Source: Rubrobacter aplysinae
Lineage (GTDB): Bacteria; Actinomycetota; Rubrobacteria; Rubrobacterales; Rubrobacteraceae
Length of the DNA: 48,061 nt
Direction of reading: 5' to 3'
NCBI RefSeq assembly: GCF_001029505.1
Contig: NZ_LEKH01000021.1
Coordinates: 1-48,061, forward strand
In this document: positions 1 to 48,061 of the stretch, piece by piece
Layout of the letters: the number at the start of each line of letters is the position of its first letter
How positions within the stretch are numbered: the stretch's first letter is position 1
Notes under the pieces: generated by a model
The model's input: only the letters and a program-made list of their open reading frames with translations
Told to the model about the DNA's origin: nothing
The model's database searches: none
Position numbers and translations under genes: made by a program

Positions 1-93
1 CGCGACCTCCGCCCGGCCCCCGCCGTCGAGGTCCACCCGCGCCCTCACGAAGGTCTCGCCGGTTCTGCGCTCCGCCGCGCCGCTACGTGTCAT
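1..93 (-). CDS. hisB: Imidazoleglycerol-phosphate dehydratase HisB, N-terminal fragment
   Basis: Only the first 31 codons lie in the window; the gene runs off the left edge. The visible part reads RRTGETFVRARVDLDGGG, which matches the conserved HisB N-terminus (R-x-T-x-E-T followed by a beta strand ending in LDG). HisB dehydrates imidazoleglycerol phosphate in histidine synthesis. The ATG lies inside the last codons of hisD (11-nt overlap) and is preceded by GAGGAGG at good spacing, so translation is probably coupled to hisD. The short visible length limits confidence, but the operon position after hisD supports it. Confidence 0.82.
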   Translation of the reverse strand, partial: MTRSGAAERRTGETFVRARVDLDGGGRAEVA

Positions 94-1393
94 CTGCCTC
101 CTCTTCTCGTGTCTCTGACTCCCGCACGCGCACCGCGACGCTCTCGGCGTGGTTGGTGAACCCTTCGAGCCGGGCCAGACGCTCCACGTGCGGGCCGAGC
201 CGGGAGACGGAGCCCCTGTCATGGCGGATGTAGTTGGTGCGCACGAGGAACTCGTGGGTCGAGATGGCCGAGGAGTAAGCGGCGGCCCCACCGGTCGGTA
301 GCGCGTGCGAAGGTCCGGCGGCGTAGTCGCCGAGCGCGACCGGGCTCCACCGGCCAACCGCCACCATCCCGGCCTTCGTGATCCTCCCGGCTACTCCGTC
401 CGCGTCGGCGGTCAAGACGTGGGCGTGCTCGGGGGCGTAGAGGTCCGTGAGCCCGACGGCGGCATCCAGGTCCGCTACCAGCACGAGCGTGATCCAGTCT
501 GAGGGCTCACCGGATAGCCTGGGCTCCACGGCGTCTATAAGCTCCGCGCTCGGCGTCACGAGCACGGTAGAGGCCCCAGAGAGATGCTCCGCCTGGGCCA
601 TGAGGTCGAGCGACGTCTCTTCGGGATCGGCGTTCTCGTCAGCGATTACGACGAGCTCGCTCGGCCCCTTGGGCGCGTCCACGCCACACACGCCGAAGAC
701 CTCTAGCTTGGCCGCGATCACGTAATCGTTGCCGGGGCCCACGATCTTGTCAACGGCCGGCACCGTATCGGTGCCGTAAGCCATCGCGCCAACAGCCTGG
801 GCTCCACCGACCGCGTACACCTCCCCGATACCCAGCATGTCGGCGACCGCCAGCACGGTGTCGTCTACCTTGCCGTCCGGCCCCGGCGGGACGCAGACCG
901 AGATCTCCCCCACCCCGGCGACCCGGGCCGGTACGGCGGACATGACGAGCGTGCTCGGGTAGGAGCCGTGGCCGCCGGGGACGTAGATCCCAGCCCGCCC
1001 GACAGGCCGCACCTTCTGCCCGACGACGGCGCCATCCAGGCTCATCGCCCAGCCGCTCGTCGAGAGCTCCCGCTCGTGAAAGGCCCGGACGTTTTCTATG
1101 GCCACCCGCAGGCTCTCCTCAAGCTCCCCGGGCAGCTCTTTCCGGGCGCGGGCGATCTCCTCGTCCGGTACCCGGATCGGGTCCGGCCGTACGCCGTCGA
1201 AACGCTCCGTGTACTCCTGTAGCGCCGCGTCGCCCCTGTCTCTTACATCTGCGACTATGCTACGCGACGCCTCGCGGACCTTGTCCGAGAGGTATCCGTC
1301 CGGGCGGCGGAGGCTACGGAGCGCCTCCCTGGGTGGGATGCCGCGGGCGTCGAGACGCCTGGGACCTCCAGAGACTTCGGGGGCTTTAGACAA
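83..1393 (-). CDS. hisD: Histidinol dehydrogenase HisD
   Basis: It performs the last two steps of histidine synthesis, oxidising L-histidinol to L-histidine with NAD. The 436-residue length is normal for the family. Family motifs are clear: GPGN at about 219-222, GPSE at about 243-246, and the AQAEH segment at about 266-270 that supplies zinc-ligand and catalytic residues, followed by LPTGG near residue 360. The start codon is TTG, overlapping the end of hisG by 8 nt, with GGGAG upstream. Its 3' end overlaps hisB. The order hisZ-hisG-hisD-hisB with overlaps throughout indicates one transcript. Confidence 0.96.
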   Translation of the reverse strand: MSKAPEVSGGPRRLDARGIPPREALRSLRRPDGYLSDKVREASRSIVADVRDRGDAALQEYTERFDGVRPDPIRVPDEEIARARKELPGELEESLRVAIENVRAFHERELSTSGWAMSLDGAVVGQKVRPVGRAGIYVPGGHGSYPSTLVMSAVPARVAGVGEISVCVPPGPDGKVDDTVLAVADMLGIGEVYAVGGAQAVGAMAYGTDTVPAVDKIVGPGNDYVIAAKLEVFGVCGVDAPKGPSELVVIADENADPEETSLDLMAQAEHLSGASTVLVTPSAELIDAVEPRLSGEPSDWITLVLVADLDAAVGLTDLYAPEHAHVLTADADGVAGRITKAGMVAVGRWSPVALGDYAAGPSHALPTGGAAAYSSAISTHEFLVRTNYIRHDRGSVSRLGPHVERLARLEGFTNHAESVAVRVRESETREEEADDT

Positions 1394-2054
1394 CGTCGCT
1401 CCCGGAGGTTTTCGTGGCCTGCATGGCCTCGACGATTGCGGCGACCTCCTGGTTTCGCAGGCGGTAGGAGCCCCGGTTTGCTATGACGCGGGCGGTGGAG
1501 TATGAGATGTGGTCCATTATCTGGAGGTCGTTCTCCTTTAGGGTGGTGCCGGTCGCGGTGAGGTCCACTATGCACTCCGAGAGCCCGACGAGCGGGGCGA
1601 GCTCGATGGAGCCGTGGAGCTCTATCACCTCGGCCTGGCGTCCCAGGCCCTCGAAGTAGCGGCGGGCGGTGTTGGGGAACTTGGTCCCGACGCGCACGAC
1701 CTCGGCGTGGTCTATGGAGTCCCGGACGGCGGCGGCGCTGCCGGAGGGGGCGGCAAGTATCATGCGGCACGCCCCGGTTCCGAGATCCTTGAGCTCCATG
1801 ACGTTCGGCGACTGCTCCTCGAGCACGTCCTTGCCGACTATCCCGAGGTCCGCGGCGCCGTACTCAACGAAGACCGGCACGTCGGACGGGCGGCTCACTA
1901 TGAACTCGGTGGAACCGGAACGGTAGATCAGACGCCGCCCGCCGTCGCGCAGCACCTCGACCGGCAGCCCGGCGGCGCCGAGCGCCCCGAGCGCGTCCTC
2001 GAAGATGGCGCCCTTCGGCACCGCCACCCGGAGCCTGCCGCCCTGGCGGCTCAA
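1386..2054 (-). CDS. hisG: ATP phosphoribosyltransferase catalytic subunit HisG, short form
   Basis: It catalyses the first committed step of histidine synthesis, joining ATP and PRPP. With the start chosen here the protein has 222 residues, the length of the short HisG form, which lacks the C-terminal regulatory domain and needs HisZ as partner. The N-terminus reads LRVAVPKGAIFEDAL, and the PRPP-binding segment near the C-terminal third reads DLTATGTTLKEN. The start is TTG, overlapping the hisZ stop as TTGA, with GGAAAGG upstream. An open frame continues further upstream inside hisZ but without homology. Expected to work as a HisG-HisZ hetero-octamer. Confidence 0.93.
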   Translation of the reverse strand: MSRQGGRLRVAVPKGAIFEDALGALGAAGLPVEVLRDGGRRLIYRSGSTEFIVSRPSDVPVFVEYGAADLGIVGKDVLEEQSPNVMELKDLGTGACRMILAAPSGSAAAVRDSIDHAEVVRVGTKFPNTARRYFEGLGRQAEVIELHGSIELAPLVGLSECIVDLTATGTTLKENDLQIMDHISYSTARVIANRGSYRLRNQEVAAIVEAMQATKTSGSDVV

Positions 2055-3391
2055 CCCGGCACCTTTCCGGGTAACACCATCTCCGGCACCTCTTCGACGC
2101 CGACGAGCTCGGACCCCGGCTCGCCGGTGCGGGAGATCCTGACGCCGCCGGCCTCCGGGTGGCAGATCCAACCGGCCTCCTTGCTCCGGGCGTACCGGGC
2201 GACCGCGTCGGGCTCCCCGCCCTCCGCGAGGTGCAGCACCGGCACGCCGAGCCCTCGCAGCTTCGCCGCGCTCCGGGTACCGTCGGGCCCGCCCCCGACC
2301 AGCAACACCAGAGGCGGAGGCTCCTCGTCGGGCACCACGGAGAGCAGCCGCTCCAGGGAGATCGCAAACCCCGTGGCGGGCAAGGACTCTCCGAAACGCT
2401 TGAGCAGGTTATCGTAGCGGCCGCCGTTTGCGATGGTGAAGGCCATCCCCCCCGCGTACACCTCGAAGACGGCTCCGGTGTAGTAGTCGCGCCGCCCGAC
2501 GAGGCCGAGATCCAGCGTCACGGCCTCCAGACAGCCGTGGGCTTCGAGGTGAGAGAGTATGCTGCGCAGGTTCTCCAGGGCCTCACGGGCCCCGGGGGCG
2601 TCCGCCGCGTAGCTTTCCGCGGCGGCCAGTATCCCGCCGTCCGAAGCGGGTCCTACCAGACGCGGGATCTCCCGCACCGCCCGGCCAACCTCGCCGGGCA
2701 GTTCGCCGGAGAGCTCATCTACCCGGACGAGGTCCTTCGCCGACAGGGCCTCCAGGATGTCCGCCGCGCGATCCGGCGCGGCGCGGTGCAGATACCCCTC
2801 GAAGAAGGCGCTCTGGCCGAGCGCGACGCCGAAGTCCGGCATCGAGACCATCGAGCCCGGCGACTCCGGCGACTCCCGGTATGCCCGGTATTCCAGCCCG
2901 GCCTTCTCCAGCACGTCCACCAGCAGCGCGATCACGCCCGCGTCCTCTGCGGCCTCGGCGGAGCCCACGACCTCCACCCCGGCCTGGTAAACCTCGGCGC
3001 TCTGGCCCCGGCCCACGCTCGCCCGCCGGAATGCCGGAAGCATGTACGAGAGCTTGTGGGGCGTGGGGCTGTTGGAGAGCCGCTGTGCCACGAGCCGGGC
3101 TATGGGCGTGGTCGCCTCCGGGCGCAGGATGAGCATCTGATTGTCGGGGTCGAAAAGCTTGAACGAGGCGTCCCGCAGGCCCGGCTCCTCTATGACCTCC
3201 GAGTACTCCAGCGCCGGCGTCAGGACCTCCTGGAAACCAAACCTCCCGAACCGCTCCCGGATGCCCGCCTGCAACGACCGCAGCCTCCGGGACTCCGGCG
3301 GCAGGATGTCCCGCGTGCCCGGCGTGGTCGAGAACTTGCGCGTGGCGCGTTCTCTGGAGTCGGCGGAGTTTTGGGAGACGGCGTAGTTCAT
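2051..3391 (-). CDS. hisZ: ATP phosphoribosyltransferase regulatory subunit HisZ
   Basis: This is a class II aminoacyl-tRNA-synthetase-like protein related to HisRS that activates short-form HisG and provides histidine feedback control. Visible features are GTRDILPPES at about 26-35, a motif-2-like LRPEATTPIARL at about 105 and AFRRASVGRGQSAEVYQAGVE at about 140. It sits directly before hisG with TTGA stop/start overlap, which separates it from a true hisS. At 446 residues it is longer than many HisZ proteins; the last ~90 residues resemble a HisRS anticodon-binding-like fold (VLLVGGG). No Shine-Dalgarno precedes the ATG at 3391, and TAAGAT lies only 10 nt upstream, so it may be nearly leaderless. 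Confidence 0.9.
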   Translation of the reverse strand: MNYAVSQNSADSRERATRKFSTTPGTRDILPPESRRLRSLQAGIRERFGRFGFQEVLTPALEYSEVIEEPGLRDASFKLFDPDNQMLILRPEATTPIARLVAQRLSNSPTPHKLSYMLPAFRRASVGRGQSAEVYQAGVEVVGSAEAAEDAGVIALLVDVLEKAGLEYRAYRESPESPGSMVSMPDFGVALGQSAFFEGYLHRAAPDRAADILEALSAKDLVRVDELSGELPGEVGRAVREIPRLVGPASDGGILAAAESYAADAPGAREALENLRSILSHLEAHGCLEAVTLDLGLVGRRDYYTGAVFEVYAGGMAFTIANGGRYDNLLKRFGESLPATGFAISLERLLSVVPDEEPPPLVLLVGGGPDGTRSAAKLRGLGVPVLHLAEGGEPDAVARYARSKEAGWICHPEAGGVRISRTGEPGSELVGVEEVPEMVLPGKVPG

Positions 3392-3662
3392 ACGAACCGC
3401 TATCTTAACTTATATACCGGCCCCCGAGTGGACCCTCCGGAGGCTGCTAGCCTGCCCGGAAATCAGGAGCCAGAGCCGGCTAGCCCCGACCCGTGCAACA
3501 GCCCGTAACAATAGCTAGTAACAACAGATCGTAACGGTGAGCAACGGCAGCGGATAATTCCAGAGGCGGGACCTGAAATTTAGCAGACGATGATCCGTAT
3601 AAGATCCGTTTCCGTATACGCGATTACAGAACGTGGCAAAGCACCCGAAGCAGGAGGAGTCT
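3392..3662. other. Divergent intergenic region between hisZ and a membrane-protein gene
   Basis: No gene is visible. On the minus strand TATATA (3411-3416) and TAAGAT (3402-3407) are candidate -10 elements for hisZ, without a good -35. On the plus strand TATAAG (3598-3603) and TATACG (3615-3620) are candidates for the downstream gene. GTAAC occurs at 3505, 3518 and 3531, exactly 13 bp apart. Confidence 0.4.
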
Positions 3663-4175
3663 ATGAGCTCGACGAGTTCGGCATCCGGCCAGGGCGTGGG
3701 CAGGTGGGCCGCCACCGGGGCGGCGGCGGGAGCCATCGCCGGGATAGTGTTTATCGTGTTCGAGATGATCATGGCCGGTCTCTCGGGGCCGAGCCCGTTC
3801 GGCCCGTTGCGGCTCATCAGCGCCATCGTGCTGGGACAGGGAGCTTTGCCTCCCGCGCCGACCATAGGCTTGCCGGCGGCGATAATAGTCGGCCTTATAG
3901 TCCACTTCGTGCTCGCCACGGTGTTTGGCGTGATCTTCGGCGCTATACTGGGCGGCCTCTCCTCGCGTGTCGGCGCACTTGCCGGAAGCCGGGGGGCACT
4001 TATAGGCGCGGCGACCGCCGGGGGCCTGCTGCTGTGGATCGTGAACTTCTTCGTGATCGCCCCCATAGCATTCCCCTGGTTCACGATGGCGAATCAGGTG
4101 GTGCAGTTCTTCGCCCACACCTTCTTCTTTGGCACCGCTTTCGGGCTCCTGCTCGCGGGGCGTATAAACAGATAG
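3663..4175 (+). CDS. Conserved four-helix membrane protein, function unknown
   Basis: I do not recognise a specific family. The 170-residue product has a short Ser-rich cytoplasmic start, then about four hydrophobic Gly/Ala-rich segments (near residues 20-40, 65-105 in two parts, 120-145 and 150-165) and a short basic tail ending GRINR. A longer frame begins at GTG 3633, but AGGAGGAG lies just upstream of ATG 3663, so that start is preferred. It is divergent from hisZ and convergent with purU, 18 bp away, so it is probably monocistronic. Confidence 0.72.
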   Translation: MSSTSSASGQGVGRWAATGAAAGAIAGIVFIVFEMIMAGLSGPSPFGPLRLISAIVLGQGALPPAPTIGLPAAIIVGLIVHFVLATVFGVIFGAILGGLSSRVGALAGSRGALIGAATAGGLLLWIVNFFVIAPIAFPWFTMANQVVQFFAHTFFFGTAFGLLLAGRINR

Positions 4176-4193
4176 TAGAGAGGTTAGAGAGGC

Positions 4194-5105
4194 CTACTCG
4201 AAGACGACGGTGCGGTTCCCGGCGACTATGACCCGGTCCTCGAGATGCCAGCGGACGGCGCGGGCCAGGGTACGGCGTTCTACCTCACTGCCGAGCCGCA
4301 CCAGGTCCTCGACGGCGTCGCGGTGGGTGACGTGGGCCACGTCCTGGTGGACTATGGGACCAGCGTCCAGGTCCTCGGTGACGTAATGGGCGGTCGCGCC
4401 GATGATCTTGACGCCCCGCTCGTGCGCCCGCCGGTACGGGTCCGCGCCGACGAAAGCGGGCAGGAACGAGTGGTGGATGTTGATCAGGCGGTTCCGGTAC
4501 GCCTCCACCACGTCGGCCCCCAGCACCTGCATGTAGCGGGCCAGCACGACGAGGTCCACGGCGTGCTCTTCCAGGAGCCGCAGCATCTCTAGCTCCTGCT
4601 CCTCCCTGGTCTCCTTCGTAACCGGCAGGTAGTAGAACGGGATGCCGTGCGCCTCGACCCGCTCTCTGAGATCGGGGTGGTTCGAGACGACGAGCGGTAT
4701 CTCGGCGGCGAGGTCGCCGGCTTCCCAGCGCCACAGGAGCTCCAGCAGGCAGTGGCCGTGGCGGGAGACGAGTATCGCCATGCGTTTGGGAGCGTCGGTG
4801 TAGGAGACTCGCCAGTCCATACCGTGGCGGCGGGCCAGCGGCGCGAAAGAGCCCGGAAACTCCTCACGGCCCACGCCGAACCCGGCGCCCTCTATCTCGA
4901 TGCGCATGAAGAAGCGGCTCTCTGCGTCCCCCTCCACCCCGTCCTCCGCCGGGCTGACGTGCTGGTCGGCCGAGAGGATGTTGCCGTCATGCATGGAGAT
5001 GAACGAGGAGACCGCCGAGATAAGGCCCCGCCGGTCCGGGCAGGCGATGAGGAGCCGGAGGTTGTGTTTCCTATTCCTCTCGTCGCCCGCCGGGACGAGG
5101 CTCAA
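4194..5105 (-). CDS. purU: Formyltetrahydrofolate deformylase PurU
   Basis: It hydrolyses 10-formyltetrahydrofolate to tetrahydrofolate and formate, balancing one-carbon pools. An N-terminal ACT domain (about residues 15-95, starting LRLLIACPDRRGLIS) is followed by a formyltransferase domain with SNHPDLR (141-147), INIHHSFLPAF (208-218) and DLDAGP (245-250); the Asn, His and Asp of the last two motifs are the family's catalytic set. At 303 residues it is slightly longer than typical (~285). The start is TTG, overlapping the ndh stop as TTGA, so it is cotranscribed with and coupled to ndh. Confidence 0.94.
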   Translation of the reverse strand: MSLVPAGDERNRKHNLRLLIACPDRRGLISAVSSFISMHDGNILSADQHVSPAEDGVEGDAESRFFMRIEIEGAGFGVGREEFPGSFAPLARRHGMDWRVSYTDAPKRMAILVSRHGHCLLELLWRWEAGDLAAEIPLVVSNHPDLRERVEAHGIPFYYLPVTKETREEQELEMLRLLEEHAVDLVVLARYMQVLGADVVEAYRNRLINIHHSFLPAFVGADPYRRAHERGVKIIGATAHYVTEDLDAGPIVHQDVAHVTHRDAVEDLVRLGSEVERRTLARAVRWHLEDRVIVAGNRTVVFE

Positions 5106-6508
5106 AGCTCGCGGTCTCGGATCTGGGTAGCGGCAGGCTTGAAGAAGACGTCCAGCATCCAGTCGGCGGCTATCCGGATGCGGTTCTGGCCGATGGGCAG
5201 CTTGTACAGGTATGTCGCCCGCCAGAACAGGGAGGCGGCGAACCCGCTGAACTTTATCCCCAGTACGTCGTTCACGGCGAACTGGCTGCCGAGCTCGACT
5301 AGCTGCCCCAGGGCCTGGTACTCGAAGGTCTCGAGCTCCTCACCGTCTATGGCGGCCACGACGTTTTTCGCCACCAGCTCACCACCCTGGGTGGCGGCCT
5401 GGGCGTTCGGCGGTATGGGCTCGCCCTCGCCGTTGATGTTGGCCGCGCAGTCGCCGATGCCCCAGATGTTTTCGTAGCCCTCGACCCGGCAGTAGGCGTC
5501 CACCGCAAGGCCCTTGCGGGCGTCGGACGGCAGCTCTCCGAGGTCCTCGAGCTTCAGGCTGGCCCGCGCACCGGCGGTCCAGATGACGTTCTCGGCCGCT
5601 ATCTCCTGGCCGTCGTCGAGAGAGACCTTGCCCCCGGTAACCTCCTCGGCCCGGACGTTGTTGATCACCTGTATCTGCATGCCGTCGAGCCGCTTGCGGG
5701 CCGCCCGCCGCAGTGCCGGGTCCAGCTCCTTGAGGATCTGCTCGTTGCTGTCTACCAGTATGATCTTGACCCGGTCCGGGTCGATGTTCGGGTAGTCGGG
5801 CGGGAGCACGTCGTGGACCAGGGAATGCAGCTCCGCGGCCGTCTCCGTCCCGGTCGCCCCGCCCCCTATAACGACGAAGGTAAGGGCAGACTGGGGCACC
5901 TCTCCCCGCATCAGGATGGTCTGCTCGTAGCGCTCGATCACCCGGTTGCGGATCTCCTCGGCGGTGCCTATACCCGTCATGCTGATGCAATGCTCCTCGA
6001 CGCCGGGGATGCCGAAGTAGGCCGGCTCGCCGCCCATGGCGAGGATCAGGTGATCGTAGGGTATCTGCTGCTCGCGGCCCGTGACCGTGCCGCTGACGTT
6101 CACGAGCTTGTTCTCGTGGTCTATGCTCTCCATCTCCGCCCGCCGGAAGCTGACCCCCGAGCTGATAAGACCCCGTCTGATGGGCTGCGCCACGTTCTTG
6201 GTCTCCGTGCCTCCTGCGATGGCTCCGGCGAGCATCGGCCAGAAGGTAAAGAAGTTCTCCCGGGATATGACCATGACCCCGACGTCGTCCCGGCCCTTCG
6301 TCAGGTCACTGGCTTTCTTTGCCGCCGTAAAGCCGCCGAACCCGCCGCCCACTATTAGGACCTTGTTGGGGAACTCCCGGTACGGGGCCTTCTCCCAGGC
6401 CTCATACCTCTGGCTCGGCCCGTTGGTGACGCTAAAAGCCCACCGCAGACTCTCGACGGTAAGGGCGCCACCTCCTATGGCGAGCCCCCACTTCAGAATC
6501 CGGTTCAT
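5102..6508 (-). CDS. ndh: Type II NADH:quinone oxidoreductase (NDH-2)
   Basis: This is a membrane-associated flavoprotein that passes electrons from NADH to quinone without pumping protons. Two dinucleotide-binding motifs are visible: VLIVGGGFGGFTAA at about 50-63 for FAD and VVIGGGATGTETA at about 222 for NADH, plus the FAD-contacting IGDCAA near residue 355. The first ~20 residues form a hydrophobic segment that may anchor the enzyme. The C-terminal third is hydrophobic or amphipathic, as expected for quinone-side membrane contact. ATG 6508 is preceded by AGGGAGG. Two 11-bp direct repeats lie about 80 bp upstream (6589-6609). It is first gene of an ndh-purU pair. Confidence 0.9.
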   Translation of the reverse strand: MNRILKWGLAIGGGALTVESLRWAFSVTNGPSQRYEAWEKAPYREFPNKVLIVGGGFGGFTAAKKASDLTKGRDDVGVMVISRENFFTFWPMLAGAIAGGTETKNVAQPIRRGLISSGVSFRRAEMESIDHENKLVNVSGTVTGREQQIPYDHLILAMGGEPAYFGIPGVEEHCISMTGIGTAEEIRNRVIERYEQTILMRGEVPQSALTFVVIGGGATGTETAAELHSLVHDVLPPDYPNIDPDRVKIILVDSNEQILKELDPALRRAARKRLDGMQIQVINNVRAEEVTGGKVSLDDGQEIAAENVIWTAGARASLKLEDLGELPSDARKGLAVDAYCRVEGYENIWGIGDCAANINGEGEPIPPNAQAATQGGELVAKNVVAAIDGEELETFEYQALGQLVELGSQFAVNDVLGIKFSGFAASLFWRATYLYKLPIGQNRIRIAADWMLDVFFKPAATQIRDREL

Positions 6509-6588
6509 GCATCCTCCCTATCTGCAACCCTATGTGCAAACTCCACGACCGTAGCTCCGTCCTTACGGCTGCCCGGCTTCGGGGGACC

Positions 6589-6609
6589 GTCAAGGAACTG
6601 TCAAGGAAC
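6589..6609. promoter_or_regulatory. Tandem 11-bp-spaced direct repeats upstream of ndh
   Basis: GTCAAGGAAC occurs at 6589-6598 and again at 6600-6609; on the minus strand this reads GTTCCTTGAC twice with an 11-nt period. Head-to-tail repeats spaced 11 nt are typical of OmpR/PhoB-family response-regulator sites. The TTGACA inside could also act as a -35 element. A regulatory role for ndh is inferred from position only. Confidence 0.4.
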
Positions 6610-6705
6610 CGGCTCGGGAGCAGACGAAACCCTACGCTTCTACCCAGCTTTCCCAACTATCACGACCTACCATCATCTGGCACGCCTCCGGGGGATGCTA
6701 GCATC

Positions 6706-8286
6706 ATGTTCATGGATAATAAACACGAAGCAGGACGCGAGGCAGGACGCGAGGCAGGATACGAAACGGGCGTGGATCACGCCCTCGAAACGCTAAGGAC
6801 GCGCTTCGCCCGGATAGGCGACGTGGAGTCGGCCGCCGGGCTACTCTCCTGGGACCGCCAGACCAAGATGCCACCCGGCGGCCTGGAGTCTCGCGCCGAG
6901 CAGCTCTCCACCCTGAGCCGCATAGCCCACGAGATGACGGTCTCCGGGGAGACGGCGGAGTTGCTGGAGGCGGCCGAGGCGGCTACCGCGGACGAGCCGG
7001 ACACGGATGACGTCGCCCTCGTGCGCCTGGCCCGCCGGGAGTACGAGCAGTCCGTGCGCCTCCCCACCCGCCTGGTAACAGAGATGTCGCGGCGGACCGC
7101 CCTAGCGGAGACCGCGTGGGCAAAGGCGCGGGAGGAGTCGGACTGGAGCCTCTTCGCCCCGCACCTGGAGGGCATTGTGGAGCTGTCGCGGGAGTCGGCG
7201 GAGCACCTGGGCTACGAGGACCACCCCTACGACGCCCTGGCCGACCTGTACGAGCGCGGCGCCACCAGGCGCGGGCTCGAAGCGATGTTTGAGGAGCTCA
7301 AACAGGGCGTGGTACCCCTCCTGCGCGAGGTCTCCGAGAGCCGGGCCGCCGGGGAGAACGACGTCCGCAAGGCTCCTCTAATGGGAGACTTCGACGAGAC
7401 AGCCCAGGAGAGCTTCGGCGAGCGGGTAACGGCGAGACTCGGCTACGACCTCTCCCGCGGGCGGCAGGACCGGGCGGTGCATCCGTTTTGCATAGGTTTC
7501 TCCCCCGGCGACGTCCGGATCACGACCCGCTTCGACCGGGGCTGGCTCTCGGCGGCGCTTTTCGGCACCATCCACGAGGCCGGGCACGCGATGTACGAGC
7601 AGGGCGTGGACCCGGCCTACACTCGCTCTCCTCTGGGCGGCGGCGTCTCGATGGGCGTGCACGAGTCGCAGTCGCGGCTGTGGGAGAACCTCGTCGGCCG
7701 CTCGCGCCCGTTCTGGCGGCACTTCTACCCGGAGCTGCAGAGGACGTTCCCGGGGGAGCTGGGCGGCACGGGCCCCGAAGACTTCTACCAGGCTATCAAC
7801 GTCGCGGAGCCGTCCGAGATCCGGGTCGAGGCCGACGAGCTCACGTACAACCTGCACATCTTGCTGAGGTTCGAGATCGAGACCGCACTGCTCGAAGGCA
7901 GCCTCTCCGTGGAGGAGATACCCGCCGCCTGGAACGCGAGGATGGAGGAGTATCTCGGCATCACGCCCGAAAACGTCGCGCGCGGCGCGCTCCAGGACGT
8001 CCACTGGTCCGCCGGCCTCATGGGTTACTTTCCGACGTACGCCATCGGAAACGTGCTCTCCGTGCAGCTCTTCGAGGCCGCGAAAGCGGCGCACCCGGAG
8101 ATACCCGAGGAGATAGAGCGCGGCGAGTTCTCCACGCTACTCGGCTGGCTGCGGGAGAACGTCCACCGTCACGGCAGCCGCTACACGCCGGAGGAGCTAG
8201 TCCGGCGCGCCACCGGCGGCCCGCTCGACACGGCCCCCTACCTGGGCTACCTGCGGGAGAAGTACACGCCGCTCTACGGCCTCTAA
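6706..8286 (+). CDS. M32-family metallocarboxypeptidase
   Basis: This zinc carboxypeptidase removes C-terminal residues from peptides in the cytoplasm and is related to thermostable carboxypeptidase 1. The HExxH zinc motif is IHEAGHAMYEQG with HEAGH at about 290-294, followed by the M32-typical HESQSRLWEN about 30 residues later. The N-terminal LLSWDRQTKMPPGG also fits the family. ATG 6706 gives 526 residues; an open frame extends to 6532 without homology, and GTG 6772 (504 residues) is closer to the usual family length. Between these starts lies an in-frame 12-nt repeat encoding EAGR. It is divergent from ndh. Confidence 0.9.
   Translation: MFMDNKHEAGREAGREAGYETGVDHALETLRTRFARIGDVESAAGLLSWDRQTKMPPGGLESRAEQLSTLSRIAHEMTVSGETAELLEAAEAATADEPDTDDVALVRLARREYEQSVRLPTRLVTEMSRRTALAETAWAKAREESDWSLFAPHLEGIVELSRESAEHLGYEDHPYDALADLYERGATRRGLEAMFEELKQGVVPLLREVSESRAAGENDVRKAPLMGDFDETAQESFGERVTARLGYDLSRGRQDRAVHPFCIGFSPGDVRITTRFDRGWLSAALFGTIHEAGHAMYEQGVDPAYTRSPLGGGVSMGVHESQSRLWENLVGRSRPFWRHFYPELQRTFPGELGGTGPEDFYQAINVAEPSEIRVEADELTYNLHILLRFEIETALLEGSLSVEEIPAAWNARMEEYLGITPENVARGALQDVHWSAGLMGYFPTYAIGNVLSVQLFEAAKAAHPEIPEEIERGEFSTLLGWLRENVHRHGSRYTPEELVRRATGGPLDTAPYLGYLREKYTPLYGL
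6727..6774 (+). repeat. In-frame 12-nt tandem repeat encoding EAGR/ETGV
   Basis: Four 12-nt units starting GAAGCAGGACGC (6727-6738), then GAGGCAGGACGC, GAGGCAGGATAC and GAAACGGGCGTG, encode EAGR-EAGR-EAGY-ETGV at the start of the carboxypeptidase. The last unit contains an alternative GTG start. The whole repeat may therefore be 5' leader rather than protein. Confidence 0.7.
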
Positions 8287-8302
8287 CGCGCGGTAACGCG
8301 TA

Positions 8303-8339
8303 GAGAGCCCGCCCTCGTGGGTTCCGGGGGCGGGCTCTC
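8303..8339 (+). terminator. Perfect 12-bp stem-loop after the M32 carboxypeptidase gene
   Basis: GAGAGCCCGCCC at 8303-8314 pairs perfectly with 8328-8339 around a 13-nt loop, beginning 16 nt after the stop codon. No U-tract follows, so it is a terminator-like or RNA-stabilising hairpin rather than a classic intrinsic terminator. Confidence 0.6.
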
Positions 8340-8367
8340 CAGATAACGTCCAGAATATCTTACGGGG

Positions 8368-8385
8368 CCCGGCGTCTCGGCCGGG
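8368..8385 (-). terminator. Short GC-rich hairpin behind the msrB transcript
   Basis: CCCGGC (8368-8373) pairs with GCCGGG (8380-8385). It lies about 16 nt beyond the stop of the possible 27-residue peptide downstream of msrB, on the correct side to mark that transcript's end. No U-tract is present. Confidence 0.35.
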
Positions 8386-8401
8386 TTATGAGGTCACGGG
8401 C

Positions 8402-8485
8402 CTACCGGCGGCGTCCCAGCTTGAGGACACCGAAGATCACCCATCCGACGAGGAGCCCGCCGAGCATCCACAGTAGAGAGTCCAA
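8402..8485 (-). CDS. Possible 27-residue single-span membrane peptide
   Basis: A TTG-initiated frame just downstream of msrB (24-nt gap) encodes a tiny protein. It has a short acidic start, one uninterrupted hydrophobic helix (LLWMLGGLLVGWVIFGVL) and a basic end, KLGRRR. This composition follows the positive-inside rule and is unlike a random frame in such GC-rich DNA, where Arg/Ala/Pro strings dominate. No strong Shine-Dalgarno is present (AGAG at -5), and TTG is a common start in this window. The role is unknown; it may be cotranscribed with msrB. Confidence 0.42.
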   Translation of the reverse strand: MDSLLWMLGGLLVGWVIFGVLKLGRRR

Positions 8486-8509
8486 TCTCTAGCCGCTTTC
8501 CGGCTCTCC

Positions 8510-8947
8510 CTAGTCTCCCTGCTGCTTCTGCTGCTCTTCTTGCGCCTCACGGGCTCCCTCGGGCTCGAAGGCGAGCGAGGCGGAGTTCATGCAGTACCGC
8601 TGCCCCGTCGGGTTCGGACCGTCGTCGAAAACGTGCCCGAGGTGCGCGCCGCAGTTGCCGCACAGCGCCTCGGTGCGCTTCACGAACATGCTCCGGTCTT
8701 CCTCGAACTTCACGCTATACTCGGAGACCGGCTCGTAGAAGCTCGGCCAGCCCGTCCCGGACTCGTACTTCGTCTCCGACCTGAAGAGCGGCTCGCCGCA
8801 CACCACACAACGGTACAGCCCGTCGTCCTTGTTGTACAGCAGCTTCCCGGAGAACGGCGGCTCGGTGGCCGCGTTCTGGGTTACCTCGTACTGCTCGGGC
8901 GAGAGCCTCGTCCTTAGTTCATCTTCTCTACGCGTATTCTCAGCCAT
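8510..8947 (-). CDS. msrB: Peptide-methionine (R)-S-oxide reductase MsrB
   Basis: It reduces the R-epimer of oxidised methionine in proteins. Zinc-binding Cys pairs are CVVC (47, 50) and CGNC (96, 99), and the catalytic Cys is C119 in RYCMNSASL. The conserved [10 protein letters not shown] is at about 64-73 and [10 protein letters not shown] at about 102-111. Length 145 is normal, with a Gln/Glu-rich tail. The ATG is at 8947. I saw no adjacent msrA. The gene is convergent with the M32 carboxypeptidase. Confidence 0.96.
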
Positions 8948-9016
8948 GCCCGTATTTTACCACCGACTAGGGATCTCTAGCCCCGGCGCGAGAGCGCAGC
9001 AGCGACGTAAAACACG

Positions 9017-9658
9017 CTAGGCGAAGCGGCGAGCCACCAGTATTCCACCTACACCGAACCAGAGCAGAATAGCGGCCACAACGGAGAGTGGCGGGCCACC
9101 GGTTGGAGGAGTCTGCACTCCGTCATCTTCATCTTGGTACTGGTCCGCGCTGCTATTATCGGTGTCCGAGCTATCTATAGAATCTTGTCCTCCAGAACCG
9201 CCACACTCCTGCACCGTGATTTCGTAGGACTGGAGGTCAGTAAAGATACTAAGATTGTAAGTACCAGAGCCTTGTACATCTATGACACCGTCCGTACCGT
9301 TGTCGAAATCCTTCGTCGCAACCGACGAGAAGCTCTGGCTCTCGACAACGTCAACGCTTGTAGAAGAAAAATCTTCAGAGCTCTCAGTATCAACTACCAC
9401 TTGCCAGTTTTCAGATCCGATATCGAAGCTCGCAGTGTCCTGCGTCGTATTGCCCTCGAAGGTCTCTACCGTCGTCGCACCCGGACAACTCTGGGCATTG
9501 GCATCCGAGTCATCCAACTCGTCGGCCTCCTCCTGAGCACTCACGATGTGCGGATAGAACAGCATGAACGTCACGGAGATCGCCGCGAGCACCAGTAGCA
9601 GGTTAGATCTCCGGGCAAACCTCGGTGTTCGCGTGGTCGTATCCGGCATTCCGAACAT
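9017..9658 (-). CDS. Secreted or wall-anchored surface protein with LPXTG-like C-terminus
   Basis: The 213-residue product has a cationic start, a hydrophobic signal segment (about 18-40) ending near VSAQ, an acidic Ser/Thr/Asp-rich extracellular region with two Cys, a low-complexity SDTDNSSADQ linker, and a C-terminal sorting-like module. That module is PPTGG, a hydrophobic helix, then ARRFA. The motif lacks the Leu of LPXTG, so sortase anchoring is inferred; a simple C-terminal membrane anchor is possible. ATG 9658 has AGGGGAGGAG upstream. The longer frame to 9718 overlaps the -35 box and is rejected. The gene is AT-richer than its surroundings (9121-9180 is 50% G+C), suggesting a different origin. 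Confidence 0.75.
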   Translation of the reverse strand: MFGMPDTTTRTPRFARRSNLLLVLAAISVTFMLFYPHIVSAQEEADELDDSDANAQSCPGATTVETFEGNTTQDTASFDIGSENWQVVVDTESSEDFSSTSVDVVESQSFSSVATKDFDNGTDGVIDVQGSGTYNLSIFTDLQSYEITVQECGGSGGQDSIDSSDTDNSSADQYQDEDDGVQTPPTGGPPLSVVAAILLWFGVGGILVARRFA

Positions 9659-9689
9659 GCGCTCTCCTCCCCTACTGATAAAGAAGTGT

Positions 9690-9718
9690 AGTCTAGAAGA
9701 GACACGAGCTATCGTCAA
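9690..9718 (-). promoter_or_regulatory. Sigma-70-type promoter for the surface-protein gene
   Basis: On the minus strand TTGACG (9713-9718), a 17-nt spacer and TAGACT (9690-9695) form a good promoter. Transcription would start near 9683, giving a leader of about 25 nt that contains the Shine-Dalgarno. Confidence 0.7.
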
Positions 9719-9720
9719 AC

Positions 9721-9731
9721 GTTACAGTAAC
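9721..9731. promoter_or_regulatory. Operator-like dyad next to the -35 box
   Basis: GTTACAGTAAC is a 5-bp inverted repeat with one central base, ending 2 nt from the -35 element of the surface-protein promoter. A regulator bound here would touch RNA polymerase. The remainder up to 9874 holds nothing recognisable. Confidence 0.35.
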
Positions 9732-9874
9732 CTGTAGCTCTGGCGGGTCGTCGATGACGAGGACAAGCTCTTCCCCTGGCTGCGAATAACCTTATCTGTG
9801 TAATGGTTTCTGGGAAGCTGGAGGACGCTACCACAGTGACATTCTGCAGAGCCACTCCCACCTGATTAGGTAGC

Positions 9875-10606
9875 TTAGATGCCCTGCGACTCGCTTTGTG
9901 TACTTCCATCGTAAGTGCTTGCGACATAGGACTTTCGGAGGGTAATGAGGTGGAAGAATCCGCCGGGTGAGACCCTCTGGTAGTCCTCGATCACGAGGTG
10001 CGGCGCTCCGGCCTGGATCTCGGAGAAGCGGTGGTCAAAGCGCATCGCGAAGTGTCCCAGCGCCCAGCTCATCGCGCGTACCGGCGCCGGACGGCGCTTG
10101 TCCTCGGGCCAGAAGCGGTCCGCGATCACGACCCTACCCCCCGGTCTCGTCACCCTCGCGGCCTCTGCCAGCACCCGGCTGCCGTCGGGTACGACGGTGA
10201 CGATCAGGGGCAGATAGATCGCGTCGAACCCGGCGCCGGAGGGAACGCCCGCCTCCACCTGCCCCGTGACGTGGGCCGCTTCGTCGCCGGAGCCGTCGGG
10301 GAAAGCGAGTGCTCTGGCGTCCATTATCCCCAGGGAGAGCCCCGACATGCCGAGCTCCACGCGCCGGCGGTGGGCGCGCTCTAGCATCCCCCGGCTCAGG
10401 TCCACACCGACACCGCGCACATCCCGGGGAAGGTAAGGGAGCTCCATACCCGTGCCGACACCGGCTATCAGGAGACTCTGGCCGGGTTCCAGGTCCAGGG
10501 CACCGGCAGCCTTCCGGCGCACCTCGCGGGACCAGAAGCCCAGGGTGGCGTCGTAAAGGCCGCCCACGTGCTCGTAGACCCTTATGTTCGAGAATAGACG
10601 CCGCAT
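9875..10606 (-). CDS. Class I SAM-dependent methyltransferase (UbiE/PEMT-like)
   Basis: A Rossmann-type methyltransferase of about 243 residues. The SAM-binding motif I reads LLIAGVGTGMELPYL (about 45-60), the acidic end of strand beta-2 is VGVDLS, and a post-motif RPGGRVVIADRFWP follows. The opening YDATLGFWSREVRRKAA resembles UbiE/COQ5 and phosphatidylethanolamine N-methyltransferase-like proteins, so a lipid or quinone substrate is possible but not shown. Start choice is uncertain: ATG 10606 or GTG 10621, neither with a strong Shine-Dalgarno. TATAGT at 10675-10680 may be its -10 element. Confidence 0.78.
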   Translation of the reverse strand: MRRLFSNIRVYEHVGGLYDATLGFWSREVRRKAAGALDLEPGQSLLIAGVGTGMELPYLPRDVRGVGVDLSRGMLERAHRRRVELGMSGLSLGIMDARALAFPDGSGDEAAHVTGQVEAGVPSGAGFDAIYLPLIVTVVPDGSRVLAEAARVTRPGGRVVIADRFWPEDKRRPAPVRAMSWALGHFAMRFDHRFSEIQAGAPHLVIEDYQRVSPGGFFHLITLRKSYVASTYDGSTQSESQGI

Positions 10607-10751
10607 AGCGTTACCGTACACGTTACGCTGGCCCGGTTCACCCGCCTAATGGAAAGCCCACGACACCCAGATACTATAGCGAGAGCCTCTGGCTACATCG
10701 AGTCACTCTCCCGGTTGCAATCCTTACCCCGGGCGGAACCCGGACGCAACC

Positions 10752-11387
10752 TTAGTCCATCTCGTACACAGGCTCCGGCGTTTCTCCGGCTCGCCTGCGG
10801 GTAACGCGGAGAACGTGTTCTGCTACGTCCGGCACCGCGTAATCCACGGCCAGCTCTACCACGGTTCCGTCCTGTGGATGATCCTGGATACGCTTGAAGG
10901 TCTCCGGGCCGCGTGGCTTTGGATCCAGTGGGAAGGTGGCGCCGGAGTTTATCGGGGAGATGGATGCGTGCTCACCATGAACCGCGAGCAGGCTCGCGGC
11001 ATCCACCTCCAGGACCAGGTGCGTCCGGTCACGGTATGCCTTAGCGCCGAGTAGTTTCTCCAGTCGCTGCCGCGAGACCCAGAAAAAGACTCGCCGATTC
11101 AGGCTCTCGTACCATTCCGCGAGGCTCATACCCGAAAGGCACTTCTCGAGGTCCCTGTCCTGGATAGGCTTGTTGTCCCGGATAAGGGCGGAGCCGTGCC
11201 TCGGGTTGGTTATCTCGACGATCTCGGGCCGCCTGCGGGACTCCAGCTCCCGGCGCTCCTCGACCTCGTAGAGATCCAGCAGAGCACTCGTACTGAGTAG
11301 GCCGTATTTCTGGATCGAGGGCCAGCTACCATCTTCCGCCATGTGGTACAAGACCGGATAGCTCTCAACGAGACGCCGGGTCTCCAA
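10752..11387 (-). CDS. DUF7002-like protein, function unknown
   Basis: The 211-residue product begins LETRRLVESYPVLYHMAEDG, then SIQKYGLLST, a pattern I associate with the DUF7002 family. The YHM-x-I-x-x-x-GLL arrangement recalls ADP-ribosyltransferase-fold proteins such as KptA or DarT, but no complete catalytic triad is evident, so that link is speculative. Later segments include VFFWVSRQRLEKLL and HLVLEVDA. The TTG start at 11387 is chosen because the frame upstream lies inside the preceding methyltransferase gene and family-like sequence starts here. It lies 22 bp behind that gene, apparently in the dnaE transcript. Confidence 0.6.
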   Translation of the reverse strand: METRRLVESYPVLYHMAEDGSWPSIQKYGLLSTSALLDLYEVEERRELESRRRPEIVEITNPRHGSALIRDNKPIQDRDLEKCLSGMSLAEWYESLNRRVFFWVSRQRLEKLLGAKAYRDRTHLVLEVDAASLLAVHGEHASISPINSGATFPLDPKPRGPETFKRIQDHPQDGTVVELAVDYAVPDVAEHVLRVTRRRAGETPEPVYEMD

Positions 11388-11409
11388 CCCTAGAGCGCCC
11401 GCGCGGCGT

Positions 11410-12033
11410 TCATCCGGCGGTCTCCGGCTTCTGGAAGACGTACTCTTCCATGGCGTGCTGGTGCGCTTGGCCGCCGGAATCATCGTCGAATACGAAGCCG
11501 CGCGAGTGCAAGCACTCCCAGCCTTCGTAGTAGCCGGCAAGCTCGCCGGGGACGTACAGGTACTCGTTATCGCCCCAGTCGGGGGCGGGTGCCACGTCCG
11601 GGTGATCCACGAAGGTCAGCAGTGCGTTGATGCCGCCCGGCACGGTCCGTTCCTTGAGATACCCGAACCTCTCCGAGCGCTTCTCCGGCTCTATGTACTG
11701 CACCGTCCCGATGGAGTAGACGAGGTCGAATCTGCCCCCGAGTTGCAGAGAGTTCACGTCGCCCTGTCGGGTGTCTATCCTCACCCCCCTTTCGCGGGCA
11801 AGACGCTCCGCTTTCTGGAGGCCGTTCGGCGAGATGTCTACAGCCAGCGTCTCCAGGCCATGTTCGGCGAATAAGACAGCGTCACGGCCCTCGCCCGCTC
11901 CGAGATCCACGGCCCGCAAACCCTCCCGGACCTCTTCGAGGAACCCGAGCGCTCGCGCGGCGAACCCATTGGGCTCGGTGCCCCAGTAGTACTCCGGGCC
12001 GGCGTAGACTTCCTGTAGCTGCTCGTACCTCAA
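11410..12033 (-). CDS. SAM-dependent methyltransferase, TehB-like
   Basis: The 207-residue protein has a classic motif I, AVDLGAGEGRDAVLFAEHG (about 41-59), then LAVDISPNGLQKAERLA and a motif-IV region FDLVYSIGTVQYI. The arrangement resembles TehB and similar small-molecule methyltransferases; the substrate is unknown. The start is TTG at 12033 with AGGAGAGGT immediately upstream, 7 nt after the dnaE stop, so it is almost certainly cotranscribed with dnaE. Confidence 0.8.
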   Translation of the reverse strand: MRYEQLQEVYAGPEYYWGTEPNGFAARALGFLEEVREGLRAVDLGAGEGRDAVLFAEHGLETLAVDISPNGLQKAERLARERGVRIDTRQGDVNSLQLGGRFDLVYSIGTVQYIEPEKRSERFGYLKERTVPGGINALLTFVDHPDVAPAPDWGDNEYLYVPGELAGYYEGWECLHSRGFVFDDDSGGQAHQHAMEEYVFQKPETAG

Positions 12034-12040
12034 ACCTCTC

Positions 12041-15000
12041 CTAAGACACCCGCTCCATCTCGAAGCCCTGCTCGACCGGCGGCTCCTCGGGTATCGGTGG
12101 CTCGTCCGCGGCGGGCGGCGGGCCGGTGATACGGCGCACCGCCGAGATGCAGCCTACGCCGAGTAGCTGCTTGAGCTCGGCGTGCAGGTCGTTGGAGTCC
12201 TCGACGGTGCAGAGCCTCTCCTCGAACGCGCCGTCGCTGGAGATCAGGAACAACGGGTTATCGCCAGGGTGACGCTCCAAAATCGAGAATACCTCGTCCA
12301 CGGTGGCCCGGGGCTTGCCGGTGATGCTTCCGGCGTCCAGGTACACGGGATCCGGGCCGGGCTCGAGGCGCAGCTCCTCCACGTCAAGCGCCACTATGCG
12401 CGGCAGGCCTTCCTTGCGCTCCACGCGGCCCCGCACCTTGACTATTGCGTCCTCCCGAATGGCCTCGGAGCACTTGGCGTATACCTTGGGGAAGACCATC
12501 GTGTCCGCAAGGCCCCGGGTATCGTCGAGCTGGAGCATTGCCATCTGATCGCCCTTGCGGGTAGTGTTGACCTGGAGGCTCGTGACGAGCCCACCGACCC
12601 AGACCGCGTGGCCGTCGCGGAAGCCTTCGAGCTCGGCGATGCTGGTATCCGTGTACTTCCTCAGCTTGGACAGTACGGGCCGCAGCGGATGGTCGGAGAC
12701 GTACAGCCCGAGCATCTCCTTCTCCCACTCCAGGCTCTCGCGTCGGTCGTCTTCCACGTCGGGCATCTCGGGCTTCGGCGGCCCCATCTCGGCCAGCTCC
12801 GCCGCGTCGAACATCGAGAGAGAGTTCTCGTCCGCGGGCTTCGACCTCTGGGCCGAGCGCTCCACGGCCGTCTCGTGTACCCGCACCATCGCCGCCCGCG
12901 AGGCCCGGGTCCCGTCGAAGGCGCCGCACTTTATCAGCGCCTCCAGTGTGCGCTTGTTGTACGTCTTTGATTCAATCCGCTCGCAGAAGTCGAAGACGTC
13001 CTCGAACGGTCCATCTTCGCGCACCGCTATGATCGAATCTATACAGTTATCGCCGACGTTCTTGACGGCGGATAGCCCGAAGCGGATGGTCTTTTTCTCG
13101 CCGTGGGCGACCACCGTAAAGCGGGGGCCGCTCTCGTTTGCGTCGGGCGGGAGCACCTCGATGCCCATGGCGCGGGCCTCGGCGACGTACTGGGGCACGC
13201 GGTCCTTGGTATTCATCACGCTGGACATCAGCGCCGCCATGTACTCTTCTGGGTAGTGGGCCTTGAGGTAGGCGGTCTGGAAGGCCAGGAAGGAGTAGCA
13301 GGCGGAGTGGCTCTTGTTGAAGGAGTAGCCGCCGGCCTTCTCCATCCAGTTCCACAGCTCCCCGGCGACACTGTCGGCGACCTCGTTCTCCTTGCAGCCT
13401 TCCATGAACTTCTCGCGCAGCTTCGCGAGCATCGCCGCATTCTTCTTGGAGATGGCCTTGCGCAGCGTGTCGGCCTCGCCGGGCGTGAAGCCGCCGACGG
13501 TCTTGGAGATCTCCATTAGCTGCTCCTGGTAGGCGGCCACGCCGTAGGTCGGCTCCAGGATCGGCTTGAGGCGGTCGTCCATGTAGTCCACGTTGTCCGG
13601 GTCGTGCTTGCCCTCCTTGAACGTGGGGATGTAGTCCATCGGGCCGGGCCGGTACAGGGCGTTAAGTGCCACGAGGTCGTCGAAGCGGTCGGGGCGCACC
13701 TCCTGCAGCATACGCTGCATGCCGCTGGACTCGAACTGGAACACCCCGAACGTATCGCCCCGGGCGAAGAGGCTGAGAGCCTTCGGATCGTCCAGGGGGA
13801 TGTTTCGGATGTCCGGCTCCTCGCCGCCGGCACGCTTGATGTTGCCCAGCGTCTCCTCGATCACGTCCAGGTTGCGCAGGCCGAGGAAGTCCACCTTCAA
13901 GAGCCCGAGCGCCTCCACGTCTGACATGGGATGCTGGACCATGACGGCGTCGGTGTCCTTTGCGACCTTCTGGAGGGGCACGATGTCCGTGAGAGGCTCC
14001 TCGGAGATCACTACGCCCGCGGCGTGGGTGGAGGCGTGACGGGAGAAGCCCTCTATCTCGAAGGCGATGTCCAGAATCTGACGCGCCCGGTCGTCGCTCT
14101 CCACGACCGAGATCATCTCCTGCGCCGCACCCGGGTGCTTGTCTCCGGCCGTATACACACCCGTCTCGTCGTCGCGGTTGAGTACGTCGCGCAGGGTGGT
14201 ACCGACGGGCTTCTCCGGGATCTGCTTCGCGAGCTTGTCGGTCTCGTTGTAGGGGTGCTCGAATACGCGCCCGGCGTCGCGGATAGCGGCCCGCGCGCCC
14301 AGGGTCCCGAAGGTGATGATCTGGGCCACGTGCTCGTGGCCGCCGTACTTCTCGGTAACGTACTTCATGATCTCGGCCCGGCCCTGCACGGAGAAGTCAA
14401 TGTCAACGTCCGGCATGCTGATACGGTCCGGGTTCAGGAACCTCTCGAAGAGCAGCGAGTACTGCATCGGGTCGAGGTCCGTGATCTCCAGCGCGTAGGC
14501 CACGAGCGAGCCCGCCGCCGAGCCACGCCCAGGGCCGACGGCGATGCGGCGGTCCTTGGCGTACTTCACGAAGTCCCACACTATGAGGAAGTAGTCCTCA
14601 AAGCCCATGCTGCCGATGGTCGAGAGCTCGAAGTCGAGCCGCTGCTGGATCTCCGGTTCCTTTGCCCGCTGCGGCCCGTAACGCTCCACCAGCCCACGCT
14701 CGCACAGCTCGCGCAGGTAGGTCGCCGCATCGTAGCCGGCTGGCTTCTCGAAGCTCGGCAGCCGGGTCTTTCCGAGCTCCATGCCGATATCCTCGACCAT
14801 CTCTACGACCTTCGCCGTGTTCTCCAGTGCCTCGGGATGGTCCCCAAATAGCGCCTCCATCTCGGAGATTGGCTTTATGTAGAACTCCTCGGCGGGGAAC
14901 TTCATGCGGTTGGGGTCGGCGTGGAACTTGCCGGTGCCGATACACAGGAGAACGTCGTGCATCCGGGCGTCCTTGCGGGCCGTGTAGTGGGAGTCGTTGG

Positions 15001-15610
15001 TGGCGACGAGCGGTATCTCGGTCTCCTTGTGCAGCCGGAGGAGCCCCTCGTTGACCTTCTTCTGCTCCTCGATACCGTGATCCTGCATCTCCAGGAACAC
15101 CGCGTCGAAGATCTCCTGATACTCGTACAGCTTATTTCGGGCCTCGTCTATCTTGCCGGAGAGTATCTTGGCCGGGACCTCGGCGGAGAGGCAGCCGGAG
15201 AGGCAGATGATGCCCTCTCCGTGCTCGCGCAGCGCCTGTGCGTCAACGCGGGGCTTGTAATAGAAGCCTTCGAGGAAGCCCATGGTGGAGAGCTTCATCA
15301 GGTTGCGGTAGCCCTGGGGGGTGCGGGCTATGAGGGTGAGATGGTAGTAGCTGCCCTTCTTGCGGTCGTGCCGGTCGTCGGTGACGTAGACCTCGCAGCC
15401 CATCACGGGCTTTATGCCGGCCTCGGTCGCCTCCTTGTAGAACTTGACCGCCCCGTACATCACGCCGTGGTCGGTGAGCGCGACCCCGGGCATGTTCTCC
15501 TCCTTGGCGAAGGAGACGAGATCCCGGATGCGGGTCGCCCCGTCAAGCATCGAGTACTCCGAGTGACAGTGCAGGTGCGCGAATCCTGCGCTACCCGATT
15601 CTGCGGTCAA
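12041..15610 (-). CDS. dnaE: DNA polymerase III alpha subunit DnaE
   Basis: This is the replicative C-family DNA polymerase, 1189 residues, normal for DnaE1. The N-terminal PHP domain starts AHLHCHSEYSMLDG (about 11-24). The polymerase core contains GPGRGSAAGSLVAYAL and the catalytic aspartates of PDVDIDF (about 398-405), with the palm/fingers segments and an OB fold near the C-terminus (VWVGGLVTSLQV). The start is TTG with AGGGGAGGG upstream. A promoter lies at 15714-15742, and the ~100-nt leader contains a hairpin followed by a U-rich stretch. Two small genes follow in the same direction. Confidence 0.97.
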   Translation of the reverse strand: MTAESGSAGFAHLHCHSEYSMLDGATRIRDLVSFAKEENMPGVALTDHGVMYGAVKFYKEATEAGIKPVMGCEVYVTDDRHDRKKGSYYHLTLIARTPQGYRNLMKLSTMGFLEGFYYKPRVDAQALREHGEGIICLSGCLSAEVPAKILSGKIDEARNKLYEYQEIFDAVFLEMQDHGIEEQKKVNEGLLRLHKETEIPLVATNDSHYTARKDARMHDVLLCIGTGKFHADPNRMKFPAEEFYIKPISEMEALFGDHPEALENTAKVVEMVEDIGMELGKTRLPSFEKPAGYDAATYLRELCERGLVERYGPQRAKEPEIQQRLDFELSTIGSMGFEDYFLIVWDFVKYAKDRRIAVGPGRGSAAGSLVAYALEITDLDPMQYSLLFERFLNPDRISMPDVDIDFSVQGRAEIMKYVTEKYGGHEHVAQIITFGTLGARAAIRDAGRVFEHPYNETDKLAKQIPEKPVGTTLRDVLNRDDETGVYTAGDKHPGAAQEMISVVESDDRARQILDIAFEIEGFSRHASTHAAGVVISEEPLTDIVPLQKVAKDTDAVMVQHPMSDVEALGLLKVDFLGLRNLDVIEETLGNIKRAGGEEPDIRNIPLDDPKALSLFARGDTFGVFQFESSGMQRMLQEVRPDRFDDLVALNALYRPGPMDYIPTFKEGKHDPDNVDYMDDRLKPILEPTYGVAAYQEQLMEISKTVGGFTPGEADTLRKAISKKNAAMLAKLREKFMEGCKENEVADSVAGELWNWMEKAGGYSFNKSHSACYSFLAFQTAYLKAHYPEEYMAALMSSVMNTKDRVPQYVAEARAMGIEVLPPDANESGPRFTVVAHGEKKTIRFGLSAVKNVGDNCIDSIIAVREDGPFEDVFDFCERIESKTYNKRTLEALIKCGAFDGTRASRAAMVRVHETAVERSAQRSKPADENSLSMFDAAELAEMGPPKPEMPDVEDDRRESLEWEKEMLGLYVSDHPLRPVLSKLRKYTDTSIAELEGFRDGHAVWVGGLVTSLQVNTTRKGDQMAMLQLDDTRGLADTMVFPKVYAKCSEAIREDAIVKVRGRVERKEGLPRIVALDVEELRLEPGPDPVYLDAGSITGKPRATVDEVFSILERHPGDNPLFLISSDGAFEERLCTVEDSNDLHAELKQLLGVGCISAVRRITGPPPAADEPPIPEEPPVEQGFEMERVS

Positions 15611-15636
15611 GCTACCCTCCCCTGAGATCCGCCTTT

Positions 15637-15671
15637 AAAAAGACGACAGGGCCGCACGAGTTCGCGGCCCT
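15637..15671 (-). terminator. Attenuator-like hairpin with U-tract in the dnaE leader
   Basis: On the minus strand AGGGCCGC (15671-15664) pairs with GCGGCCCT (15655-15648) around an 8-nt loop; GTCG and TCTTTTT follow. It lies between the inferred dnaE transcription start (about 15707) and its start codon, so it could terminate a share of dnaE transcripts. Confidence 0.5.
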
Positions 15672-15713
15672 CTGGCGTCGCCTGTTCTCCCGATCCATCC
15701 CTGGACAAACGCT

Positions 15714-15742
15714 ACTATACGCGGCGCCGTGAATGGTGTCTA
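15714..15742 (-). promoter_or_regulatory. Sigma-70-type promoter for dnaE
   Basis: TAGACA (15737-15742, -35), a 17-nt spacer and TATAGT (15714-15719, -10) on the minus strand match the consensus at 5 of 6 positions each. Transcription should begin near 15707. Confidence 0.7.
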
Positions 15743-15803
15743 CACGCTCCCGAGGAATTTGGACGCCGATTTGCAGGATTTTTCACAGCGCTTTTCATGC
15801 GAA

Positions 15804-15829
15804 AGCCCGCCGCACGTCGGCGGCGGGCT
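15804..15829 (-). terminator. Perfect 10-bp hairpin after the FmdB-family gene
   Basis: AGCCCGCCGC (15804-15813) pairs with 15820-15829 around a 6-nt loop, about 50 nt past the stop of the minus-strand zinc-ribbon gene. No clear U-tract follows. It separates that gene from the dnaE promoter. Confidence 0.5.
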
Positions 15830-15880
15830 CTCTAAACGGCTGCTATATAGCTGTGTGTAACCTCGTACGGGGCGTGGAGG

Positions 15881-16273
15881 CTACTCGCCGCCGGAAGAGG
15901 CCCCCGAGCCGCCGGAATTGCCGGAGCTACTTGAGTTACCGGAGGAGCTGGAGCTTTTCGAGGATTTATCCGAGGAGCCGTTCGAAGAGCCGGCGGAGTC
16001 CGAGGAACCCGAGGAGTTCGAGCCGCTTCCGTTGCCGGAGCCGCCGTAAGAGTCCGAGGAATCGGAGGCGCCGGATCCCGCGTTCGATCCGGCCTTCCCG
16101 CTGCTGTAGTCCGTGGAGTAGAAGCCCGATCCCTTGAAGGAGATGCCCACTGGCTGCATCAGCTTTCTGACCGGGGCCCCGCACTCTATGCAGCTCGTCA
16201 ACGGGTCGTCAGACATCTTCTGCATCGTGTCGAAGACGTGACCCTGCTCGCACTTGTACTCGTAGATCGGCAT
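15881..16273 (-). CDS. FmdB-family zinc-ribbon protein with Ser/Gly-rich tail
   Basis: The first ~50 residues are a typical FmdB zinc ribbon: MPIYEYKCEQGHVFD with C8, then a CIEC pair, and GISFKGSGFYSTDY. FmdB proteins are small putative regulatory zinc ribbons of unclear function. Residues from about 58 to 130 form a low-complexity Ser/Gly/Asn tail, unusual for sequence-specific binding and likely disordered. ATG 16273 is preceded by GGAGGATAG. TATAAT on the minus strand at 16314-16319 fits as its -10 element. Confidence 0.85.
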   Translation of the reverse strand: MPIYEYKCEQGHVFDTMQKMSDDPLTSCIECGAPVRKLMQPVGISFKGSGFYSTDYSSGKAGSNAGSGASDSSDSYGGSGNGSGSNSSGSSDSAGSSNGSSDKSSKSSSSSGNSSSSGNSGGSGASSGGE

Positions 16274-16462
16274 CTATCCTCCGCTCGGGTTATTAAAAGG
16301 GCGTATCCGCCTTATTATACAACCGGGCCTCGGAGCCGGGGCTGTGGCGCGAGCCGGAGCAGCGGGGGCCGTCACCGGGTAATATCCGGGACACCGCCGA
16401 TGCCGGGCGGATAAAGATAATAATCAGTAGTTCGAGGATCTTGACGAGGAGAGAGGGATAAC
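16274..16462. promoter_or_regulatory. Divergent promoter region between FmdB-family and DUF2630 genes
   Basis: A perfect minus-strand TATAAT at 16314-16319 lies 40 nt before the FmdB ATG; no convincing -35 precedes it. On the plus strand GATAAT (16415-16420 region) may serve DUF2630. No gene is visible in this stretch. Confidence 0.45.
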
Positions 16463-16714
16463 TTGGCTAGTGAGATCATGGCGAACATAGAGCGGCTCTC
16501 GCGGGAGAAGGAGGAGCTCGAGTCCCGGGAAGCCGAGCGCCCCACCGATACCGGGGCCCGCGACAGGCTGCAAAACGTCGAGCACGCCCTGGACGTCCTC
16601 TGGGACCTCAGGCGGCGGGAGATGTCCGGCGAGCACGTGCAGCTAGACGACGATTTCCTGGACCGCTACAACGTATCCCCCGGAGACGACGCCCCGGACT
16701 CGTCCGGCAGTTAG
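16463..16714 (+). CDS. DUF2630 family protein
   Basis: An 83-residue, highly charged helical protein. The pattern SEIMANIERLSREKEELESRE, then RLQNVEHALDVLWDLRRRE and a tail with V-x-x-Y-like DRYNVSP, matches the actinobacterial DUF2630 family, whose function is unknown. The TTG start at 16463 has GAGGAGAGAGGG upstream and gives the N-terminus expected from the family; ATG 16478 is the alternative. It is convergent with the next gene. Confidence 0.78.
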   Translation: MASEIMANIERLSREKEELESREAERPTDTGARDRLQNVEHALDVLWDLRRREMSGEHVQLDDDFLDRYNVSPGDDAPDSSGS

Positions 16715-16740
16715 GGCAGATTAGGGGCGGTTAGGAGGGC
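16711..16740 (+). repeat. Three imperfect 10-bp tandem repeats at the DUF2630 stop
   Basis: TTAGGGCAGA, TTAGGGGCGG and TTAGGAGGGC follow each other exactly, the first containing the DUF2630 TAG stop. A small hairpin (GCCCG/CGGGC, 16739-16751) follows and lies between two convergent genes, where it might act as a weak bidirectional terminator. Confidence 0.45.
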
Positions 16741-16751
16741 CCGTAACGGGC

Positions 16752-17024
16752 TTACTGCTGGCGATTCTCCGGGTCCAGCTCTCCCGACTCGAAAGCCTCC
16801 TGCATCTTCTCGCGGGCGGCCTCCACGATCTTCGGGTCCGAGAGGAGGTCGTCTATCTGGTCCCCGCTCATGTTGCGGCGGACGTACTCCTCTCCGGCTA
16901 TGTCCTCCAGCACCGCGCCCTCGCCTATGCGGTGGACCACGTACTCGAGCACCCGCTGCTCACGGGCGGAATGCCCCCGGCCACCGAAGATCCGGGCCCA
17001 GAACGACTTTTTCTCTTCGGACAT
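16752..17024 (-). CDS. Small conserved hypothetical protein
   Basis: A 90-residue soluble protein that I do not recognise. It starts MSEEKKSFWARIFGG, has a helical centre (REQRVLEYVVHRIGEG then VLEDIAGEEYVRRNMS) and an acidic C-terminus. ATG 17024 has GGAGAG 3 nt upstream. The good Shine-Dalgarno and amino-acid composition (not the Arg/Pro-rich look of shadow frames) support a real gene. It is convergent with the DUF2630 gene. Confidence 0.68.
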   Translation of the reverse strand: MSEEKKSFWARIFGGRGHSAREQRVLEYVVHRIGEGAVLEDIAGEEYVRRNMSGDQIDDLLSDPKIVEAAREKMQEAFESGELDPENRQQ

Positions 17025-17115
17025 ATCTCTCCTTCGAGCCGTGAACAGCCGTAAATACTCCCTACCGGAGTGTATCCGGTGGCGGACGTCCCGTACAGAG
17101 AGGTCTTCGATGGCC

Positions 17116-17562
17116 TCAGGCGCGCCCGGCGAGGCTCCGCAGGTCTTCTCCGGTTATGCGATAAACCGTCCACCCGTCCATCGGGACCGCGCCCAGAGAC
17201 TCGTAGAAGCCGATGGCCGGCTCGTTCCACTTCAGCACCGACCACTCCAGCCGGCCGCACCCGCGCTCCCGCGCAAGCTCCGCCACCCGGCTTAGTAGCG
17301 CCACCCCCAGGCCGGAGCCCCGGAACCCGGGCCGGACGTACAGGTCCTCCAGGTAGAGGCCGGGACGCCCGAGAAAGGTCGAGAAGTTGTGGAAGAACAG
17401 GGCGAACCCAGCCGGCTCTCCCCCGGCGTACCCGAGCAGCGCCTCGGCCACCGGACGTTCACCGAACAGAGACTCCCTGAAATCCTCTTCGGTGGCGACG
17501 ACCTCGTGCGAGAGATGCTCGTACTCGGCGAGCTCCCGGACGAGGGCCAGGATCAGGGGCAC
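17116..17562 (-). CDS. GNAT-family N-acetyltransferase (SSAT-like)
   Basis: An acetyl-CoA-dependent N-acetyltransferase. Motif A is seen in LEDLYVRPGFRGSGLGVALL (acetyl-CoA pyrophosphate loop R-G-x-G-x-G/A) and motif B in RLEWSVLKWNEPAIGFYESLGA, resembling spermidine/spermine and diamine acetyltransferases. GTG 17562 is the first canonical start, but the frame continues upstream as EIEVRPATGED, which looks like the normal first beta strand of the fold. The real start may be a non-canonical ATA at 17619 overlapping the asd stop, or ATC at 17592. It is the last gene of the metX-asd transcript. Confidence 0.82.
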   Translation of the reverse strand: MPLILALVRELAEYEHLSHEVVATEEDFRESLFGERPVAEALLGYAGGEPAGFALFFHNFSTFLGRPGLYLEDLYVRPGFRGSGLGVALLSRVAELARERGCGRLEWSVLKWNEPAIGFYESLGAVPMDGWTVYRITGEDLRSLAGRA

Positions 17563-17615
17563 GTCCTCCCCGGTCGCCGGGCGGACCTCGATCTCCGCCG
17601 CGCCGGATACCCTCC

Positions 17616-18590
17616 CTATACCCGGCTCCCGACGAGCGTCTCCGCTATCTGCACCGCGTTGGTGGCCGCGCCCTTGAGCAGGTTATCCGAGACGCACCAG
17701 TAGCTTATGGCGCCTGGAGAGCCTTCCTCCACCCGCACCCGGCCGACGTAGGTGCCGGGCTCGCCGACGGTTTCGAGCGGCGTCGGGTAGTCGTCCTTGT
17801 CGCCGGAGAAGACTAGGCCCGGCGCGTTCGAGAAGACGTCGAGCACGGCTTCGAGGCTGGCCTCGCGGGTGGTCTCGACGTAGACGCTCTCGGAGTGGCC
17901 GGTGTGGACGGGGATGCGCACCGTGGTCGGGTAGACCGGGAGGTCCGGGAGGCCCAGGATCTTGGCCGACTCGTCCTTCATCTTGCGCTCCTCGGTGGTG
18001 TAGCCATCATCGCCGACGGAGCCGATGAGCGGGATGGCGTTGCCCGAGATCTCCTTCGGGTACACCCCTTCGCCGCCGGGCAGACCCTCCAGCGCCTCCA
18101 CGCCGCCGCGTCCGGAGCCCGAGACGGCCTGGTATGTAGAGACGATCACCTTCTCCAAGCCGAACTCCCGGGCCAGCGGCGCCAGCGGCACGACCATCGT
18201 GGTCGTGGAGCAGTTCGGGCTCGCGATGATTCCCTTGTGATCGCGCAGGGCGTCGGCGTTGACCTCCGGCACGACCAGAGGAACCTCGGGGTCGAGCCGG
18301 AAGTCCGACCCGTTATCTATAACGACCGCGCCGCGGGCGACGGCCTCGGGGGCTAGCTGCATGGCCGCGCCCTTCTCGCCCTCGGTCCCGGCGAAGAGGG
18401 CGTAGTCCACGCCCTCAAAGGCCGAGGCTTCGGCGACTCTTACGTCGAACTCCTCGCCCTGTATCTCCACCCGGCGCGCCGTGCGGGCCAGGACGCGGAT
18501 CTCATCCGCCGGAAAGTCCCGCCGCCGCAGTTCGGAGACCAGCCTCTCCCCGACGAGCCCCGCCCCGACCACCGCTACCGTATATCCCAT
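17616..18590 (-). CDS. asd: Aspartate-semialdehyde dehydrogenase
   Basis: It reduces aspartyl phosphate to aspartate semialdehyde, feeding lysine, threonine and methionine synthesis. The NADP-binding GAGLVG lies at 9-14. The catalytic Cys is C127 in SPNCSTTTMV, with substrate-binding R225 and catalytic-region H229/H232 in RIPVHTGHSES. The 324-residue length is slightly below the usual 330-345. ATG 18590 lies 6 nt after hom with GGAGGAGAG upstream. It belongs to the SAM-riboswitch-led aspartate-family operon. Confidence 0.95.
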   Translation of the reverse strand: MGYTVAVVGAGLVGERLVSELRRRDFPADEIRVLARTARRVEIQGEEFDVRVAEASAFEGVDYALFAGTEGEKGAAMQLAPEAVARGAVVIDNGSDFRLDPEVPLVVPEVNADALRDHKGIIASPNCSTTTMVVPLAPLAREFGLEKVIVSTYQAVSGSGRGGVEALEGLPGGEGVYPKEISGNAIPLIGSVGDDGYTTEERKMKDESAKILGLPDLPVYPTTVRIPVHTGHSESVYVETTREASLEAVLDVFSNAPGLVFSGDKDDYPTPLETVGEPGTYVGRVRVEEGSPGAISYWCVSDNLLKGAATNAVQIAETLVGSRV

Positions 18591-18596
18591 AACTCG

Positions 18597-19693
18597 CTAA
18601 CTCTCCTCCGTGTCTCGCGGGCCATCCGACTCTGCTACGGCCTTGTTTACTATGTCGAGGATATCGTAGACGACGCCACTCGCGGTGCGGTGCGGTCCAG
18701 CCCCCGGCCCGGTGACCGTGAGGGTCACGTCGTCGTAGCGCCGGGTGTGGAAGTCGAAGACGTTCTCGGGGCCGTCTATGGGGCCAAACGGGCTCTCGAC
18801 CGGCGTGTCCATGAGGCCGACCTCTACCGGGCCGTCCTTCGGGATCGTCGCCAGATAGCGCAGCATGTGCCCCGCCTCGACGGAGTTCAGCCGCTCGGCG
18901 AAGGCGTCGTCGGCCTCCGGCAACCGCCGCATGAACTCCTCCTGCGGCACGTCCTCCAGACCCTCGGGGACCAGGGACTCGTACGGTATATCTCCAAGCT
19001 CGATCTCACGTCCTATCGTCCGAGCCAGGATTATGGCCTTGCGGGCCACGTCCAGACCGGATAGGTCGTCCCGGGGATCGGGTTCGGCGTAGTGCAGGTC
19101 CACCGCCTCTCGTACCGCTTCGGAGAACGACCGGCCCGACTCGACCGCGCTCATTATGAAGCCGAGCGTGCCGGATGGGCTGGCCTGTATCTCGAAGACC
19201 TCGTCGCCGCTTTCGAGCAGGTACTTGAGGGTCGAGATTATCGGCATGCCGGCCCCGACGGTCGCCTCGTACCACAGCCGGTCCGGGGTCTCGGAGATCA
19301 GACGGTGGTAGTCCGCGCTCGGCCCGGAGAGCGGCCCCTTGTTGGAGAGCACCAGAAAGGAGCCGTTCCGGACCCCGGCGAGGTCCTGTGGAAACGTGCC
19401 GCCGTGTACCGCGAGATCCACCACGATCCGCGTCACGCCCGGCTCGGGCTCGCTGGCGAGCACGCTATCCAGGGGCTCAACGCCGAGCTCAGAGAGGCTC
19501 CCGCCGCCTTCCTTGAGCTTTACCGCCCGCGGCAGCAGGTCCTCGCCCACCAGCGCGCCCGAGGTGTCGGCCACGGCGTGGTAGCGGACGTCTATGCCGT
19601 GGCGCTCGCGCCACCGCTTGCGCTCTTCGAGCACGATCTGGGCCGTCGCCCGGCCGACGTGCCCGAGGCCGAGCTGCACCAGCTCAACGCGTC

Positions 19694-19697
<4 letters not shown>
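18597..19697 (-). CDS. hom: Homoserine dehydrogenase, ThrA-type, without ACT domain
   Basis: It reduces aspartate semialdehyde to homoserine. The N-terminal nucleotide-binding segment is LVQLGLGHVGRATAQIV, and the catalytic region includes VLSNKGPLSG, YEATVGAGMPII and PSGTLGFIMS. The 366 residues resemble the dehydrogenase half of bifunctional ThrA more than the ~430-residue Hom with C-terminal ACT domain, so feedback control probably rests on the kinase. The GTG start overlaps the lysC stop as GTGA, giving strong coupling; this reads like a split thrA. Confidence 0.93.
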
Positions 19698-23550
<3,853 letters not shown>

Positions 23551-23605
23551 ATTCGGTAGTAATGCAGCCTCCTCTCTTCCGCAAGGTGAACAGGTTTTCG
23601 CCAAC

Positions 23606-23636
23606 GGCTCCGTTATTCAGTCATTCAGCCGGAGCC
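23606..23636 (-). promoter_or_regulatory. Leader hairpin covering a possible metX ribosome-binding site
   Basis: GGCTCCG pairs with CGGAGCC (7 bp, 17-nt loop) on the minus strand; GGAG in the 3' arm ends 3 nt before TTG 23604. The hairpin may be part of the riboswitch expression platform, hiding the translation start. Confidence 0.4.
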
Positions 23637-23660
23637 ATCCTACGCGCAACCCGCTCGGTA

Positions 23661-23683
23661 GAAGAGGCCGTCTACGGCTCTTC
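23661..23683 (-). promoter_or_regulatory. Hairpin at the 3' edge of the riboswitch (expression platform candidate)
   Basis: GAAGAG plus CCG pairs with CGG and CTCTTC with one bulged base, immediately after the P1 stem of the aptamer. It shares its first base with P1, so the two stems may compete. No U-tract follows. Confidence 0.4.
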
Positions 23684-23800
23684 CCACATCTTCCAGGGCG
23701 CTGCTCACGCCCTGCTGGACTTGGCACCTCGCGGCTATATGCCGCCGCCGGTTGCCGCGGTTTCTCGGGGCCAGTTCCCTCCGCCGCTCTCGATGCGAGT
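23683..23800 (-). promoter_or_regulatory. SAM-I (S-box) riboswitch
   Basis: Read on the minus strand, the S-box consensus elements appear in order. They are CATCGAGAG with the kink-turn GGCGGAGGGAAC, then TGGCCC, the CGGCAACC core, GGTGCCAAGTCC, the P4 hairpin CAGGGCG/CGCCCTG, and GAAGATG closing P1. P1 pairs CTCGCATC with GATGTGGG, with two G-U pairs. S-box RNAs bind S-adenosylmethionine and usually switch methionine genes off. It lies 130 nt upstream of metX on the same strand and just after a promoter, so control of the metX-metY-lysC-hom-asd operon follows. Confidence 0.9.
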
Positions 23801-23815
23801 CCGCGCTAAGCCGGG

Positions 23816-23844
23816 ATGCTAAAGCACCGGCCTCCCGCCGTCAA
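23816..23844 (-). promoter_or_regulatory. Promoter of the SAM-riboswitch/aspartate-family operon
   Basis: TTGACG (23839-23844), a 17-nt spacer and TAGCAT (23816-23821) on the minus strand. The predicted start near 23809 is just upstream of the P1 stem of the S-box aptamer, as expected. Confidence 0.65.
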
Positions 23845-23906
23845 GATACGCGGGCGCTGCACAGACCCTATAAACAGCACCTGTACAGACCCGGGCCGCA
23901 GGGCTG

Positions 23907-23912
23907 TATAGT
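23907..23912 (+). promoter_or_regulatory. Candidate -10 element for proS
   Basis: TATAGT lies 47 nt before the proS ATG. Upstream, TGTACA (23882-23887) is only a weak -35 at 19-nt spacing, so the assignment is tentative. Confidence 0.3.
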
Positions 23913-23959
23913 AAGCATACGCTGGTAATCCGAGAGACTTTTTCCGGGAGGTAACTTTC

Positions 23960-25738
23960 ATGCGCATGAGCGGGATGTTCGGCCACACACTAAGAGGCAA
24001 CCCATCCGAGGCGGAGACCGAGGGGCACCGGCTACTCGTGCGGGCCGGCTTCATGCGCCAGCTCGCGAGCGGAATCTTCTCCTACCTCCCGCTCGCCCAC
24101 CGGGCGCTCGGCAAGGTGGAAGGGATAGTGCGGGAGGAGATGGACCGTATCGGTGGCCAGGAGATGAAGATGCCCGTCGTACACCCGGCCGACCTGTGGC
24201 AGGAGACCGGCCGGTGGTACCAGATCGGCTCGGAGCTAGGCCGGTTCAAGGACAAGAACGACCGCGACATGGTGCTCGCCATGACCCACGAGGAGGTCGT
24301 TGCGGACCTCATCCGGCGGGAGATCTCCTCCTACCGCCAGCTACCGGCGTTTATATACCAGATCCAGACCAAGTGGCGCGACGACCCCCGCCCCCGCTCC
24401 GGCCTCATCCGGGCGCGCGAGTTCACGATGAAGGACGCCTACAGCCTCGACGCCGACGAGGAGGGCCTGGACCGTCGGTACCGGGCCGGCTACTCCGCGT
24501 ACTTCAACGTCTTCCACCGCTGCGGCCTGCCATCCGTCGCCGTGGACTCGGACGTCGGCATGATGGGCGGCACCCAGGCCCACGAGTTCATGTACCTCTC
24601 CCCGATAGGCGAGGACACGCTAATCCTCTGCGACAACTGCGGCTACACGGCGAATCGCCAGATCTCAGGTCTAGCAAAACCCGCCGCCGAAAGGGAAGAC
24701 GAGAAGCCGCTTGAGAAGGTCGAGACACCCGGCACCGACACCATCCTCTCGCTCGCGAAGTATCTCGGCGTACCGACCTCGAAGACCGCAAAGGCCATCT
24801 TCGCCGTCGCGAGCTTCGAGAACGCCGGGGAGGGAGAGTCCGAGCGGTTCGTGATCGCGGTTGTGCGGGGCGACATGGACTACAACGACACCAAGCTCCT
24901 AAACGCCGTCGGGGCAGACGACCTGCGCCCGGCGCGGGAGGAGGAGATCCGGGCCGCCGGGGCCGAGCCGGGCTACGGTTCCCCCATCGGCGCGAAGGCG
25001 CTCGTGGTGGCGGACGACGCGATTGCGGACTCCCCGAACCTCGTCGCCGGGGCGAACGAGCCCGGCTACCACTACACGAACGTGAACCTCAGTCGCGACT
25101 TCGAGGCCGACGTGGTGACCGACATCGCGGTGGCGGAGGCGGGCTCGGGCTGCCCGGCGTGTGGCGAGCCGGTGCGGGCCGAGCGCGGCGTGGAGGTCGG
25201 GAACATCTTCAAGCTCGGCACCAAGTACACCGAGGCCCTCGGGGCGAGCTTTTTGGACGCGGAGGGCGTGTCGAAGCCCGTGATCATGGGCTCCTACGGC
25301 ATCGGGATCGGGCGGCTCCTGAACTGTGTCGCCGAGGAGCACCGGGATGATGACGGCCTGATCTGGCCCGTCTCCATCGCCCCCTACCAGGTCCACCTCA
25401 TCGCCTCCGAGCAGACCGCCACACGGGCCGCCGAGCTGTACGAGACCCTATCCGAAGCCGGTTTCGAGGTGCTCTACGATGACCGGGAGGAGTCGCTCGG
25501 GCCGAAGTTCAAGGACGCCGACCTCATAGGTCTTCCCTTGCGGCTCACGCTCACCCCACGCTCGCTGGAGAACGGCGGCGTCGAGCTCAAGGAGCGCGAA
25601 AGCGGCGAGACCGAGGTGGCCGCGTTCGAGGAGGTGAGCGAGAGGGTCGGGGAGCGTCTCTCCGCGCTCCGGGAAAAGCTGGACCGCTCGGTCGTGGAGG
25701 TGCCGTTCGGCGAGCAGCCCGCGAGCTGGCTCACATAA
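23960..25738 (+). CDS. proS: Prolyl-tRNA synthetase, bacterial type with editing domain
   Basis: It charges tRNA-Pro. The class II core is visible: SGIFSYLPLAHRALGKVE near the N-terminus, motif 2 around RPRSGLIRAREFTMKDAYSLD (about 150-170) and motif 3 as GSYGIGIGRLL. Between motifs 2 and 3 (about 220-400) lies the INS editing domain, with YLGVPTSKTAKAIF typical for clearing Ala-tRNA-Pro. The C-terminal anticodon-binding domain starts near APYQVHLI. At 592 residues it is a full-length prokaryote-type ProS. ATG 23960 follows GGGAGG by 8 nt. It is divergent from the metX operon. Confidence 0.97.
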   Translation: MRMSGMFGHTLRGNPSEAETEGHRLLVRAGFMRQLASGIFSYLPLAHRALGKVEGIVREEMDRIGGQEMKMPVVHPADLWQETGRWYQIGSELGRFKDKNDRDMVLAMTHEEVVADLIRREISSYRQLPAFIYQIQTKWRDDPRPRSGLIRAREFTMKDAYSLDADEEGLDRRYRAGYSAYFNVFHRCGLPSVAVDSDVGMMGGTQAHEFMYLSPIGEDTLILCDNCGYTANRQISGLAKPAAEREDEKPLEKVETPGTDTILSLAKYLGVPTSKTAKAIFAVASFENAGEGESERFVIAVVRGDMDYNDTKLLNAVGADDLRPAREEEIRAAGAEPGYGSPIGAKALVVADDAIADSPNLVAGANEPGYHYTNVNLSRDFEADVVTDIAVAEAGSGCPACGEPVRAERGVEVGNIFKLGTKYTEALGASFLDAEGVSKPVIMGSYGIGIGRLLNCVAEEHRDDDGLIWPVSIAPYQVHLIASEQTATRAAELYETLSEAGFEVLYDDREESLGPKFKDADLIGLPLRLTLTPRSLENGGVELKERESGETEVAAFEEVSERVGERLSALREKLDRSVVEVPFGEQPASWLT

Positions 25739-26079
25739 GGCTTGCCCAAGGCTCACGTACGAATCCAGGTACGGGCTCATACGGTAGCCCGGAGCCTTGA
25801 AACGCGGGCCGATATGCCCGAGTATTCTCGGCGTTCCCGGCGGCGCGAGCGGGGCCCGCACGTGGAGGGTGTGCAGGGCGCGCAACCCGATGCCCGTGAT
25901 CCCGTATTACACCGGTGTATCCAGAGGACCGGAGGGGTGAGTCCGGACACCGGCACCGTATAGCGGCGCTTTCCCGCCGCCCGCGCCTCCGGTCAGAGGC
26001 GGGAACCCGGTTGAAACCAGGGCCTCCCGAAAGGTAGTTAAAAGGCAGAGCAAAAGAGCAGAGCGGACGGACTGACACG
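25739..26079. other. Intergenic stretch without a recognised gene
   Basis: No protein or RNA gene is recognised. It holds a perfect 12-bp palindrome TACACCGGTGTA at 25908-25919 and a small hairpin CGCCTC/GAGGCG at 25984-26001. TATAGC near 25959 might be a -10 for the downstream membrane-protein gene. Open frames crossing it show the Arg/Pro-rich look of shadows. Confidence 0.4.
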
Positions 26080-27816
26080 ATGCACAAGCAAAACAAGCGC
26101 GGCCTCCTGCTCACGCTGGCGTTTCTCTCGGTCGTGCCCGCGGCCGCCCACCTCGCCTACTCCTGGATGGGCTTCAGCCCGACCGACGACGGCTTCACCC
26201 TGGCGTACAGCCGACGCCTGCTGGAGGGACAGGTGCCGCACCTGGACTTCATCATCATCCGCCCCCCACTCTCTCCCCTGCTACACGCGCCTTTCGTCCT
26301 CCTCGGCGGGGAGTACATGTACTGGATCTCACGCCTCTTCGTGTGGTTCGAGTTCGCCGTCATGGCCTGGGCCTGGGTAAGCGCCGCCGGACACGTCTTC
26401 GAACGCGCCTCCGGCCGATCCTTCGGGGCCACCGTCAAGGTGCTACTCGGTCTCGTGGCCTTCGCCGCCTCGGCCCAGCACTTCGTCATAACGGCCTGGC
26501 ACACCATAGACGGCCTCTTTCTGGCCTCTATCGGGGCGTGGCTGCTCGTCTCCCGCCAGGGCTCGGGAGGTAGAGCGCCCGGCTATCTGGGCTATCTGGG
26601 ATACCTGCTGATCGGGGCCGCCTATCTGGTGAAGCAGAGCTTTATCTTCATGCCGCCGCTTTTCCTGCTCGCGCTCGGGGACTGGCGCAGGGCCCGGTAC
26701 TGGATAGCCTCCGCGATACCCGGGCTCCTGTACTTGGCCTACCTCCTCGCGACCGGCGCGCTGCCGGACGCCTTCGAGCAGCTAACCTCCCAGACCAGCG
26801 TGGTATCGGCGGGTGTGATCAGCTACCTCAACTACGCCGTCGTCCTGGGCCTGATAATCGGGGCGGCCTCGACGCTGCTGATAGTGGCGGGACACAGGCT
26901 GCCGGGGCGGGGTGGCGACGCCGGGAGCCCGCGCCTGCCGGAGACTGCCGGGGCGCTCGCCTTGGCCGGACTCCCCATAGGCGTCACGGCGGTCGGGATG
27001 GTTCTGGACAGCCTCTCCACCATAGCCTTCGGCATCTTCGGCATGCTGCTCGGGGTGGTCGTCGTAACGCTCGGCCCGGCGCTCTACCGGGGAGGCTGGC
27101 GGCTAAGAGAGAACGTAGACCCCGCGCGCCTGGCGATACTCGCCCTGATCCTGGGCTGGAGCAGCTCCCTGTCCTTCGGGTATAACACCCCGTCGCTCGC
27201 CCTGGGGCCGATGATCGTCGCGCTCGCGGCGTTCGCCTACCCGACACTCGTCCCCGCTCCCCATCGCGGGGGAGCGGCCTCTCACGCGTCGCGCTCGCGG
27301 TTGGCGCGGGGCCTGCTGATCGCCGTCGCCCTCGCGCTGGTCATCAGCTTCGGGTGGAGCAGGACCTACTACATCTACCGTCAACCCTCCGCCGGAGAGC
27401 TAACGAAGCCGGCGGGTGAGGTGCTACCCGGAGGACGGCTCATCTACACGGACGGGCCAACCCACGAGTTCCTGAGGGAGATCCGGGAGGGACGCCGCAT
27501 GGCCGAGCGGCGGGGCAAGGAGTACGCAATAGTCCCGCAGGCCGCGGGATACTGGCCGCAGGCCGAGCAGCCCAACCCCCTGCCCATAGACTGGCCCTGG
27601 TCCGTCGAGCTCGCCACGCCGGAGCTTAGAGACCGCGTAAAGGACGACCTCGAGGCCGGACGCGGAGAGACGATAGTCCTGGCCCAGAAGGTGGACGCCT
27701 TCGAGCTGTCGTTCGGCCCGGAGCCCGCGACGGGCGAGATGTACGAGGTGCTGCGCTACGTCCGCGAAAACTGGGAGAAGACCGGCGAGACCAGGTACTT
27801 CGAGATCTACGAGTAG
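26080..27816 (+). CDS. Polytopic membrane protein, GT-C glycosyltransferase-like
   Basis: A 578-residue protein with about ten hydrophobic spans through residue ~435 and a C-terminal soluble part of ~140 residues. After the first span, DDGFTLAYSRRLLEGQVPHLDF followed by RPPLSP in the first loop resembles ArnT/PMT-type GT-C enzymes, which use lipid-linked sugar donors and place an acidic pair in this loop. The specific substrate is not recognisable. In-frame GYLGYLGYL reflects a short internal repeat. ATG 26080 has only a weak ribosome-binding site. It stands alone between proS and a convergent transporter gene. Confidence 0.7.
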   Translation: MHKQNKRGLLLTLAFLSVVPAAAHLAYSWMGFSPTDDGFTLAYSRRLLEGQVPHLDFIIIRPPLSPLLHAPFVLLGGEYMYWISRLFVWFEFAVMAWAWVSAAGHVFERASGRSFGATVKVLLGLVAFAASAQHFVITAWHTIDGLFLASIGAWLLVSRQGSGGRAPGYLGYLGYLLIGAAYLVKQSFIFMPPLFLLALGDWRRARYWIASAIPGLLYLAYLLATGALPDAFEQLTSQTSVVSAGVISYLNYAVVLGLIIGAASTLLIVAGHRLPGRGGDAGSPRLPETAGALALAGLPIGVTAVGMVLDSLSTIAFGIFGMLLGVVVVTLGPALYRGGWRLRENVDPARLAILALILGWSSSLSFGYNTPSLALGPMIVALAAFAYPTLVPAPHRGGAASHASRSRLARGLLIAVALALVISFGWSRTYYIYRQPSAGELTKPAGEVLPGGRLIYTDGPTHEFLREIREGRRMAERRGKEYAIVPQAAGYWPQAEQPNPLPIDWPWSVELATPELRDRVKDDLEAGRGETIVLAQKVDAFELSFGPEPATGEMYEVLRYVRENWEKTGETRYFEIYE

Positions 27817-27843
27817 AGAGCCCCCAGCGCCCTCCCCATCACC

Positions 27844-28809
27844 TCACACCACCCGCGGCTTACGCTCGCCGCCGGGCTCGGCGTCGCCCACGGGTCTGCG
27901 ACTCCAGAAGGTCGCCAGCGCCGGGCCGGAGACATTGTGCCACACGCTGAACACGGCCCCCGGAAGCGCCGCGACCGGCCCGAAGTAGGTCGTGGCGAGC
28001 GCGGCGGCGAGCCCGGAGTTCTGCATCCCGACCTCTACCACCATCGCCCGCCGCTGAGACGGAGTTATCTTCAAGGCGCTCGCCACCCCGTAGCCGAGAG
28101 CGTAGCCCGAGAGGTTGTGGAGCACCACGACCAGCAGCACCAGCGGACCTACGGTCAAGAGGCTCCCCGAGCTGGCCGCCACGACCGCAGCCACGATCAC
28201 CACTATCGCCACCACAGAGACCAGCGGCAGCACGGGACGTACCCGCCGCACCACGCCCCCGAACAAGGTGTTCACCGCAACCCCGGCCGCCACCGGCAGG
28301 AGCACGATCTGCACTATGGACCAGAACAGCCCCGCCGCATCCACCGGCAGCCAGGTCCCCGTTAGGAGGAGCATCAAGAGCGGCGTCAGCAGTGGCGCGA
28401 GCACGGTGGATACCGCCGTCATGGAGACCGATAGCGAGACGTCGCCGCGCGCCAGGTAGGTGATGACGTTCGAAGCCGTCCCGCCCGGACAGCAGCCGAG
28501 CAATATCACGCCCGCCGCAAGCTCTGGCGGCAGCCGCAGCGCAAGCGCCAGCAAGAACGCGACGATAGGCATGATCGTGAACTGCCCCGCCACCCCGATA
28601 GCCACCCCCGCCGGACGCCGGAAGACCCGCGCGAAGTCCGAGGTCGTGAGCGTCAGCCCCATCCCGAACATCACGAGCCCGAGCAGCGGCGCAATGTATC
28701 CCGTAAGCGCCGCCAGCGGCGACACGAAGAAGCCAACGGCCGCGCCCAACACCACCCAGAGCGCGAAGTATTTACCCGCTATGTCGCCAACCCGCTCAAC
28801 TACCGCCAT
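27844..28809 (-). CDS. Bile acid:sodium symporter (BASS) family transporter
   Basis: A 321-residue membrane protein with about nine or ten hydrophobic segments. The family signature GCCPGGTASNVITYLARGD occurs near residue 105-125, and GLVMFGMGLTLTTSDFARVFRRP near residues 43-65 is typical of bacterial BASS proteins. In bacteria such carriers move organic anions such as pantoate or keto acids with sodium; the substrate here is unknown. ATG 28809 has GGAGG 4 nt upstream. It is convergent with the GT-C gene and lies 87 bp downstream of ilvA on the same strand. Confidence 0.9.
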   Translation of the reverse strand: MAVVERVGDIAGKYFALWVVLGAAVGFFVSPLAALTGYIAPLLGLVMFGMGLTLTTSDFARVFRRPAGVAIGVAGQFTIMPIVAFLLALALRLPPELAAGVILLGCCPGGTASNVITYLARGDVSLSVSMTAVSTVLAPLLTPLLMLLLTGTWLPVDAAGLFWSIVQIVLLPVAAGVAVNTLFGGVVRRVRPVLPLVSVVAIVVIVAAVVAASSGSLLTVGPLVLLVVVLHNLSGYALGYGVASALKITPSQRRAMVVEVGMQNSGLAAALATTYFGPVAALPGAVFSVWHNVSGPALATFWSRRPVGDAEPGGERKPRVV

Positions 28810-28896
28810 GGCCCTCCTCCCGGCTCTCCCACCACCCTACGGCGTCCGGCAAGCATACACTTTGAGGGGTTTGAGAAGGTGGATCGGAGTCCAGGG

Positions 28897-30129
28897 CTAC
28901 TCCGGCCAGACCCCCTGCTCCTCGCGCTCGACGTGGTATCCGGCGTTCTGCAGATGCTCCACCACGTCGTCGCCGTGTCCCCCGTCCCGGACCTCAAGAA
29001 CTAGCTCGAGCCCGACCTTTCCCAGCGGCGCGAGCCATACGGCGCGGCGGTGGAAGATGTCCACGACGTTCGCCCCGGCCTCGGCGACGGAGTCTATGAG
29101 CGGGGACAACGAGCCGGAGCGGTCGAGCACGGAGAGCCGGAGCAGCAGGTAGCGTCCCTGACGTACCATGACCTGCTCTATAACGCGCGAGAGCAGGTCC
29201 CCGTCAATGTTGCCGCCGCAGAGGACGGTGCAGACGGTGTCCGAGGCACCGACCGCCACCTTCCCCGACAGCAGCGCAGCCGCGCCGGCCGCGCCGGCTC
29301 CCTCGACCACCAGGCGGTTACGCTGGGCGCAGTGGGCGATGGCGCGGGCGATCTCATCGTCCGTGACCTCGACGACCTCGTCCACCAGATCGCGGATAAT
29401 CGGCAGCGTCAGCCCGCCGGGACGCTTGACCGCGATGCCGTCCGCGATGGTCTGTGAGCCAGCCGCCGCAACGGGCTCTCCGCGCTGCAGCGACGGCCCG
29501 ACGGACGAGAAACCTTCCGCCTGAACCCCGACCACCCTCACGCCGGGCACGAGAGCCTTGAGCGCCGTGGCGATGCCGGAGATCAGACCCCCACCACCTA
29601 TCGGCACCACTGCCACCGAGACTCCGGGCAGAGACTCCGCTATCTCGAGACCCACCGTGCCCTGACCGGAGATCACCCGCTCGTCGTCGAAGGCGTGTAC
29701 GGAGGTGTAACCGTGCTCCAGCCGCAGCTCCTCGGCCTTGAGGGCGGCGTCGTCAAAGGTGTCTCCTTCGAGCACCACCTCAGCGCCAAGCTCGCGAGTA
29801 GCCACGACCTTGGTGAGCGGCGCGAACCCCGGCATGACGATGGTTGCCCGCGCCCCGAGCAGCCTCGCGGCCAGCGCCACCCCCTGGGCGTGGTTTCCGG
29901 CTGAGGGTGAGATCACGCCGCGCTCCCGCTCCTCTTCCGAGAGGCTGCGCAGCTTGTTGTACGCGCCCCGGATCTTGAACGACCCGCTACGCTGCAACGA
30001 CTCGGCCTTGAGGTAGACACCCGCCCCAAACCGCCGAGACAGATCCTCGTCGACCAAGAGCGGCGTCTCGTTCACGATTCCCCGCTGAGCCTCGGCCGCT
30101 TCACGTATCCCGGTCAGATCTACGGTCAC
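28897..30129 (-). CDS. ilvA: Threonine ammonia-lyase with single C-terminal ACT domain
   Basis: This PLP enzyme deaminates threonine to 2-oxobutanoate, entering isoleucine synthesis or threonine breakdown. The PLP lysine is K52 in SGSFKIRGAYNKL; SAGNHAQGVALAARLLG and the phosphate-binding GGGGLISG are clear. Residues about 330-405 form one ACT domain (LLRLSVLDRSGSLSPLIDSV). The single short ACT domain and 410-residue length resemble the catabolic/TdcB-with-ACT type more than E. coli IlvA, so the direction of regulation is uncertain. GTG 30129 starts 2 nt after serS with GGAG in the serS end. Confidence 0.92.
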   Translation of the reverse strand: MTVDLTGIREAAEAQRGIVNETPLLVDEDLSRRFGAGVYLKAESLQRSGSFKIRGAYNKLRSLSEEERERGVISPSAGNHAQGVALAARLLGARATIVMPGFAPLTKVVATRELGAEVVLEGDTFDDAALKAEELRLEHGYTSVHAFDDERVISGQGTVGLEIAESLPGVSVAVVPIGGGGLISGIATALKALVPGVRVVGVQAEGFSSVGPSLQRGEPVAAAGSQTIADGIAVKRPGGLTLPIIRDLVDEVVEVTDDEIARAIAHCAQRNRLVVEGAGAAGAAALLSGKVAVGASDTVCTVLCGGNIDGDLLSRVIEQVMVRQGRYLLLRLSVLDRSGSLSPLIDSVAEAGANVVDIFHRRAVWLAPLGKVGLELVLEVRDGGHGDDVVEHLQNAGYHVEREEQGVWPE

Positions 30130-30131
30130 GG

Positions 30132-31406
30132 CTAACTCCGGGCGGGCTCTATGACCTCGCGTCCCACGTATGGGACCAGAGCCTCGGGGATGGCGACCGA
30201 GCCGTCCTCGCGCTGGTAGTTCTCCAGGATGGCTATGAGCGCGCGGCTGATGGCTATCGCGGTGCCGTTCAGGGTGTGGGCGAGCTGCGGACGGCCTTCG
30301 CCCTCGCGGTAGCGGATCTTGAGCCGGCGGGCCTGGTAGTCGGTGGTGTTCGAGGTGGAGGTGATCTCGCCGAAATCACCGCGTCCGGGCATCCAGGCTT
30401 CGAGGTCGTACTTGCGGTACGCCGCGCCGCCGAGGTCACCGGTGCAGATGTCTACCACCCGGAACGGAATGCCGAGCCCGGAGAAGATCTCCTCCTCTAC
30501 GGCGACCATCTCCTCGTGCAGGCTCTCGGACTGCTCCGGCGTGGCGAAGGCGAACATCTCGACCTTGGTGAACTGGTGGACCCGGTACAGCCCGCGGCTG
30601 GCCCGCCCGTGGGAGCCCGCCTCGGTGCGGAAGCAGTGGGATACCCCGGCGTAGCGCAAGGGCAGGTCGTCGGCGGGCAGGATCTCGTCGGCGAGCGAGC
30701 CGGCGAGCGTGATCTCGGCCGTGGCGATCATGGAGAGGTCGGTGTCCTCGACGGAGTAGATCTGGGTCTCCTCCCCGCGCGGGATGAACCCGGTGCCCGT
30801 GAGCATCTCGTCGCGGGCGAGGTCCGGCGTGGTCGTGGGCTCGTATCCGCGTTGCATGAGGATGTCCAGCGCATACCGGATCAGGCCGAGCTCCAGCAGG
30901 ACGGCGTCGCCGCGCAGAAAGTAGAACTTGCTCCCGGCGACCCTGGCCCCGGCGTCGAAGTCTATGATTCCCAGGGTCTCACCGAGCTCGACGTGGTCCT
31001 TCGCCTCGAAATTGAACGTAGTGGGCTCGCCGCTGCGCCGGATCTCGACGTTCTCCGTGTCGTCCTTGCCGATTGGCGAGTCGGGGTGGGTCGTGTTCGG
31101 GATCTTGAGCTGCTCGTCGCGCAGCCTCTCCTCGACCTCGCGCAGCTCGGCCTCCTTCGCGGGCACGTCCTGCTTCAGCGCCTTGGACTCTTCGATGAGC
31201 CGCTGCCGCTCCTCTTCATCGGAAGCTCCCTTGACGCTCTTGGCGAGCGCGTTCTGGCGCTGCTTGAGATCGTTGACCTCCTGTATGAGCGCCGAGCGCC
31301 GGTCGGAGAGCTCTACCACCAGCCCCACGTCGGCCTCCACTCCGCGATTGCGGCAGTTCTCCGCCACCGCCTCGGGGTTCTCCCGGATGAACTTGAGATC
31401 CAGCAT
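30132..31406 (-). CDS. serS: Seryl-tRNA synthetase
   Basis: It charges tRNA-Ser (and the tRNA for selenocysteine if present). The N-terminal helical arm (about 25-105, rich in Glu/Lys/Gln) binds the long variable arm of tRNA-Ser. The class II core shows motif 2 CFRTEAGSHGRASRGLYRVHQF and motif 3 with NGTAIAISRALIAILENYQ. The 424-residue length is standard. ATG 31406 follows CGGAGA. It is cotranscribed with ilvA, 2 nt downstream. Confidence 0.97.
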   Translation of the reverse strand: MLDLKFIRENPEAVAENCRNRGVEADVGLVVELSDRRSALIQEVNDLKQRQNALAKSVKGASDEEERQRLIEESKALKQDVPAKEAELREVEERLRDEQLKIPNTTHPDSPIGKDDTENVEIRRSGEPTTFNFEAKDHVELGETLGIIDFDAGARVAGSKFYFLRGDAVLLELGLIRYALDILMQRGYEPTTTPDLARDEMLTGTGFIPRGEETQIYSVEDTDLSMIATAEITLAGSLADEILPADDLPLRYAGVSHCFRTEAGSHGRASRGLYRVHQFTKVEMFAFATPEQSESLHEEMVAVEEEIFSGLGIPFRVVDICTGDLGGAAYRKYDLEAWMPGRGDFGEITSTSNTTDYQARRLKIRYREGEGRPQLAHTLNGTAIAISRALIAILENYQREDGSVAIPEALVPYVGREVIEPARS

Positions 31407-31521
31407 TTCGTCTCCGTTTCACTGCGGTCTAAGATATTCCAATGCGTTCTGGCGCCCCGGTCCTGTTGGACGTAACCTGGCACGGCTCGCGATGCCCGAA
31501 TCCTATCCGCTGCCGGCCCCG

Positions 31522-32043
31522 CTAGCCAGAGGGAGAGCGCAGCTCTCTCAGAGCCCGCTCCTCGGTGCGGATACGGACGTACAGGAAGGCCGCGTTCAGA
31601 AGGGTGAAGACGAGCGCCGTGACCCACGCGCCGAATATCAGGGGGAAGGCCGCGACCTCCACCACGACGACCAGGTAGTTCGGATGCGAGAGATAACGGT
31701 ACGACCCGCTCCGCAGCCGCCGGGCTCCGGGTACCACCAGCACGCGCACGTTCCAGCTCCTCCCGAGCGAGAGGATCGCCCAGTAGCGCAGGGGCTGCAC
31801 GAGCAGGAAAGCCGCCAGCGGCACGTACCACAGCGCCGGTATCTCCGGCCCGCGCAGCGCGCCCTCCAGGAGCGTGGAGCCCAGCCACAGGGCGTGCAGC
31901 GCGACCATGACCGGGTAGTGGCCGCGGCCGTACTCTACCGCGCCCTGGTCCCGCGCCCGCCGCTCGTTGCGCCGCGACAGCCGCAGCTCCAGCAGGCGCT
32001 GCGCCGCCAGGAGGGCCACGCCCGCCAGGAGTAGCCCCGCCAC
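31522..32043 (-). CDS. ICMT-like membrane methyltransferase next to the type III PKS
   Basis: A 173-residue integral membrane protein of the isoprenylcysteine carboxyl methyltransferase-like family. The C-terminal signature SGSYRYLSHPNYLVVVVEV followed by RIRTEERALREL is characteristic (RHPxY and the E-E SAM/substrate motif). About four hydrophobic spans are visible. Similar proteins sit next to type III polyketide synthases in Streptomyces srs and Bacillus bps clusters, where they O-methylate alkylpyrones or alkylresorcinols. Here the gene begins 6 nt after the synthase stop, supporting that role. Confidence 0.87.
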   Translation of the reverse strand: MAGLLLAGVALLAAQRLLELRLSRRNERRARDQGAVEYGRGHYPVMVALHALWLGSTLLEGALRGPEIPALWYVPLAAFLLVQPLRYWAILSLGRSWNVRVLVVPGARRLRSGSYRYLSHPNYLVVVVEVAAFPLIFGAWVTALVFTLLNAAFLYVRIRTEERALRELRSPSG

Positions 32044-32049
32044 GGGGCC

Positions 32050-33135
32050 TCAGAGCCTGAACAGGACGTGCTCGGCGGAGAACCCCGGACCCATCGCCGA
32101 GAGTATCCCGGCCTCCCCGGCGGCGTAATCCCCCTGCCGCAGCAGCCGTTCGAGGATGAACAGCACGGTAACGCTGGACATATTGCCGCAGTCCCGGAGG
32201 ATGCCGCGCGACTCCGCGAGGCTGTCCGCCGGGAGATCCAGCACCTCCTCGAAGGCGTCGAGCACCTTGGCGCCGCCGGGATGCAGGACGAAGCGGCGCA
32301 GCTCGCCGAAAGCCACGCCGTTCGCCTCGCAGGCGGCCTCGACGTTCTCCCGCATCCTGCCCAGCACTATCTCCGGCACGCTGCGGGAGAGCCGGACCTT
32401 GAGGCCGGTCTCCACGAGCTCCCAGCCCATGACATCCTCCGTGCCGGACCACAGCGTGCTGTAGTCTCCGAGTAGCTCCGGCGTCCCGGAGCCATTCTCC
32501 CTTGCCCCGCCGGCCCCGAGCACCACGGCGGCGGCCCCGTCGCCGAAGAGGCTCATCGAGACGAGGTTGCTCTTGGAGAGGTCGCCGCGCTGCAGGGTGA
32601 GGCTGGAGGACTCGGCCCCGACCAGCAGGACGAGCTTTCCGGGGTGGAGCCGGGCGTGGTCGGCGGCCCGGGCGAGAGCGGCGGCACCGGCGGCGCAGCC
32701 AAGGCCCCAGATCGGCACCCGCCGCGTGTGCTCCGAGAGCCCGAGGCGCAGGATCAGCTTAGAGTCCAGCGACGGCGTCGAGACACCACTCGTGGAGAAG
32801 AAGAAGATCGCCCCTATATCCTCCGGCGAGGCTCCGGCGCGCTGCATTGCCTCCCGGGCGGCTTTCTCGGAGAGGTCCAGCGCGTACTTGACGTACAGCG
32901 CGTTCTTCTCCGGGAAAGAGTGCTCCTCGTGAAACCACTCCAGCGGCGCGCAGAAGTACCGGGTCTGTACCCCGGAGTTATCGAAGACGGGCATCAGACG
33001 CTCCACATTGCGCCCGGAGAACATCCGCCGGGCGAAGTCCTTGATCTCCTCCTGCCCGGCTCTGTACGGCGGCAGCGCCGTCGCCACAGAGAGCACCGAC
33101 GGGTTGGCGTAGCCGGCGCCGGGTATGGCCTCCAC
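32050..33135 (-). CDS. Type III polyketide synthase (chalcone-synthase family)
   Basis: It extends an acyl-CoA starter with malonyl-CoA to make alkylpyrones or alkylresorcinols (product inferred). The Cys-His-Asn triad is visible: Cys about 147 in GLGCAAGAA, His in FVLHPGGAKVLDAF and Asn in DCGNMSSVTVLFIL. The frame extends to GTG 33189, but GTG 33135 has GGGGGAGG at good spacing and yields 361 residues, the normal length. A methyltransferase gene follows and a small membrane protein gene precedes it. A 19-bp dyad lies about 120 nt upstream (33257-33275). Confidence 0.92.
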   Translation of the reverse strand: MEAIPGAGYANPSVLSVATALPPYRAGQEEIKDFARRMFSGRNVERLMPVFDNSGVQTRYFCAPLEWFHEEHSFPEKNALYVKYALDLSEKAAREAMQRAGASPEDIGAIFFFSTSGVSTPSLDSKLILRLGLSEHTRRVPIWGLGCAAGAAALARAADHARLHPGKLVLLVGAESSSLTLQRGDLSKSNLVSMSLFGDGAAAVVLGAGGARENGSGTPELLGDYSTLWSGTEDVMGWELVETGLKVRLSRSVPEIVLGRMRENVEAACEANGVAFGELRRFVLHPGGAKVLDAFEEVLDLPADSLAESRGILRDCGNMSSVTVLFILERLLRQGDYAAGEAGILSAMGPGFSAEHVLFRL

Positions 33136-33256
33136 TACGCCTCCCCCGTCATAACCACCATAATCGTCGTGGCCCGAATCCACGGGCACGTTACCGGCTG
33201 TGTCGACGTGGTCCCCGCCACCAGATCCAAAACCGCTCCAAACCTCGCCTCCAGGA

Positions 33257-33275
33257 GTTAGACCCCGTGTCTAAC
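33257..33275. promoter_or_regulatory. Perfect operator-like inverted repeat upstream of the PKS gene
   Basis: GTTAGAC and GTCTAAC flank a 5-bp centre (CCCGT). A perfect 7-bp dyad of 19 bp is the size of a TetR- or MarR-type operator. It sits between the small membrane-protein gene and the PKS gene. No matching regulator gene is in the window. Confidence 0.5.
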
Positions 33276-33309
33276 GCGATATCCCGCCACCGGCCGTAAT
33301 CGCGTACCC

Positions 33310-33597
33310 CTACGATAGCGCGAATCCGGCCGCGTACAGGACGAGCGCCGCGCTCGCCAGACCGGCGTGGCCCGGCGTCCCGGCCCGGACCCGGGGCAGC
33401 ACCGAGAAGACCCCGAGCACCCCGAGCAGCGGCCACAGCCGCGCTTCCCCGCCTACCAGCGCGCCGAGCGTGGCCGCCCCGGCGGAGACGAAAGCCGCGA
33501 AGAACAGCGCGTGGTGCAGCCACTTGAAAGGGCTACTGTCCACGACCCGGAGCTGCACCAGAATACCCAGGACGAAATTCGCCGCAAAGAAGGCCAC
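33310..33597 (-). CDS. Small multi-span membrane protein upstream of the PKS gene
   Basis: A 95-residue hydrophobic protein with about three membrane spans (MAFFAANFVLGILVQLR, HHALFFAAFVSAGAATLGALVG, and a C-terminal LASAALVLYAAGFAL). I do not recognise a family. GTG 33597 lacks a Shine-Dalgarno, while GGGGAGGGAGC lies about 30 nt further upstream and the frame continues as NLIFHLAV. A CTG start at 33615 is possible. It is on the same strand as the PKS-methyltransferase pair, 174 bp ahead of the preferred PKS start, and may belong to the same unit. Confidence 0.6.
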   Translation of the reverse strand: MAFFAANFVLGILVQLRVVDSSPFKWLHHALFFAAFVSAGAATLGALVGGEARLWPLLGVLGVFSVLPRVRAGTPGHAGLASAALVLYAAGFALS

Positions 33598-33897
33598 GGC
33601 AAGGTGGAAGATCAGGTTACTACGGCTCCCTCCCCGTACGGATCGTCACGGATTCGACTCCTCGCTTCTCTTTGCCTCTCTGTTTCTCTAGGCTCGTTTT
33701 TCGCGCCATACGCGCCAGCGCCATACGCGCCATACTCTGTCTACTCAGGATAGCAGCCGGCCGGGGATGCGGAGCGGCGGCGTCCGGCAACGGCTCCCCG
33801 GAGTGGTGCTAAGATTCGGGCTTGTAGGTCCCCGCAAACGGGTAAGTAGGGCTCGTGCGGGACCGGTGCAGGCGACGGAGTGCTCTCTGGAGGGCGA
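33598..33897. other. Divergent intergenic region with a short tandem repeat
   Basis: This separates the PKS unit (minus) from the ketosynthase gene (plus). It contains GCGCCATAC at 33703, 33718 and 33727, with a partial copy (GCGCCA) at 33712. A plus-strand TAAGAT near 33811 is a candidate -10 for the ketosynthase gene. No gene is seen. Confidence 0.45.
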
Positions 33898-35133
33898 ATG
33901 GAGGAGGCCGCGGCATACGTAACGGGGATCGGGATCGTCAGCCCCATCGGGGTCGGGCGCAAGGCGTTCTGGAGCTCGCTGCTGGCGAACGAGAGCGGCA
34001 TGGGGCCCATAACCCACTTTGACCCGGAAGGCTTCGACGTAAAGATAGCCGCCGAGTGTAACGGCTTCGATCCCAGGGACTTCATGGACCGGAAGGTGAT
34101 TCCCCGCCTCGACCGCTTCGCCCAGATGGGGCTCGCCTCGACCAGGATGGCCCTCGACGACGCTGGAGCCTGGGAGACCTTGGAGGGAGAGCCCGAGCGC
34201 ACCGGCCTCGTCATGGGCTCCGGGCTCGGCGGGGTCGCCACCATAGAACAGACCCAGGCGACTCTGGACGAGAAGGGTCCCGGCAGGGTAAACCCGTTCG
34301 CGGTGACCAAGATCATGCCGAACTCCGCCGCCGCGAACATCGGGATCCAGCTCGGCGTTCAGGGCCCCTCCACCGCCGGGGCGCTCGCCTGTAGCTGCGG
34401 CACGGACTCCGTCGGGCTGGGGTACGACCTGATCCGGCGCGGAGACGCCGACATGGTGATCTGCGGCGCCACAGAGGCGACCATCGCCCCGGTTATCGTG
34501 GCGGGCTTTATCGCGATGAAGGCGATGAGCCGCCGCAACGACGCCCCCGAGGAGGCCTGCCGGCCTTACGACGCGGACCACGCGGGCTTCGTCATAGCCG
34601 AGGGCGCGGCGGTCATGATCTTAGAGAGCGCGGAGTCCGTCGCCCGCCGGGGAGCCGAGCCCTACGCAAAGATCACCGGCGTCGGCCGCACCACCGACGC
34701 CTACCACCCAAACGACCCGGACCCCGAAGGCAAGGGCGTGTTGCGCTCCATGCAGCTCGCGCTGGAGGAGGCCGGGGTCGCCGGCGAGCGCGTCGGCTAC
34801 ATAAACCCCCACGGCACCGGTACCCTCGCCGGAGACGGGCCGGAATCGCGGGCGATGGAGGCGATCAACCCGGCCGTAAAGGTGTCCGGCACCAAGTCCA
34901 CCCTCGGGCACTCGCTCGGGGCCAGCGGGGCGATAGAGGCCGCCATCTGCGCCCTGGCGATAGGTGAACAGACGGTGCCCCCCATGCGCAACCACGAGAC
35001 CCTGGCGGAGGGCTGCGCCGACCTCGACTACGTCGTCGGCGAGCCCCGCGACGCGCCGGACCTCGAAGCCGCCATCTGCGAGAACCTCGGCGTCGGCGGC
35101 CACAACGCCTCCGTGGTCTTCGAGCGAGTGTAG
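33898..35133 (+). CDS. fabF: Beta-ketoacyl-ACP synthase II (FabF-like)
   Basis: It condenses acyl-ACP with malonyl-ACP in fatty-acid elongation. The thiolase-fold Cys-His-His set is present: C165 in GALACSCGTDSVG, H305 in INPHGTGTLAGD and H338 in GTKSTLGHSLGASG with the conserved K333. A second Cys (C167) next to the active site is unusual. The 411 residues are normal length. ATG 33898 follows GGAGGG; an upstream GTG at 33880 is less likely. I saw no acyl-carrier-protein or malonyltransferase gene nearby, so it could be a housekeeping FabF or a specialised copy. Confidence 0.9.
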   Translation: MEEAAAYVTGIGIVSPIGVGRKAFWSSLLANESGMGPITHFDPEGFDVKIAAECNGFDPRDFMDRKVIPRLDRFAQMGLASTRMALDDAGAWETLEGEPERTGLVMGSGLGGVATIEQTQATLDEKGPGRVNPFAVTKIMPNSAAANIGIQLGVQGPSTAGALACSCGTDSVGLGYDLIRRGDADMVICGATEATIAPVIVAGFIAMKAMSRRNDAPEEACRPYDADHAGFVIAEGAAVMILESAESVARRGAEPYAKITGVGRTTDAYHPNDPDPEGKGVLRSMQLALEEAGVAGERVGYINPHGTGTLAGDGPESRAMEAINPAVKVSGTKSTLGHSLGASGAIEAAICALAIGEQTVPPMRNHETLAEGCADLDYVVGEPRDAPDLEAAICENLGVGGHNASVVFERV

Positions 35134-35138
35134 ACGAG

Positions 35139-35711
35139 TTGGTAGAGACCAACGACTACTCGGCTCTACCGGGAGACCTCCCGATCCCGGAGGACGACGG
35201 CGCCTGCGACCACCTGCCAGGCGGGCGTCTGCCGGATCTCGCTCTCACCGCGACCGACGATTCCGCCGTAAATCCCGCCGCCTTGGCCGGCCTGACGGTC
35301 ATCTACTGCTACCCGATGACTGGCCGTCCCGGAGAAGCACTGCCGGACGGCTGGGACGCGACGCCGGGTGCGAGAGGCTGCACGCCGCAGTCCTGCGCCT
35401 TCCGCGACCATCACACCGAGCTCCGTGGGCTTGGGACGCGGGTCTTCGGCCTGAGTACTCAAAGCACCCCCTACCAACGAGAGGCCGCAGAGCGACTCGG
35501 GCTGCCGTATCCGCTCTTGAGCGACGCGGAGCTCCGGTTCACCCAGGGTCTGGGGCTACCCACCTTCGAGGCTGGAGGGATGACCCTGATCCGGCGTCTC
35601 ACCCTCGTGGTCCGCGACGGCCTCGTCGAGAAGGTCTTCTACCCCGTATTTCCGCCGGACGCCAATGCCGGAGAGGTCGCGGAGTGGCTCAGAGACAACG
35701 AACCTGCATAG
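35139..35711 (+). CDS. PrxQ/AhpC-type peroxiredoxin
   Basis: A thiol peroxidase of 190 residues. The peroxidatic Cys is C81 and the resolving Cys C86 in ARGCTPQSCAFRD, the C-x4-C spacing of PrxQ/BCP. Compared with classical BCP, a longer loop (TGRPGEALPDGWDATPG) precedes the active site, matching a subfamily with VFYPVFPPD-like C-termini. The start is TTG 35139, 5 nt after the ketosynthase stop, so cotranslation is likely although the Shine-Dalgarno is weak. Confidence 0.86.
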   Translation: MVETNDYSALPGDLPIPEDDGACDHLPGGRLPDLALTATDDSAVNPAALAGLTVIYCYPMTGRPGEALPDGWDATPGARGCTPQSCAFRDHHTELRGLGTRVFGLSTQSTPYQREAAERLGLPYPLLSDAELRFTQGLGLPTFEAGGMTLIRRLTLVVRDGLVEKVFYPVFPPDANAGEVAEWLRDNEPA

Positions 35712-35739
35712 CGCACTTATAGGAGTCATAGGAGTCGTC

Positions 35740-36618
35740 ATGACGAACATCTCAAAAACCACGGATATAGAGCGCCGCCTGCGGGAGCTTGAGGAGATAG
35801 TAGCCCCGTACGGCAGCGCGCTGGTCGCGTTCTCCGGCGGGGTTGACTCCTCGCTCGCCCTAGCAGTCGCGGCCCGCGCTCTGCCCTCCGGCAAGGTACT
35901 CGCCGTCACCTCGAACAACGAGACCTACCTGCCCTCCGAGCTGGAACCGGCGGAGGAGTTCGTCGCTTCTCTAGGGGTCGAGCATCTGGTCGTGGACACC
36001 CGGGAGCTGGATAATCCGGACTACGCCTCTAACCCCACGAACCGCTGCTACTTCTGCAAGAGCACGCTGTACTCGGACCTCGAGCGGCTGGCGTCGGAGC
36101 GCGGGTATGGCTGCGTGGTGGACGGGGCAAACGCCGACGACGAGAGCGACTACCGGCCCGGACGGGCGGCGGCGAAGGAGCTCTCGGTAGTCTCGCCGCT
36201 CTCCGAGGCCAGTCTTTCCAAGGAGGAAGTACGGGAGATCTCCCGTTACCTCGACCTCCCGATGTGGGACAAACCGGCGCTGGCGTGTCTGTCGAGCCGG
36301 TTCCCGTACGGGGAGGAGATCACACCGGAGAAGCTCGCCCAGGTTACCCGGGCCGAGGAGTTTATGCGCGAGAAAGGCTATCAGCAAGTACGGGTCAGGC
36401 ACCACGGCGACCTCGCCCGGCTGGAGGTCGGGCCCGAGGAGCTTGAGCGGGCCTTCGCCGAACGGGAGGAGATCGCGGCGGAGCTTACGGAGGCTGGATT
36501 TCTGTACGTCACCCTGGATCTCGCCGGGTACCGCTCGGGCAGCCTGAACGCCGCGCTGGACAAGAGCGAGCAGAAGGCGAAAGACAAGGGCAGGAAGTCC
36601 CTGCCGGTGATCGGTTAG
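35740..36618 (+). CDS. larE: ATP-dependent sacrificial sulfur transferase LarE
   Basis: LarE is a PP-loop enzyme that thiolates the pyridinium precursor of the nickel-pincer nucleotide cofactor used by lactate racemase and related enzymes. The PP-loop is SGGVDSS at 32-38. The Cys residues C103 and C106 (RCYFCK) plus C183 (ACLSSRFPYG) form the three-Cys set reported for LarE types that bind a [4Fe-4S] cluster; others use the single equivalent of C183 as sacrificial sulfur donor. ATG 35740 has GGAG 5 nt upstream; the longer frame from 35665 overlaps the peroxiredoxin gene. No larB, larC or larA is in the window. Confidence 0.93.
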   Translation: MTNISKTTDIERRLRELEEIVAPYGSALVAFSGGVDSSLALAVAARALPSGKVLAVTSNNETYLPSELEPAEEFVASLGVEHLVVDTRELDNPDYASNPTNRCYFCKSTLYSDLERLASERGYGCVVDGANADDESDYRPGRAAAKELSVVSPLSEASLSKEEVREISRYLDLPMWDKPALACLSSRFPYGEEITPEKLAQVTRAEEFMREKGYQQVRVRHHGDLARLEVGPEELERAFAEREEIAAELTEAGFLYVTLDLAGYRSGSLNAALDKSEQKAKDKGRKSLPVIG

Positions 36619-36620
36619 CC

Positions 36621-37220
36621 ATGCTGGGAGTTTTGGCGGCCGTCGAGTTCGATCTGCTCTTTTTCATAACCATCGCGGCGGTGCTGATCGGCCTCGTGGG
36701 GAGCGTAGTGCCCGGGGTACCGGGGGTGCCTTTGATCTTCGTAGCCACGCTCGTCTACTCCTACTTCACCGACTTCGCGAACGTCGGCACGTGGGTGCTC
36801 GTGCTGCTCGGGGTATTCGCCGCGCTCGCGTTCGTCGCGGACCTTCTGGGCACCGTCTACGGTGCCCGCAGGTTCGGGGCCAGCGGATACGGCACGATAG
36901 GCGGCGCCGTCGGCGGCCTCGTCGGGACCCTGCTCGGGGCGCTGGTCTTCGGCGTCGGGGCGGTGTTCGGCCTGATCCTGGGCTCCGTCGCCGGGGTGTT
37001 CGCCGGAGAGTACCTGAAGCGTAACCGCAGTAATGCCGCCGGCGGCCCGGATTCAGACACGGGCCCCAGGGTCGAGAGGGCGTCCGAGCAGGGCTCTGAC
37101 TGGGGCCGCATCTCACGCGCCGCGGGCGGCGTCTTCGTGGGGTACCTGATCTCGGCCGTCGCCCAGGGCGCGCTGGCGCTGGCGAGCGTGGCGGTGTTCG
37201 CGCTGGCCCTGATCTTCTGA
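36621..37220 (+). CDS. DUF456 family membrane protein
   Basis: A 199-residue protein with about five hydrophobic segments. The signature GLVGSVVPGVPGVPLIF near residues 24-40, then DLLGTVYGARRFGASGYGTIGGAVGGLVG, is that of DUF456, whose function is unknown. A polar loop (KRNRSNAAGGPDSD and following) separates the last span. ATG 36621 is 2 nt after the larE stop, so the two are cotranscribed. Confidence 0.88.
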   Translation: MLGVLAAVEFDLLFFITIAAVLIGLVGSVVPGVPGVPLIFVATLVYSYFTDFANVGTWVLVLLGVFAALAFVADLLGTVYGARRFGASGYGTIGGAVGGLVGTLLGALVFGVGAVFGLILGSVAGVFAGEYLKRNRSNAAGGPDSDTGPRVERASEQGSDWGRISRAAGGVFVGYLISAVAQGALALASVAVFALALIF

Positions 37221-37303
37221 CCGTCTAGAACTTCCTAGAGCTTCCAGCCTCTTCGCATCGGCTCTGCTCGACTCCGCCCGGCTGTACATCCGGTCATGTG
37301 CGG

Positions 37304-37309
37304 TAGAAT
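37304..37309 (+). promoter_or_regulatory. Candidate -10 element for typA
   Basis: TAGAAT lies about 150 nt before the typA ATG in the 240-bp gap after the DUF456 gene. TGTACA at 37283-37288 is a poor -35 at 15-nt spacing. The frame running through this gap into typA shows no homology. Confidence 0.3.
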
Positions 37310-37460
37310 GCGAGCCTGCCAGAGGGCGGTCCCGTCAACATCGGGCAGCGTCGGTTCGAGTCGTATCGTCCGGCATCCCTCATATTCCCCATACTTTGAC
37401 CACCGCCCGCGTGTCCCGCCGGAGCCAGAGGGCCGGCGCGGACATCCCTCAGGAGAGCTC

Positions 37461-39257
37461 ATGGACTACACCGGTTACCGTAACATCGCCATAATCTCGC
37501 ACGTCGACCACGGCAAGACTACCCTCGTGGACGGCATGCTGCGTCAGACCCTGGAGCCGGTACACGGCAGGGAGCTGAAGGAGCGCGTCATGGACAGCGA
37601 CACGCTCGAACAGGAGCGTGGCATAACCATCCTGGCCAAGAATACCGCCGTGGAGTACGAGGGTGTCAAGATCAACATCGTCGACACCCCCGGCCACGCG
37701 GACTTCGGCGGCGAGGTCGAGCGGGTGCTGGGCATGGTGGACGGCTGCCTGCTCCTGGTGGACGCCGTGGACGGGCCGATGCCCCAGACCCGCTTCGTGC
37801 TCGGCAAGGCGCTGGAGCTCGGCCTCAAGCCCATGGTCGTGATCAACAAGATAGACCGCCCGGAGGCCCGCCCGGACGAGGCGGTGGACCTGACCTTCGA
37901 CCTCATGGCCGACCTCGGGGCTTCGGAGGAGCAGCTCGACTTTCCGGTGATCTACGCCGTCGCCCGCGAGGGCCGGGCCTTCATGGACCCGGACTCCCCC
38001 AGAGACGACCTGCGGGAGCTTTTCGAGGCGGTGCTGCGGGAGATCCCGGCGCCGGAGGTAGACCTCGACGCGCCGTTCCAAATGCTGGTGACGAGCTTCG
38101 ACTACTCGGAGTATCTGGGGCGCATCGTCGTGGGCCGCATAAGACGCGGCAGCGTCTCGCGCGGGGAGTCCGTGTCCCTGATCCGCAAGGACGGGTCCGT
38201 CGGCCGCTCGCGGGTGGCCCAGACCTTTACCCACCTCGGGCTGCAGCGCACGGAGGCCCAGTCGGTGGGCGCGGGAGACATCGTGGCGCTCTCGGGGCTG
38301 GAGGACGCCGGCATCGGCGAGACCATCGCCGACCCCGACGCGCCGGAGGCTCTGCCCGCGATCTCGGTGGACGAGCCGACGGTGAGCATGGTCTTCTCGC
38401 CGAACACGAGCCCCTTCGCGGGCAAGGAGGGCCGCTACGTCACCTCGCGCCACCTGGAGGACCGCCTCAGACGCGAGGCCCAGACCAACGTCTCGCTCGT
38501 GGTCGAGGAGATAACGCCCGAAGAGTTCAAGGTCTCCGGGCGGGGCCAGCTACATCTATCCGTCCTGCTGGAGAACATGCGCCGCGAGGGCTACGAGGTG
38601 CAGGTCGCCGGCCCACAGGTAATCCGGCGCGAGGTGGACGGCAAGGTGCAGGAGCCCGTCGAGCACCTGGTAATAGACGTGCCCTCGGATTACGCCTCGG
38701 CCGTGATCGGGGTGCTCTCCGGACGCAAGGGTCAGATGGTGCAGATGGAGCCGCAGGGGGACCGCACCCGGGTAGAGTTCAGGATACCCTCCCGCGCGCT
38801 GCTCGGCTTCCGGACGCAGTTCCTGTCCATGACGGGGGGCGAGGGGATAATGAGCCACGTCTTCGACGGCTACGAGCCGTGGTCGGGGGACCTCAGGACG
38901 CGCAATAACGGCAGCCTGGTCGCGACGGAGCGGGGACCGGCCTTCGCGTACTCTATCTCCAAGCTCCAGGAGCGCGGCGTGTTCTTTATCGAGCCGGGCA
39001 CGGAGGTGTACGGCGGCATGATCGTGGGCGAGAACGGCCGTGAGAACGACCTGGACGTGAACGTGTGCAAGAACAAGAAGCTCACCAACGTCCGCTCCGC
39101 CGGGGCCGACGACTCTCTGAACCTCACCCCGCCGCGCCGCCTGAGCCTCGAAGACGCCCTGGAGTACATCGCCGACGACGAGCTGGTCGAGATCACGCCG
39201 AAGTCCATCCGGCTGCGCAAGAAGACGCTAGAGCCCGGCATGAGGGCCAAGAAGTAG
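37461..39257 (+). CDS. typA: Ribosome-associated translational GTPase TypA/BipA
   Basis: TypA is an EF-G-like GTPase involved in ribosome assembly and stress or cold adaptation. GTPase motifs: G1 [11 protein letters not shown] (about 10-20), G2 around [11 protein letters not shown]3 [13 protein letters not shown] and G4 [11 protein letters not shown]. Domains II, III and V follow, then the TypA-specific C-terminal domain with [28 protein letters not shown] and [17 protein letters not shown]. The 598 residues fit the family. ATG 37461 follows AGGAGAG; a frame to 37296 is rejected for lack of homology. Confidence 0.96.
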
Positions 39258-39298
39258 CGCCGATACCCCTCGCTGGGCGGGGCGTTCTGTAAGAGCTG

Positions 39299-40321
39299 CT
39301 AGGAGCGGCTCCCCACGCCCTCCCGGTCGTTCTCTCTGGGCGGCGTGAAGCCTGCGCCGGTGCCGTCCTTGACCTTGACCCTGTCCTCCCAGGGCAGCCG
39401 GTACTCGCCAGCGGCGAGGTCGCGCATGTAGGTGTAGGGGCAGTCGTTCATCCCGCCTTCCACGGCGACGAAGCCCCGGTGCCCTAGCTGGTAGATGTTG
39501 TTCTCCACGCCCCAGTTCTCGCGGGCCTCGTCCGCACGGGAGGGCACTATCTCCGCCGTCACCACCTCGCCGGGGATCTCGCTGCCGCGGGCCGTGATCG
39601 AGCCCTCATAGTCGCAGACCATGCCCTCGCCCATGGAGCGCCCGAGCTCGTCCTCTCCGGCCATGCACACCGAAGCGGTATACATCAGGTTGGTAAAGGC
39701 GTTTGCCTCGTTGGTGATCCGCCAGGCGTTGCGGATCGGGATGGTATAGCCAGCGGTGCGCAGCGCGACGTTCGCCCCCTGATAGGCGGCCTCGCGGGCG
39801 ACCTCGGGGAACATGCCGTCGTGACAGATCAGGAGCGAGAGCTTCGAGCCCGCCGGCCCGTCGCACACCGCGAGCCCCATATCGCCCGGCTCCCAGGGCT
39901 CGGCGGGCACCCAGGGGTGGAGCTTGCGCTGGTAAAGCGCGATCTCCCCTTCCGAGTCCACGATGATGCCGCTGTTCCACGGCGCGCCGTCCGGAATATC
40001 GGTGTTCTCTTCCATGATCGAGAAGCAGCCCCACACCTCCTGCTCGCGACAGACCTCCTTGAAGGCCGCGACCTCCGGCCCGTCGAGGCTCACCATCAGC
40101 TCCGGGGAAGTATCCATGGAGAGGCCGTGCAGGGCGTACTCGGGGAAGACTATGAGATCCGTGGTGGACATGTAAGCCTTCGTCCGCCGGACCGTCTCGC
40201 AGATACGCTCCGTCTGGGCCGCGAGATCCTCCGGGGTCTCTATGACCCGGCGCTGGAACTGGACCAGCGCCACGACCATCCCGTCCGGGCTCTTGTTGAA
40301 CCCTCCGAGGTTCGTGCTCAT
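39299..40321 (-). CDS. amiF: Formamidase, aliphatic amidase family
   Basis: It hydrolyses formamide to formate and ammonia. The sequence tracks the nitrilase-superfamily AmiF/AmiE proteins along its length. The triad is E61 (VFPEYALHG), K133 (YQRKLHPW) and C166 (LLICHDGM), essentially the numbering of H. pylori AmiF, and the ending LPWEDRVKVKDG also matches. At 340 residues it is closer to AmiF than AmiE. ATG 40321 has GAGGGG upstream. It is convergent with typA and 81 bp downstream of a deaminase gene on the same strand. Confidence 0.92.
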   Translation of the reverse strand: MSTNLGGFNKSPDGMVVALVQFQRRVIETPEDLAAQTERICETVRRTKAYMSTTDLIVFPEYALHGLSMDTSPELMVSLDGPEVAAFKEVCREQEVWGCFSIMEENTDIPDGAPWNSGIIVDSEGEIALYQRKLHPWVPAEPWEPGDMGLAVCDGPAGSKLSLLICHDGMFPEVAREAAYQGANVALRTAGYTIPIRNAWRITNEANAFTNLMYTASVCMAGEDELGRSMGEGMVCDYEGSITARGSEIPGEVVTAEIVPSRADEARENWGVENNIYQLGHRGFVAVEGGMNDCPYTYMRDLAAGEYRLPWEDRVKVKDGTGAGFTPPRENDREGVGSRS

Positions 40322-40402
40322 CTTCTACCCCTCATCTCTCACTGCAGCTTTTCCGCTATATACCGCAGGGCCGGCGAGGCCCAAACAAAGCCCAAAGAGT
40401 CT

Positions 40403-40882
40403 CTACGTTCTGTTTAGACTCTGCCAGTAGCTGTAGACTTCGAGGCCGCCTTCGGCGGGCGTGTGCTGCATCGGGAGTCGTCTGTCCTGGGGCTCTTTCT
40501 GGAACTCGTCGTAGAAGTTATCGAACTCGAAGTACTTCTGGTCGTCGGTGTAGTAGCGGCCCTCTTCCTCGCGGGTAACGAGATACGCGACCAGGTCCGG
40601 GCTCGCGTAGTACAGGGCTCCCAGGCACATCGGGCACGGATGGGCCATCACGTAGATCTCGTACCCCTCGAGGTTCGGCGAGCCGAGCCTCTGGCAGGCC
40701 TCCCTTATGGCTACCACCTCGGCGTGGGCCGTGGGGTCGTTGGTCTGCGCCACGAGGTTCGGGCTCTCGGCGAGCACGGTACCGTCCGCGGAGGAAGCTA
40801 CGACGCAGGAGAACGGCCTGCCACCGTGCTCGATATTCTCCGTGGCGAGGTCTATCGTGCGTTGGGCGAGATCCTTATTCAA
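40403..40882 (-). CDS. Guanine-deaminase-like nucleoside/base deaminase
   Basis: A zinc-dependent deaminase of the CDA superfamily, 159 residues. Zinc ligands and the proton donor are H53 and E55 in TAHAEVVAIREAC, with C83 and C86 in PCPMCLGA. The N-terminal GGRPFSCVV and the Tyr/Phe-rich C-terminal extension (NFYDEFQ, DRRLPM, YWQSL) resemble Bacillus GuaD more than TadA. Guanine deamination is inferred, not shown. The start is TTG 40882 with AAGGAG 9 nt upstream. The neighbouring formamidase suggests a nitrogen-salvage setting. Confidence 0.8.
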   Translation of the reverse strand: MNKDLAQRTIDLATENIEHGGRPFSCVVASSADGTVLAESPNLVAQTNDPTAHAEVVAIREACQRLGSPNLEGYEIYVMAHPCPMCLGALYYASPDLVAYLVTREEEGRYYTDDQKYFEFDNFYDEFQKEPQDRRLPMQHTPAEGGLEVYSYWQSLNRT

Positions 40883-40933
40883 CTAGAGCTCCTTCTTGAA
40901 ATATCCTGGTGTCTCGAAGTTACGGAGCGTCGG

Positions 40934-41842
40934 CTACTCGTCCGGGGGCCCCGGAGGGTCGTCGCCGCGCTGGTTCTTGAGGAAGCCTTCGAGCTCCTGG
41001 GCGAGGTCGTCGCCGGAGGGTAGATCGTCTTCTCCGGCGGAGTCGTCCTGGGAGTCGTAGCGTTCTTCGAGCATGTGCACGTAGGAGGCGAGGTCCTGAT
41101 CCTGCTGTACGGCTGAGGCGACCTGCTCCTCGTACTCTCCCGCCGTCTTCTCCAGCTGGGAGGTATCCACCTCGGCGCCGAGAAGCTCGGAGACGCTCTC
41201 GATCAGGGCCAGCGCCGCCGGGGCTGACGGGACGGATGGCAGGTAGTGCGGCACCGAGGCCCAGAGGCTGACGGAAGGTAAACCCCGGTTGGCGCAGTAG
41301 GCGTGGACCACGCCCGTGATCCCGGTCGGCCCCTCGTAGCTAGAGCTCGCCACGTCCAGACCCTCGATGAGGTTCGGGTCCTCCGAGATCGAGGTCACCG
41401 CCACGGGGCGGGAGTGCGGCACGTCGGCCAGCAGCGCGCCGAGGGTTATTACGAGCTCGACCCCCAGCTCTTCGGCGAGGTCGGCTATGTTCTCGGCGAA
41501 GGCGTGCCAGCGGTAGTTCGGCTCCGGTCCGGAGAAGAGCACCGCGTCTCTGGCAGAGCGCGAGCCAACCCCTTCCCTGTTGGCGAAGCGGAGCTCGTTC
41601 TCGGGCCACTCTATCTTGCGCGAGGAGCCCTGGTCGAACTTGATCTGGGGCCGCGTGGCCTGAAAGTCGTAGAAGAGCTCGGGGTCGAAGCCCCCGAAAC
41701 GCTCGGACTCCCACGCGTCCCCGAGGGTGCTCAGGGTGACGCTGGCGGCCTCGGCGGCGTCGTTCCAGCCCGAGAATGCGACTATGAGTACGGGCCGCTC
41801 GAGCTCGGGCCGCCTCTCCAACTTAACGTATCTGCTATCCAT
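40934..41842 (-). CDS. PAC2 family protein
   Basis: A 302-residue protein of the PAC2 (proteasome assembly chaperone 2-like) family common in actinobacteria. It shows LIVAFSGWNDAAEAAS at about 18-34, LITLGALLADVPHSRPV-type sequence in the middle and GLPSVSLWASVPHYL later. The C-terminal ~70 residues are acidic and coiled or disordered (QDDSAGEDDLPSGDD). Its bacterial function is not established; a link to proteasome or ATP-grasp partners is only family-based. ATG 41842 lacks a strong Shine-Dalgarno. Confidence 0.88.
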   Translation of the reverse strand: MDSRYVKLERRPELERPVLIVAFSGWNDAAEAASVTLSTLGDAWESERFGGFDPELFYDFQATRPQIKFDQGSSRKIEWPENELRFANREGVGSRSARDAVLFSGPEPNYRWHAFAENIADLAEELGVELVITLGALLADVPHSRPVAVTSISEDPNLIEGLDVASSSYEGPTGITGVVHAYCANRGLPSVSLWASVPHYLPSVPSAPAALALIESVSELLGAEVDTSQLEKTAGEYEEQVASAVQQDQDLASYVHMLEERYDSQDDSAGEDDLPSGDDLAQELEGFLKNQRGDDPPGPPDE

Positions 41843-42011
41843 GGGGCTAGCTTATCACGCGCGATTGCTTGCAGAGCCTACGCGCCAAAACGAGCCCCGC
41901 CCCGCTTACCGGTGTACCTTACCCTCGCAATAGAGCTCGTACCCCGACGGTGTTCTGGTCCAGACGCCGGATAAAGCCTCAGCGAATGTCGGTGGATACA
42001 TAGTCGCCGGT

Positions 42012-42049
42012 GTAAGAGCCCAGGAAACCTGCCTGTCTCGGGCTCTTAC
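42012..42049 (-). terminator. Hairpin overlapping the aat stop codon
   Basis: GTAAGAGCCC (42012-42021) pairs perfectly with GGGCTCTTAC (42040-42049) around an 18-nt loop. The TAA stop of aat lies in the 5' arm as transcribed. No U-tract follows; a terminator or mRNA-stabilising role is likely. Confidence 0.5.
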
Positions 42050-42642
42050 GTGAAGCTCCGGTCAAGGCTCAGGGCGTGGTTCAGGCGGCGCAGGTACTCG
42101 GATTCCGGTATCTCTCGCGTGCCGAGGCTCTGCATGTGATCGTTCTGTATCTGGCAGTCGAGCAGCACGAAGCCGCGCGCTCTCAGACGCTCGACGAGGT
42201 GGTACAAGCATACCTTGGAGGCGTCGCGCTCGCGGCTGAACATGGACTCGCCCATGAACGCGCCGCCGAGTGAGACGCCGTACAGACCGCCCACCAGCCT
42301 CCCCTCACGATAAGCCTCGACGCTGTGGGCCAGGCCACGCTCGTACAGGCCCTCGAAGGCGGCTATGATATCGTCGTCTATCCAGGTCTCCCGGCGCTCG
42401 GGACGGAGCTCGGCGCAGGACCGGATCACGGCCCCGAAGTCCTCGTCAACCCGTACCTCGTAGCGCCCGGAGCGGATCGTGCGCCGCAGGGACTTGGAGA
42501 CGTGGAGCTCGTCAAGCTCCAGAACGGCCCGCGGGTCGGCGCGATACAGCTCGACCCCGCCGCCGTAGGGGTCCGCCATCGGGAAGGCACCGTTGCGGTA
42601 ACAGAGCTCCAGGAGATCCGGTGTCAGGCTCGCGTGTCTCAT
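42046..42642 (-). CDS. aat: Leucyl/phenylalanyl-tRNA-protein transferase Aat
   Basis: It adds Leu or Phe to N-terminal Lys/Arg of proteins, making N-degrons for ClpAP/ClpS. The conserved ELCYRNGAFPMADP is at about 12-25, RRETWIDDDI in the middle, GLAHSVEAYREGRLVGGLYGVSLGGAFMGESMFS at about 103-136, and DCQIQNDHMQSLG near the C-terminus. The 198-residue length is normal for the compact form. ATG 42642 has AGGAGA upstream. It is divergent from the DUF1499 gene by only 53 bp. Confidence 0.95.
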   Translation of the reverse strand: MRHASLTPDLLELCYRNGAFPMADPYGGGVELYRADPRAVLELDELHVSKSLRRTIRSGRYEVRVDEDFGAVIRSCAELRPERRETWIDDDIIAAFEGLYERGLAHSVEAYREGRLVGGLYGVSLGGAFMGESMFSRERDASKVCLYHLVERLRARGFVLLDCQIQNDHMQSLGTREIPESEYLRRLNHALSLDRSFT

Positions 42643-42682
42643 CGAGTTCTCCTACGTCTCTACACTTCCTCTACAGTGCCTC

Positions 42683-42688
42683 TACAAT
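42683..42688 (+). promoter_or_regulatory. -10 element placing the DUF1499 start codon at the transcript start
   Basis: TACAAT ends 7 nt before ATG 42696, with no Shine-Dalgarno between. A transcript from this element would begin at or beside the A of ATG, the arrangement of leaderless mRNAs. No good -35 is seen. Confidence 0.45.
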
Positions 42689-42695
42689 ATATCCA

Positions 42696-43031
42696 ATGAG
42701 CGAGATCGAACGCCCCTCACAAAACTCGGCCCGGACGTCCGCCGTGTACGAGTGCCGGCCGGATGAACTGCTCGATGCCGCCGCGCGTGCCGTGGAGAGT
42801 CTACCCAACTGGAGCCTCTCCACCCGGGACGAGACGGGCGTCCGCGCCGTCCGCGCCACCTCCCTGCTGCGCTTCAAGGACGACGTAGAGCTAAAGGCGG
42901 AGCCCGATGAAAATACCGACCGGACCCGGATCGAGCTCACGAGCGCCTCGCGGGTGGGAAAGAGCGACCTCGGCCAGAATCCCCGCAACCTGCGCGAGCT
43001 CCTCGACGCCCTGGACCGCGAGCTGGGCTAA
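42696..43031 (+). CDS. DUF1499 family protein
   Basis: A 111-residue protein matching the core of DUF1499: YECRPDELLDAAARAVESLPNWSL, then LLRFKDDVELKAEPDENTDRTRIELTSASRVGKSDLGQNPRNLREL; the S-x-SRxGxSDLGxN motif is diagnostic. Function is unknown and no signal peptide is present. The frame continues upstream to 42621 across the aat promoter, but ATG 42696 fits the homology and lies 7 nt after a TACAAT element, suggesting leaderless translation. Confidence 0.83.
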   Translation: MSEIERPSQNSARTSAVYECRPDELLDAAARAVESLPNWSLSTRDETGVRAVRATSLLRFKDDVELKAEPDENTDRTRIELTSASRVGKSDLGQNPRNLRELLDALDRELG

Positions 43032-43129
43032 GTCGAGCCCGCCGATCCGGGCGGCGCGGTAGGCTCATCATACCGAGTTACACAGAGCCGTACCGAGTCA
43101 TACCGGAAATCCGGGCCGGGCTCTCCGGG

Positions 43130-43135
43130 TAGAAT
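43130..43135 (+). promoter_or_regulatory. Candidate -10 element for the DUF2252 gene
   Basis: TAGAAT lies 5 nt before GTG 43141 and about 50 nt before ATG 43186. It would give a leaderless GTG transcript or a ~45-nt leader for the ATG start. No good -35 is seen. Confidence 0.4.
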
Positions 43136-43185
43136 CGCCCGTGAACGAACGAAAAGACCACGAAAGGCTCCACGAGAGGACCCGC

Positions 43186-44544
43186 ATGGGCGACGAGACG
43201 TTGAGTGACATACAGGGGCTGGACTCCGGCAGGCGTCAGACGGAGATCGTCGGGGTGCTGACGGAGGCTTTCTCCGAGCTCGTGTCGCGGGACCCGGACG
43301 CCTTCCGGCGCAAGTTCCGCAAGATGGCCGTGGACCCTTTCTCGTTCTACCGGGGCGGCGCGCCCCTCTTCTACAGCGACATGGACCGGGACGAGGACCG
43401 GTGGGCGAACGAGCGTACGGGTCGAGTCTGGATCCAGGGCGACCTGCACGCCGAGAACTTCGGCACGTACATGGACGGCGACGGCATGTTCGTCTTCGAC
43501 GTCAACGACTTCGACGAGGCCTATCTCGGGCACTTTACCTGGGACATCAAGCGCATGGCCGCCAGCGTCGCCCTGATGTGCTGGATGAAGGCCATCTCCG
43601 ACGCCGACATAGCCGAGCTCATAAGAACCTACGTCCGGGCCTACCTCCAGCAGGTACACGACTTCGTGGACACCGACCGCGACCACGAGTACTCTCTGCG
43701 GCTGGACACCACGGAGGGCCGCATCCGCCAGATGCTCCTCGAGACCCGGCTCAACACCCGCGTCGAGCTGCTGGAGAAGACCACCCTCATAGACGAGGAG
43801 ACCCTGGATAGACGGTTCAGGCTCGGCTCCGGCGTCCGCAGGCTGGAAGCGGATGAGCGAGCCAGGGTGGAGTCCGCGTTCGAAGCGTACCTGGAGACGA
43901 TCCCCGGCCACCGGCGCACGAGTGAGGACACCAGGAGCCTCTCGTACGAGATCAAGGACGTCGTCGGCCGCAAGGGTTTCGGCATCGGCTCCGCCGGGCT
44001 CCCGGCCTACAACGTGCTCGTGGAAGGTCCGACACAGGTGCTGGAGAACGACGTGGTGCTCTCCATGAAGCAGGGCAACGTCGCCGCCCCGAGCCGCATA
44101 GTGCGCGACGAGCGTATCGGGGACTACTTCGAGCACCATGGCCACCGCACTGCGGTCTCCCAGAGGTCGCTCCAGAACCACGCCGACCCCTGGCTCGGCC
44201 ACACCGAGATAGACGGCGTCGGCTTCGTAGTCGCGGAGCTCTCGCCCTACGTCGAGGACCTGGACTGGTCCGACCTCACCGAGCCCGAGCAGATGTCCCC
44301 GGTGCTGGACTACCTGGGCCGGGCCACCGCGAAGGTCCACTGTGTGGCGGACGAGGACTCCGACTCCACCATCGTGGACTTCCAGACCGAGGATGAGATC
44401 GTCGCCGCCACCAGCGGCAACGAGGAGGAGTTCATCGAGGAGATGTCCGGGTTCGGCATGGGCTACGCCCGGATCGTCCGCGACGACCACGAGCTGTTCG
44501 TGGATGCCTTCCGAAACGGCAAGATCCCGGGCCTGCAAAGCTGA
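43186..44544 (+). CDS. DUF2252 family protein (kinase-like fold)
   Basis: A ~452-residue DUF2252 protein. The family's WIQGDLHAENFGTYMDGDG and FVFDVNDFDEAYLGHFTWDIKRMAAS lie near residues 85-135, with KDVVGRKGFGIGSAGLPAYNVLVEG further on. The GDLH-x-x-NFG and DxND motifs resemble catalytic loops of protein-kinase-like/APH folds, so a phosphotransferase activity is plausible but unproven. ATG 43186 has AGAGGA 5 nt upstream and is preferred; GTG 43141, almost on a TAGAAT box, is the alternative. Confidence 0.86.
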   Translation: MGDETLSDIQGLDSGRRQTEIVGVLTEAFSELVSRDPDAFRRKFRKMAVDPFSFYRGGAPLFYSDMDRDEDRWANERTGRVWIQGDLHAENFGTYMDGDGMFVFDVNDFDEAYLGHFTWDIKRMAASVALMCWMKAISDADIAELIRTYVRAYLQQVHDFVDTDRDHEYSLRLDTTEGRIRQMLLETRLNTRVELLEKTTLIDEETLDRRFRLGSGVRRLEADERARVESAFEAYLETIPGHRRTSEDTRSLSYEIKDVVGRKGFGIGSAGLPAYNVLVEGPTQVLENDVVLSMKQGNVAAPSRIVRDERIGDYFEHHGHRTAVSQRSLQNHADPWLGHTEIDGVGFVVAELSPYVEDLDWSDLTEPEQMSPVLDYLGRATAKVHCVADEDSDSTIVDFQTEDEIVAATSGNEEEFIEEMSGFGMGYARIVRDDHELFVDAFRNGKIPGLQS

Positions 44545-44629
44545 GAATCACCGGAGAGCGGCGGGAAACAGCGGCCGGTCTCATGAGCCGCGCCCTAACC
44601 GGCGCACGGCCGCGAGGCGTGGAGCAACG

Positions 44630-44925
44630 CTGACCGGCAACCGGCCTGCGGGCGATCACCGAGGTGCGTACCCCGCCCGGAGAACGGCGTGACCTCGAAC
44701 GCCCCGAACCCCGCCTCACCTAGCCAGTTCCCGTACTCCCAGGCGGTGTAAGTGTAGCCTTGCGGGGTGAAGACGAGCATGTTGCCCGCGAAGAGCTCCG
44801 CGCCACCCGCGGCTCCGAAAACTCCGAGAGCCTCGACAGCATCCCGAGGCGCAGGGCCGTGCCGAGGACGATGGTCTCCGCCAGCCGATACCCCCGGTAG
44901 TCGGGGGAGCGGTCCTTTATGTAAG
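44630..44925 (-). pseudogene. Decayed O-methyltransferase remnant with internal deletion and frameshifts
   Basis: Pieces of one methyltransferase are read in different minus-strand frames. An N-terminal-like piece (YRLAETIVLGTALRLGMLSR, about 44923-44830) is followed after a frame change by a C-terminal-like piece (ELFAGNMLVFTPQGYTYT then WLGEAGF, about 44800-44690). After another shift comes a typical end, VRTSVIARRPVAG (about 44675-44635). The SAM-binding core between the first two pieces is missing. The fragments resemble the Methyltransf_2 O-methyltransferase type. No intact frame can be assembled, so it is a pseudogene. Confidence 0.68.
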
Positions 44926-44927
44926 CT

Positions 44928-45917
44928 TTATACGAGCGTCCCCAGCGAGCCGACCTCCGCGCCGTGCAGGTCTCTCACGACGGTATCCGGCTCGGGCAGT
45001 GGCTCCGCCCCGAGCCTCCCGAGCAGCGAGAGCGCGGCGGGCTCCAGAGCCCTGCCCGAGCCGTCGGAGACCTTGATCGCGAGCCCCGTGCCATCCGGCA
45101 ACCCGGCGGTGAAGATACCCTCCGCCCCGCTCTTGCACACGAACTCCGCGCCCTGCATCAGCCTCGTGTCCAGCCTGCCGGTGCCCGCTACCATGAAGGG
45201 ATGCCCGCCCATCGCCCGCCGTACGCGATCCGCCGCCGCTCCGAAAGGCTCCGGAGCCGCACAGGACGCGAGCCGGGCGAACCCGGCCGCCAGCGAGCGG
45301 AGCGGCAGCGCGAAGGCCGGGGCGCCACAGCCGTCGCCGCCGATTAGCACCTCTCTCTCGTCCAGGCCGCACATCCGGCTTACTGCACCGAGTATCTCCC
45401 GCTGTACGGGATGATCCCGGTCCAGGTAACTCGCGGTCTCCCAGCCACGATACGAGCACAGCGCCAGCATCCCGGCGTGCTTGCCGGAGCAGTTGCCGTG
45501 TACGGGCCGTGGGCTGCCTCCGGCGCGGGCCAGGGCCCGGGAGGCCGCGCCGTTCAATGGCGGGTGGGCCCCGCTTTGTAGGGCCTCTTCGGAGAGACCG
45601 GCCTTACCCAGAATCGAGCGTACGGTAGCGACGTGCGCCTCCTCGCCGCCGTGGGAGCCGCAGGCGACGACGAGCTCCTCGTCGGTCAGGCCTAGCGCGC
45701 CAGCCGCGCCGCTAACGACGAGCGGCAGGGCCTGGAACGGCTTTGCTGAGGACCGTACCCAGACCGGCTCTCCGGTCTCGCCGCCGGAGTCGAGGAGGCC
45801 GCCGCCGGCGTCACATACAGCGTAGCGGCCCCGGTGGACGCTCTCTGCGAGTCCCGCGCGGTACAGAGCCGCCAGCGGCACGTCGGGAGGATCAGGAGCC
45901 GTCGGGGCCTCTCTCAC
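44928..45917 (-). CDS. L-asparaginase, AnsA/Rhizobium etli type
   Basis: It hydrolyses asparagine to aspartate and ammonia. The 329-residue protein belongs to the asparaginase family typified by R. etli AnsA, not to the type I/II threonine-nucleophile enzymes. Visible motifs are WVRSSAKPFQALPLV (about 53-67, with the conserved S-x-x-K), VACGSHGGEEAHV, HGNCSGKHAGMLALC and LIGGDGCGAPAFALP. GTG 45917 has GGAG about 9 nt upstream and overlaps the end of the preceding small gene by 26 nt. The methyltransferase remnant lies just downstream. Confidence 0.9.
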   Translation of the reverse strand: MREAPTAPDPPDVPLAALYRAGLAESVHRGRYAVCDAGGGLLDSGGETGEPVWVRSSAKPFQALPLVVSGAAGALGLTDEELVVACGSHGGEEAHVATVRSILGKAGLSEEALQSGAHPPLNGAASRALARAGGSPRPVHGNCSGKHAGMLALCSYRGWETASYLDRDHPVQREILGAVSRMCGLDEREVLIGGDGCGAPAFALPLRSLAAGFARLASCAAPEPFGAAADRVRRAMGGHPFMVAGTGRLDTRLMQGAEFVCKSGAEGIFTAGLPDGTGLAIKVSDGSGRALEPAALSLLGRLGAEPLPEPDTVVRDLHGAEVGSLGTLV

Positions 45918-46257
45918 CCGGCGCGTCTCCGGTAATCTCGATTATCCGCAGCGCGAGCAGGTCCTCCACCACCCGCATCCGGCACATCATGGCCGGGAAA
46001 TCTCCGGCGTCCCGGTACCCGCGGGCCTCCTTGAATAGCGCCCGCACGAGGCCCAGCAGCTCTTCGTCGCGCTCGTCGGGGCCGGGGTGCCGCAGACTGG
46101 CGTCGGCCATGCCGAGCAGGCTGGGCCCGCGCTCGGTGGCGGCCCACATGCCGAGCATCGCCATGTCCAGGTATCCGTCTATCCTGAGCAGATGGGCGAC
46201 GCGGAGCGCGGGGTCCGCCTCCCCGGTTTTACGGCTCTCACGGCTCTCACGGCTCAC
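45892..46257 (-). CDS. Small helical protein of unknown function
   Basis: A 121-residue product that I do not recognise. After a Ser/Arg/Glu-rich start (SRESRESRK, from a short 9-nt repeat), the rest appears helical (HLLRIDGYLDMAMLGMWAAT, then EELLGLVRALFKEARGYRD and MMCRMRVVEDLLALRIIEI). GTG 46257 overlaps the amidohydrolase stop as GTGA; GTG 46266 is the alternative. Its end overlaps the asparaginase start by 26 nt. Tight overlaps on both sides and a non-shadow composition support a real gene. Confidence 0.65.
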   Translation of the reverse strand: MSRESRESRKTGEADPALRVAHLLRIDGYLDMAMLGMWAATERGPSLLGMADASLRHPGPDERDEELLGLVRALFKEARGYRDAGDFPAMMCRMRVVEDLLALRIIEITGDAPGERGPDGS

Positions 46258-47069
46258 GGGAACCACCGCCGGATGTTATCCGAGAGCACGCCGCGGAGCT
46301 CATTCTCGGTCAGGCCGGCCAGGGTGGCGGCGTGCAGGGTGGCGTGCAGGGTAGAGGGTATGTCGCCATAGGGGATGTCGGAGCCGTAGCAGACCCTCTC
46401 CGGCGGCACGGAGCGGAACAGGACGTAGAGGTCCTTTGCCTTGACCACCGAGGTATCGAAGCGGACGTTCGGGTAATCCAGGAAGGCGCGAGAGGCTTCC
46501 AGCACGTCCACCATCCCGGAGTGGCCCAGGATCAGCTTTAGCCCGGGGTTTCTCTCCAAGGTCGGCAGCAGCGGCTCCACGATGCGCTCCATGCCGAACC
46601 CGGCGTGTACCAGGACCGGCAGCCCGGCCTCGGCGGCCATCTCGAATAGCTCGACCGCGCCCGGATCGTCGAGCGGGAACTTCTGGGAGACGGGATGCAG
46701 CTTGAGCCCGACGAAGCCACGCCCCACGCACCGCTCGAACTCCGCGTGGTTCGGCTGGTGGGGGTTCAGCCGGAAGAACGGGACGAGGTGATCCGGGTAC
46801 GACTCGTACGCCTCCCACAACACGTCGTTCGGGCCGGCGAAGTCCTCGCTGGCGTTCGGGTCGTTGAGCGGGAACACGATGCTGCGGGCGACGCCAGCGG
46901 CCTCCTGACGCTCGCGCATCCCCTCAGCCGTCATCCGGCGCCCGTCGAGATCCTCCCCGATGTGGGAGTGGGCGTCGAAGACCTCCAGGCCCTCGGGGAG
47001 CCTGCCCCGGGTCCACTCCCACACTCCGGACATCGCCCCGGCGGTCAGCGCGTCTACGCTCTGATCCAT
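46254..47069 (-). CDS. Metal-dependent amidohydrolase (Amidohydro_2 family)
   Basis: A TIM-barrel hydrolase or decarboxylase of the Amidohydro_2 type. Metal and catalytic motifs appear in order: FDAHSHIGED (HxH after strand 1), GLKLHPVSQKF, LVHAGFGMERI, LILGHSGM and CYGSDIPYGD. Substrate is unknown. ATG 47069 with AGAGAGCGAG upstream gives 271 residues and starts close to the first barrel strand; ATG 47159 or TTG 47186 would add a non-conserved hydrophobic or charged extension. It is followed by two overlapping genes, forming an operon with the asparaginase. Confidence 0.86.
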   Translation of the reverse strand: MDQSVDALTAGAMSGVWEWTRGRLPEGLEVFDAHSHIGEDLDGRRMTAEGMRERQEAAGVARSIVFPLNDPNASEDFAGPNDVLWEAYESYPDHLVPFFRLNPHQPNHAEFERCVGRGFVGLKLHPVSQKFPLDDPGAVELFEMAAEAGLPVLVHAGFGMERIVEPLLPTLERNPGLKLILGHSGMVDVLEASRAFLDYPNVRFDTSVVKAKDLYVLFRSVPPERVCYGSDIPYGDIPSTLHATLHAATLAGLTENELRGVLSDNIRRWFP

Positions 47070-47231
47070 CTCGCTCTCTGTAGGTCTTTCGGTGGGCTTC
47101 TCCGACGCCAATCTCTGTATCGTCCCCTCTTCGAGCCTCTGCGAACTTCCGCGCATCATATAACCCGCGAGGCAGAATATTACCAACCCGGCTAGTGTAA
47201 CGCCGGAACGCAGGGCCTACGGACCCCGGGA

Positions 47232-48008
47232 CTACTGGCTCCGGGCCGTACGGTAGCGTCTGAGATCCAACGGCACCAGGACGGTGGCCAGCAGGAGCAG
47301 TCCGGCACAGAGATAAAAAGTGATCCCGAACCCGGCCGCCTCCACGACGAACCCGAAGACGAAGGCCCCGAGCCCGGTGCCGGCGTCGAAGGCGACGTTC
47401 CAGAGGGTGCTACCGGTCCCGTACTCGGCCTTTGAGACGCGGGCCATCACGAGCATGAGGGTCGAGTTCTGCAGCACCCCGAAGCCGCCGCCGAACAGCA
47501 GACCGCCGGCCAGCAGTAGAGGCCCCTGTGAGGAGAGCAGCGTCATCCCCATCGCGGCGGCGGCCATACCGGGCACCAGAAGCTCGCGGGCGCCACGGCG
47601 GTCGACGTACCAGCCGGCCCCGAGCCGCCCGGCGGTGACGGCTACACCGAACACGAGGAGCGTGGCGGCCGCGGAGTACGGGCCGGACGCCGGGGCCGAG
47701 AGCGGCAGGAAGGTTATTACGACGCCCGCGGAGACGGTCACCGATGAGAAGAGCAGGAAGATCCTGGCCAGCTCCCCGCGGCCTACCGCGGAGAAGAACC
47801 CTCCAGACCGGCCGCCTTCGTCCCCGGCGGGCTCGACCAGCCTGATCCCGGTGGCGGCCGCCAGTCCCAGGAGCGGGCTCAAACCGCCGATCAGAAATGC
47901 GGCGCCGAACCCGGCGTTCTCGACGATCCAGAGCCCGAGCGCGCCGCCGAAGACGGTGGGCAGCGTTAGCGCCACGCCGTACAGCCCGAGAACGGCCCCC
48001 CGCCTCCC
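47232..48008 (-). CDS. Major facilitator superfamily transporter, C-terminal part
   Basis: About 258 residues of an MFS permease are present: two spans of the first half (YGVALTLPTVFGGALGLW; GFGAAFLIGGLSPLLGLAA), a cytoplasmic linker, then six spans of the C-terminal half including LGAGWYVDRRGARELLVPG, which matches the MFS G-x-x-x-D-R-x-G-R-like loop. The N-terminal ~130 residues are missing. The frame stays open into an inverted repeat at the window end, where real sequence probably stops. GTG 47975 is not a credible native start. Substrate is unknown. Confidence 0.78.
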   Translation of the reverse strand, partial: GRRGAVLGLYGVALTLPTVFGGALGLWIVENAGFGAAFLIGGLSPLLGLAAATGIRLVEPAGDEGGRSGGFFSAVGRGELARIFLLFSSVTVSAGVVITFLPLSAPASGPYSAAATLLVFGVAVTAGRLGAGWYVDRRGARELLVPGMAAAAMGMTLLSSQGPLLLAGGLLFGGGFGVLQNSTLMLVMARVSKAEYGTGSTLWNVAFDAGTGLGAFVFGFVVEAAGFGITFYLCAGLLLLATVLVPLDLRRYRTARSQ

Positions 48009-48059
48009 GGGCGGGGGGCCGTTCTCGGGCTGTACGGCGTGGCGCTAACGCTGCCCACC
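47955..48059. repeat. Perfect 50-bp inverted repeat at the window end
   Basis: Bases 47955-48004 are exactly reverse-complementary to 48010-48059, with a 5-nt centre (TCCCG). The left arm is MFS coding sequence, so the right arm repeats it in the opposite direction. The pattern fits a fold-back (chimeric or palindromic) contig end. Confidence 0.9.
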
Positions 48060-48061
48060 TT

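Follow-up and report, generated by a model that had tools for sequence, protein, structure and literature searches.

The best described counterparts of the locus analyzed here are SAM-I (S-box) riboswitches that control homoserine dehydrogenase genes. In Xanthomonas campestris a SAM-I riboswitch heads a met operon composed of metA-metB-hom (PMC6230763, PMC7270179). The Shine-Dalgarno (SD) sequence of this leader is sequestered in the SAM-free fold and is freed by uncharged initiator tRNA, a precedent for translational SAM-I control of an operon that contains hom (PMC7270179). In Clostridioides difficile, hom1 is under the control of a SAM-I riboswitch, a second hom is controlled by two T-boxes, and lysine riboswitches control lysC and asd (PMC11477304). 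Thus, the initial annotation of this DNA, in stating that S-box RNAs as a rule regulate only methionine or SAM genes, overlooks known exceptions, hom among them (PMC6230763, PMC7270179, PMC11477304). Regarding Actinobacteria, the authors of a 2005 survey detected no conserved RNA structure ahead of the operons for threonine, lysine and methionine and proposed SD-sequestering translational leaders for ileS T-boxes and vitamin riboswitches (PMC1262725). Our search of the open-licence literature, whose scope makes the outcome weak evidence, yielded no publication that describes a SAM riboswitch from Rubrobacter.

We analyzed a stretch of 48,061 nucleotides from Rubrobacter aplysinae (contig NZ_LEKH01000021.1), referred to as the window. 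A cmscan of the window gave one Rfam match above the gathering score, namely RF00162 (SAM-I) on the minus strand at 23799-23683, with 77.2 bits against a gathering score of 44.4 bits, an E-value of 1.6e-16 and coverage of model positions 1-108 of 108. This bears out the SAM-I assignment made earlier from S-box consensus elements. The aptamer (23683-23799) lies in the 5' leader of metX on the same strand, a position that is also observed in relatives, and by sequence and structure this leader RNA is a SAM-I riboswitch that is predicted to bind SAM. The promoter that had been placed ahead of the S-box elements was recovered as TTGACG-17-TAGCAT at 23844-23816 (minus strand), the sole promoter-like site found on the minus strand from 16 to 24 kb by a sigma-70-like consensus scan, and nearly all relatives have an identical promoter in the identical place. 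Note that the previously annotated span, 23606-23844, contains the promoter, the aptamer and most of the expression platform, with the metX SD (23572-23568) lying outside of it.

Six same-strand genes follow the aptamer with intergenic gaps of 10 nt or less, in agreement with the layout that had been described. They comprise metX, coding for homoserine O-acetyltransferase (22378-23550; NF001209, 456 bits; start assigned by conservation), metY, coding for O-acetylhomoserine sulfhydrylase (21063-22367; TIGR01326, 677 bits), an aspartate kinase (AK) gene (19694-21073; TIGR00657, 245.8 bits), hom, coding for homoserine dehydrogenase (18597-19697; PF00742, 143 bits), asd, coding for aspartate-semialdehyde dehydrogenase (17616-18590; NF011456, 340.7 bits), and a GNAT-like acetyltransferase gene of uncertain start (17116-17619; tblastn to relatives, with GNAT assigned by reading the sequence), all on the minus strand. 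The successive gaps along metX-metY-AK-hom-asd-GNAT are +10, -11, -4, +6 and about -4 nt, and the 4 nt overlap of AK and hom is present in nearly all relatives. Elsewhere in the window there is a threonine ammonia-lyase gene at 28897-30129 (minus strand; TIGR01127, 450.9 bits), which lies some 5 kb away from the riboswitch, and a 578-aa open reading frame at 26080-27816 (plus strand) that matches nothing in Pfam or NCBIfam at E 0.001.

The initial annotation had also proposed that SAM throttles the shared trunk formed by lysC, hom and asd. When the genome (3.19 Mb, 98.9% complete) was searched for further copies of these enzymes, hom gave the only PF00742 match and asd was the only true Asd, the other PF02774 match (on contig C6) being argC. 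The single copies of hom and asd are in line with the proposal. For the first trunk step the proposal is not supported as it was put, since contig C4 codes for another aspartate kinase next to dapA, a canonical one with two ACT domains, indicating that SAM is not the sole control on the kinase step. The thrB gene and a thrC match lie together on contig C2, and therefore a threonine branch exists and depends on the hom of the window. Contig C3 carries the other RF00162 match of the genome (L002 1501-1633; L009 5244-11135), which precedes a gene for a bifunctional homocysteine methyltransferase/MTHFR followed by metH.

The AK and Hom coded by the operon gave no Pfam ACT match up to an E-value of 1, and the kinase has a reduced C-terminal region. 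An AlphaFold2 model of this AK (mean pLDDT 82.6) shows a confident kinase domain and apparently one ACT-like C-terminal fold, and in Foldseek the model groups with ACT-bearing aspartokinases such as 3c1n. Loss of allosteric control in the operon AK and Hom is therefore possible.

We compared the positions of hom, AK, Asd and RF00162 among 39 Rubrobacteraceae genomes from 13 genera, which also constitute the class-level sample. RF00162 is present in 39 of 39, and on unbroken contigs the only hom and the only Asd are always downstream of it on the same strand. In the remaining genomes the operon is split across contigs or a gene is missing from an incomplete assembly (examples are G002, G006, G007, G009, G016, G020, G029 and G032). 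The family gene order is RF00162-metX-(metY)-AK-hom-asd-(GNAT), with the GNAT-like gene found 3' of asd in many relatives, no metY between metX and AK in seven genomes (G001, G002, G003, G013, G014, G025 and G027), and AK missing from the operon in G033. In a wider sample of 158 Actinomycetota genomes, 69 genomes outside of the family have an RF00162 match, and by-eye comparison of positions found it heading hom in none of these 69, a count from which fragmented assemblies could hide a few cases. The closest approach is seen in G137, which has its RF00162 match 4.6 kb downstream of hom. SAM-I control of hom is already known; the new element, as read from gene positions, is the class-wide placement of the sole hom, the sole asd and a dedicated kinase behind a SAM-I riboswitch.

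We next consider how this riboswitch might act. The leader of the window folds with a z of -2.98, and the terminator scan predicted no intrinsic terminator in it. In an alignment of 32 leaders, the metX SD GGAGG (23568-23572, minus strand) is invariant, and an anti-SD, CGGCCTCTTCTACC (23657-23670, minus strand), offers it a possible pairing partner in every leader. A 7-mer perfectly complementary to the SD, with G-U pairs allowed, is present in 32/32 leaders as compared with 8.8% of mononucleotide-shuffled leaders. The helices that we assumed have 92.1% of cells paired across the 32 leaders, a value that falls to 44-58% once they are slid by 1-3 columns. Based on folds and our own reading, the alternative partner of the anti-SD is the 5' arm of an anti-anti-SD hairpin (23675-23685, minus strand) that overlaps the 3' strand of P1, and this hairpin can be drawn in approximately 27 of the 32 leaders. 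The switch thus looks translational, with the anti-SD competing with P1, and the anti-SD/SD complementarity together with the absence of a predicted terminator fits sequestration of the SD upon SAM binding. We dropped covariation as proof of this sequestration since, with an SD that is invariant, the score of the real alignment is matched by shuffles. Equilibrium folds keep the SD base-paired whether or not the 3' strand of P1 is available, which implies either a kinetic switch or the involvement of an additional factor, as has been reported for Xanthomonas.

Regarding the start of metX, which runs to 22378, the candidates are an ATG at 23550 and a TTG at 23604 (minus strand). The ATG is more likely because of conservation and fit to the SD; the conserved SD lies downstream of the TTG. 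The spacing from SD to ATG is an odd 17 nt, and the spacer is strongly conserved, as seen in CTGYATTACTNNNNAGYATGACAC (window 23572-23522, minus strand). A 13-codon frame that starts with ATT at 23563-23522 (minus strand) overlaps the metX start, has its TAR stop kept in 30 of 32 leaders and shows 36/17/44 changes by codon position; we consider it unproven as a gene, with a hairpin in the same stretch and no usual start codon. This GC-rich hairpin within the first metX codons (23506-23535, minus strand) comes from single-sequence folds and has weak consensus support. Most relatives have it, some of its changes look compensatory (L064 and L089), and its alifold energy of -2.8 compares with -0.36 (sd 0.70) for column shuffles. 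At least one column shuffle scored lower, and we no longer treat the hairpin as a strongly supported consensus structure. G034 has an extra RF00162 besides the operon copy (L036, G034:C436) with a metX-like leader in which ATC replaces the ATT of the conserved spacer. In G033, the relative that lacks the operon kinase, the metX ATG is replaced by ACG (L084, G033:C423).

The aptamer, the sole hom and Asd, the two kinases and the linkage observed family-wide in 39 genomes all argue for the following model, which we regard as probable. A single promoter would produce one mRNA with the SAM-I aptamer ahead of metX-metY-AK-hom-asd(-GNAT). As long as SAM is absent, the newly made 3' strand of P1 would be taken up into the anti-anti-SD hairpin that holds the anti-SD, leaving the metX SD free. 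With SAM, P1 would be locked and the anti-SD released to pair with the SD, so that metX would go untranslated. Since the genes share this mRNA and mostly overlap, expression of the downstream genes would drop partly through translational coupling and probably also through Rho polarity. The entry of homoserine into methionine synthesis would thus be hit hardest, and residual Hom and Asd would feed threonine synthesis by thrB and thrC and, together with the separate ACT-bearing LysC coded beside dapA, lysine and diaminopimelate (DAP) synthesis. With the metX SD as the apparent site of action, metX should be affected most, and hom and asd would probably be throttled only in part. We infer SAM binding, co-transcription, the direction of switching and the depth to which hom and asd are repressed.

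Complete SAM control of the trunk is possible. In such a case SAM would repress the whole operon fully and gate the homoserine and aspartate semialdehyde that go into threonine and lysine/DAP, as would fit with hom and asd being single in the genome, with overlapping genes that lack an internal promoter in the sigma-70-like scan, and with an AK and Hom that have no recognisable ACT domains, so that expression may be the main brake. However, a fully repressed operon should deprive the cell of threonine and cell-wall DAP at times of abundant methionine, and the apparent site of action is the metX SD and not a terminator. On balance we consider full repression to be unlikely.

Escape from SAM by internal promoters had been raised at the outset. 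A consensus scan of the window for sigma-70-like sites found no internal promoter in the operon, and none is conserved in relatives, where the only match was an isolated one before asd in one relative. Hom, Asd and AK could still be uncoupled from SAM by mRNA processing or by an internal promoter outside of the scanned type, such as one read by another type of sigma factor, an arrangement that has metabolic logic and that would find room in those relatives where asd is preceded by a gap of 85-154 nt or metX is followed by one of 30-132 nt. Yet the gaps in the window are at most 10 nt and relatives have no conserved site, which makes uncoupling improbable in our estimation. We likewise doubt that the switch works by transcription termination, either Rho-dependent, at sites that are unreadable from sequence with the tools used and for which untranslated metX mRNA would be a target, or at an intrinsic terminator missed by the scan, as the scan found no such terminator in the leader and SD/anti-SD pairing is possible in 32/32 leaders.

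If SAM does control the sole hom and asd, then the methionine signal would reach the supply of threonine, lysine and cell-wall DAP, as both enzymes behind the switch are needed for methionine and threonine and one of them also for lysine. The methionine signal may therefore reach further into amino acid supply than it does in better-known bacteria, and such a reach into the trunk would, if true, contradict the usual picture of separate regulation for each branch. A broader and rather speculative idea, to which we give little credence, is that in Rubrobacteria SAM is the main expression signal for the whole aspartate family, with a single riboswitch setting the only Hom and Asd, with methionine status limiting threonine and lysine/DAP and with RNA control offsetting eroded ACT control in the kinase and dehydrogenase of the operon. 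The fixed class-wide arrangement makes it directly testable in culturable Rubrobacter whether methionine causes threonine or DAP limitation or whether downstream genes are spared by translational control.

When compared with known systems, the enzymes of the operon resemble the enterobacterial bifunctional AK-HSD proteins ThrA and MetL. Specifically, the Hom of the window best matches a ThrA-type model, which AK matches as well, and the 4 nt overlap of AK and hom resembles a split ThrA. Unlike ThrA/MetL, AK and hom are separate genes with no Pfam ACT match, and their regulation also differs, given that enterobacterial ThrA and MetL are regulated by attenuation and by MetJ. Similar to C. difficile hom1, a homoserine dehydrogenase is under a SAM-I riboswitch, whereas the C. 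difficile trunk is not tied to SAM, with its lysC and asd under lysine riboswitches. With the X. campestris operon this locus shares a SAM-I aptamer, a leader with no intrinsic terminator, hom in the operon and an SD that is sequestered in the SAM-free fold, and the Rubrobacter platform looks like that of X. campestris, where control is mainly translational through SD sequestration. The X. campestris operon, in contrast, lacks aspartate kinase and asd and has a first gene named metA; uncharged initiator tRNA acts on its leader as well. Finally, Rubrobacter belongs to the same phylum as the Actinobacteria surveyed in 2005 and appears to share with them the SD-sequestering type of leader proposed in that survey (PMC1262725).
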